Shown here piece by piece: positions 1-37,465 of a stretch of 37,465 bases of DNA. The DNA comes from Sediminibacterium sp. Gen4 (GTDB taxonomy: Bacteria; Bacteroidota; Bacteroidia; Chitinophagales; Chitinophagaceae). Where the stretch lies: assembly GCA_013391385.1 (NCBI GenBank), contig JACBFI010000034.1, positions 1 through 37,465 on the forward strand, written 5' to 3'. The notes under the pieces were generated by a model that saw only the letters and a list, made by a program, of their open reading frames with translations, ran no database searches and was not told the DNA's origin. Position numbers and translations under genes: made by a program. Within the stretch, counting starts at the first letter, position 1, and each line of letters begins with the position of its first letter.

Positions 1-55
1 ATATTACCTTAGAAAACTCTAACTAAACGTGGCACTAAATTATGGGGAGCTTACA
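1..55. mobile_element. Terminal part of an insertion sequence (probably IS3-like), element extends off the left edge
   Basis: Read on the minus strand from position 55, the sequence starts TGTAAGCTCCCC and contains TTAGTTAGAGTT about 29 bases in. The right edge of the window (from 37411 on the plus strand) starts TGTAGGCTCCCC and carries TTGGTTAGAGTT at the same distance. By eye 27 of the first 41 positions agree, with 11 of the first 12. This is what the two imperfect terminal repeats of one IS look like. The TGT...CCCC start resembles IS3-family ends, but no transposase lies in the window, so the family is inferred. The glycosylase frame at 56-251 stops being recognisable exactly here. Confidence 0.72.
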
Positions 56-251
56 AAGCTGCTCTTGCTGAAGCTAGTGACACTTGTTGTTCCAAAATGA
101 TATGGATCAAAGTTGCAAAGGAAACTTTCCGACTCCAAAAAGGAGGATATCCGTAGTCTTTTAGAATCTGTAATAAATGCGGATCTCTTTCAGACAATCG
201 ATCACAAATAACGACAAGATCTTTTTCACTAAATCTTGATGCAATTGTCAT
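51..251 (-). pseudogene. DNA-3-methyladenine glycosylase II (AlkA-like), N-terminal fragment cut by an IS
   Basis: About 65 residues match the N-terminus of the HhH-GPD base-excision glycosylases that remove alkylated purines: an RDPHL motif, YGYPPFW, then the family block ILEQQVSLASARAA. Family members are about 200 residues or more, so the helix-hairpin-helix and the catalytic Asp are missing. The reading frame crosses into the IS end at position 55 and meets TAA at once. The start codon overlaps the stop of the enoyl-CoA hydratase gene (ATGA), so it was the last gene of that operon before the insertion. A plain nonsense mutation is less likely, because the sequence beyond the junction matches the other IS end and not the glycosylase family. 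Confidence 0.8.
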
Positions 252-1024
252 GATTGTTTTTCCTTGAACTTTGCTATTGCTTTTTTACTGTAATCACTCA
301 AGATCAATCGTCCACTGATCTTAGCACGTTCTTTCAATAATTCATCCCAATGATCAGTACCTGACCAGAATACTTTCTTCATTTCACGCATTGCTTCCGG
401 ACTCGAATTTGAAAGTGTAGTTGTCATTCTGGTGATCGAATCGTCCATGCCTGCCACATCAGCATGTAGTTCAGCAAACAATCCCTTTCTTCTTGCCCAA
501 TCTGCAGGTCTCCACATCGTTGCATCAATGGCCAACTGAGAAAATGCAGAAGTACCGATCTTTCTTTCAACAGCAGGACCCACTACAAACGGACCAATCC
601 CCACTGCCAGTTCGCTGAGCTTTACATCAGCACCCTCTACTGCAATGGCATAGTCTGCAGCGGCAGCAATCCCCACACCTCCACCAACACATTTACCCTG
701 AATTCTGGCAATGATTAATTGAGGTGCTGTACGCATCGCATTGATGACTTGTGCAAATCCATTGAAAAATCTAGACCCGGTGGCCTCATCTGTTATCGAA
801 GACAGTTCATCAAAAGAAGCGCCCGAGCAAAACACTTTTTCACCGGCAGATCGAAGTACAATTACTTTGGTTTCGGTGTTCAAGCCTTCACTATGAATCG
901 CTTTCGCTAAAGCATCTAAAATCTTTCCTGGCAATGAGTTTCTTTGCGGATGATAAAATTCAATCGTAGCAATACCATGCTCATGCTCCACTTTTACATA
1001 ACCTTCTTTTATTTCTTCAATCAT
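248..1024 (-). CDS. Enoyl-CoA hydratase/isomerase family protein (crotonase fold), probably phenylacetate pathway
   Basis: 258 residues with the crotonase fold. FCSGASFDEL (about residues 66-75) and GGGVGIAAAADYA (about 113-125) form the oxyanion-hole and CoA-binding parts. The first catalytic Glu of classical hydratases (GGGxE) is Gly here, while the second is kept (SELAVGIGP, about 137-145), so this could be an isomerase or a variant hydratase and not a general beta-oxidation enzyme. It sits 41 bp downstream of paaZ on the same strand. That points to ring-opening or beta-oxidation steps of phenylacetyl-CoA breakdown (PaaG/PaaF-like), but the exact reaction cannot be read from the sequence. 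Its stop overlaps the glycosylase start. Confidence 0.85.
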   Translation of the reverse strand: MIEEIKEGYVKVEHEHGIATIEFYHPQRNSLPGKILDALAKAIHSEGLNTETKVIVLRSAGEKVFCSGASFDELSSITDEATGSRFFNGFAQVINAMRTAPQLIIARIQGKCVGGGVGIAAAADYAIAVEGADVKLSELAVGIGPFVVGPAVERKIGTSAFSQLAIDATMWRPADWARRKGLFAELHADVAGMDDSITRMTTTLSNSSPEAMREMKKVFWSGTDHWDELLKERAKISGRLILSDYSKKAIAKFKEKQS

Positions 1025-1065
1025 AAAAATATTTTTTCAAGTTAATGATTCGCACTGTTTCCACC

Positions 1066-3111
1066 TTAGCTCTTTCTTTCTACCATGGTTAAAATGGTAG
1101 CTACTCCGGTGATCTCACCCGTTTCATCCATGATCTCAACCAACCATTTCACAATACCTTTATCAATATCAGTGGGTTCTTTCTTTTCTTGTCTTGTTTT
1201 CTCTTTACAAGTAAATCGAACTTGTATCTCTGATCCGGGATATACCGGCTTGGTAAATCTCAACTCATCAATACCATAATTCAGCAAGACCGGATTTTTA
1301 TCATAACTACTCACAAAAAGTCCGGCCGCAATACTCATGATCAGATAACCGTGTGCTACCTGTCTCTCAAACATGGTACCTGAGAAATCAGTATCACGTA
1401 AATGTGCATAGAAATGATCTCCACTTAAATCTGCAAACTGATCAATATCTTCTGCAGTAATCAATCTTTTCTCCGTCAATAACTGATCACCGATTTGTAA
1501 TTCATCAAAATACTTTTTGAAAGGATGTACATCACCGATATTTCCTTTTGCACCCGGCTGATAAATATTACTGATAGCAGTGATCATATCAGGTGAACCC
1601 TGAATAGCTACTCGCTGCATATAATGTTTCACTCCGCGTATGCCTCCCATTTCTTCACCACCACCGGCTCTACCCGGACCACCATGTACCAACAATGGCA
1701 ATGGAGACCCGTGTCCGGTACTTTCTTTGGCGCAATCACTATTCAATACCAATATTCTTCCATGGTACATTCCTGCACCCAGCACATATGATTTTGCAAT
1801 GTTCTTATCTGCTGTAACGATAGAACTTACCAAAGACCCTTTACCCATTTTAGCCAGTTGTATGGCATCTTCTACATGATCATAAGGCATAAGGGTTGAA
1901 ACAGGTCCAAAGGCTTCAATTTCGTGTACTTCTTTAGACTGAAATGGGTTTTCGTTTAACAATAACAACGGACTCATGAATGCTCCTTTCTCTGCATCTG
2001 CATCAATGACTTGTACACTATCCAAGGATCCATAAATCAATTGAGAAGAAGCCAATAATTTTTGAACCTGTGCTTTTACTTCTACTCTTTGTAATTCGCC
2101 TGCTAAAGATCCCATTCTTACTTTATCATTCAATGGATTTCCGATCGTTGTTTGTGAAAGGTATTTACCTAAAGCAATCTGTACATCTTCTATTTTATCA
2201 GCAGGCACAAAAATTCTTCGGATAGCGGTACATTTTTGTCCACACTTGGTGGTGATTTCTTTTCTGACTTCTTTTAAAAAGATATCCCACTCAGGCATAT
2301 CCGGTGTTACATCCTTACCCAACACTATACAATTCAACGAATCTGCTTCCATGGTGAACGGTACGTTCTGCGAAAGAATAGAGGGCGTTGATTTCAACAT
2401 CAATCCGGTAGATGCAGAACCTGTAAATGTTACCACATCTTGGTCTGTTACATGCTGCAACATATCACCGGCACTTCCACATACTAGTTGTAAAGCGCCT
2501 TGAGGAAGAATTCCGGATGCAATGATTTCACGAACTACCGCCTCAGTAAGAAAAGAAGTAACCGTTGCAGGCTTTACAACAGCAGGCATTCCTGCCAACA
2601 GGTTAACAGCAATTTTTTCGAGCATACCCCATACCGGAAAATTGAAGGCATTGATATGAACGGCTACACCTTCCTTAGGTACCAGCAAATGGTGTCCCAT
2701 AAAAGTGTTGGCCTTACCCAATACATGATGTTCACCATCTAAACAATAAGGCTCATCTGGAAATTTTCTTCTGAGTGAGGCATAAGAAAATAAATTACCG
2801 ATTCCGCCCTCAATATCTACCCAACTATCTGCTTTGGTGGCACCGGTTTGATAACTGATTTGATAAAATTTATCCAGATGATTGCGAAGATGGAGTGCCA
2901 AGTTTTTAAGCATCAATCCACGCTCATGAAAACTCATATTTCTAAGCGCAGGATTGCCCGTAGTTCTGGCATATTGTAAAATATCTTTAAAGTCAATTCC
3001 TTTGGTGGAAGCAGTAGCAATCTGTTCTCCCGTAACAGCATTAAATAAGGGTTGTCCTTCACCATCTCCGGTGATCCATCGTCCCAGAATAAAATTCTCA
3101 AGCTTGGCCAT
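1066..3111 (-). CDS. paaZ: PaaZ, bifunctional oxepin-CoA hydrolase / 3-oxo-5,6-dehydrosuberyl-CoA semialdehyde dehydrogenase
   Basis: 681 residues, the same length as E. coli PaaZ. The N-terminal aldehyde dehydrogenase domain (about 1-520) has the general base Glu255 in FTMEAD and the nucleophile Cys294 in GQKCTAIRR, one residue off the E. coli numbering. The C-terminal MaoC-like hydratase domain (about 535-681) carries the active-site stretch DLSGDHFYAH. The protein opens the oxepin ring of 2-oxepin-2(3H)-ylidene-CoA and oxidises the resulting aldehyde in phenylacetate catabolism; the two domains are known to channel the intermediate. It is the first gene of a minus-strand operon with the enoyl-CoA hydratase, and an operator-like repeat overlaps its predicted promoter (3114-3144). 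Confidence 0.95.
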   Translation of the reverse strand: MAKLENFILGRWITGDGEGQPLFNAVTGEQIATASTKGIDFKDILQYARTTGNPALRNMSFHERGLMLKNLALHLRNHLDKFYQISYQTGATKADSWVDIEGGIGNLFSYASLRRKFPDEPYCLDGEHHVLGKANTFMGHHLLVPKEGVAVHINAFNFPVWGMLEKIAVNLLAGMPAVVKPATVTSFLTEAVVREIIASGILPQGALQLVCGSAGDMLQHVTDQDVVTFTGSASTGLMLKSTPSILSQNVPFTMEADSLNCIVLGKDVTPDMPEWDIFLKEVRKEITTKCGQKCTAIRRIFVPADKIEDVQIALGKYLSQTTIGNPLNDKVRMGSLAGELQRVEVKAQVQKLLASSQLIYGSLDSVQVIDADAEKGAFMSPLLLLNENPFQSKEVHEIEAFGPVSTLMPYDHVEDAIQLAKMGKGSLVSSIVTADKNIAKSYVLGAGMYHGRILVLNSDCAKESTGHGSPLPLLVHGGPGRAGGGEEMGGIRGVKHYMQRVAIQGSPDMITAISNIYQPGAKGNIGDVHPFKKYFDELQIGDQLLTEKRLITAEDIDQFADLSGDHFYAHLRDTDFSGTMFERQVAHGYLIMSIAAGLFVSSYDKNPVLLNYGIDELRFTKPVYPGSEIQVRFTCKEKTRQEKKEPTDIDKGIVKWLVEIMDETGEITGVATILTMVERKS

Positions 3112-3113
3112 AG

Positions 3114-3144
3114 CAATCGTTTAGGTTTACAAAGCTAACGATTG
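3114..3144 (-). promoter_or_regulatory. Predicted paaZ promoter -7 box bracketed by an inverted repeat (candidate operator)
   Basis: On the minus strand TAGCTTTG (3137-3130) matches the Bacteroidota -7 consensus TAnnTTTG exactly. It is flanked by the arms CAATCGTTAG (3144-3135) and CTAAACGATTG (3124-3114), which are complementary apart from one extra base. The -7 box overlaps the upstream arm and runs into the spacer. The start codon follows at 3111, so the leader would be very short. A repressor bound here would block paaZ, as PaaR/TetR-type regulators do elsewhere, but no regulator gene lies nearby. No clear -33 TTG is visible. Confidence 0.45.
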
Positions 3145-3175
3145 ATCGCTTTGTTTGTTGACGGGTTTAACATAT

Positions 3176-3643
3176 TTAACGCGGTAGTAAACCAAACTGT
3201 CTGGCATGATGAGTTACATGCTTATAATGCAACAATATCCATTCCTCAAAATTTAGTGGACCAAATACGGGGTGTGGAATTTTTTTATCCGGATAGTGTT
3301 CATAAAATGCAAAAAAGTTTTCGATGGCTTTTTTCAGACCTGTTTTTGCAGCATTCAGATCCGGTTCTCTAACCGGTAAAGGCTCTTCAGGAAGTACCGG
3401 TGCTTTTGTGTTTTCACGAAACTGCTTATCACTCAATAAAAACTCTTTGAATTTTGGTAAATGCTCTTCCGGTGTAACCATTGGAAAATGAATCTGATCC
3501 GTAGATACTTTGAAAAAACCTGTTACATGTTCTACCATTTGCTGAACATTCATTTTACCCCAAAGTGGCGCTGTATCCCCAGATAAATCACTGATCCATT
3601 CAGGAAATGTAGTTTTGATGAATGAGGCTTTATCCTGGTCCAT
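3176..3643 (-). CDS. DinB-like / DUF1569-type protein
   Basis: 155 residues, predicted all-helical four-helix-bundle protein. The stretch MNVQQMVEHVTGFF near the N-terminus and HYKHVTHHARQFGLL at the C-terminus carry the spaced histidines that bind a metal in DinB/YfiT-like proteins. Members of this fold include thiol transferases and metal-dependent hydrolases; the substrate here is unknown. No signal peptide. It lies upstream of paaZ on the same strand but 64 bp away, with the paaZ promoter in between, so it may be a separate unit. It is divergent from the DUF3667 gene. Confidence 0.7.
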   Translation of the reverse strand: MDQDKASFIKTTFPEWISDLSGDTAPLWGKMNVQQMVEHVTGFFKVSTDQIHFPMVTPEEHLPKFKEFLLSDKQFRENTKAPVLPEEPLPVREPDLNAAKTGLKKAIENFFAFYEHYPDKKIPHPVFGPLNFEEWILLHYKHVTHHARQFGLLPR

Positions 3644-3694
3644 TTTTTTCTGCTAAGTTAATGGTATTCTGCCCTGTAAAAGTTTATAAAAAAG

Positions 3695-3721
3695 CAATCT
3701 TTGTTTTTTATATTGCAATAT
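3695..3721 (+). promoter_or_regulatory. Possible promoter and perfect 12-bp palindrome before the DUF3667 gene
   Basis: AATCTTTG (3695-3702) differs by one base from the TAnnTTTG -7 consensus. It is followed by ATATTGCAATAT (3710-3721), a perfect palindrome ending four bases before the ATG at 3726. An AT-rich 12-mer palindrome can arise by chance, so regulatory meaning is only a suggestion. Confidence 0.25.
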
Positions 3722-3725
3722 CAAG

Positions 3726-4538
3726 ATGCCTAACTGCCTTAACTGTAACGCCCCGCTAACTACTACACAAAAGTTTTGTGGCGAATGTGGTCAGAAAACT
3801 GCACTAAAGCGTGTGAATTTGCATGATGTATTCCATGACGCCATTCACTATTTCACCCATGCCGATAAAGGAATTTTTACCTTATTAATATCGCTGATCA
3901 AACAGCCGGGATTGGTTGCTAAAGAATATGTAGAAGGAAAAAGAAAGAGACATTTTCCTCCTTTGAATTTCTTTTTAATTGTAGCAGCTGTATATATTGT
4001 CATAGGAGGTATTACATCAAAATATAGCAAGACTTCATTTCAAAGAAATACTAGGGAAAATAGTTATACATCTGCACCGAAAATAACTTCCCCTAGTAAC
4101 GTTCAACAAGCAGAAGGTATCAAACGAATGGAGAAGATGGCGAATATGGGTCGATTTTTTTCCAAGTACTCCAATTATGTCGCCATGCTTGCTGCACCGT
4201 TGATTAGTTTTTTAATCTGGTTATTGTACCTAAGAGGACGGTATAATTATACGGAGCATCTTGTAGCCAACTTATACCTGATTGGCTTTACCAATTTATT
4301 TCGATGTTTACTGGTTGCGCCCATCGCTATATTTTTTAGTATAGACCCGAATAGTAGAAATGTACAGTTGGGATTTGTACTATTCGAGGTCTTGTACAGA
4401 ACACTATTCTATTACCGCTTTATGGGTGAATACAATTGGGCTGGGAAAGCCAAAGCATTTTTAGTATCAGCAGGTACAGCTGTATTCTGGAGTGCACTGA
4501 TAGGCGCTATCTTTTATGTAAATATACGATGGGGTTGA
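3726..4538 (+). CDS. DUF3667 family integral membrane protein with N-terminal zinc ribbon
   Basis: 270 residues. The N-terminus has a C4 zinc ribbon (Cys4, Cys7, Cys18, Cys21: CLNC...CGECG), followed by the DUF3667 block with HFPPLNFFLIVAAVYIVI, which forms the first membrane helix. Three or four further hydrophobic segments follow (about 148-165, 180-200, 215-230, 245-265). The family is widespread in Bacteroidota and has no established function; the ribbon-plus-membrane design suggests a sensor or assembly role. It converges with the histidine kinase gene, with 9 bp between the stops. Confidence 0.85.
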   Translation: MPNCLNCNAPLTTTQKFCGECGQKTALKRVNLHDVFHDAIHYFTHADKGIFTLLISLIKQPGLVAKEYVEGKRKRHFPPLNFFLIVAAVYIVIGGITSKYSKTSFQRNTRENSYTSAPKITSPSNVQQAEGIKRMEKMANMGRFFSKYSNYVAMLAAPLISFLIWLLYLRGRYNYTEHLVANLYLIGFTNLFRCLLVAPIAIFFSIDPNSRNVQLGFVLFEVLYRTLFYYRFMGEYNWAGKAKAFLVSAGTAVFWSALIGAIFYVNIRWG

Positions 4539-4547
4539 TGGCTCGCA

Positions 4548-5750
4548 TTAAACAATCGGTAATAACACACTGAATGTTGTACCCTTATCAGGTTCTGACT
4601 CAATATTGAGAGTTCCATGTAATTTAATGATCAGGTGCTTCACCAACATCAATCCAAAGCCATATCCTTTTTCACCTGAAGTGCCTTGTGTTGATTCTTG
4701 TTCCCCATATAATATCTGGTGAATGGTATCTTGATCCATCCCGGATCCTGTATCGCTAACTTTAATCGACAATTGTTTGGTTCTAGTAATAACGATGGAT
4801 AGTTCTACTGTAATCTTACCACTGACGGGTGTGAATTTGATCGCATTCGAAATCAGGTTACCCGTGATCTGCAGTAATTTGTTTTTTGAAAAATGAATAT
4901 CTTCTGTTTTGCTATCTGTAAGGAATCTTAAATTGATTTTTTTATTGACAGCCTGTGGTGCAAATAATTTTTCCAGTTTTTCTTTAAAAATCAACAGATT
5001 ATATTCATTACTACCCACTTCCTGTGAAGGGTTATCAATTTTCTTTTCTGAACTCAAAATCTCATCCGCCAATTCCAACAAAGAATGTCCGCCTTTTTGT
5101 ATCATGGATACCAATTGCAGCACTTCATCCAATTTATTCTCATTGCCTTGTTCACTAATGATTTGCGCCAGACCTACAATACCGGATAAAGGCCCTCTGA
5201 TATCGTGTGCCACTTTTTTCTGTGTTTCTTTGGCCTCTTTCACACGATTCTTCAATCCATTGATCACGCGAATTACCATCAGTCTGTTGACAATTTCATC
5301 GGCGATGATCTTCAACATTTCTACTTTCTCCGGACTGATTTCTTTACCAATGGTATCCAATACACATAAAGCCCCCAGTTGAATACCATTGCTGGTTTGT
5401 AATGGCACTCCAAAATAATAGCGTAGGTTGGGATCATCTTTTACATAAAACTTATCCTTGAAACGGTCATCTGCAGAAAGATCTTTTACTTCAAAGAATT
5501 GATCGGATACGATCGTGTATTGACAAACAGAATCCTCTCTGGGCATTTGTTCCAGATCCAATCCATAATTAGTAACGGTCCATTGTGTGAATGAATCAAT
5601 CATATTCACCAATGAAATATTGGTACCGGCTACTTTGGCAGCTAGTTTGGCTAAGTCTTTGAAATTTTCTTGTAAGGATGAATAGTCCAGATCGAATTCA
5701 GATAATTCGATCACACGTTGCATTTCATTTTCTGGTAATGGGGCTGCCAT
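4548..5750 (-). CDS. GAF-domain sensor histidine kinase, cytoplasmic
   Basis: 400 residues. The GAF domain (about 25-160) senses a small ligand or redox/light cue; it has the blocks SVCQYTI and YYFGVPLQTSNG. A coiled segment (about 160-180) leads to the HisKA domain with the phosphoacceptor His182 in KKVAHDIRGPLSG. The ATPase domain shows N box NLISNAIKFTP, G1 box DTGSGMDQ and G2 box GEKGYGFGLMLVK. There are no membrane helices, so it is a soluble kinase. No response regulator is adjacent, which makes it an orphan. The following intergenic stretch (5751-5924) holds two imperfect hairpins (arms 5792-5799/5817-5824 and 5841-5847/5872-5878). Confidence 0.9.
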   Translation of the reverse strand: MAAPLPENEMQRVIELSEFDLDYSSLQENFKDLAKLAAKVAGTNISLVNMIDSFTQWTVTNYGLDLEQMPREDSVCQYTIVSDQFFEVKDLSADDRFKDKFYVKDDPNLRYYFGVPLQTSNGIQLGALCVLDTIGKEISPEKVEMLKIIADEIVNRLMVIRVINGLKNRVKEAKETQKKVAHDIRGPLSGIVGLAQIISEQGNENKLDEVLQLVSMIQKGGHSLLELADEILSSEKKIDNPSQEVGSNEYNLLIFKEKLEKLFAPQAVNKKINLRFLTDSKTEDIHFSKNKLLQITGNLISNAIKFTPVSGKITVELSIVITRTKQLSIKVSDTGSGMDQDTIHQILYGEQESTQGTSGEKGYGFGLMLVKHLIIKLHGTLNIESEPDKGTTFSVLLPIV

Positions 5751-5924
5751 TGAGATAGTTTTAAAATATAAATATATTGACAGGAATGGAGATAACCATT
5801 ATCTAAATACTAATTCATGGTTATGCGACACACTTGTCATAGGAACCACTACAATATAAGTGCCGTAAAAGGGTTCCTGCACCACACTACCTGAATTGTT
5901 TTATATTTAAGGAATAATTAAGCC

Positions 5925-6677
5925 ATGAAAAAAAATAACCTTTTTACACTGTTACTACTGGGTTGTATCATGCTGATGGTTACAGCTTTTATCGAAAAAA
6001 AGCAGGTTCAACAACCATTGAAAGGTGCCTGGCAACAGGTCAATGGCGATGTACAAACCACCCTCATTATTACCGACCATATTTTTTCTTCCGCTACCTA
6101 TAACCTACGTGAAAAAAAATTCATCAGTTCTTACGGGGGAAAATATAGCATAGCACAAAATAAGCTCACCATTGCTATCGAATGGAATAACCTAGACTCC
6201 TCAGCAGTGGGTACCCAAAAAATTACAAATATCCAGATCAACAATGACCAACTCAGGATGGAAGGAAATACCGGTAGCTGGAAACGCTTAGATGACGGTA
6301 CCCCCGGCGCATTAGCCGGTGACTGGATCATAACAGGTAGCTATACAAATGATCAAGTATCAAAAAGAAGAAGTCCGTTCTATCCGAGAAGAACCATGAA
6401 AGTATTATCAGGCAAGTATTTTCAATGGATCGCTTATAATGTGGTAACCAAACAATTTTTTGATACCGGCGGCGGCACTTATACAACTGAGAACGGAAAG
6501 TATACAGAAACCATTCACTTTTTTACTAAAACTGCTGCGAGTGTAGGGAAAGTCTTAGCATTCGACTATTCATTTGTAAATGGCGATTGGAGACATAAAG
6601 GCCTTAAATCAACAGGAGGTATGATGGATGAATGCTGGTCAAGAAGAGAAACCTTAGAGAGCCCACCCCAGCAATAA
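5925..6677 (+). CDS. Secreted protein with two tandem lipocalin-like repeats
   Basis: 250 residues. The N-terminal hydrophobic segment (about 6-22) is a signal peptide or anchor. The mature part contains two copies of one about 100-residue unit: GAWQ at about residue 35 and GDW at about 135 open the copies. Later each has YN-x4-K-x-F-x4-GG-x-Y (first YNLREKKF...GGKY, second YNVVTKQF...GGTY), and both end in a GNTGSW / NGDW strand. This resembles the small beta-barrel 'membrane or secreted' proteins of Bacteroidota that bind or carry lipophilic ligands; the function is unknown. The HD-hydrolase gene follows after 6 bp, so the two are probably co-transcribed. Confidence 0.75.
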   Translation: MKKNNLFTLLLLGCIMLMVTAFIEKKQVQQPLKGAWQQVNGDVQTTLIITDHIFSSATYNLREKKFISSYGGKYSIAQNKLTIAIEWNNLDSSAVGTQKITNIQINNDQLRMEGNTGSWKRLDDGTPGALAGDWIITGSYTNDQVSKRRSPFYPRRTMKVLSGKYFQWIAYNVVTKQFFDTGGGTYTTENGKYTETIHFFTKTAASVGKVLAFDYSFVNGDWRHKGLKSTGGMMDECWSRRETLESPPQQ

Positions 6678-6683
6678 ACATTA

Positions 6684-7349
6684 ATGTATTTTTTGATGCA
6701 AGAACAAGACCTTATTCAGAAAACAGCAATATTCGTAAAAGAAACTTTACAAAACAGCGAGAGCGGACATAACTGGTTTCATATTGAACGTGTTTGGAAG
6801 AATGCGAGACATATAGGCAAGACAGAACCTGTAAATATGCTGGTTGTTGAACTGGCAGCACTTCTTCATGATATCGCTGATTCAAAGTTTTACGACGGAG
6901 ATGAAACCATTGGACCTAAGATGGCACGGAATTTTTTAGCAGCAGAAAAAGTTGATGAGTCCATTATTGATCATGTTGTAAAGATCATGGAAAATATGTC
7001 ATTCCGATCCGGATATGATCAACCTGCCTTCCGCTCTGCAGAATTACAGGTAGTGCAAGATGCAGACCGATTAGATGCTATTGGAGCTATCGGTATTGCA
7101 AGGGCTTTTCATTTTGGCGGCTATAAAAATCGTGAAATTTATGACCCTGCTATACCGCCTGACTTGAATATGAGCAAAGAAGCGTATAAAAAAAGTACAG
7201 CACCTACTATCAATCATTTTTATGAAAAATTATTATTCCTACAAGACAAAATGAATACCGTTACTGGAAAAAAGATGGCTGAAGAGCGACATGTTTTTAT
7301 GGAAAAATACCTGCAACAATTTTATACGGAATGGAATGGAGAAGCTTAA
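6684..7349 (+). CDS. HD-domain metal-dependent phosphohydrolase (YedJ-like)
   Basis: 221 residues. The HD superfamily set is complete: His33 in WFHIERVW, His62-Asp63 in LLHDIAD and the later Asp in QDADRLDAIGAIG. These bind the two metals that hydrolyse phosphoester bonds in nucleotides. The QDADRLDAIGAIGIAR block is typical of the YedJ/YpgQ group, which acts on nucleotides, so a nucleotide-pool or house-cleaning role is likely but the substrate is unknown. The start may be 6696 (second Met) instead of 6684. The cyclophilin gene begins 10 bp downstream. Confidence 0.88.
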   Translation: MYFLMQEQDLIQKTAIFVKETLQNSESGHNWFHIERVWKNARHIGKTEPVNMLVVELAALLHDIADSKFYDGDETIGPKMARNFLAAEKVDESIIDHVVKIMENMSFRSGYDQPAFRSAELQVVQDADRLDAIGAIGIARAFHFGGYKNREIYDPAIPPDLNMSKEAYKKSTAPTINHFYEKLLFLQDKMNTVTGKKMAEERHVFMEKYLQQFYTEWNGEA

Positions 7350-7359
7350 TCATAGTACT

Positions 7360-8097
7360 ATGTATATAAAGAAATTATGCTTGTTGGGTTTATTGGTTGT
7401 ATCGGCTTGTTCTACACCCAAGTATTTCCGAAAGCTGGATAAAGAAGAAAAGAAGGCGGTGAAAACAGCCAAGCAATGGGTGGATGCTTCACCCAAACAA
7501 ACACATGTATTGATCATGACAAGCAAGGGTAATTTGGTGGTGAAATTGTATGATGAAACGCCTTTACACCGAGATAATTTTATCAGTAAGGTAAAAGCAG
7601 GTTTTTATGATAGTTTGTTGTTTCATCGTGTCATCAATCGATTCATGATACAGGGCGGTGATCCGGAAAGTAAGTATGCTACGGCGGACAAAAGAATTGG
7701 AAGCGGATCTGCACCGGGAGATCGTATCCCTGCAGAATTCCGAACGGCACAAAATATTTTCCATAAAAGAGGAGCATTAGCGGCTGCAAGAACCGATAAT
7801 CCGGAAAAAGCCAGTAGCAATTGTCAGTTTTATATTGTACAAAGACCTGTTTGGCGAAAATCAGAATTAGACAGTACCATTCGTTCGCGTAATCTTACGC
7901 TTAATGATTACCAAAAAAATCTATACACTACCGAAGGAGGTACACCACACCTTGATGGTGGCTATACTGTTTTTGGAGAACTCGTAACAGGGTTTCATGT
8001 ATTGGACTCCATTGCAACTACACCTACGAAAAGCGATAGACCCATTACTGATATTCGAATGCGCATGTTTTTATTGAATACACCTAAAAAGAAATAG
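7360..8097 (+). CDS. Cyclophilin-type peptidyl-prolyl cis-trans isomerase, lipoprotein
   Basis: 245 residues from the ATG at 7360. An upstream ATG at 7291 would extend it into the HD gene, but only the 7360 start gives a proper signal peptide with lipobox VVSAC (Cys about residue 18), so the enzyme is anchored in the periplasm or outer membrane. The cyclophilin core shows FHRVINRFMIQGGDPE, the segment with the catalytic Arg and Phe, and later SSNCQFYIVQ. It assists proline isomerisation during folding of exported proteins. It is the last gene of the plus-strand unit 5925-8097, and its stop codon lies inside the terminator stem. Confidence 0.92.
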   Translation: MYIKKLCLLGLLVVSACSTPKYFRKLDKEEKKAVKTAKQWVDASPKQTHVLIMTSKGNLVVKLYDETPLHRDNFISKVKAGFYDSLLFHRVINRFMIQGGDPESKYATADKRIGSGSAPGDRIPAEFRTAQNIFHKRGALAAARTDNPEKASSNCQFYIVQRPVWRKSELDSTIRSRNLTLNDYQKNLYTTEGGTPHLDGGYTVFGELVTGFHVLDSIATTPTKSDRPITDIRMRMFLLNTPKKK

Positions 8098-8122
8098 CAG
8101 CTGTTGGCTGCTATTTCTTTTT
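8086..8122. terminator. Bidirectional intrinsic terminator, perfect 16-bp stem
   Basis: Arms 8086-8101 and 8107-8122 are exactly complementary (A5 GAAATAGCAGC on the left) with a 5-nt loop TGTTG. The A-run and T-run on the two sides give a T-tail in both directions. It lies between the convergent cyclophilin (plus) and SGNH lipoprotein (minus) genes and serves both. Confidence 0.93.
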
Positions 8123-8129
8123 GTGGCTT

Positions 8130-9143
8130 TTATTTTGATCCGTAAAGTTGTTGGTACAAAGCTAATTCAGTAGCAGTGGGTGAATATGCTTTTTTAACTC
8201 GACTCATTTTATTTCGTTGTGTAAAATAATAATCTCCAATATCGTTGGGATTGGTGACCAAAATAATGATATCGGGTTCAGCATATTTTGCACGTTCTGA
8301 AACCAAGCTTACCTGATCTTCAATGGTATATCCAATCACACCGGCATTGATGATCTCTGCATCAGGGAAACGTTGTTGCAATAAAGCAGTAAAAATTTGA
8401 CTGTTATCTAAAAAAGGAGAATAGAGCTGAGAATCACCCAATAATAGAATGCGTTGTTTTGATTTAGGGAAATTAAGATCGGTGTTCATTCTGAACCCTT
8501 GTTTATTAGTGATCAGTTGATAGGGAAGATTCTTACCTCCATCCAATGCCACATCCTGATTAGGGTCCAAATCCCCGAATACAGAAGACCTCTCTGTTTC
8601 AGTAAAAGTTTTCGTTGAACGATGTGAGCCATACTTACTAATAATAGGTTGATAGAGATCAGCAACGATTTTAGATCCGTTTACCGACCAATGACCATCC
8701 AGTGGCATTTGCGTGATTTTTTGTCCGGCAAAAGCTGTCAACGGATTCATACAGTCATATACATCCAGCCCTATTTTCTTACTGATAGATTGAATCAACG
8801 GAATCCCTTTTCTGCCGCTTATCGTGATTGCATCTCCTACTTCCGGAGAAAGAATAGTGACAATCAGTTTTGCGCCTAACTCATCGGATACTTTCTTGAG
8901 ATCTGTCAGCGATTGCTCATAACGTTCAACACAGGCATTATAAACAGCAATACCTGTATCACCTGCATTCAAAATAGCAGGTGTTTCGGGTACTTGAGGA
9001 TACTGACTGAGGTATTGTTCTCTTTGTTCATCTTTCGTTTCACTTACAACCGGATCCGTAATTGCTTCATCTTTATTTTTTTCATCCTTACAGGAGAACA
9101 ACACAAATAGAATCGTAAAAGCGAATAATTGCTTCTTGAGCAT
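8130..9143 (-). CDS. SGNH-hydrolase-like lipoprotein, partner of the MBOAT acyltransferase; motif order looks permuted
   Basis: 337 residues with lipobox LFSC (Cys18). The N-terminal part (about 60-170) resembles the second half of SGNH esterases: a helix, GAKLIVTILSP, then GLDVYD and finally DGHWSVNGSKIVAD, the block that normally carries the catalytic Asp-His near the C-terminus. The C-terminal part (about 225-310) resembles the first half: ILLLGDSQ (block I Ser), IINAGVIGYT (block II Gly) and TNPNDIGDYY (block III Asn). Such proteins help transfer acyl groups to surface polysaccharide, as AlgJ/AlgX do with AlgI. It is separated from the MBOAT gene by 9 bp, so the two form one operon. Whether it is active as an esterase or transferase is open. 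Confidence 0.75.
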   Translation of the reverse strand: MLKKQLFAFTILFVLFSCKDEKNKDEAITDPVVSETKDEQREQYLSQYPQVPETPAILNAGDTGIAVYNACVERYEQSLTDLKKVSDELGAKLIVTILSPEVGDAITISGRKGIPLIQSISKKIGLDVYDCMNPLTAFAGQKITQMPLDGHWSVNGSKIVADLYQPIISKYGSHRSTKTFTETERSSVFGDLDPNQDVALDGGKNLPYQLITNKQGFRMNTDLNFPKSKQRILLLGDSQLYSPFLDNSQIFTALLQQRFPDAEIINAGVIGYTIEDQVSLVSERAKYAEPDIIILVTNPNDIGDYYFTQRNKMSRVKKAYSPTATELALYQQLYGSK

Positions 9144-9152
9144 ATGTAAAAT

Positions 9153-10559
9153 TTAAAATCTGAAATAATAATATTCTTGCAAAGATAATTTCTTATGATA
9201 CAGGATTACGATCAAAACAATTGCCCCATACATCGTATATCTGATCCATTTGTTATTTGAAACATCTAATGGATGTTGCCTGAACCGTTGCATCCACTCC
9301 ATCAACAATAAAAGTAAACACCAATGTATATGTGCATATAAAAAAGTGGGTGGCCAACTAAAAGAGTGATTACTGATGAGGCTATTCCAATACTCCTTTG
9401 CTTTTACTAGATTTTCTGCTTTGAATAAAATGCGACTGAACGTAATCAAGTGAAAAGTCAGTAGGATTTTACCCAATGTTGCTAATGAAGGTAACCAACG
9501 ATGCTTGTCAGGTGCTTCATCATAATGCTTGATCTGGTTACAAAGTAAATACACAACATAATACACACCATTTAATAGACCCCATAATACAAAGTTGATA
9601 CTGGATCCATGCCATAAACCACTGAATAAAAAGATAAACAGAATCACTGCTATTGAGCCCATTTTCCCCAGCGAACGACCACCCAATGGTTTGTATAAAT
9701 AATCAGTCAGCCATCTCGTAAGTGAAGTATGCCATCTCCTCCAAAACTCACCCGGATTTCTACTCAAAAAAGGTGATTTGAAATTTTGAAACAAATCAAT
9801 ACTGAAAAGCTTAGCTACTCCACGGGCGATATCAGAATAAGCCGAAAAGTCTGCATAAATTTGAAAACTGAATAATACAATCCCTAAATACAAGGAAATG
9901 CTATTTAAACTTTCGGCTCTGGCAAAACAATAATCTACCGAAATACTAATATTATCTGCCACCACCATTTTCTTGAATAAACCCCAGATAATTTTTCGTA
10001 CAGCGGGTTCTATATTCGATGGATCAAATACTCTTTGTTGTTTAAACTGTCGTAAATGCTTGGTGGCCGCGGGGATAGGTCCTGCTAAAAGGTGAGGAAA
10101 GAAACTGATATAGGCCCCCAAACAAATCAAGTCTTTTTCCGGTTCAATTTTCTTCCGATACACATCAGTTACATAACCAATTGTACTGAACGTATAAAAA
10201 CTCAGACCAACGGGTACCAAAAATTTCAAGTTGTCAAAACGCGCACCCATTCCATTCACAATGTCAATACCGAAATTGGTGTACTTTAAAATCACCAGAC
10301 AAGAAGAGAGTAAAACAATAGATAGTATTAATGCCGGCTTTTGGAAGGAATTGATTTTACGAATCCATAAACCGGAAAGAAAAGCAACAAGAATGAGTCC
10401 ACCGAGATAAAAAACAAAACTATAATGTAGTTGACTGTAAAAATAAAAACTGGCAGTTAGTATGAGGATATTCTGTAGGTGCACTGATTTGGAACAACAC
10501 CAATATAGTAACAATACAGTGCTGCAAAACCACAAGAATTCCCATGTATTAAATTGCAT
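9153..10559 (-). CDS. MBOAT-family membrane O-acyltransferase (AlgI-like)
   Basis: 468 residues with about ten hydrophobic helices. The MBOAT core is clear: AGPIP (159-163), EFWRRWHTSLTRWLTDYLY (271-289) and the catalytic His317 in FSGLWHGSSINF. These enzymes move acetyl or other acyl groups from a cytoplasmic donor across the membrane to an exported glycan. The next gene encodes the periplasmic SGNH partner, so the pair probably O-acylates a surface polysaccharide. The polymer is unknown, and no polysaccharide synthase lies nearby. A TAnnTTTG box lies 33 bases upstream. Confidence 0.93.
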   Translation of the reverse strand: MQFNTWEFLWFCSTVLLLYWCCSKSVHLQNILILTASFYFYSQLHYSFVFYLGGLILVAFLSGLWIRKINSFQKPALILSIVLLSSCLVILKYTNFGIDIVNGMGARFDNLKFLVPVGLSFYTFSTIGYVTDVYRKKIEPEKDLICLGAYISFFPHLLAGPIPAATKHLRQFKQQRVFDPSNIEPAVRKIIWGLFKKMVVADNISISVDYCFARAESLNSISLYLGIVLFSFQIYADFSAYSDIARGVAKLFSIDLFQNFKSPFLSRNPGEFWRRWHTSLTRWLTDYLYKPLGGRSLGKMGSIAVILFIFLFSGLWHGSSINFVLWGLLNGVYYVVYLLCNQIKHYDEAPDKHRWLPSLATLGKILLTFHLITFSRILFKAENLVKAKEYWNSLISNHSFSWPPTFLYAHIHWCLLLLLMEWMQRFRQHPLDVSNNKWIRYTMYGAIVLIVILYHKKLSLQEYYYFRF

Positions 10560-10591
10560 TGACGGCTATTCGATCAGGAAATGGATATAAC

Positions 10592-10599
10592 CAAATATA
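10592..10599 (-). promoter_or_regulatory. -7 promoter box for the MBOAT-SGNH operon
   Basis: On the minus strand TATATTTG (10599-10592) fits TAnnTTTG exactly. It lies between the stop of the upstream gene (10613) and the MBOAT ATG (10559), giving a leader of roughly 25 bases. The match sits in an AT-rich stretch and no clear -33 TTG is visible, so it is a candidate only. Confidence 0.4.
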
Positions 10600-10612
10600 C
10601 TTTTTTTTGGGC

Positions 10613-11740
10613 TTATCCTTCCTCTTCAAATTTTTCTAATAAGAGCCGGATCTTTTCCTGTGCATTTTTTATTTGGATCTCTTTGGATCCAGAGAGATTA
10701 ATAATAGCATCATCTTCTGACTGATAAGACAACTGTGCTTGTAGCGTATATATACCATAAGGGATATCTTTCCCCGAAAAAGTATCTGCCTGGTCATCTT
10801 CAGGATTGATAAGAGATATGGCATCACCCCCATTTTTGGGTATCAATGCAACACCGGCAGCATTGAATCCGGCTTCTGCAATAGAAGCCCCATATTCACT
10901 TTTTGAAACAGATTCAGACAGATCCAGCATTACCTCCAGCTCACCAACATGATTTGAATGAGTGGTTGTAGATTGCGATGATGTGCCAAATGGCAATACC
11001 AAATCTTTCAACCGATCCAAAAAACGCATGACCCTTCCTGAGAAAAAACCAGAAATAAAAGCAAAAACAATTAGTCCGTTATTAACAGAAATATCAATCA
11101 TGCTATTATTGGAATCAATGAGATATTGATATCCCAATATCAAAACAATGGTACAAGTAGGTGCATAAAACATTTTAGCTACCTGTCCGGATATTTCGGC
11201 AGGATCAAAACTTCCGCTATCATCGTTTCCGGCGGTATGCAAACTTTTTGTATTGGCGATACTTACATAATAAATAAGGCTTACCAAAACACCCATCAGA
11301 CTCCACAACAAAGCTTCGATATACGTTTTATTCCCTGTTAACCAAAACACACTATGTACTAAGAATTTTTTTTCAGCAAAGAAGTCTATCACGCTTTCAT
11401 TATTCATTTTCGCAACAAGATCCATGGTTTGGGTAAACTCTTTTTGATCTAACTGTTGATGCATTTCACTTTTTAAGAACGCGATGAGATAGGCGTCTCG
11501 TTGTTGACGAAAAAAAGTAATGGAATCAATAGTTGCTGACTTGCTTGGATCATTATTCAAATACTTGTTCAAAACCAGTATTTGCTGTTTATCCAATTGC
11601 ACATATTGTTTCCCCTTCCAGATATTATGCGATGCTACATATCCGATAATGACTATTGACAATAACAAACACAACATCAGTAGCCAGCCACGACCACTCC
11701 AGGTTTTAGCTTGTAAAAATTGCATGTATTCGTTTTTCAT
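10613..11740 (-). CDS. Membrane protein of unknown function with C-terminal Ig-like domain
   Basis: 375 residues, not recognised as a named family. A transmembrane helix at about 18-35 is followed by an extracytoplasmic or helical segment (about 45-135). Three further hydrophobic helices follow (about 145-162, 192-208, 222-240). The C-terminal part (about 268-375) reads like a beta-sandwich of carboxypeptidase-regulatory type: LEVMLDLSES, GFNAAGVALIP and DIPYGIYTLQAQLSY. It ends in a charged coil. It follows the amidase gene by 8 bp on the same strand, so the two are probably one operon and may act together at the cell wall; that is inference. Confidence 0.7.
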   Translation of the reverse strand: MKNEYMQFLQAKTWSGRGWLLMLCLLLSIVIIGYVASHNIWKGKQYVQLDKQQILVLNKYLNNDPSKSATIDSITFFRQQRDAYLIAFLKSEMHQQLDQKEFTQTMDLVAKMNNESVIDFFAEKKFLVHSVFWLTGNKTYIEALLWSLMGVLVSLIYYVSIANTKSLHTAGNDDSGSFDPAEISGQVAKMFYAPTCTIVLILGYQYLIDSNNSMIDISVNNGLIVFAFISGFFSGRVMRFLDRLKDLVLPFGTSSQSTTTHSNHVGELEVMLDLSESVSKSEYGASIAEAGFNAAGVALIPKNGGDAISLINPEDDQADTFSGKDIPYGIYTLQAQLSYQSEDDAIINLSGSKEIQIKNAQEKIRLLLEKFEEEG

Positions 11741-11748
11741 ATTAGTAT

Positions 11749-12624
11749 TTATTGAGTATCTGTTAAAAGAGAACTAAACACCCATTCTTCCGCTGTATTA
11801 CTGATCTTACTCCATCCATTTCTTTCCTGGTATACCTGAACCTCTGTATCTTTTTTAATGACACGAAGTATTTTTTCATTTTTGTCCGGACCTAAACGCA
11901 CATTCAAAGCCGATGCTTTCACAACTTTCTTGGTAGCGTGTACAGTTGGTTTAGCCGATGGTTGTTCCATAGCCGATTCAATCAAGGGGAAAAAATTTGC
12001 TTCTGCTGCATCGATGGTATTTCCACCAAAAAATGCGGTACCCGGGCAAGACTTTTGTTCATTTCCAACTTGATGGGTATTGATCTTTTCATCACTAAAA
12101 CGAATTCCTCTCTGATCATACCAATGATGATACACTACTGTTTTTTTATTGGGTTGTAATTGAAATCGCTTGCATAACATCGCATTCAATCTGATGATTG
12201 TTTCTTGATGCGATGCAGTCATTACATCAGCACCGATATCAAAATTTCCAAAATGCTCTATGCAAATACCGCCAGTATTGGCTCCACGAATACCTGCGGG
12301 AACAAGATCAATGGGTCTGCATGAGGCAATATTGCCGGAAGGGAATGTGGTGATATGTTGTCCGATATCACTCCATTTTCTGTCATTGATATGTACCCGT
12401 CGCATCGATTCTAACCAATACATTTCCCCGCGTTGTGCAGTTAAATGAGTATAAGCCGGTTTCCAGGTATGATGATTCTGTATCACATTAATTACCCTGG
12501 AGAATTGTGTGGATTGTAAATAGGATTCAAAATCATCCGCAGAAAAAATCCTAAAGGATGCTAGTGGCATGGTATGCTGTATTGAGATAAATGATGATGG
12601 CGTTTCTCCGTGTGAATCCAGCAA
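11749..12624 (-). CDS. N-acetylmuramoyl-L-alanine amidase (PGRP/amidase_2 type) with C-terminal SH3b domain
   Basis: 291 residues. The amidase domain (about 40-215) has the zinc-site pieces HHTW (51-54), VVYHHWYD (163-170) and KSCPG (191-195), plus GGICIEHFGNFD. It would cleave the amide between MurNAc and L-Ala. The C-terminal bacterial SH3 domain (about 235-288: SALNVRLGP...WVFSSLL) binds the wall. There is no signal peptide, so export needs another route or the enzyme acts on recycled fragments or after lysis. A later Met at residue 19 (12570) could be the true start. The gene-free tract upstream holds a promoter and hairpins that may be its leader. Confidence 0.88.
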   Translation of the reverse strand: MLDSHGETPSSFISIQHTMPLASFRIFSADDFESYLQSTQFSRVINVIQNHHTWKPAYTHLTAQRGEMYWLESMRRVHINDRKWSDIGQHITTFPSGNIASCRPIDLVPAGIRGANTGGICIEHFGNFDIGADVMTASHQETIIRLNAMLCKRFQLQPNKKTVVYHHWYDQRGIRFSDEKINTHQVGNEQKSCPGTAFFGGNTIDAAEANFFPLIESAMEQPSAKPTVHATKKVVKASALNVRLGPDKNEKILRVIKKDTEVQVYQERNGWSKISNTAEEWVFSSLLTDTQ

Positions 12625-12639
12625 TTAGGGGGTGGGGGT

Positions 12640-12921
12640 AAAAAGAAGATCCGGATAGCATTTACCCGGATCATTGAACATTCCTCTGATTGGAATGCAG
12701 GATCTTGGCTTCATAGGACCAATCAGATTGCTTGCTTAACCCGGGGCTGTTACCGAATCACACCCCCCGATATGATCAGTAACAGTCCCACCAGGTATAT
12801 CGATAAAGGCTTTCACCTGATTATCAATAAGTTAGAAGAGATTTCAGTTTTGGTGCATTAACAGATGAGTGTTAATTTTAAACTGTTAAACGGTCGAAAG
12901 TTTAATAACCCCTTTCTTACT
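12640..12921 (-). ncRNA. Candidate structured small RNA, or attenuated leader of the amidase gene
   Basis: The 363-bp stretch 12625-12987 has no gene. On the minus strand a promoter at 12958-12928 points into it. Three stems follow: 12779-12789 with 12743-12753 (11 bp including one G-U), 12719-12727 with 12685-12693 (9 bp), and 12666-12672 with 12648-12654 (7 bp GATCCGG). The last one is followed by TTCTTTTT, as in an intrinsic terminator, 16 bases before the amidase ATG. A weak stem (12792-12796 with 12815-12819) also exists. The transcript would be about 280 nt. I do not recognise it as tmRNA, SRP RNA or RNase P; a 6S-type RNA is not excluded. Confidence 0.42.
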
Positions 12922-12927
12922 TGATGC

Positions 12928-12974
12928 CAAAATTATAGTTGTCTGCAATACCAGTCAACTGCGAAAATTCGCAG
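12928..12974 (-). promoter_or_regulatory. Strong Bacteroidota-type promoter (TTG-N20-TAATTTTG) next to a 16-bp palindrome
   Basis: On the minus strand TTG (12958-12956), 20 bases, then TAATTTTG (12935-12928) fits the -33/-7 consensus for the primary sigma factor of Bacteroidota. Directly beside the -33 lies CTGCGAAAATTCGCAG (12959-12974), two complementary 7-base arms around AA. It ends 13 bases before the GTG of the PAS-LuxR gene on the other strand, so a protein bound there could control both directions. The LuxR-type regulator itself is the obvious candidate, but that is inference. Confidence 0.5.
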
Positions 12975-12987
12975 GTATAGGTAAGAA

Positions 12988-13746
12988 GTGATTCATAAAG
13001 TATTTGCAGACATGGAACCAAGAGACCTGGGTAAGTATACGCGTTCATTTGTTACAGATACCCCCGCTGATCTTCAATCAGAAGAATTCAGGTATTTCAA
13101 TGAAACCATCCCAAAATTTCCGGAAGAAGGTATTTATATCTACTCCTTTGTTAAAGGCAGAATGATCTATGCACATGGTTGGGAAGAAGTACTCGGATAT
13201 CGTGATGATGAAATTACCATGCTGAAAATTGTGAGCATGACTGCGCCTGATTATGCACCTTTTGTGGATGAATTGAATGATAAAGCGCTTATGTTCATTC
13301 ATAAGACTTCCAGTGATCTGGATAAATACAGTTTCTTGATCGAGTCAAAAAAACTTCACAAGAACGGTTCTGAAGTTCCGATTGTTGCCAGAGTAGGTGT
13401 ATTTGAACATGAAAATGGAAAAGTAAAATCGATTATCGGTCGTTTTCAAGTGAATAGAAACCTGACATTCGGAAAAGTCATGCGCTATGCGGCATTCGGT
13501 CCGGATAAAGTTGAATTCGAAGAAGAGCTTAACAAGACACTATTTTACAAATACGCTATTTCCAATAAAGAGAGAGAAGCATTGGCCATGGTGGCGAAAG
13601 GATATTCTTTTAAAGAAATTGCTAATTTTTTCAACGTATCTCAATCTGCTATCGAGAAAAGAATCATTCCGTTATATAAGCGATTTGATGTAAAAAGCTT
13701 AACGCATTTGGTCAGCTTTGCTTATGAAAATCACATCCTTCCTTAA
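12988..13746 (+). CDS. PAS-domain LuxR-type transcriptional regulator
   Basis: 252 residues from GTG at 12988; an ATG at 13012 would shorten it by 8 residues. The N-terminal PAS-like domain (about 35-160) has GWEEVLGYRDDEI and a C-terminal GRFQV strand. The LuxR/GerE helix-turn-helix (about 183-245) reads ISNKEREALAMVAKGYSFKE then FNVSQSAIEKRI. This architecture binds a ligand or senses redox state and switches transcription. It lacks a receiver domain, so it is not a classical response regulator. Upstream lies a 16-bp palindrome that could be its operator. It converges with the P-loop ATPase gene with 4 bp between the stops. Confidence 0.85.
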   Translation: MIHKVFADMEPRDLGKYTRSFVTDTPADLQSEEFRYFNETIPKFPEEGIYIYSFVKGRMIYAHGWEEVLGYRDDEITMLKIVSMTAPDYAPFVDELNDKALMFIHKTSSDLDKYSFLIESKKLHKNGSEVPIVARVGVFEHENGKVKSIIGRFQVNRNLTFGKVMRYAAFGPDKVEFEEELNKTLFYKYAISNKEREALAMVAKGYSFKEIANFFNVSQSAIEKRIIPLYKRFDVKSLTHLVSFAYENHILP

Positions 13747-13750
13747 TAGA

Positions 13751-14785
13751 TCAGGATCTGCTAAGATGTATATGAGTGATATGTTCAGGAATTATTCCTA
13801 ACTGATGAAGCATTGTTTTCCAAGTTGACTCTAATTTCATTATACCTACCGAAGAAACATCACCCAATACCCAGATAACATTTGATTGTTTCAGGGCATT
13901 GACATTCTCAGTTGTATAATTGCCTGATCGCAAGTGTTGGAGAAAAGTTTCAGGTGTGATCAGTTCTGCATCACCGGGCAAGCCTGTATTGATATCATCA
14001 ACCACCAAGCAATGGGCTTTACGCCAACCCCATATATTACCTGGCACTTGCGGCTCCACGGGGTCTGGTTCTACAAAAGCACTGAATAATTTTATAGCCG
14101 TTGTGTATTTACAAGCCTCATGTTGTATAGACAATTCATTGGCCATGGCTACAGCCAAAGAAGTTTTTCCGGATTTGTACTCGCCTGAAATCAACAAGTG
14201 TTTCCCCGATTTCCTCTCAGCTAAAAATGCCAAGACTTTTTCCTTGTGCTCTTGTTCCATTTTCCATTTCCACTGACTTAACCTGAATTGGATAGGATAT
14301 TCTGCTGCTTGTTGAAACATTTTAGTGTGGTACCATTTTTTTGAGGCAGGATAAAGTATCAAACAAAGCAGCAATAAAATAATAGACAAGATCCAATGCC
14401 CTCCCAAAGCAATGGCGGCGAATAACGCACCAAAAATAAAAAAGCCCAGATCGGTTGCGGTATCATGAATAATATTTTTCCAATCAGGTTCAAATAATGC
14501 CCCTGCTTGTTTTTGTTGCTTCAGTGGTTTTCGAACATTGATGTATTCAAAAATAGTCCAGATCAAAGAAACGATGAGTGCAGATAACCAGGTTGCATTT
14601 TCCAGGTTAAAACAATAGTAGAGTAATAAGTAAATAAGATGCGTAGGAATATATCCTAACATGCAATGTCCGCACTGATTGGCCAGCCAGCCATAACTCA
14701 GGGTAATGCCTCTTTGTGAGTCTTTACCGATCAGGTCGTATCGAAGTTGTGCCTTGACTGTTGTAGCAGATAAACGGAATGGCAT
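13751..14785 (-). CDS. Membrane-anchored P-loop (AAA+-like) ATPase of unknown function
   Basis: 344 residues. The N-terminal half has four hydrophobic segments (about 42-58, 66-80, 112-127, 131-147), with a small Cys/His cluster NQCGHC (37-41) before the first. The C-terminal half is a nucleotide-binding domain: Walker A GEYKSGKTS (201-209), Walker B CLVVDD (259-264) and a sensor-like VIWVLGD (about 308-314). The C-terminal order resembles DnaC/IstB-like ATPases. I do not recognise the fusion with a membrane domain. The neighbours give no clear partner. A long hairpin (14808-14867) lies just upstream. Confidence 0.72.
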   Translation of the reverse strand: MPFRLSATTVKAQLRYDLIGKDSQRGITLSYGWLANQCGHCMLGYIPTHLIYLLLYYCFNLENATWLSALIVSLIWTIFEYINVRKPLKQQKQAGALFEPDWKNIIHDTATDLGFFIFGALFAAIALGGHWILSIILLLLCLILYPASKKWYHTKMFQQAAEYPIQFRLSQWKWKMEQEHKEKVLAFLAERKSGKHLLISGEYKSGKTSLAVAMANELSIQHEACKYTTAIKLFSAFVEPDPVEPQVPGNIWGWRKAHCLVVDDINTGLPGDAELITPETFLQHLRSGNYTTENVNALKQSNVIWVLGDVSSVGIMKLESTWKTMLHQLGIIPEHITHIHLSRS

Positions 14786-14807
14786 AGGTTGCGTTTATTG
14801 CATAAAT

Positions 14808-14867
14808 ATAGCCACAGATGTATAAGAATGAGACATCAAATCTTTGCTCTTATACCTCTGTGGCTAT
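14808..14867. repeat. Near-perfect 20-bp inverted repeat, 20-nt loop
   Basis: Left arm 14808-14827 and right arm 14848-14867 are complementary at 19 of 20 positions; each arm begins or ends with ATAGCCACAGA/TCTGTGGCTAT. In minus-strand direction it starts 21 bases after the stop of the 73-aa gene and lies just before the start of the ATPase gene (14785). It may act as a terminator or RNA-processing hairpin between them. No T-run follows, so it is not a textbook intrinsic terminator. Confidence 0.7.
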
Positions 14868-14887
14868 TGTATGTGTGGGTAGCCGAA

Positions 14888-15109
14888 CTATTCTTCTTCT
14901 TTATGAAGCGGATTACGACGTGTAGGGATGATCATTTTTTCATCTTCACTCAAGAACACCCAGAACTCATATAATGCAAAAATATCACCGGGAGTTTTGC
15001 TGTCGCCATTCTCACTTCTGCGCTCATAAGCACCTAATAATTCGCCATTATGTTTCAGCTCCAACAGCTTTTTTTCATGGCCTAGTTCTTTAAAACTTTC
15101 AATGGTCAT
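14888..15109 (-). CDS. Small conserved protein of unknown function (73 aa)
   Basis: 73 residues, soluble and charged. It begins MTIESFKELGHEKKL and has a central strand pattern LKHNGELLGAYERRS, then FALYEFWVFLSEDEKMIIP. The layout suggests a small beta-rich domain of the sort that is common and unnamed in Chitinophagaceae. I do not recognise a family. It stands alone between the pullulanase operon upstream and the P-loop ATPase downstream, with a long hairpin after its stop. Confidence 0.6.
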   Translation of the reverse strand: MTIESFKELGHEKKLLELKHNGELLGAYERRSENGDSKTPGDIFALYEFWVFLSEDEKMIIPTRRNPLHKEEE

Positions 15110-15178
15110 ACCTTATTGATTTTGTGCAAATATAGGGTTATCTATTCTTTAGATACACCTAAATAATAACGACGTACA

Positions 15179-17167
15179 TCACTCAAGAACTTGGGCAAGT
15201 ATCATCGCTTCTTTAGGCTTTAACCCTATTTGTTTAACCACACGCGTATTTGTCTGGGCTTTACCCATAGACACCAATTTCCATTCCCCCGGAATTGTAA
15301 TGGTTTGAGGATTATTTGTACCATTAAAAATCATCAAACAGTTTAACCAAGTATCTTTTTTTGCCCACCTAAAGTACTCCATGTCCAACGTATACATAAT
15401 AACACCTTCTATTTGTGTGTCTAGAAATCTAATACTATTATTAACAAGACGATTACTAGTTAACCTAAACGCGCCATGTTCCTTACGCATACTAATTAAA
15501 GAAACAATTTTTTCATGTAGCTCTTTATTTTTTGTTTTCAACCCCCATCGTATCGCATTCACACTATCTCCTTTATTATAGGAATTTTCTTCTCCAAACT
15601 TTGACCGCAAAAATTCTGAACCTGCATGCAAAAAAGGTATCCCTTGTGAGGTTAAAACAATTGTCAGTGCCAGCTCATGCATTTTCTTTCTCTCTTCTTC
15701 TGAAGCATCAGGAACAGATAAGGCAATTTTATCCCACAGAATATTGTTATCATGACATTCCGCATACGTAATCACATTTGCCGGACTGCTTGCATAAGGT
15801 TCTTTAGAATAATTCACCTTACTCATATCAATTTGCAGATGCGGTAAGGAAGCCACGATTCCGAATTTCACTGATTCTGTATTGGCTATTTTACCGGTTG
15901 CAAAACCTCTGTCTTTTATATCAAACACACTTCCTTTGATACCATCACGTATATCATCACTGAATACTGCAATACCCTTTAGTAAATGTGCGTTTTTCTT
16001 GACTGCTCTTTTTTCTTCGGGATAAGGCGAAGCACCCGCAGTCCAACCTTCACCATAGAGTAAGATATCCGGTTTGATCTTATGCAACGTATCTGAAATC
16101 AGGTTCATGGTTTGAATATCATGTACACCCATCAAATCAAAGCGAAAACCATCAATATGGTATTCTTTTACCCAATACACCACACTCTCCAACATAAACT
16201 TTCGCATCATCGCTCTTTCACTGGCTGTTTCGTTACCACAAGCAGTGGCATCTGAAAAACTACCATCGGGTTTTTGTCGGTAATAATATCCCGGCACCAG
16301 TTGATTGAAATTGGAGGTCTCCGTTAATGCAGTATGATTGTACACCACATCCATCACCACACGCAATCCATTCTGATGAAAAGCCTGAATCATTTGTTTT
16401 AACTCACGGATACGAGTTCTTCCATCCGATGCATCGGTACTGTAAGATCCTTCCGGTACATTATAATTCACCGGATCATAGCCCCAGTTGTATTGTCCTG
16501 TTTTGGTTTCATCAACAGAGTTATAATCATAGAAGGGTAACAAATGCACATGTGTTACCCCCAATTCTTTGATATGATCCAGTCCGGTTGACAAACCTGC
16601 TTTATTCTTAGTTCCGGTTTCTGCTAATCCAAGAAATTTTCCTTTGTGCTTGGCACCAGATTCTTCATCAATCGTAGCATCACGAATATGCAATTCATAA
16701 ATGATGGCATCCGTAGGTAAATTTTGGTCGGAGAAATTGGGGCTTTGATCTTTTTCCCAACCTACAGGATTCGTTTCTTTCAAATCAATCACTTGCGCTC
16801 TTTGTCCATTGATACCTGTGGCTCTTGCATACGGATCAGTTACTTCATTACCCCATCGATCATTGATCTTCGCACGAACCGTATAAAATATGCCTTTCAA
16901 ATCACGATTCACTACTGCTACCCAAGTACCGGATTCACTCTTTTGCATTTGGATGGTTTCTTTTGCTACGCCCCCGGTCCCGGTTGTATACAATTTCAAT
17001 TCCATAGCGGATGCAGGTGGGCTCCAGATACGAAATACAGAAGATGTTGGCGTATAGGTTAGCCCTAAATCAGCCCCCGTATAAGTAGGATATACGTCGA
17101 ACTTGTATTGCGCATCCACCGCTGAAGAAAAAGTAAACCATGCCATAAGCATCCATAATTGTTTCAT
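15179..17167 (-). CDS. pulA: Type I pullulanase (GH13), secreted
   Basis: 662 residues with a signal peptide (1-19, ending VDAQ). An N-terminal beta-sandwich (about 28-135, CBM48-like) precedes the GH13 barrel. The type I pullulanase signature YNWGYDP is at 226-232. GH13 blocks follow: VMDVVYNH (271-278), nucleophile Asp344 in GFRFDLMG, acid/base Glu373 in LLYGEGW and the third Asp in ECHDN. It hydrolyses alpha-1,6 branches of pullulan, starch or glycogen. Unlike SusG-type enzymes it lacks a lipobox, so it is probably periplasmic or released. It follows the GH10-like lipoprotein gene by 47 bp on the same strand; a shared transcript is likely. Confidence 0.93.
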   Translation of the reverse strand: MKQLWMLMAWFTFSSAVDAQYKFDVYPTYTGADLGLTYTPTSSVFRIWSPPASAMELKLYTTGTGGVAKETIQMQKSESGTWVAVVNRDLKGIFYTVRAKINDRWGNEVTDPYARATGINGQRAQVIDLKETNPVGWEKDQSPNFSDQNLPTDAIIYELHIRDATIDEESGAKHKGKFLGLAETGTKNKAGLSTGLDHIKELGVTHVHLLPFYDYNSVDETKTGQYNWGYDPVNYNVPEGSYSTDASDGRTRIRELKQMIQAFHQNGLRVVMDVVYNHTALTETSNFNQLVPGYYYRQKPDGSFSDATACGNETASERAMMRKFMLESVVYWVKEYHIDGFRFDLMGVHDIQTMNLISDTLHKIKPDILLYGEGWTAGASPYPEEKRAVKKNAHLLKGIAVFSDDIRDGIKGSVFDIKDRGFATGKIANTESVKFGIVASLPHLQIDMSKVNYSKEPYASSPANVITYAECHDNNILWDKIALSVPDASEEERKKMHELALTIVLTSQGIPFLHAGSEFLRSKFGEENSYNKGDSVNAIRWGLKTKNKELHEKIVSLISMRKEHGAFRLTSNRLVNNSIRFLDTQIEGVIMYTLDMEYFRWAKKDTWLNCLMIFNGTNNPQTITIPGEWKLVSMGKAQTNTRVVKQIGLKPKEAMILAQVLE

Positions 17168-17214
17168 GATCTTCGATTGTATATCAATTTACATGTTTAG
17201 CAGCTAAAAAAGAG

Positions 17215-18723
17215 TTAATGGGTACTTTCATTTCCTAATCTGTCTACAGCTGAGACAGTGATATTTGAAACCGTTAGCTTTTCATTTCCAGAACCGGTAG
17301 CCAATCTCTCCAATACAACAGAGCGATCTTTCCTATTGAGTATCTGATATCTTTTTTGATTGCCATATTGATAATAAACCACCCACCTGAAAACAGTCGC
17401 TTCATCGGGATGTGTCCAGCTTACAGTAACTTTATCCGCTTGTGTTTCAACAGTAACAGTTGGTGCGGCAGGAGCTTGATTACCCAACCACGGACTTTCA
17501 GGTACCAGTGCCTGCTTTTTATAGGGACCTTCTATCAACGCTTTTGCCATGGGTGGGTTTTTAGATACAGAGAAAATATTCCAGTGAACCACTCCTTTGC
17601 TTTGCGGAAGCATCCCTCTGGAGATCATGATCTGACTCATGATTTCGTTCACATTCTTTGCACTGGTATCTCTGCCTACACTAATGCCGGGCCATAAGTG
17701 GCGCTGCATGGTATTCTCACCCTGCCACCATCCTAATAATACCGGATAACTTTGTGGCATTCTATTAATAGGCCAGTACAATTGCGGAGCGAAATAATCG
17801 ATCCATCCTTTGTTCAACCAAAGCTTGGCATCTGCATACAACTGATCATATTGATCGAACCCCTCAATAGAAGCCGGATAACCGGGGCGCCAAATACCAA
17901 AAGGACTCAGCCCAAACTTTACATGTTTTTTCTCTGCTTTGATTTCTTTGTACAGTCTTTCAATTAAGGTATTCACAGCATCCCTACGCCAGTCGCCGCG
18001 TGATAATTGTCCGCCTGCCGCTTTATAAGCTGACCAGCTTTCATCATCCGGAAAATCATCTGTTCCATTATATGAAGGATAGGGATAAAAATAATCATCA
18101 AAATGAATGCCGTCGATATCATAGCGTTTTACCAGGTCTTTGACTACTGCAGAAGTGAGGTCTTGTGTGGCTTTACGAGCCGGATCCATCCACCAATACC
18201 CTTCTTTTAATTTCATCACCAAGTCTGGTCGCTTTTTTACGATCGATTGTTCACTGATTTCTTTCCCATCTTTATGATGTGCACGATAAGGATTTAACCA
18301 CACATGCAATTCCATCCCTCTGTCATGCGCAGCTTCTGTCCAGAATGTAAGTGGATCATAAAAAGGATCCGGTGCTTTTCCTTGTTGTCCGGTTAGATAA
18401 TAAGACCAGGGTTCCAACTCGCTGCTATACAAGGCATCGGCTTGAGGTCTTACCTGAAAGACTACTGCATTAAAATGATGTGCTTTTAAAAAGTCTAGCT
18501 GCTCAATGGCTTCACGCTGTTGTTCTGCAACGCTTAATCCGGGTTTAGAGGGCCAGTTGATATTGGCTACGGTTGCAATCCATGCTGCCCTGAATTCTCT
18601 ATCCGCTTTGAATGATGCTTGTACCGGATTGGATACTGATTGATTTTTTTGAGAGACTTTACAGTGCTGAAGTGCAATGCTGCTAAAGATGAGTAATCCA
18701 TACAAAATAATTTTCCTGGCCAT
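17215..18723 (-). CDS. GH10-like (DUF187/GHL10) lipoprotein with C-terminal fibronectin III domain
   Basis: 502 residues. The lipobox ALQHC places the acylated Cys at about residue 21. The GHL10 domain (about 42-370) opens with FRAAWIATVANINWPS and includes HFNAVVFQVRPQADALY and DIDGIHFDDYFYPYP, as in YngK-type putative glycoside hydrolases. A fibronectin III module (about 415-500) ends the protein. The domain is a TIM barrel whose substrate is not settled; wall glycans or secreted polymers have been suggested. It precedes the pullulanase gene and both are exported, but a joint pathway is not evident. Confidence 0.88.
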   Translation of the reverse strand: MARKIILYGLLIFSSIALQHCKVSQKNQSVSNPVQASFKADREFRAAWIATVANINWPSKPGLSVAEQQREAIEQLDFLKAHHFNAVVFQVRPQADALYSSELEPWSYYLTGQQGKAPDPFYDPLTFWTEAAHDRGMELHVWLNPYRAHHKDGKEISEQSIVKKRPDLVMKLKEGYWWMDPARKATQDLTSAVVKDLVKRYDIDGIHFDDYFYPYPSYNGTDDFPDDESWSAYKAAGGQLSRGDWRRDAVNTLIERLYKEIKAEKKHVKFGLSPFGIWRPGYPASIEGFDQYDQLYADAKLWLNKGWIDYFAPQLYWPINRMPQSYPVLLGWWQGENTMQRHLWPGISVGRDTSAKNVNEIMSQIMISRGMLPQSKGVVHWNIFSVSKNPPMAKALIEGPYKKQALVPESPWLGNQAPAAPTVTVETQADKVTVSWTHPDEATVFRWVVYYQYGNQKRYQILNRKDRSVVLERLATGSGNEKLTVSNITVSAVDRLGNESTH

Positions 18724-18799
18724 GTATTTCTGTTTTAAGGAAGATAAAACTACTGGAATAGCTTAGTTTTTCTACCTTCCCGCTTCTATATTTTCAAAA

Positions 18800-19246
18800 A
18801 TGTCATTACCCGGCAACAAAAAGAAGGTTGATGTAATTGATAAGGTACTGGAAGCCTGTTACCAGTATAATAAAGATGCCCTTTTTGTGATGAGCCTCAT
18901 GCATCAGTATGAAGAAAGAGGTAGCTTAAGCAAAAAACAGTTGGAGGGATTGGTAGCCAAGGCACGCAAAGTGCCGGATATGCCTGTAGGCTGGCTGGCT
19001 GCGGTTGAAGCCATTATACTGAAAATGCCTACTCGTGATAAAACACCTGTTGACCTGAATAAACAGGTAGCAACTGACCCTTATGAGAAATGGATCGATC
19101 AATGTAAAGAGATCCTCCAACGATATCCCGGACACAAAAGAGTGGTTTATTTTGATGCCTTGTTACAACAACGAAAACCTTTTTCGTCTGTTGAACAGCA
19201 AGAGTTAGAGAAGTTTTATCGGCTTTTGATTGAGGGAAAAAAATAA
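18800..19246 (+). CDS. Conserved hypothetical protein (148 aa), helical
   Basis: 148 residues, soluble and predicted mostly helical. It contains YEERGSLSKKQLEGLVAKARKV and, near the end, FSSVEQQELEKFYRLL. The pattern resembles short helical-repeat or DNA-repair-adjacent proteins in Bacteroidota, but I do not recognise a family. It starts 76 bp from the divergent GH10-like gene and ends 3 bp before a CRP-type site, so it is the last gene before the sulfur regulon. Confidence 0.6.
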   Translation: MSLPGNKKKVDVIDKVLEACYQYNKDALFVMSLMHQYEERGSLSKKQLEGLVAKARKVPDMPVGWLAAVEAIILKMPTRDKTPVDLNKQVATDPYEKWIDQCKEILQRYPGHKRVVYFDALLQQRKPFSSVEQQELEKFYRLLIEGKK

Positions 19247-19248
19247 GG

Positions 19249-19292
19249 CGTGACAAATATCACGAAACAGCTATTTTATCCGATTAAATTTG
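19249..19292 (+). promoter_or_regulatory. CRP-type site 1 (CGTGA-N6-TCACG) plus TTTG -7 box, promoter of the regulator gene
   Basis: The palindrome CGTGACAAATATCACG occupies 19249-19264. TTTG follows at 19289-19292, 24 bases later, and the ATG is at 19314. If transcription starts about six bases after TTTG, the site centre is near -41.5, which is where class-II CRP activators bind. This implies autoregulation by the product of the gene it precedes. Confidence 0.8.
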
Positions 19293-19313
19293 CAGATTGT
19301 CTAAATTGTGTGA

Positions 19314-19964
19314 ATGATCCCTATTGAAATCATACGAAAGCATTTCCCTTTTTTTGAAAAAGCGTTACAGGAGCAGATCGCAGATGCCGGTGAAGTTCGT
19401 GAATTTGAACCCGGTGAAATTCTGATGAAAACCGGGCAGAACATACGATCTACCATGCTCGTAATATCTGGATTGATCAAAATATTCAGGGAAGATGAAG
19501 AGGGTAATGAGTTCTTTATGTATTACCTACAACCCGGACAAGCATGTGCGCTTTCTATGGTTTGTGCTATTAGACAAGAGACCAGTCAGATCATGGCAAA
19601 GACTTCTGCCAAAACAGAAGTCATCACCATTCCTCTCACCTATATGGACCAGTGGATGGCGGAGTATAAAAGTTGGTACCACTTTGTAGTCAGCAGTTAC
19701 AGAGATCGTTTTGAAGATATGTTGCAGACGATTGATCATATTGCTTTTCGTAATATGGATGAACGTTTGGTTTTTTATTTACAACAACATCAGAATACAC
19801 TAAAATCGAATATTGTATCGGTTAGCCTTACAGAAATAGCACAGGAATTAAATTCTTCAAGGGAAGTCATTTCAAGATTGATGAAAAAGCTGGCTGAAAA
19901 AGGAATGATCAAACAACATAAATCACATATCGAAATCATTAACCTGCAAAAATTATTATCGTGA
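19314..19964 (+). CDS. Crp/Fnr-family regulator of the sulfur gene cluster
   Basis: 216 residues. A cyclic-nucleotide-binding-type jelly roll (about 10-125) and dimer helix lead to a winged HTH (about 168-205). The recognition helix reads SREVISRLMKKL with Arg183, Glu184 and Arg188 at the positions that contact GTGA in E. coli CRP; the sites found around this gene are CGTGA-N6-TCACG. There is no FNR-type N-terminal Cys cluster, so it is not an FeS oxygen sensor. Two cysteines, Cys78 and Cys84 in GQACALSMVCAI, sit in the effector domain and could sense persulfide or redox state. Its own promoter has a site at 19249, and its stop codon lies inside the next one (19960). Confidence 0.9.
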   Translation: MIPIEIIRKHFPFFEKALQEQIADAGEVREFEPGEILMKTGQNIRSTMLVISGLIKIFREDEEGNEFFMYYLQPGQACALSMVCAIRQETSQIMAKTSAKTEVITIPLTYMDQWMAEYKSWYHFVVSSYRDRFEDMLQTIDHIAFRNMDERLVFYLQQHQNTLKSNIVSVSLTEIAQELNSSREVISRLMKKLAEKGMIKQHKSHIEIINLQKLLS

Positions 19965-20004
19965 TATAAATCACGAAAGATTCAGAAGCTAAGTCTGAGT
20001 TTTG
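19960..20004 (+). promoter_or_regulatory. CRP-type site 2 plus TTTG -7 box, promoter of the TauE/SafE gene
   Basis: CGTGATATAAATCACG occupies 19960-19975 and overlaps the stop codon of the regulator gene. TTTG is at 20001-20004, 25 bases later, and the ATG is at 20022. Spacing is the same as at sites 1, 4 and 5. Confidence 0.8.
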
Positions 20005-20021
20005 CGGTCAAATTATTAGAA

Positions 20022-20834
20022 ATGGAAATTGCAGGTTATATCGCATCACTCGTTATTGGTATTTCACTAGGATTGATTGGTGGCGGAGGATCTATTCTCA
20101 CTGTTCCGGTATTGGTATATCTTTTTGGCGTAGAACCGGTTTTAGCAACAGCGTATTCACTCTTTATTGTGGGTGCTTCTAGTTTAGTGGGAGCAATTCC
20201 TAAATACAGACAAGGATTAGTCAACATAAAAACAGCGATTATTTTTGGAATACCCTCTATTGCTGCTGTTTTTGCTACCAGAAAGTTCATAGTACCCTTG
20301 ATTCCTGCTGAAGTATTTCAAATCGGAGACTTTGTCATCACAAAATCTATTTTGATGATGCTACTCTTTGCAGTACTGATGGTTTTTGCTTCTGTGTCTA
20401 TGATCCGTGAAAAAAGTAAAGACAATACTGAGGAGATTGAGGAACAAAAATTCAACTATCCTGTTATTCTTTTGGAAGGAGCTATAGTAGGTGTTTTAAC
20501 AGGCTTAGTAGGTGCTGGCGGTGGATTTCTCATCATTCCTGCATTGGTTCTCTTGAGTAAGCTGCCTATGAAACAAGCGGTTGGTACTTCGCTTTTAATT
20601 ATCGCTGCCAAATCATTGATCGGATTTACGGGAGATCTTAGTAATTATAGTATGGACTGGACTTTACTTAGTTTAGTAACAGGTTTAGCTATTGTTGGGA
20701 TATTTATAGGCAATCAACTCAGTAAAAAAATTGATGGTAATAAACTCAAGAAAGGCTTTGGTTGGTTTGTATTAATCATGGGTATTTATATCATCGCAAA
20801 AGAACTTTTACTACCCGGCAGTGGTGGTCATTAA
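20022..20834 (+). CDS. TauE/SafE-family sulfite/sulfonate exporter
   Basis: 270 residues with about eight membrane helices arranged as two related halves. Each half opens with a glycine-rich signature: GLIGGGGSILTVPVLVYLF (about 18-36) and GLVGAGGGFLIIPALVLL (about 162-180). The family moves sulfite, thiosulfate or organosulfonates across the inner membrane. In this place it probably removes sulfite made by the persulfide dioxygenase encoded downstream. It forms its own unit, with a CRP-type promoter before it and a strong terminator after it (20861-20896). Confidence 0.9.
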   Translation: MEIAGYIASLVIGISLGLIGGGGSILTVPVLVYLFGVEPVLATAYSLFIVGASSLVGAIPKYRQGLVNIKTAIIFGIPSIAAVFATRKFIVPLIPAEVFQIGDFVITKSILMMLLFAVLMVFASVSMIREKSKDNTEEIEEQKFNYPVILLEGAIVGVLTGLVGAGGGFLIIPALVLLSKLPMKQAVGTSLLIIAAKSLIGFTGDLSNYSMDWTLLSLVTGLAIVGIFIGNQLSKKIDGNKLKKGFGWFVLIMGIYIIAKELLLPGSGGH

Positions 20835-20860
20835 TATAGTCTCTTATACCCCCCAATAAA

Positions 20861-20896
20861 GAAAGGTCTGCAGCAATGCGGGCCTTTCGCCTTTTT
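20861..20896 (+). terminator. Intrinsic terminator after the TauE/SafE gene
   Basis: Arms GAAAGGTCTGCA (20861-20872) and TGCGGGCCTTTC (20877-20888) make a 12-bp stem with two G-U pairs and a GCAA tetraloop, followed by GCCTTTTT. It separates the exporter unit from the sulfur operon promoter. Confidence 0.9.
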
Positions 20897-20917
20897 ATGA
20901 CAAAGAACAGTTCGAAA

Positions 20918-20933
20918 TGTGACGAATGTCACG
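20918..20933 (+). promoter_or_regulatory. CRP-type site 3, upstream extra site of the sulfur operon
   Basis: TGTGACGAATGTCACG keeps the GTGA-N6-TCAC core. A TTTG lies at 20951-20954, only 17 bases later, so the geometry differs from the other four sites. It lies 75 bases upstream of site 4 (20993 would be the midpoint between them). It could be a second operator that represses an upstream start or cooperates with site 4. Confidence 0.7.
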
Positions 20934-21008
20934 TTTTTCTCCATTATTCATTTGCAATTTTACATAATAATAGCAAGGCTTTCAAGAAAAATGTTAAAGC
21001 CGCCGCAA

Positions 21009-21053
21009 CGTGATAACGGTCACGAAAAAAGAACAGAGCAGTTTTGACATTTG
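21009..21053 (+). promoter_or_regulatory. CRP-type site 4 plus TTTG -7 box, promoter of the persulfide dioxygenase operon
   Basis: CGTGATAACGGTCACG is at 21009-21024 and TTTG at 21050-21053, 25 bases later. The ATG of the operon's first gene is at 21081. The geometry equals that of sites 1, 2 and 5 and again implies class-II activation. Confidence 0.8.
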
Positions 21054-21080
21054 CTGTATCAAATCAAAAAAAAGAATACC

Positions 21081-22499
21081 ATGATAGTAGAACAAATTTA
21101 CACCGGATGTTTAGCACAAGGTGCTTATTACATTGAAAGCAATGGCGAGGCAGTTGTTATTGACCCATTAAGAGAAGTAGCTCCTTATATTCAAAAAGCA
21201 GAGCGCAATGGTGCGAAGATCAAATATGTTTTAGAAACACATTTCCATGCTGATTTTGTTTCAGGTCATATCGACCTCGCTAAAAAAACAGGCGCCAAGA
21301 TTGTTTATGGACCAAATGCACAACCTGATTTTGATTTTTACTCCGCTAAAGATGGTGAAGAATTAAAAGTAGGTAATGCCACCATCAAAGTATTACATAC
21401 ACCTGGTCATACTATGGAAAGCACCTGTTACTTACTGAAAGACGAGACAGGAAAAGAAGTAGGATTATTCAGTGGTGATACATTATTCATTGGAGATGTA
21501 GGTCGTCCCGATCTGGCTCAAAAAGTAAAAGCAGAGCTCACACAGGAAATGTTAGCGGGTTATTTGTTTGATTCATTGCGCAACAAGATCATGCCCTTGT
21601 CTGATGATATCATAGTATATCCGGCACATGGTGCGGGTAGTGCATGCGGTAAAAACATGAGTAAGGAAACTACTGACACATTGGGTCATCAAAAACAAAG
21701 CAATTATGCATTACGTGCTGATATGACCAAAGATGAATTCATCAAAGAAGTCATTACCGGATTGGTAGCACCTCCCGCCTATTTCCCCTTGAATGTAATG
21801 ATGAATATCCATGGTTATGACAGCATTGATACGGTATTGGAAAGAGGTCAGCATGCGTTGAGTCCCGAAGCTTTTGAAGCAGCTGCAAACGAAACAGGTG
21901 CATTGATACTTGATACACGTGACCCACAAACATTTGCAGTAGGTTTTGTGCCCAATGCCATCAACATCGGTATCGATGGAAACTTTGCTCCATGGGTAGG
22001 TGCTATGGTACCAGATATAAAGCAAGAGATTTTATTAATCACTGATGAAGGAAGAGAGCAGGAAGTCATTACACGATTAGCAAGAGTGGGGTATGATTTT
22101 ACCATCGGATACCTGAAGGGTGGTTTTGAAGCATGGAAAGCATCAGGCAAAGAAACAGATCAAATTCGTTCAATCTCAGCAGATGAACTGGCTAGCGTTG
22201 CAGCAAAAGAGGCTGTAAACATATTAGATGTTCGTAAAAATAGTGAATACCTCAGTGAACATGTATTAGACGCCGAAAATGCACCATTAGATTTTATCAA
22301 TGAAAGCATGAGTTTGATTGACAAAAATAAAACCTATTATGTACACTGTGCAGGCGGCTATCGTTCAATGATCTTCAATTCCATTTTACGCGCAAGAGGA
22401 TTTGATAATCTGATTGATGTAAAAGGTGGTTTCAAAGCCATTAAAGAATCAGGGAAATTTCGTGTGAGTGATTATGTATGTCCAACAACCTTATTATAA
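21081..22499 (+). CDS. Persulfide dioxygenase-rhodanese fusion (CstB/ETHE1-like)
   Basis: 472 residues from the ATG at 21081; a TTG at 21051 would start upstream but lies in the promoter. The metallo-beta-lactamase domain (1-~235) has the iron ligands of ETHE1: His54 (THFHADF), His110 (HTPGHT) and Asp133 (SGDTLF), plus GRPDL and YPAHG. Two rhodanese domains follow (about 255-360, 363-472). The first has Asp322 where the cysteine should be and is probably structural; the second has Cys423 in VHCAGGYRS. CstB-type enzymes oxidise glutathione or CoA persulfide to sulfite and pass sulfur to thiosulfate. It is the first gene of the operon that runs at least to 23776. Confidence 0.93.
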   Translation: MIVEQIYTGCLAQGAYYIESNGEAVVIDPLREVAPYIQKAERNGAKIKYVLETHFHADFVSGHIDLAKKTGAKIVYGPNAQPDFDFYSAKDGEELKVGNATIKVLHTPGHTMESTCYLLKDETGKEVGLFSGDTLFIGDVGRPDLAQKVKAELTQEMLAGYLFDSLRNKIMPLSDDIIVYPAHGAGSACGKNMSKETTDTLGHQKQSNYALRADMTKDEFIKEVITGLVAPPAYFPLNVMMNIHGYDSIDTVLERGQHALSPEAFEAAANETGALILDTRDPQTFAVGFVPNAINIGIDGNFAPWVGAMVPDIKQEILLITDEGREQEVITRLARVGYDFTIGYLKGGFEAWKASGKETDQIRSISADELASVAAKEAVNILDVRKNSEYLSEHVLDAENAPLDFINESMSLIDKNKTYYVHCAGGYRSMIFNSILRARGFDNLIDVKGGFKAIKESGKFRVSDYVCPTTLL

Positions 22500-22501
22500 T
22501 T

Positions 22502-22786
22502 ATGAAAACAATACAAGAAATCATCAATGATAAGAACACCGTTATCATTGATGTAAGAACGGCAAGTGAATATGGGGTTTCACACTATCCAGGAGCTATC
22601 AATATTCCCTTAGATGAGCTACCCAAGCACCTCAATAAATTAAGAACAGATAATCGACCTATTCTTTTATACTGTAGAAGTGGTAACAGGAGTGGTATTG
22701 GTATGAATTTTTTACACCAGCAGGGATTACAGGAAGTATACAATGGGGGTGGATTGAACGACATGTTATTCTATCAAAACAAATAA
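22502..22786 (+). CDS. Single-domain rhodanese (sulfurtransferase)
   Basis: 94 residues from the ATG at 22502, two bases after the previous stop; an upstream ATG at 22478 would overlap that gene and is not needed. The rhodanese fold ends in the active loop LYCRSGNRSG with the persulfide-carrying Cys. It probably delivers sulfane sulfur to or from the dioxygenase. GlpE/PspE-like enzymes are the nearest well-known relatives. Confidence 0.9.
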   Translation: MKTIQEIINDKNTVIIDVRTASEYGVSHYPGAINIPLDELPKHLNKLRTDNRPILLYCRSGNRSGIGMNFLHQQGLQEVYNGGGLNDMLFYQNK

Positions 22787-22788
22787 CA

Positions 22789-23025
22789 ATGAAAACACTA
22801 ACAAGCAACTGGCATATCATGCGTATCATACGCTTAATCTTAGCACTTGCTATTATAGTACAGTCGTGGTATATGAAAGATTCAACCACTGCTGTACTCG
22901 GTATAATATTACTAGCTAGTGCTGTTTTTAACATTGGTTGTTGTGGACCTGCCGGTTGCTCTACCTCTTTTAGTTCTTCTAAAAAATCTCAGGAAAAGAA
23001 TACAGCATATGAAGAAGTGGTATAA
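22789..23025 (+). CDS. Small DUF2892-type membrane protein with Cys-rich loop
   Basis: 78 residues. Two hydrophobic helices (about 10-27 and 33-50) are followed by NIGCCGPAGC, three cysteines near the membrane. DUF2892 forms the membrane part of the rhodanese YgaP, so this gene plus the preceding rhodanese correspond to a split YgaP. A role in sulfur handling at the inner membrane follows from this, and the cysteines could hold persulfide. Its end overlaps the next gene by 17 bp. Confidence 0.82.
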   Translation: MKTLTSNWHIMRIIRLILALAIIVQSWYMKDSTTAVLGIILLASAVFNIGCCGPAGCSTSFSSSKKSQEKNTAYEEVV

Positions 23026-23224
23026 ACAAAACAGTTTGATCATATTAGGGGCTTTGTCAGGAGCTATAGCAGGTTATGTGTATTGGAAATACATTGGATG
23101 TTTGAGTGGCACTTGCGCCATCACTTCAAAACCCTTCAATAGCACCATTTATTTTGCCATCATAGGTGCATTGGTATTCAGTTTATTCAAGAAGAACCCA
23201 AAAGAAAAGAGCTATGTTGAATAA
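23009..23224 (+). CDS. DUF6132-type small membrane protein
   Basis: 71 residues from the ATG at 23009, which overlaps the previous gene by 17 bp. Helix one (about 10-25) leads to the family block YWKYIGCLSGTCAITSKPFNSTIYFAIIGAL with two cysteines, and a second helix follows. The family is common in Bacteroidota next to rhodanese and thioredoxin genes; the function is unknown. Its place in the operon and its Cys pair suggest a thiol or sulfur-transfer role. Thioredoxin starts inside its last codons. Confidence 0.8.
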   Translation: MKKWYKQNSLIILGALSGAIAGYVYWKYIGCLSGTCAITSKPFNSTIYFAIIGALVFSLFKKNPKEKSYVE

Positions 23225-23519
23225 TGCATTTCAAAAGATCATAGATAGTGAAACACCTGTTCTGGTTGACTTTTATGCAGACTGGTGTGGACCTTGTAGA
23301 ATGATGCCGCCTGTTTTAAAGGAGTTAAAAGACCGAATGGGAGACCAGATAAAAATTTTTAAAGTAAATGTGGATGAACACAATGATGTTGCAGCTCATT
23401 TTCAAGTGAGCAGTATTCCAACATTGATGGTGTTCAAAAAAGGCGATCTTCTATGGCGAGAGCCGGGCGTAAAAAACGTTTCACAATTACAACAGATCTT
23501 ACAAATGCATGTATCATGA
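23214..23519 (+). CDS. Thioredoxin
   Basis: 101 residues from the ATG at 23214. The active site is FYADWCGPCRMMPPVL, with the standard CGPC. The family cis-Pro lies in VSSIPTLMVF. No signal peptide, so it is cytoplasmic. In this operon it probably reduces persulfides and disulfides made by the rhodaneses. It overlaps both neighbours (DUF6132 by 11 bp, HMA gene by 4 bp), which indicates translational coupling. Confidence 0.95.
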   Translation: MLNNAFQKIIDSETPVLVDFYADWCGPCRMMPPVLKELKDRMGDQIKIFKVNVDEHNDVAAHFQVSSIPTLMVFKKGDLLWREPGVKNVSQLQQILQMHVS

Positions 23520-23776
23520 CCAGCACAGAAATATTTTTTGTAGAGAATATGCGATGTAAAGGTTGTGCCAATACGATTGAATCAACACTCATCAAAATAC
23601 CCGGCGTTCAAGGTGTTGATATTTCATTGACAGATAAAAAGGTTTGTGTAATGGGTATCGGTATTGATAGAGATCTCATCATTAAGACCTTAGAAAAAAT
23701 AGGGTATCCTTTATCTGGCAAAAATTCCTTTCTCAGAAAAGCTGTTTCTTTTATTGCTTGTTCCAGCGGTCGATAA
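23516..23776 (+). CDS. HMA-domain protein (heavy-metal-associated, MRCKGC)
   Basis: 86 residues from the ATG at 23516, which shares ATGA with the thioredoxin stop. The domain has MRCKGCANTIE, the two-Cys loop that binds Cu(I), Zn or other soft metals in CopZ/MerP-like proteins, and a typical ferredoxin-like pattern after it. Its C-terminus has one more Cys in IACSSGR. An HMA protein in a sulfur operon is unusual: it could carry sulfane sulfur on its cysteines, or supply copper. No P-type ATPase or copper enzyme is nearby. Confidence 0.85.
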   Translation: MTSTEIFFVENMRCKGCANTIESTLIKIPGVQGVDISLTDKKVCVMGIGIDRDLIIKTLEKIGYPLSGKNSFLRKAVSFIACSSGR

Positions 23777-23803
23777 TCACTTCTATTATAAATCCCTTTA
23801 TAT

Positions 23804-25186
23804 ATGACAGTACGTATTGCTGCCATAGTACTTATACTATTTTTTCAAAACCTCTCTGCTTCCGCAATGCAGGAGAATGAAAGCAGTCTTATTGATAGCA
23901 ACAGCTTAAGAGCTGCTTTTGTACATGGAAAAACAGAAGCTCATTTTCGTTATTTTTTCATGGCTACTGATAATAAAAAAGGGCTTACTGATTATTATGC
24001 CCATGCTGTGGGTGGAGGATTAAAATATGAAACGGGGAAATTTCATGGCTTTCAGGCCGGCGTTGGCGGATTTTTCATTTTTAACATTGGATCTTCTGAT
24101 TTACATCAGCCTGACGCACTCACAAAACAGGTGAACAGATATGAGATCGGGTTATTTGATATAGAAAACGCATCCAATAAAAACGATATTGACAGACTAG
24201 AAGAACTCTACTTAAAATATCATTTTAAAAACACCACACTCACTTTAGGTAAACAACTCATCAATACTCCATTCATCAATTTACAGGATGGAAGAATGAG
24301 ACCTACAGGAGTAGATGGTATTTGGTTGAATGCAGTATCAAAGAAAACAAAATGGGAAGGGGGTGTTTTATGGGGTATCAGTCCGAGAAGCACTGTTCGC
24401 TGGTTCAATATTGGGGCTTCAATTGGAGTATATCCACAAGGAGTTCAGGAAAACGGACAACCTTCTGATTACAGAGAACATATCTATAGTAATGCCATTG
24501 GGGTTCTTGGTTTCACACATTCATTTCAGCAAGGTTTAAAGTTGCAGATATGGGAACAATGGACAGAAAATGTATTCAATACTGTTTTGGTACAGGTAGA
24601 TAAAAAATGGGGAAGCAGTTCCTTCTATTCAGGGGTACAAGGCATTGTACAACATGCATTGAATGATGGAGGAAATGTTGATCCAAATAAAACCTATATA
24701 CAAAAAGGCAGTAGAGCATTTAGTTTCGGCGCTACAACCGGATGGAAAAATAAAAATACAGACATTTCATTGAGCTATAATCGTATTACATCATCCGGTC
24801 GTTACATGATGCCGAGGGAATGGGGAAGAGATCCGTTTTTTACATTCCTACCCAGAGAAAGAAATGAAGGCTTTGGTGATGTACATGCCGGAATGATCAA
24901 ATTCAAGCAATCATTTCCGAAACAACATCTTCAGACATGGGTTGGATTCGGATACTACAGCTTACCGGATGTAACCAATACGCGATTGAACAAATACGGA
25001 ATGCCTTCATACACACAACTTAATATAGATATTCAATACCAATTCAGGGGAATCTTAGAAGGTATGAATGCAGAACTCTTGTATGTATATAAAGGACAAG
25101 AAGGAAATAGTTTCGGGAACAACAAATATGTGATACATAAAGTAAACACATCTTTATTCAACTTAATTTTAAACTATCATTTTTAA
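23804..25186 (+). CDS. OprD-like outer-membrane porin
   Basis: 460 residues with a signal peptide (about 1-22, LSASAM). The rest is a beta-barrel pattern of alternating polar and hydrophobic residues that ends with Phe (LILNYHF), the usual last strand. It contains LRAAFVHGKTEAHFRYFFM and LGKQLINTPFINLQDGRMRPTG, as in OprD/OprD-like porins, which pass small anions and acids. It follows the HMA gene by 27 bp. Thiosulfate or tetrathionate is the natural candidate substrate given the TsdA-like gene downstream; that is inference. Confidence 0.82.
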   Translation: MTVRIAAIVLILFFQNLSASAMQENESSLIDSNSLRAAFVHGKTEAHFRYFFMATDNKKGLTDYYAHAVGGGLKYETGKFHGFQAGVGGFFIFNIGSSDLHQPDALTKQVNRYEIGLFDIENASNKNDIDRLEELYLKYHFKNTTLTLGKQLINTPFINLQDGRMRPTGVDGIWLNAVSKKTKWEGGVLWGISPRSTVRWFNIGASIGVYPQGVQENGQPSDYREHIYSNAIGVLGFTHSFQQGLKLQIWEQWTENVFNTVLVQVDKKWGSSSFYSGVQGIVQHALNDGGNVDPNKTYIQKGSRAFSFGATTGWKNKNTDISLSYNRITSSGRYMMPREWGRDPFFTFLPRERNEGFGDVHAGMIKFKQSFPKQHLQTWVGFGYYSLPDVTNTRLNKYGMPSYTQLNIDIQYQFRGILEGMNAELLYVYKGQEGNSFGNNKYVIHKVNTSLFNLILNYHF

Positions 25187-25196
25187 TCGATGTGTT

Positions 25197-26174
25197 ATGT
25201 GGAGTAAGATTCAATCAGACTGGCCTGTATATCTGCTTGCATTCGTAGTAGTGTTGGTAATCGCATTTAAGATATCTACAAACCATCCTGAAAAATCATT
25301 GATTGCGGTGAAGGATAGTAACTGGCGTGCACCAAGCTTATACCTTGATCCAATTCAAAACAAACAAGAACGGGAGTTGATTAGTTATGGTAAAGAATTG
25401 ATTACGCATACTGCTAATTATCTTGGCCCCAATGGATCAGTAAAGCAGATCAGCAATGGCATGAATTGCCAGAATTGTCACTTAGATGCAGGAACCAAAC
25501 CCAATGGCTTTAACTTTAGTGCTGTAGCTGCTAACTATCCTTTATTCAGAGACAGAAGTGGGGCAGTAGAAAGTATTTACAAACGTGTGAGTGACTGTTT
25601 TGAAAGAAGCTTGAACGGCCGCGCACCGGATAGTACCAGTAGAGAATACCAAGCCATTCATGCCTATATTCTATGGTTAGGTAAAGATGTTGCGAAAAAC
25701 ACACACCCAAAAGGATTCGGTATCAAAAAACCGGATTATCTCCAACGAGCGGCTGATCCCGACAAAGGGAAAAAAGTATACGCCATTCATTGTGAACGTT
25801 GTCATGGCGCCAATGGCGAAGGACAAACGATCCCGGAGAATGCAGGATATATTTACCCTCCTTTATGGGGCAAGAACAGTTATAATACCGGAGCAGGTTT
25901 ATATAGACTTAGCAACTTTGCAGGATTCATTCAATCCAATATGCCTTTTAATGAAGTATCGGCTCATAATAAATTGACGGATGAAGAAGCATGGGATATT
26001 GCAGCGTATGTAAATAGTCAACCCAGACCTATCATGAAAGAATCACACGATTGGCCAGATATCAGTAAAAAGCCCATTGATCATCCTTTTGGTCCATATG
26101 CTGATAGTTTCAGTGAACAACAGCATAAATACGGTCCATTTTTACCGATTCTTTTTGCCAGAGAGAAAAACTGA
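25197..26174 (+). CDS. tsdA: Dihaem cytochrome c, thiosulfate dehydrogenase (TsdA-like)
   Basis: 325 residues. A hydrophobic segment (about 10-26) is a signal or anchor. Haem 1 is CQNCH (91-95) and haem 2 is CERCH (199-203). Cys134 in VSDCFERSLNG matches the unusual Cys axial ligand that TsdA uses on its active haem, and a Met in SNMPFNE (about 250) fits as ligand of haem 2. TsdA couples two thiosulfates to tetrathionate, releasing electrons to the respiratory chain, or works in reverse. It starts 10 bp after the porin gene. SoxA is less likely because of the dihaem layout and the Cys134 block. Confidence 0.85.
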   Translation: MWSKIQSDWPVYLLAFVVVLVIAFKISTNHPEKSLIAVKDSNWRAPSLYLDPIQNKQERELISYGKELITHTANYLGPNGSVKQISNGMNCQNCHLDAGTKPNGFNFSAVAANYPLFRDRSGAVESIYKRVSDCFERSLNGRAPDSTSREYQAIHAYILWLGKDVAKNTHPKGFGIKKPDYLQRAADPDKGKKVYAIHCERCHGANGEGQTIPENAGYIYPPLWGKNSYNTGAGLYRLSNFAGFIQSNMPFNEVSAHNKLTDEEAWDIAAYVNSQPRPIMKESHDWPDISKKPIDHPFGPYADSFSEQQHKYGPFLPILFAREKN

Positions 26175-26179
26175 GTAAG

Positions 26180-26224
26180 CGTGACATGCATCACGTTTCA
26201 AAAAACAGAAACCATTCATTTTTG
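26180..26224 (+). promoter_or_regulatory. CRP-type site 5 plus TTTG -7 box, promoter of the YeeE/YedE genes
   Basis: CGTGACATGCATCACG is at 26180-26195 and TTTG at 26221-26224, 25 bases later; the ATG is at 26245. Same geometry as sites 1, 2 and 4. It marks a separate transcription unit starting after the cytochrome gene. Confidence 0.8.
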
Positions 26225-26244
26225 CAACTCAATCAAGTTAACCA

Positions 26245-26808
26245 ATGAAAGAATTTTTACAACAACCTTGGCCTTGGTACGTAGCCGGTGCTTTAATCGG
26301 ATTGATTGTACCTGCATTATTGATTTTAGGCAATAAACATTTTGGCATTTCTGCCAATTTGCGACATGCTTGTGCCGCTTGTTTTCCTTCCAATATCAAT
26401 TTCTTCAAGTATGATTGGAAAAAAGAAAGCTGGAATTTATTTTTTGTAGGGGGCATATTGATTGGAGCACTCATTGCAGCACTGGGTTTACCCGATCCGA
26501 ACCCGATTGTAGTAAACCCTGACCTAGTCAATGAATTGAATACGTATGGCATCAATGATTATAGTAGCATGGTGCCCCAGCAATTGGTATCCTGGGATAG
26601 TTTATTCACTGCCAGGGGATTGATCATGATGGTAGGTGGTGGTTTTCTGGTAGGTTTCGGTTCACGTTATGCGGGTGGATGTACCAGTGGTCATGCCATT
26701 ATGGGATTAAGTAATCTCCAATGGCCATCATTGGTAGCTACTTGTTGTTTTATGGCCGGTGGATTTCTCATGGCCAATCTGATCCTCCCTTTGATTATGA
26801 AATTATAA
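26245..26808 (+). CDS. YeeE/YedE (TsuA-like) thiosulfate transporter, first half
   Basis: 187 residues with four to five membrane helices. The Cys-containing YeeE/YedE signature is present: [19 protein letters not shown] (about 144-162). A further motif [10 protein letters not shown] (about 47-55) holds two cysteines. TsuA imports thiosulfate by passing it along such cysteines, and in TsuA both halves are one chain. Here the second half is the next gene, 11 bp downstream. Together they would bring thiosulfate or another sulfane sulfur species into the cell. Confidence 0.88.
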
Positions 26809-26819
26809 ATTGAAAAGAC

Positions 26820-27329
26820 ATGTCTACCGAAAAAAATACACAAGAAATACTAACCGATTTTGAAGTTCGCTCATTGGATACGGTTTGTATCAATGAATCT
26901 ACACAACAGCACCCTTGGTGGTACAATTTTAAATACCTCGCAGTGGGTATACTATTTGGAATTGTATTTGTAAAAGCTGAAATCATTTCATGGTTCAGAA
27001 TGCAAGAAATGTTTCGCTTTCAAAGCTTTCATATGTATGGTGTAATAGGTACTGCAGTAGTGGTAGGTGCTATTTCCATTGCGCTCATCAAAAAATTCAA
27101 AGTGAAAACTATTCATGGAGAAGAGATACACTTTACACCTAAAAAATTCAATAAAGGGCAGATCATTGGCGGACTCATTTTTGGCTTAGGCTGGGCTTTG
27201 ACAGGCGCTTGTCCGGGACCTATTTTTGCTCAGATAGGTATGGGGATCACTGTGATGATTGTTGTTTTGTTAAGTGCTATTGCCGGAACTTGGGTATATG
27301 GTTACTTTAGAGATCGATTACCTCACTAA
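26820..27329 (+). CDS. YeeE/YedE-related (DUF6691-type) transporter, second half
   Basis: 169 residues. A polar N-terminus of about 35 residues is followed by four membrane helices. The signature GLGWALTGACPGPIFAQIG (about 120-138) matches the second Cys-bearing repeat of the TsuA family. It is the partner of the preceding gene. The N-terminal extension is probably cytoplasmic. The MFS gene follows after 12 bp. Confidence 0.87.
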   Translation: MSTEKNTQEILTDFEVRSLDTVCINESTQQHPWWYNFKYLAVGILFGIVFVKAEIISWFRMQEMFRFQSFHMYGVIGTAVVVGAISIALIKKFKVKTIHGEEIHFTPKKFNKGQIIGGLIFGLGWALTGACPGPIFAQIGMGITVMIVVLLSAIAGTWVYGYFRDRLPH

Positions 27330-27341
27330 TACATCATAAAT

Positions 27342-28580
27342 ATGCAAGGGCTTCAAAAAAATGCTTTTCAATTTTACCTGCTGGTTTTAGTGAATGCATT
27401 TGTAGGAGCGATGATTGGATTAGAGCGTTCAGTATTATCCGGATTAGGTGAACAGGTATTCGATCTCACCGCATACGCTGTTATTCTTTCTTTCATACTT
27501 GCATTTGGTTTTACAAAAGCATTGGCGAATCTGGCAGTCGCTTTTTTATCAAGCAAATTCACCCGAAAAAAAATATTGATACTGGGTTGGGTGGCAGCTT
27601 TGCCTGTACCATTCTTACTCATGTATGCAAGATCCTGGGAATGGATCATTGTAGCGAATGTTTTATTGGGTATCAATCAAGGATTGGCTTGGTCTTCTAC
27701 TGTGATCATGAAAATAGATTTGGTTGGGTCAAAGAACAGAGGACTGGCCATGGGCATTAATGAATTCGCGGGTTATTTATCTGTTGGACTTGCTGCTTTG
27801 TTAGCAGGTAATATTGCTGCTACATGGGGTTATGAATATTATCCCTTTTTACCCGGTGTATTCTTTGTTATTGCAGGCTTGCTTATTTCCTTTTTTTTGG
27901 TAAAAGACACCGCTCATTTTGTAGCACACGAAACTGCTCAAAGTAATATAGAGATATATACCAAGCTTTGGCAACAAATAAGCTGGAAACACCATAACAT
28001 GGGATCTGTTAGTATCAATGGTTTGATCAATAACATGAATGATGCGATGGTATGGGGACTTCTTCCATTGTTGTTGATACAGCGAGATTTCACCACTGTA
28101 CAAATTGCTTGGGTAGCCGGTATCTATCCGGCTGTTTGGGGACTTTCACAGTTAGTCACGGGAACAATGGGAGATCGCTTTTGTAAAAAACAGATCATTA
28201 GTGCCGGAATGTTCTTACAAGGTGCAGCCATACTCATGTTCGTATTTTTCAGTTCATTTAGTTTAACTGTTGCGGCTTCTGCTGTATTGGGTATTGGAAC
28301 AGCATTGGTATATCCGAATTTTTTAACGGTGATCGCGGAAAACCTGCATCCTACACAAAGGGCTAAGGGGTTGAGTATTTTTCGTTTCTGGAGAGACAGT
28401 GGTTATGTCTTTGGCGCTTTGTTGGCAGGTGTATTAGCAGATATATTCGGACTTAGCATTACATTGATCATTGTTGCCGGCATAACAGTTTTGGGAGGAG
28501 TATTGGCCGAAATCAGAATGTGTTGCACCCTTCGTCATTTCTGGAAATCAAATTTATGTTCAGAAGCAATACTGTATTAA
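27342..28580 (+). CDS. MFS transporter, last gene of the sulfur regulon
   Basis: 412 residues with about 12 hydrophobic helices. MFS features include KFTRKKILILGW (loop 2-3, about 67-78) and a GMNEF-like segment AMGINEFAGYLSVG. It follows the split YeeE/YedE pair and presumably exports sulfite or sulfur anions, or imports them; the substrate cannot be told. The C-terminus after AEIRM reads CCTLRHFWKSNLCSEAILY, which is unlike the usual short tail of this group. The sequence change there may mark the junction with the accessory region. Confidence 0.85.
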   Translation: MQGLQKNAFQFYLLVLVNAFVGAMIGLERSVLSGLGEQVFDLTAYAVILSFILAFGFTKALANLAVAFLSSKFTRKKILILGWVAALPVPFLLMYARSWEWIIVANVLLGINQGLAWSSTVIMKIDLVGSKNRGLAMGINEFAGYLSVGLAALLAGNIAATWGYEYYPFLPGVFFVIAGLLISFFLVKDTAHFVAHETAQSNIEIYTKLWQQISWKHHNMGSVSINGLINNMNDAMVWGLLPLLLIQRDFTTVQIAWVAGIYPAVWGLSQLVTGTMGDRFCKKQIISAGMFLQGAAILMFVFFSSFSLTVAASAVLGIGTALVYPNFLTVIAENLHPTQRAKGLSIFRFWRDSGYVFGALLAGVLADIFGLSITLIIVAGITVLGGVLAEIRMCCTLRHFWKSNLCSEAILY

Positions 28581-28583
28581 TGA

Positions 28584-28958
28584 TTATTGGATTACCTGAC
28601 AGGCTTCAAGTATATTTCCATCCAAATCAAAAAAAAGAAAAGAACAGATACTCTCATCGCAAGAAAGCTCACCTACCTTCACATCGTTTTTTAAAAGCTG
28701 GTCTCTTGCATCAGCTGCATTAATTGTCTTAAAAATCGGATAAGTAGTTGTTTTTTTATTAACTGTGATTGGTTGGTCTGTTTCCCATAAAGTAAGACTT
28801 GTTGGACTTTTTGTATCTAACACAACTAAATTTAAGTTATTGTCTTCCCATACTGGTGTAAGTCCCAGTTTTTCCTGATACCAGCTGGAAGATTTTTCGA
28901 TGTTAGTCACGCGAACGATAATAGTGTCGATACCCTGTAGTAAATTATTTTCATTCAT
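28584..28958 (-). CDS. VOC-superfamily protein (glyoxalase/bleomycin-resistance fold)
   Basis: 124 residues with two beta-alpha-beta-beta-beta units. The first has IIVRVTNIEKSSSWYQEKLGL and the second ends FFDLDGNILEACQV; the terminal Glu (in NILEACQV) fits the usual metal-ligand place. The family includes glyoxalases, dioxygenases and antibiotic-binding proteins, so the role is open. It converges with the MFS gene (3 bp between the stops) and lies downstream of the ECF sigma factor on the same strand. Confidence 0.85.
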   Translation of the reverse strand: MNENNLLQGIDTIIVRVTNIEKSSSWYQEKLGLTPVWEDNNLNLVVLDTKSPTSLTLWETDQPITVNKKTTTYPIFKTINAADARDQLLKNDVKVGELSCDESICSFLFFDLDGNILEACQVIQ

Positions 28959-29066
28959 AAAATTATATTTAAATTTTGGATATGATATAACATTTAGATT
29001 ATGCCTAGAATATTCAATTTTACCTTAACTAGGTTTCTGGTAATTGATCGTATTTATCTCAAAAAT

Positions 29067-30038
29067 TTATGTAACATTTATTACAGATTTTTCATTATAC
29101 TGGTAACCTTCCACCATTGCCGGAATACCTAATTTTTTTGCCACATACCTAATTAAATCAATAGTAAAAAAGTGCCATTGAACTTCATAAATTTTTTCTT
29201 CATCATGGCGAAGTCTTATGACTTCCCGTAGACAAACTTTACCATCAGCATTTTTGCGCATTCCAAATAGGGCGGGAATACCATCAACATAACCAAACTC
29301 TAACCACTTCTCTACCGGATCTAATTGCCAGTAGTAAAGTGAGAATTTTTCACTTTGTTCTTTTCCTAATTCAATCCAATCACCAGTAATTGTAGTTGTA
29401 GCTTGATCGTCAAGAAGCGACAGTATTTCGGTAGCATTTAAATCATTGAAAGCATTTATGTATCTTTTTACAAGATCGTTTGTAACGGGTTCTTTAGCAA
29501 TGTGCGTAGTCTTGCCAGTTTTTTCCTTTTTCTTTAAGTCTGCGGCTAAAGTTCTTCTTGCTCGATGAAGGTAACTTTTAATAGTACCTTCTGAAGTTCC
29601 TATCATTTCTGCAATTTCTTTATTGGTGAAATCAAATGATGATGATAATAAAAAAACGACTCGTTGTTTCGGAGGTAATATGTTGATTAGCCATTCCATT
29701 AAATCAGTTATATCTTCCTGTTGCTCGTTTGGTTCGTCGGCAAAATCCATTTGAGTTTCAATTTGAATCGGCATTCTTTTTTTATTCTGGTTAATCCAAA
29801 GATTACTTGCCATACGAAAGAGATATGCTTTGGGATTTAATGCCTGTCCAAGATATCCTAACTTTGCAAAAGCTCTAAGCAACGTATCCTGCACCAGGTC
29901 TTCAGCATCAAATGCACTACCGGTAAGACGGTGACAATATTGCCAAAGTGCAGGTCGATATTCCTCAGTCAGAAAAATGAATTTCTGTTTCAATGCAGTC
30001 ATAGGCTCTTGAAGTTCTCGAAGATCATTTGGTTCCAT
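29067..30038 (-). CDS. ECF sigma factor with C-terminal SnoaL-like domain
   Basis: 323 residues; an internal Met at 30002 could be the start. Sigma region 2 (about 22-90) has FDAEDLVQDTLLRAF, and region 4 (about 120-170) has FTNKEIAEMIGTSEGTIKSYLHRARRTL. A SnoaL-like domain (about 185-320) follows, with VKRYINAFNDLNATEILSLLDD. This tail is found in ECF groups that lack an anti-sigma factor and use it for self-control. No anti-sigma gene is adjacent, which fits. It diverges from the GlxA regulator gene. Confidence 0.88.
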   Translation of the reverse strand: MEPNDLRELQEPMTALKQKFIFLTEEYRPALWQYCHRLTGSAFDAEDLVQDTLLRAFAKLGYLGQALNPKAYLFRMASNLWINQNKKRMPIQIETQMDFADEPNEQQEDITDLMEWLINILPPKQRVVFLLSSSFDFTNKEIAEMIGTSEGTIKSYLHRARRTLAADLKKKEKTGKTTHIAKEPVTNDLVKRYINAFNDLNATEILSLLDDQATTTITGDWIELGKEQSEKFSLYYWQLDPVEKWLEFGYVDGIPALFGMRKNADGKVCLREVIRLRHDEEKIYEVQWHFFTIDLIRYVAKKLGIPAMVEGYQYNEKSVINVT

Positions 30039-30117
30039 ATACGTAATATTTATATTCAGAAATCAGACAATATAAACTACAGAAAGGATAGCAATAATTT
30101 CAATTTTTTTTTAGTAT

Positions 30118-30144
30118 TTGTCCAATAATGCCCCTTTATTGTCC
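30118..30144 (+). promoter_or_regulatory. Direct repeat TTGTCC, 21-bp phase (candidate AraC-type operator)
   Basis: TTGTCC at 30118-30123 recurs at 30139-30144, start to start 21 bases, or two helical turns. AraC-family proteins bind such phased direct half-sites. The repeat lies 45 bp upstream of the GlxA gene and between it and the divergent sigma-factor gene. Six-base repeats are short, so this is a suggestion. Confidence 0.35.
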
Positions 30145-30189
30145 TAAAGTAGAACTGTGAAACACACTACTTTTATATAAATTTTTTGA

Positions 30190-31176
30190 ATGAAAAACCC
30201 TATTAAGATAACTTTTGCAGTTTTACCTAAGGTTCATTTGATTGACTTAGCCGGTCCGGTACAGGTCTTTTATGAAGCAAATCAGTTTGGAGCCGATTTT
30301 CATATTAGCTATTGCAGTATCCAAGAAAGTATTGCATCTCAGCAGGATATTACTTTCAGCGGCATTCAACATTTTAAAGAAGAAACCTTATCCGAAAAAG
30401 ACTATTTATTTGTTGCTGGAACTGACTTTATGTCAATTTCTCAAGGACAGCTGAGAAGCGGATACGATGATTTTTTTAATTGGCTTCAGTGCCAGTACAG
30501 AAAAGGGGTGAATATATGTTCAGTATGTAGCGGAACTTATGTTTTAGCGGCGTCGAAACTACTTAAAAACAAATCCTGTACCACACATTGGAAATGTGTT
30601 GAACATCTCAAGAGAACTAATAGTGATATTAAATTGGTTAACGATCAGTTATTTGTAAAAGATGGAAATCTTTATACCAGTGCAGGCATGACATCTGGTA
30701 TTGATATGGCTTTGTTTATTGTGGAAGAGCATTATGGGCCAATAATTACATCTAAGGTTGCTAGAGAAATGGTTGTATTTATAAGAAGATCTGGCAGTAA
30801 TAGACAAGAAAGTATCTATCTCGATTTCCGCAACCACATACACCCTGCCGTTCATCAAGTGCAGGATTATCTTTTACAAAACCCGTCTGCTAAAACTTCA
30901 ATTGAAGAATTAGCTAACATGTTTAATATATCAGAACGAAACCTCACTCGTTTATTTAAAAAGCTCACAGGAATAAGTATCAATGAGTACCGAACAAAAT
31001 GCCGTCTAGCATATGCTGAATCTCTTATGAATAACCCTGAACTAACTATAGAATATATAGCCAGTGAATGTGGCTTTAAAGATCCCAAACAGCTACGGCG
31101 GCTGTGGAAATCACTGTATAAAATATCACCATCAGCACATCGTAATATAAAAGTTTTAAAGAATCTAGACAAATAG
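30190..31176 (+). CDS. GlxA-family transcriptional regulator (DJ-1/PfpI domain plus AraC HTH)
   Basis: 328 residues. The N-terminal DJ-1/PfpI-like domain (about 5-195) has the nucleophile-elbow segment ICSVCSGTYVLAAS (about 111-124) and GMTSGIDMALFIVEEHYG. The AraC HTH domain (about 225-320) has SIEELANMFNISERNLTRLFKKLTG and YIASECGFKDPKQLRRLWK. The sensor domain is not expected to be an enzyme. It may control the divergent sigma factor and the DinB gene 15 bp downstream. Confidence 0.9.
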   Translation: MKNPIKITFAVLPKVHLIDLAGPVQVFYEANQFGADFHISYCSIQESIASQQDITFSGIQHFKEETLSEKDYLFVAGTDFMSISQGQLRSGYDDFFNWLQCQYRKGVNICSVCSGTYVLAASKLLKNKSCTTHWKCVEHLKRTNSDIKLVNDQLFVKDGNLYTSAGMTSGIDMALFIVEEHYGPIITSKVAREMVVFIRRSGSNRQESIYLDFRNHIHPAVHQVQDYLLQNPSAKTSIEELANMFNISERNLTRLFKKLTGISINEYRTKCRLAYAESLMNNPELTIEYIASECGFKDPKQLRRLWKSLYKISPSAHRNIKVLKNLDK

Positions 31177-31191
31177 TATAAAAATTATGTA

Positions 31192-31671
31192 ATGAGGTGT
31201 GAAATTCAAAAAATTATTGATCAACTGGAAGAGGTTTTCACTGGCAGCCCGTGGCATGGGGCAAGTATAATATCTCAAATTACTGACATCGACGAATCGA
31301 TTGTATATGTACGAGCATGTGAACAACATAGTATTATTGAAATAGTATATCATATGATAAACTGGAGATTATTTGCTATAAGCCGGTTAGAAAAAAATGT
31401 ACCTAGTCTTAAATTTTTTGAAGAGAATGACTGGATTATTATCAAAAAGAAAGATAATCATTCATGGAATGATGCCATTCAAACCTTATATAGTACTCAG
31501 GAAAAACTGATCCAATTACTAAAAGCAATAAACGAAGAACTGCTTGATAAAATAGTTACTGAAAGAAATTATACTTACAAACACTTATTTACTGGGATCA
31601 TACATCATGATATCTATCATTCTGGTCAAATAGCGTACATAAATAAACTGTTTAAAAGGGAATCAAAGTAA
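31192..31671 (+). CDS. DinB-family protein
   Basis: 159 residues with the DinB four-helix bundle. The metal-binding histidines are recognisable in IVYHMINWRLFA (about 44-56) and in FTGIIHHDIYHSGQIAYI near the C-terminus. Members are metal-dependent hydrolases or thiol transferases, many stress-induced. It starts 15 bp after the GlxA gene and is probably in the same transcript. The following gap (31672-31811) holds only a short palindrome (31743-31753). Confidence 0.85.
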   Translation: MRCEIQKIIDQLEEVFTGSPWHGASIISQITDIDESIVYVRACEQHSIIEIVYHMINWRLFAISRLEKNVPSLKFFEENDWIIIKKKDNHSWNDAIQTLYSTQEKLIQLLKAINEELLDKIVTERNYTYKHLFTGIIHHDIYHSGQIAYINKLFKRESK

Positions 31672-31811
31672 TTCTTAAATAACAATCTCTATTGCTATCT
31701 AAACATAACTGTGTACTGTCTTAGTAGAAGTGATGCTTATGCTTGCTAAGCAATGCAATATGCGCGTAAGTTGATATGTATGTAATTTCTAACCTCTTTA
31801 CTCATAAATAA

Positions 31812-33977
31812 ATGGGGCGACAGTTTTTTTTATTCTTATTATTTGTATTCTTATCATTTGGCATTTATAGCTCACTATGTGCAGCAGCATTTGATACTAC
31901 AAGAGAACTAGTAGTACCTAAAGTGATAACAGATATTATTGTAGTTGATGGAAAGCTCAATGAAGCAGTGTGGCATCAAGCTGCTTTAGCTAATAATTTC
32001 AGACAAATACTACCAGAACATAACCAAAAACCAACATTTTCAACAGAGGTCAGGCTAATACATAATAGTGAATTTCTTTTTATAGGTGTGTTTTGTTCTG
32101 ATACAGCCACTCTTGTATACTCTAATGTGCATAGGGACTTTAATGAATCTCAAATGGATTTTTTTGGTGTTGTAATGGACGGGTTCAATGATGGTCGTAC
32201 TGGTATGGCTTTTCTCGTAAACCCGGGAGGTGCTCAAAAGGATTTAATGGTTTTTGATGACATTCATTTTGATGTACAATGGGATGGACTATGGACAGTA
32301 AGGACGAGTAGAAATGATTCGGGTTGGGTGGCGGAGATTGCCATACCATGGCAAACCCTTCGTTTTAAGAATAATAATGGCAATTGGAAGATTAATTTTT
32401 TTCGACGGATGAGTAGTAAAAATGAGTTCTCAGCATGGGCACTTTATCCAAGATTTGCTTCACCGTACCGCTTGCAATTTGCGGGTATTATGAAAGTAAT
32501 GCCGCCTAAATCGCAGACTAATTTCAGAATTCAGCCCTATAGTTTATCACAGTTATACCAATCACACACAGAATCAGGCAAGCTCAATAAAACTACATTA
32601 AATACAGGAGTAGATATGAAATGGGCTATGTCTCCTAAAGATGTTTTAGACATTACTGTAAATACTGATTTTGCTCAAGCAGATATAGATCGGCACATTA
32701 TTAATCTAACACGTTCTTCCATCTACCTTCCAGAAAGAAGGGCATTTTTTCAAGAAAATGCATCACTCTTTTCTGAAGGAATGAAAGCTGATGGTCCTAT
32801 TGGAGAAACAATGCAGATTATACCTTTTCTGAGCAGAAGAGTTGGATTAGATAGTAACGGCGGGGTTGTGCCGATAAAATATGGTAGCCGATATGTGCAC
32901 CGTTCTTCAAAATCGAACTATGGGTTAATGTATATTCGGCAAGGGGAGCAAAATAGAAGCAGGTCATTTTTAATCAGCAGATTTTCAACAAACTTAGGAC
33001 GGCAAAATAGAATAGGAATGCTTCATAGTTCAGATATAATGAATAATGATATTAACTCGACCACATCAGCAGATGTTTTTATCAGAATAAAAGAAAATCA
33101 TTCAATTAAGGCAATGTTGTCTAACAGCTATGGTAGTAACGAAAAATTAGGTTTAGCTCAATTTGTACAATATGATTATAAATCTAATAAAATGATTGCC
33201 GCATTGAGGCAAGCATATGTCAGCGAACAGTATAACCCCAGAAACGGCTTTGTTTCGCGTAACGATGTGCTTTATTTCGGACCGATGACTTACCTGACCA
33301 TTCAGCCAAAATGGATGCCATCAACTGCTTTATTTTATGAACCTGTTCTTATGGGTGATTTTTTTATCAAAGCATCAACAGGTGTTTTGCAAGAATATAG
33401 ATTAACGGGGGTGCCGTTATGGTTCACATTTAGGAACGGCAGCGCCGCAGCCGTTTTTGGATTTGCAAATTATCAAAATGTAGAGAATGCAATATCAATA
33501 TTGGGGATTAGTATTCAAAAAGGAAAGTACCGGTACTATCAGGCTGGTACGATTCTGAACACTTCACCATTTAATAAATGGAGTATTCAATCTGTATTTA
33601 TGTATGGGGGCTTTTATAATGGAACTCTTTTAAATGCTGATCTATCCATACACTTTAGGTCATCAGAAAAATTATCGATGATGACGCAAATACAAAGTTT
33701 TATACTGAAACGGGTAGGATATTCAAATGCATCTACATCTATTCATTTGTTATTCAAGCAACTCCGTTATGCAATTACACCAAGGATGATAGTAAGCTCT
33801 ATGACTCAATTCAATCTTCAGAATAGACAGACAGGTATAAATCTCAGATATGCTTGGGAATTCAGACCATTGTCTTTCGTGTACTTTATCTATTCTTTTA
33901 ACGAACAAAACCGAAATAATTTCTTAAAGCAAGAACAAGGGTTTATTGCAAAAATTTCTTATATACATCAATTTTAA
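31812..33977 (+). CDS. DUF5916 outer-membrane protein with N-terminal CBM9-like domain
   Basis: 721 residues with a signal peptide (1-~25, LCAAAF). The CBM9-like domain (about 38-215) has DIIVVDGKLNEAVWHQA and EVRLIHNSEFLFIGVFC, typical of the family. From about 245 on there is a long barrel pattern with DVLDITVNTDFAQADID and the family block LPERRAFFQENASLF. It ends in KISYIHQF. The family is outer-membrane and widespread in Bacteroidota; no function is settled. It is followed after 13 bp by a PNPOx-like gene. Confidence 0.88.
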   Translation: MGRQFFLFLLFVFLSFGIYSSLCAAAFDTTRELVVPKVITDIIVVDGKLNEAVWHQAALANNFRQILPEHNQKPTFSTEVRLIHNSEFLFIGVFCSDTATLVYSNVHRDFNESQMDFFGVVMDGFNDGRTGMAFLVNPGGAQKDLMVFDDIHFDVQWDGLWTVRTSRNDSGWVAEIAIPWQTLRFKNNNGNWKINFFRRMSSKNEFSAWALYPRFASPYRLQFAGIMKVMPPKSQTNFRIQPYSLSQLYQSHTESGKLNKTTLNTGVDMKWAMSPKDVLDITVNTDFAQADIDRHIINLTRSSIYLPERRAFFQENASLFSEGMKADGPIGETMQIIPFLSRRVGLDSNGGVVPIKYGSRYVHRSSKSNYGLMYIRQGEQNRSRSFLISRFSTNLGRQNRIGMLHSSDIMNNDINSTTSADVFIRIKENHSIKAMLSNSYGSNEKLGLAQFVQYDYKSNKMIAALRQAYVSEQYNPRNGFVSRNDVLYFGPMTYLTIQPKWMPSTALFYEPVLMGDFFIKASTGVLQEYRLTGVPLWFTFRNGSAAAVFGFANYQNVENAISILGISIQKGKYRYYQAGTILNTSPFNKWSIQSVFMYGGFYNGTLLNADLSIHFRSSEKLSMMTQIQSFILKRVGYSNASTSIHLLFKQLRYAITPRMIVSSMTQFNLQNRQTGINLRYAWEFRPLSFVYFIYSFNEQNRNNFLKQEQGFIAKISYIHQF

Positions 33978-33990
33978 AACATTCACAGAC

Positions 33991-34461
33991 ATGATAACAG
34001 AAGAAATTAAGGAATACATTGACAGATCAGTCCTTTGTTGGCTATCAACCGTTGATACTACTGGCGTCCCTAATGTATCGCCTAAAGAAACATTTTCTTA
34101 TTATAAAGAAAAGTTACTTATAGCACATATTGCATCTCCGAATTCTATTAAAAATATTCGCCACAATCCTAATGTCTGTGTGAGTTTTATTGACATATTT
34201 ATACAAAAGGGGTTTAAATTAAAAGGAAAGGCAGAAATAATTATAGAAGCACACGATTTATTTAAGATCTATTATTCCTTGCTTTCATCGATCTATAGTG
34301 ACAAGTTGCCCATCAAAGCAGTGATAGAAGTAACAATAACTCATGTATCTAGGATCGTTGCTCCGTCCTATTTCTTTTTTCCAGAAACAAAAGAAGAAGA
34401 TCAGATTGCATCAGCAAAAGAACTTTATTTAAAAAAAATATATTATGGATACCATCGTTAG
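33991..34461 (+). CDS. Pyridoxamine 5'-phosphate oxidase-like flavoprotein
   Basis: 156 residues from the ATG at 33991; an upstream ATG (33946) would overlap the previous gene. The split-barrel fold is indicated by LCWLSTVDTTGVPNVSPKE and LLIAHIASPNSIKNIRHNPNVCVSFID. Such proteins bind FMN or F420 and reduce various substrates. The C-terminus KKIYYGYHR overlaps the GNAT gene by 17 bp, so the two are translationally coupled. Confidence 0.85.
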   Translation: MITEEIKEYIDRSVLCWLSTVDTTGVPNVSPKETFSYYKEKLLIAHIASPNSIKNIRHNPNVCVSFIDIFIQKGFKLKGKAEIIIEAHDLFKIYYSLLSSIYSDKLPIKAVIEVTITHVSRIVAPSYFFFPETKEEDQIASAKELYLKKIYYGYHR

Positions 34462-34894
34462 AACAGCCGTTATAAAAGACATCGATCAACTCACCATACT
34501 GTTTGAGGCATATAGAATATTCTACGGGATGCATCCGGATGCAAAAGAAGCAAGAAAATTTCTTGAAGAAAGATTAACTAAAGGAGACTCAGTCATTATA
34601 CTTTCTGAATGTAATACCATCATTTCAGGATTCTTACAGCTCTATCCTATTTTTTCATCTACTAAAATGAAGCGACTTTGGCTGTTAAATGATCTTTTTG
34701 TTGACAAAGAACTTCGCCGAAAAGGATGTTCAATTAAGCTAATTAAAGCAGCACAAGAATTTTGTATTCAGACTAATGCATGTGGACTTTTATTAGAGAC
34801 GGAAAAAACAAATTTCGCAGCAAATCGCCTATATCAAAAATTAGATTTTCAAGTTGATCAAAATCATAATTATTATACATGGATCTCACATTAA
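34445..34894 (+). CDS. GNAT-family N-acetyltransferase
   Basis: 149 residues. The acetyl-CoA-binding motif A region is LNDLFVDKELRRKGCSIKLI, with R-x-x-G-C-S in place of the common R-x-x-G-x-G/A, followed by LLLETEKTNFAANRLYQKLDF. This fold acetylates amines or small molecules; the substrate is unknown. It lies between the PNPOx-like and acyltransferase genes on one strand. Confidence 0.88.
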   Translation: MDTIVRTAVIKDIDQLTILFEAYRIFYGMHPDAKEARKFLEERLTKGDSVIILSECNTIISGFLQLYPIFSSTKMKRLWLLNDLFVDKELRRKGCSIKLIKAAQEFCIQTNACGLLLETEKTNFAANRLYQKLDFQVDQNHNYYTWISH

Positions 34895-34920
34895 TCGTTA
34901 TAATATAAAATATTACTTCT

Positions 34921-36111
34921 ATGGATAACCACAATTTACAACAAGGTCAACGGCTTGTCTGGTTAGACTGGCTGAGAGTTTTAGCAATTTTAGGTGTACT
35001 GTTCTTTCATAGTGCTATGCCTTTTGCAGCGGAACTTGACTGGCATATCAAGAACAAAGAAACATCTAGTTTATTTCTGGAATTTAATTTCTTCCTTAGC
35101 CGCTTTCGAATGCCGTTACTCTTTTTCATTTCGGGGAGTGTTACTTTTTTTATGCTAAAGAAAAGAAGTATTGGACAATTTATTAGAATGCGTTTCAAAA
35201 GATTATTCGTTCCGCTGATCTTTGGCATTTTATTGCTAGTACCCATACAGATTTATATTGAACGAGTTGAACAAGGATTTGGTGGGAATTTTTTTCAATT
35301 TTATCCGACTGTTTTCACTACCGGATTCTATCCCTCCGGTAACCTTAGCTGGCATCACTTGTGGTTTCTTGCTTATCTCTTTGTATATGATGTTGTATTT
35401 GCACCAGTATTTAAATACTGTATTTCAAACAGAGAAAGCTTACTGTGGCTGAAATGGTTTGCCGCTAAAAAGAGAATGTATTGGCTGACAGTACCATCTA
35501 TTATTTGTTTCACTGCACTTATACTTCATTTTCCCGAAACACATGCTCTTATTAATGACTGGTGCTGGGTTATTTACTGGTTATTTTTTCTTTTAATTGG
35601 CTTTGCATGCATGTGCATACCAGATTTACTACAATCTGTCGAACGAAATCGGATAACATCATTTACACTTGCATTTTTATCGATTATACTACTGAATTAT
35701 TTACGTTGGAATGGGTTTGAACCGTATAAATTATTTTCTGAGTGGAAGAATCATCCTTTAACGTATCTATACCTTGCGCTCTATCCTTTAATTGCTTGGT
35801 TATGGGTATTTACAATTATAGGATATGGAAAAAAATACCTGAACAAGGCAACAAAAGAACTGTCTTATATGAATGGGGCTGCATATCCATTTTACATTCT
35901 CCATCAGACGGTAATAGTTGTTATTGTTTATTATGTGATTAAAACATCTGATACCATTTTAGGGAAATATATATTTATTGTATTTACAAGTTTGTTGATA
36001 AGTATGGGTATTTATCATCTTTTTATTAGACCTTTTAAAGTTGGACGATTTTTATTTGGTTCAGAAAAAAAATCACAAGATAGGTTCTTGTCACATGATA
36101 AAGAATATTAG
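34921..36111 (+). CDS. Acyltransferase_3-family membrane acyltransferase
   Basis: 396 residues with about ten hydrophobic helices. The family start WLDWLRVLAILGVLFFHSAM carries the conserved His, and FRMPLLFFISGSVTFFML follows. The WHLWFL-like segment LSWHHLWFLAYLFVYD and the C-terminal YPFYILHQTVIV are typical of MdoC/OafA-type enzymes that acylate glycans or lipids at the inner membrane. No glycan gene is adjacent. The gap 36112-36273 shows no further gene. Confidence 0.9.
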   Translation: MDNHNLQQGQRLVWLDWLRVLAILGVLFFHSAMPFAAELDWHIKNKETSSLFLEFNFFLSRFRMPLLFFISGSVTFFMLKKRSIGQFIRMRFKRLFVPLIFGILLLVPIQIYIERVEQGFGGNFFQFYPTVFTTGFYPSGNLSWHHLWFLAYLFVYDVVFAPVFKYCISNRESLLWLKWFAAKKRMYWLTVPSIICFTALILHFPETHALINDWCWVIYWLFFLLIGFACMCIPDLLQSVERNRITSFTLAFLSIILLNYLRWNGFEPYKLFSEWKNHPLTYLYLALYPLIAWLWVFTIIGYGKKYLNKATKELSYMNGAAYPFYILHQTVIVVIVYYVIKTSDTILGKYIFIVFTSLLISMGIYHLFIRPFKVGRFLFGSEKKSQDRFLSHDKEY

Positions 36112-36273
36112 GAATTATATCACCTTCCAGAACTATCAAAAATAGAAAGTGCTAAATCATAACTATAAGATAAACCTACAATATTGAAGTTAACTTTTGA
36201 TATTTATACAGGGTGAGGTACTCGCGGTTAAGTAAGCACATATTTTTATTATTAAATAACATAAAAAAATTCT

Positions 36274-36630
36274 ATGGAACAATACGAGAAAATGATAGAT
36301 AAAATATTCAGTGAATTCAAAGATATCCGATATGCTGCATTTTATATAAAAGGCCAATTAGTTCACCGACAAAAACAAACGATTGATTTACCATCCGCAA
36401 TGGAAAGTGATCGTTATGAGGAATTACTAGTGAATCCAACTCTAATTACGCTTGCAAAGCAACGCGGAAACATTGATTGTGGAGGCCTTAGATATATAAT
36501 GATATCCTATGGAAATTTTAATCAGGTAATCAAAGAATTAAAAGGAGGACATATATCATTATGCTTTGAACTACAGTGTGATCCCATACCACTTTTACCT
36601 ATCATATTTTCCTTTCTTGAATATTCGTAG
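36274..36630 (+). CDS. Hypothetical protein, possibly roadblock/LC7-like (118 aa)
   Basis: 118 residues, soluble. A helix (1-15), strands IRYAAFYIKGQLVHRQ, a middle helix ELLVNPTLITLAKQ and paired strands LRYIMISYGNFNQVI then HISLCFELQCD make an alpha-beta pattern like the roadblock/LC7 or profilin folds. This is a fold guess only; no motif proves it. It is flanked by the acyltransferase and CMD-like genes with gaps of 162 and 74 bp. Confidence 0.5.
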   Translation: MEQYEKMIDKIFSEFKDIRYAAFYIKGQLVHRQKQTIDLPSAMESDRYEELLVNPTLITLAKQRGNIDCGGLRYIMISYGNFNQVIKELKGGHISLCFELQCDPIPLLPIIFSFLEYS

Positions 36631-36704
36631 AATTAATATTTATCTGATGATAGGCGACATTGAGCCAAAGTATTCATATCTATAAAAAAAATTAAACAAA
36701 TCAA

Positions 36705-37172
36705 ATGACAAGAATAAGCTTTTCTAATTACGGGCAATCTGCCTTCGAAAAAATCATAGGACACAATGAAGCCATTCTAGAAAACTGGGTTAATCTGGAA
36801 AATGTATTTTTTACAAGCACAGGACTTGACGATAATTTGCTAGAGCAAGTACGTCGTACACTTGCATTTGAAAATGAATGTGAGTATTGCATGGTAAAAG
36901 CAGGGCGACCTTCTTTTGATGAAAACCAAAAAAGAATCATGTCTGCTTGTGCATTTGCAGAATTATTTGCAATTGATCATAAATCCATTATGGATTATCA
37001 CTTCGCTATGCTACGTGAAAATTTTACAGAAAAAGAAATTTCTGAGCTATGCACCTTTATTTCTTTTATTACAGCAAGCCAAAGACTAGGTAGGATTTGT
37101 AATTTGAAAGAAGAGTACCAATTAAAAGCTGTGACAACTATGGCTGATTTGAAAAAACAGTTGAAGCAGTAA
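36705..37172 (+). CDS. Carboxymuconolactone decarboxylase-like protein (AhpD-type CxxC)
   Basis: 155 residues, helical. The CxxC motif ECEYCMVKAGRP (Cys59, Cys62) sits in the place of the AhpD redox pair, and ASQRLGRICN closes the core. The His that follows the pair in AhpD (CxxCxxxH) is Gly here. The family covers peroxidase partners and decarboxylases. It lies 68 bp before the truncated arsN2. Confidence 0.78.
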   Translation: MTRISFSNYGQSAFEKIIGHNEAILENWVNLENVFFTSTGLDDNLLEQVRRTLAFENECEYCMVKAGRPSFDENQKRIMSACAFAELFAIDHKSIMDYHFAMLRENFTEKEISELCTFISFITASQRLGRICNLKEEYQLKAVTTMADLKKQLKQ

Positions 37173-37240
37173 TTCTCTGTCATTGATTTGATAAGTAAAT
37201 CAATTAGAGGATTAACAATAACTATCAAAAAGGGGAAATA

Positions 37241-37410
37241 TGGAGATAATAAAAGCTACAATCGATTACCGAAATGCCGTCCTTGATCTTCTTGCAACAG
37301 AGAAATTACCATTTAAGGACATATCGGCGTGTTTAGAAGATTTTTTATTAGCCATTGATGGCGACAAAATGGTTGGCGTAGTAGGTATGGAGCGTTATGG
37401 CACATACGGG
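37241..37410 (+). pseudogene. ArsN2-like GNAT acetyltransferase, N-terminal fragment cut by an IS
   Basis: The frame from the ATG at 37241 gives about 57 residues: MEIIKATIDYRNAVLDLLAT at the start, then LPFKDISACLEDFLLAIDGD and VGVVGMERYGTYG. This matches the start of ArsN2-type GNAT enzymes found with arsenic resistance genes, which continue with LLRSLAV after YGTYG. Instead the frame runs into TGTAGGCTCCCC. The product is therefore non-functional unless the IS supplies a tail. The insertion may also separate an arsenic cluster that lies outside the window. Confidence 0.75.
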
Positions 37411-37465
37411 TGTAGGCTCCCCCAAAAAGTTGTCCATTCTTGGTTAGAGTTAACGGGAAAAAGCT
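37411..37465. mobile_element. Terminal part of an insertion sequence (same type as at 1-55), extends off the right edge
   Basis: Begins TGTAGGCTCCCCC, then AAAAAGTTGTCCA and TTGGTTAGAGTT. It matches the minus-strand end at position 55 in 27 of 41 positions by eye. It starts inside the ArsN2-like frame. The two ends are probably opposite terminal repeats, so the two IS copies would lie in the same orientation. Confidence 0.72.

Follow-up and report, generated by a model that had tools for sequence, protein, structure and literature searches.

The window analysed here is a 37,465-nucleotide stretch of the Sediminibacterium sp. Gen4 genome (contig JACBFI010000034.1), and it carries a gene cluster that would form a module for detoxifying and using sulfane sulfur and thiosulfate under its own Crp/Fnr-family protein. 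The genes and candidate regulatory elements are as follows, the palindromic operators being given without strand.

19249..19264: candidate operator 1, CGTGACAAATATCACG, upstream of crp; TTTGC at 19289; centre about -40.5
19289..19292, plus strand: TTTG, predicted -7 box of the crp promoter (gap count)
19314..19964, plus strand: crp, 216-aa regulator of the Crp/Fnr family; ligand-pocket segment with C78-X5-C84; recognition helix R183-E184--S187-R188
19960..19975: candidate operator 2, CGTGATATAAATCACG; TTTG at 20001; centre -41.5; overlaps the crp stop codon
20022..20834, plus strand: tauE, TauE/SafE exporter, for sulfite or thiosulfate by family (Pfam TauE 2.9e-47)
20861..20888, plus strand: intrinsic-terminator-like hairpin 3' of tauE (terminator scan)
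20918..20933: candidate operator 3, TGTGACGAATGTCACG, probably decayed; TTTA, not TTTG, at the right spacing
21009..21024: candidate operator 4, CGTGATAACGGTCACG; TTTG at 21050; centre -41.5
21081..22499, plus strand: persulfide dioxygenase (PDO)-rhodanese fusion of CstB-like architecture, 472 aa (Pfam; PDB 3tp9 4.4e-72, 3r2u 2.4e-68)
22502..22786, plus strand: single-domain rhodanese (Pfam)
22789..23025, plus strand: 78-aa protein without family match, recurrent in related clusters
23009..23224, plus strand: DUF6132 small protein (Pfam)
23214..23519, plus strand: thioredoxin (Pfam)
23516..23776, plus strand: HMA-domain protein (Pfam)
23804..25186, plus strand: OprD-like outer-membrane porin (Pfam)
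25197..26174, plus strand: TsdA-like dihaem cytochrome c, thiosulfate dehydrogenase (PDB 4wqc 6e-42; SoxA-TsdA domain)
26180..26195: candidate operator 5, CGTGACATGCATCACG; TTTG at 26221; centre -41.5
26245..26808, plus strand: YeeE/YedE-type (Sulf_transp) protein 1 (Pfam)
26820..27329, plus strand: YeeE/YedE-type (Sulf_transp/DUF6691) protein 2 (Pfam)
27342..28580, plus strand: MFS transporter that probably ends the yeeE unit (Pfam; position)

The PDO-rhodanese fusion together with the TauE exporter makes up a cst-like module, as in the Staphylococcus aureus cst operon, and the best PDB matches of the fusion are 3tp9 and 3r2u, the latter of which we take to be staphylococcal CstB. The cluster extends beyond the cst operon with its TsdA-like cytochrome, porin and YeeE pair. 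A Pfam scan of 20 window proteins, covering part of the window's genes, showed neither a sulfide:quinone oxidoreductase (SQR) for the operon nor an hcp-like family.

All five palindromes that a preliminary description had reported were located at their positions, one of them as a TGTGA variant, and GTGA-N6-TCAC occurs five times in the window (shuffle mean, 0.47; 0 of 100 shuffles reached five). TTTG follows four of the sites at gaps, counted from the end of the 16-mer, of 24 (19249), 25 (19960), 25 (21009) and 25 bases (26180), and the distances to the start codon are 49, 46, 56 and 49 bases, within the described range of 46-56. Class-II numbering and the roles of the recognition residues are those of E. 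coli CRP. If the -7 box takes the position mapped for it in Flavobacterium psychrophilum, from -12 to -5 (PMC9723704), the site centre falls at -41.5. The site at 20918 resembles a decayed promoter site, with the nearest TTTG 17 bases off and TTTA at 25. We read it as decayed because its counterpart in the nearest relative (L061) has TTTG where TTTA stands here. As this counterpart is the sole PDO operator of L061, and as 20918 lies 91 bases from 21009, a working second PDO operator at 20918 was dropped as a candidate; the site may have an auxiliary role.

Across the 3.52-Mb genome, exact CGTGA-N6-TCACG is present at four places, all in the cluster (the fifth site being the variant), for an expectation of about 1.5 from the base composition of the window. 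The spaced motif GTGAY-N4-RTCAC-N25-27-TTTG gave four matches, again all in the cluster, versus none in the control, and with the gap fixed at 26 and one mismatch allowed, both strands of the genome gave seven matches versus six in the control, five of the seven lying in the cluster. Relaxed motifs were at chance level, with 54 occurrences of CGTGA-N6-TCACG with one mismatch (control, 61) and 44 of the loose core GTGA-N6-TCAC (control, 54). Given these chance-level counts, the loose motif alone was rejected as a regulon definition in this genome, as was a global CRP-like regulon.

Eighty loci encoding Crp relatives were then considered, collected by homology to the regulator. The motif, better written GTRAY-N4-RTYAC, was found with TTTG 25-27 bases on at 133 sites in 69 of them, 11 loci having no spaced site, and this promoter arrangement is shared by many relatives within the phylum Bacteroidota. 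The spacing was exactly 26 at 116 sites and 26 or 27 at 132. Judged by best tblastn matches, of which some have low identities of about 31-45%, the downstream gene was tauE at 53 sites, PDO-rhodanese at 51, rhodanese at 7, yeeE at 4, porin at 3, crp at 2 and the 78-aa gene at 1, with none recognised at 12. Permuted motifs gave 0-6 matches in 22 of 23 cases, the remaining one (81) containing GTGAY itself, and a spacer of 6 gave 93 matches compared with 1-19 for the other spacers from 0 to 13. Among the 256 4-mers set in the Y-N4-R frame, the raw count of TTTT (118) exceeded that of GTGA (88). A site before the regulator's own gene, as described at 19249, is present here but not general, given the two of 133 in relatives. 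The overlap of operator and stop codon is likewise rare, occurring at 6 of the 122 plus-strand spaced sites of the 80 loci, four of them at crp (L061, L062, L114 and L131).

A logo of 116 sites displayed A at -11 in 112, Y at -4 in 109 and A at +1 in 80, and TTG fell within -34 to -29 in only 3 of 116, i.e., the -33 element is absent. At the gap of 26, the centre is predicted at -41.5, the class-II position, the box position being borrowed from another family of the phylum. These features bear on whether the regulator could instead repress, as CstR, BigR and SqrR do, and be released by sulfane sulfur; well-known sensors of such operons are indeed repressors, yet the near-constant spacing to the -7 box, the absence of a -33 element and predicted sites that never overlap the -7 box make this very improbable.

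The regulator contains PF00027 and PF13545 above cut-off, which places it in the Crp/Fnr superfamily, and both domains are present in all 36 sequence matches at E <= 0.001. Its Crp domains (Pfam) and Crp fold (predicted model) are not those of a CsoR- or ArsR-type protein. As the preliminary description had it, the recognition helix has Arg-Glu...Arg, and in the alignment these residues fall on those of CRP. In CRP, Glu72, Arg82 and Ser83 of the phosphate-binding cassette contact cAMP; in the regulator, Glu72 falls in a gap, Arg82 aligns to Thr90 and Ser83 is kept as Ser91, which does not fit a cAMP-dependent CRP. C78 and C84 are its only cysteines, and they are conserved in 139/139 and 135/139 relatives, respectively, counts slightly inflated because loci duplicated between collections were kept (L033/L112, L034/L127, L035/L130 and L048/L200). 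One of the four relatives without C84 (L060) adjoins rhodanese and thioredoxin genes. On alignment, C78-X5-C84 appears to take the place of the cAMP pocket; residues 81-90 are the least certain part of the structure model (mean pLDDT, 59). The preliminary description named no sensing mechanism, and the cysteine pair is an addition of the present analysis.

Relatives differ in a residue of the recognition helix. In site-bearing loci, base 7 of the site was G in 85 of 86 with a Glu-type regulator and in 2 of 19 with a Val-type regulator, the others having A or T (8 of 140 loci were unclassifiable, and retained duplicates slightly inflate the tallies). These counts support a recognition-helix residue that would track base 7. 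On a quick tree that gave long-branch warnings, the association ran in the same direction in about 2 of 3 pairs and never in the opposite one, and with few independent changes the test was not significant. The match of helix to base, the fixed TTTG spacing and the recurrence before the same genes all contradict the view that the palindromes are RNA hairpins, terminators or chance occurrences, which we find scarcely credible even though two of them resemble minus-strand terminators in a simple scan and the loose core is no more frequent genome-wide than chance.

We also searched 60 other same-genus genomes by pattern only, which gave 87 sites versus 16 in the control. Thirty pattern-found loci were fetched, one per genome, 21 of them from the same genus; among these 21, nine had cluster-gene homologues, three had a CoA-disulfide-reductase-like gene directly downstream and six preceded no recognisable sulfur or thiol gene, a test that is not fully independent since several loci lie on crp-locus contigs (L152, L161, L162, L176 and L177 among them). 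By hand count, 12 of 14 Glu-type same-genus genomes hold 41 sites, and 11 of 15 without any regulator match hold 18. Twelve same-genus assemblies were chosen for having spaced sites with a regulator match that was absent, weak or not previously looked for, and no full-length homologue was found in any of them by alignment or same-genus protein query; seven lacked any Crp-type helix, and of the six helices from the remaining assemblies two were read, both TES-type.

Sites that persist in this way could be read wholly or partly by another protein, with the linked Crp not the main regulator. We regard this as improbable. The assemblies concerned are small and fragmented into about 40-230 contigs, and the gene may have escaped assembly or been lost recently; regulator and spaced sites occur together in 69 of 80 loci; the recognition helix matches the site base; and the only other Crp-type helix above the Pfam cut-off in the Gen4 genome, GTATESTIR, lacks the Arg. 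A local Crp-type regulon at the class-II position is supported by a full motif that occurs only in the cluster, by relatives in which site and fixed spacing recur ahead of the same genes, by the promoter logo and by the helix residue matching the site base. The preliminary reading of a CRP-type regulon is supported in part on these points, and the sites in same-genus assemblies where no such regulator was found count against it.

The regulator probably switches on genes for detoxifying and using sulfane sulfur. From the sites, spacing and promoter structure, we have good confidence that a regulator dimer would bind GTRAY-N4-RTYAC centred at -41.5 (a minority one base off), at promoters that have a TTTGY -7 box but lack a TTG element at -33, and would recruit RNA polymerase as a class-II activator. 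The controlled units would be tauE, the operon from PDO-rhodanese to tsdA, the yeeE unit and, here, crp itself. As to the signal, we infer sensing of sulfane sulfur through C78 and C84. Persulfide or polysulfide would modify or bridge the two thiols to yield the DNA-binding form, so that rising sulfane sulfur would turn the cluster genes on; that it acts on these cysteines is the most likely course, held with moderate confidence. Overall, a dedicated Crp-type class-II activator with dithiol sulfane-sulfur sensing for a cst-like module is the best explanation of the locus and a fairly probable one.

The same class-II regulon might answer to another signal, such as thiol oxidation, nitric oxide, haem, a metal, a subunit-bridging iron-sulfur cluster or a small ligand, which seems unlikely. 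Crp/Fnr proteins do respond to many signals, HcpR has been linked to nitrite stress, and the Porphyromonas gingivalis HcpR structure superposes on the regulator model (TM 0.72). Two same-genus sites (L168 and L175) precede a peroxiredoxin-like gene (Pfam for L168). Against this, the targets are chiefly tauE, PDO, rhodanese and yeeE, two cysteines are too few for an FNR-type cluster, which takes four ligating cysteines per subunit, and the 36 sequence matches at E <= 0.001 do not include HcpR. Like the regulator, HcpR belongs to the Crp/Fnr family and has a CRP-like motif; besides nitrite stress, its Desulfovibrio form is connected with some sulfur genes, and a change of its Arg180 accompanies an altered motif (PMC545781). 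Its conserved target is hcp, unlike the tauE and PDO that are the main targets of the relatives here, and it differs further in sensing nitric oxide through haem.

Sulfane-sulfur activation by a Crp-type protein would set this cluster apart from the closest known systems. The regulator shares with E. coli CRP the fold, the GTGA-N6-TCAC half-sites, the Arg-Glu...Arg and the predicted centre at -41.5, and differs in lacking the cAMP contacts, in its cysteine pair, in the TTTG-type -7 box and in a local rather than global regulon. The closest structure by sequence and Foldseek E-value is PDB 3dv8, a Crp/Fnr protein of Eubacterium rectale with cysteines at both aligned positions (22% identity; fold-alignment TM 0.57, below the 0.70-0.72 of 4ev0 and 9day). 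CstR of the cst operon is a CsoR-type repressor, in contrast to the putative activator here, and BigR, SqrR and SoxR are ArsR-type winged-helix repressors, with a different fold and sign of control, that resemble the regulator in their two cysteines (presumed sensors here) and in PDO, TauE and YeeE-type targets. FisR of Cupriavidus and Acinetobacter is an activator that senses reactive sulfur via cysteines, as we suppose here, and controls PDO, SQR and TauE; it comes from a different protein family and acts at sigma-54 promoters.

In the literature consulted, sensors dedicated to operons of this kind are either repressors (CstR, BigR/SqrR and SoxR/sHdrR) or the sigma-54 activator FisR, with OxyR and AdpA reported as broader regulators responsive to sulfane sulfur. 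Our literature search found no such Crp-type regulator of sulfane-sulfur genes. That Crp/Fnr sulfane-sulfur sensors form a family widespread in Bacteroidota, with C-X5-C in place of cyclic-nucleotide binding, class-II activation of cst-like genes and, in some lineages, natural paired swaps of Glu for Val in the recognition helix and of G:C for A:T at base 7, is hardly better than an even guess. If true, sulfane-sulfur sensing would have found another solution in a Crp-type dithiol activator, spread through Bacteroidota, and the TAnnTTTG promoters of this phylum would gain a concrete model of class-II activation. The Glu181 specificity mutants of CRP are classic, and the Glu- and Val-type regulators would be their natural counterpart.

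The sulfane-sulfur and thiosulfate cluster encodes a Crp regulator, a TauE exporter, a persulfide dioxygenase (PDO)-rhodanese fusion, a rhodanese, two small proteins, a thioredoxin, an HMA protein, an OprD-like porin, a TsdA-like dihaem cytochrome, two YeeE-type proteins and an MFS transporter. All five CRP-type palindromes claimed in the preliminary description were found in the window at the positions it assigned them and, as it also held, they lie ahead of transcription units, including that of the regulator's own gene:

19249, candidate operator upstream of crp
19314..19964, crp, Crp/Fnr-family regulator of 216 aa
19960-19975, candidate operator upstream of tauE
20022..20834, tauE
20918 and 21009, two candidate operators upstream of the PDO-rhodanese gene
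21081..22499, PDO-rhodanese fusion
26180, candidate operator upstream of yeeE
from 26245, yeeE unit

From the PDO gene to the cytochrome gene, neighbours overlap or are separated by at most 27 bases, and a terminator-like hairpin lies 3' of tauE. The tauE operator overlaps the crp stop codon, an arrangement shared with the nearest relative (locus L061) and with loci L062, L114 and L131, and rare elsewhere. At 20918-20962 the operator is retained and the -7 box reads TTTA where L061 has TTTG; a second site with its own promoter follows 91 bases further on. Judging from its sequence, the 20918-20962 segment is probably a decayed promoter. The OprD-like porin beside the TsdA-like cytochrome (23804-26174) suggests periplasmic thiosulfate entry and oxidation. 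Two further genes were observed: one for a 78-aa protein (22789-23025), which has no family match and recurs in many related sulfur clusters, and a 148-aa gene (18800-19246) without Pfam or NCBIfam match, which adjoins crp here and in L061.

The core GTGA-N6-TCAC occurred five times in the window against a shuffle mean of 0.47. A genome-wide search, proposed earlier as a check, was performed on the host assembly (3,522,122 bases, 59 contigs, 98% complete) and singled out the cluster for the exact and spaced motifs but not for the loose core. Exact CGTGA-N6-TCACG was found four times, every one inside the cluster, with about 1.5 expected from the base composition of the window, and GTGAY-N4-RTCAC-N25-27-TTTG gave four matches, all in the cluster, against none in the control. 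In contrast, GTGA-N6-TCAC occurred at chance level (44 places versus 54 for the reversed control), as did CGTGA-N6-TCACG with one mismatch (54 versus 61). Allowing any N6 and a TTTG gap of 20-30 yielded 12 matches, four of them in the cluster, versus four in the control. A one-mismatch spaced site, GTGATAGATGTCAC, with TTTC at a gap of 26, lies outside the cluster on contig C56 of the host genome (59209-59252, locus L147).

Contigs were also scanned with alignment A1 (17 homologues), and the best 80 loci were kept, picked on regulator homology and not on site presence; by title, all are from Bacteroidota except L091 (Thermoanaerobaculia) and L090 (uncultured bacterium). In these 80 loci GTGA-N6-TCAC occurred 93 times, compared with 1-31 for the remaining 11 permutations of GTGA and 1-19 for each other spacer from 0 to 13, and 88 of the 93 had the form GTGAY-N4-RTCAC. 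Among all 256 4-mers in the Y-N4-R frame, GTGA (88) ranked second by raw count, after TTTT (118). A TTTG started 26 or 27 bases past 64 of the 88 sites in the direction of the locus, each other gap from 0 to 59 accounting for at most two. The exact palindrome was mostly absent from 31 loci of Flavobacterium and relatives, where 52 cases combined at least nine of the ten motif letters with a TTTG 26 bases on (0-5 for each other gap from 10 to 49); these sites are mostly asymmetric, with one half GTGAY and the other GTAAY. Combining both forms, GTRAY-N4-RTYAC with TTTG at 25-27 was found 133 times in 69 of the best 80 loci, with gaps of 26 (n = 116), 27 (n = 16) and 25 (n = 1). Of 23 permuted motifs, 22 yielded 0-6 spaced matches, and the remaining one gave 81 because it itself includes GTGAY. 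The best downstream homologue was tauE for 53 sites, PDO-rhodanese for 51, rhodanese for 7, yeeE for 4, the porin for 3, crp for 2, the 78-aa gene for 1 and none for 12.

Class-II sites of CRP are centred at -41.5. According to PMC9723704, RNA-seq-mapped 5' ends place the TAnnTTTG box of Flavobacterium psychrophilum at -12 to -5, so that a 26-base gap would end the 14-mer at -35 and centre it at -41.5. On this box position the class-II placement first put forward for the cluster would hold, with predicted centres of -41.5 at tauE, PDO and yeeE and -40.5 at crp. In the unselected flanks of the 116 gap-26 sites, A occupied -11 in 112, C or T occupied -4 in 109 and A occupied +1 in 80; T at -12 was not conserved (33/116), and TTG occurred within -34 to -29 in 3. 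This combination of a weak -7 box, a missing -33 element and a fixed site matches the layout expected when a promoter depends on an activator.

CRP residues R180, E181 and R185 have roles in its recognition helix, and R183-E184--S187-R188 of the regulator aligned onto R180-E181---R185, in agreement with the Arg-Glu...Arg initially read there. GTATESTIR is the sequence of the sole other Crp-type helix above the Pfam cut-off in the host genome; the protein that carries it has a group of cysteines at its N-terminus. E184 is replaced by Val in some homologues, and from CRP Glu181 mutants A:T at base 7 of the site would be expected for these Val-type regulators, an expectation not recorded before counting; no support for this mutant preference was found in the literature searched. 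In the first 13 Val-type loci the top 4-mer was GTAA, with three matches only. The set was enlarged by scanning 296 genomes of the phylum and fetching the best 30 loci. Among 140 loci, 101 were Glu-type, 31 Val-type and 8 unclassified, with spaced sites in 86 Glu-type and 19 Val-type loci. Base 7 was G in at least one half in 85/86 site-bearing Glu-type loci versus 2/19 Val-type loci; counted by half, it was 237 G, 77 A, 3 T and 1 C versus 36 A, 6 T and 2 G. Below 36% GC, base-7 G was present in 35/35 Glu-type versus 1/8 Val-type loci. On a quick tree built without the helix column, the trait changed at least four times, three of them forced by well-supported branches, and across independent pairs, too few for significance, the site shifted the same way in about 2 of 3 and never the opposite way. 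The most local contrast, within one supported group of four, sets Glu-type L179 (GTGACCAAAGTCAC) against Val-type L050 (GTAACAATAGTTAC) and L051 (GTAACTTTTGTAAC).

We also queried 100 related genomes with no criterion other than the site and its spacing. The 61 same-genus genomes gave 91 matches versus 16 in the control (87 versus 16 with the host removed), and the 39 same-order genomes gave 44 versus 18. Thirty loci were fetched: this window, 21 other same-genus loci and 8 same-order loci. Cluster-gene homologues lay immediately downstream in 9 of the 21, and in three (L161, L163 and L177) a CoA-disulfide-reductase-like gene (1562-3043 in L177) followed the spaced site, with a crp match about 3 kb from it. 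The L177 product, the one compared with solved structures, matched 3icr best and also 8a56, CoA-persulfide reductase. A peroxiredoxin-like gene followed the site in two (L168, 1624-2268, the one with a Pfam search; L175, 1564-2208), one site was close to crp and thioredoxin, and six loci had no related gene downstream. In the same-order loci, the gene downstream of the site was tauE in one and, in another, a rhodanese gene adjoining crp.

The main objection is that regulator-less assemblies retain spaced sites, which lowers confidence in the regulon reading. Twelve site-bearing same-genus genomes were searched again with a 36-row alignment and a same-genus protein, and neither query recovered a full-length regulator homologue in any of them. 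Four partial or weak matches were obtained (that of G022 is a 32-residue stretch), and at E ≤ 0.001 no Crp-type helix was detected in seven genomes (G001, G008, G014, G029, G030, G079 and G080), of which five are 92-98% complete with at most 3% contamination; two helices read in the remaining genomes were TES-type. By hand count, 18 sites are held by 11 of 15 same-genus genomes without any regulator match, and 41 by 12 of 14 with a Glu-type regulator. The site examined precedes a sulfur or thioredoxin gene in 7 of the 12 (G001, G008, G014, G022, G029, G079 and G080). Either the gene is missing from broken assemblies, it was recently lost, or another protein reads the sites.

The only two cysteines of the Crp-type protein, C78 and C84, are the candidate sensor. 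They lie in the segment corresponding to the cAMP-holding part of CRP; unlike in CRP, Glu72 falls in an alignment gap and Arg82 is Thr. C78 is conserved in 139/139 relatives and C84 in 135/139, the exceptions being L059, L060 and L203 (29-31% identity) and L068 (60% identity, Ser). No other cluster gene and no site were found in the 9.7 kb of L068, and rhodanese and thioredoxin genes still neighbour the regulator gene in L060. The predicted structure has a Crp fold (mean pLDDT 84.7, pTM 0.63), weakest at residues 81-90. Against this model 3dv8, a Crp/Fnr protein of Eubacterium rectale, ranked top by E-value (TM 0.57); it has cysteines at both positions and could be a member of this group of sensors. 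Superposition was better for Thermus CRP 4ev0 and P. gingivalis HcpR 9day (TM 0.70-0.72). Besides the closer homologue, locus L132 carries another Crp relative with a C-X5-C pair (37% identity, from 14912 onward). By analogy with BigR and CstR, and from the nature of the targets, we infer that sulfane sulfur would act through the C78/C84 pair.

An Acinetobacter Crp-like protein is reported to be persulfidated (PMC7315123). No Crp/Fnr-type regulator controlling sulfane-sulfur genes was named in the listed titles and abstract openings of the open-licence literature searched. The observed pattern is real and belongs to a larger conserved arrangement in Bacteroidota, in which a C-X5-C Crp-type putative regulator accompanies class-II-like candidate sites upstream of sulfane-sulfur genes. 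Crp/Fnr proteins are a known family, on which this regulon and its probable sensing mode would be a new variation.
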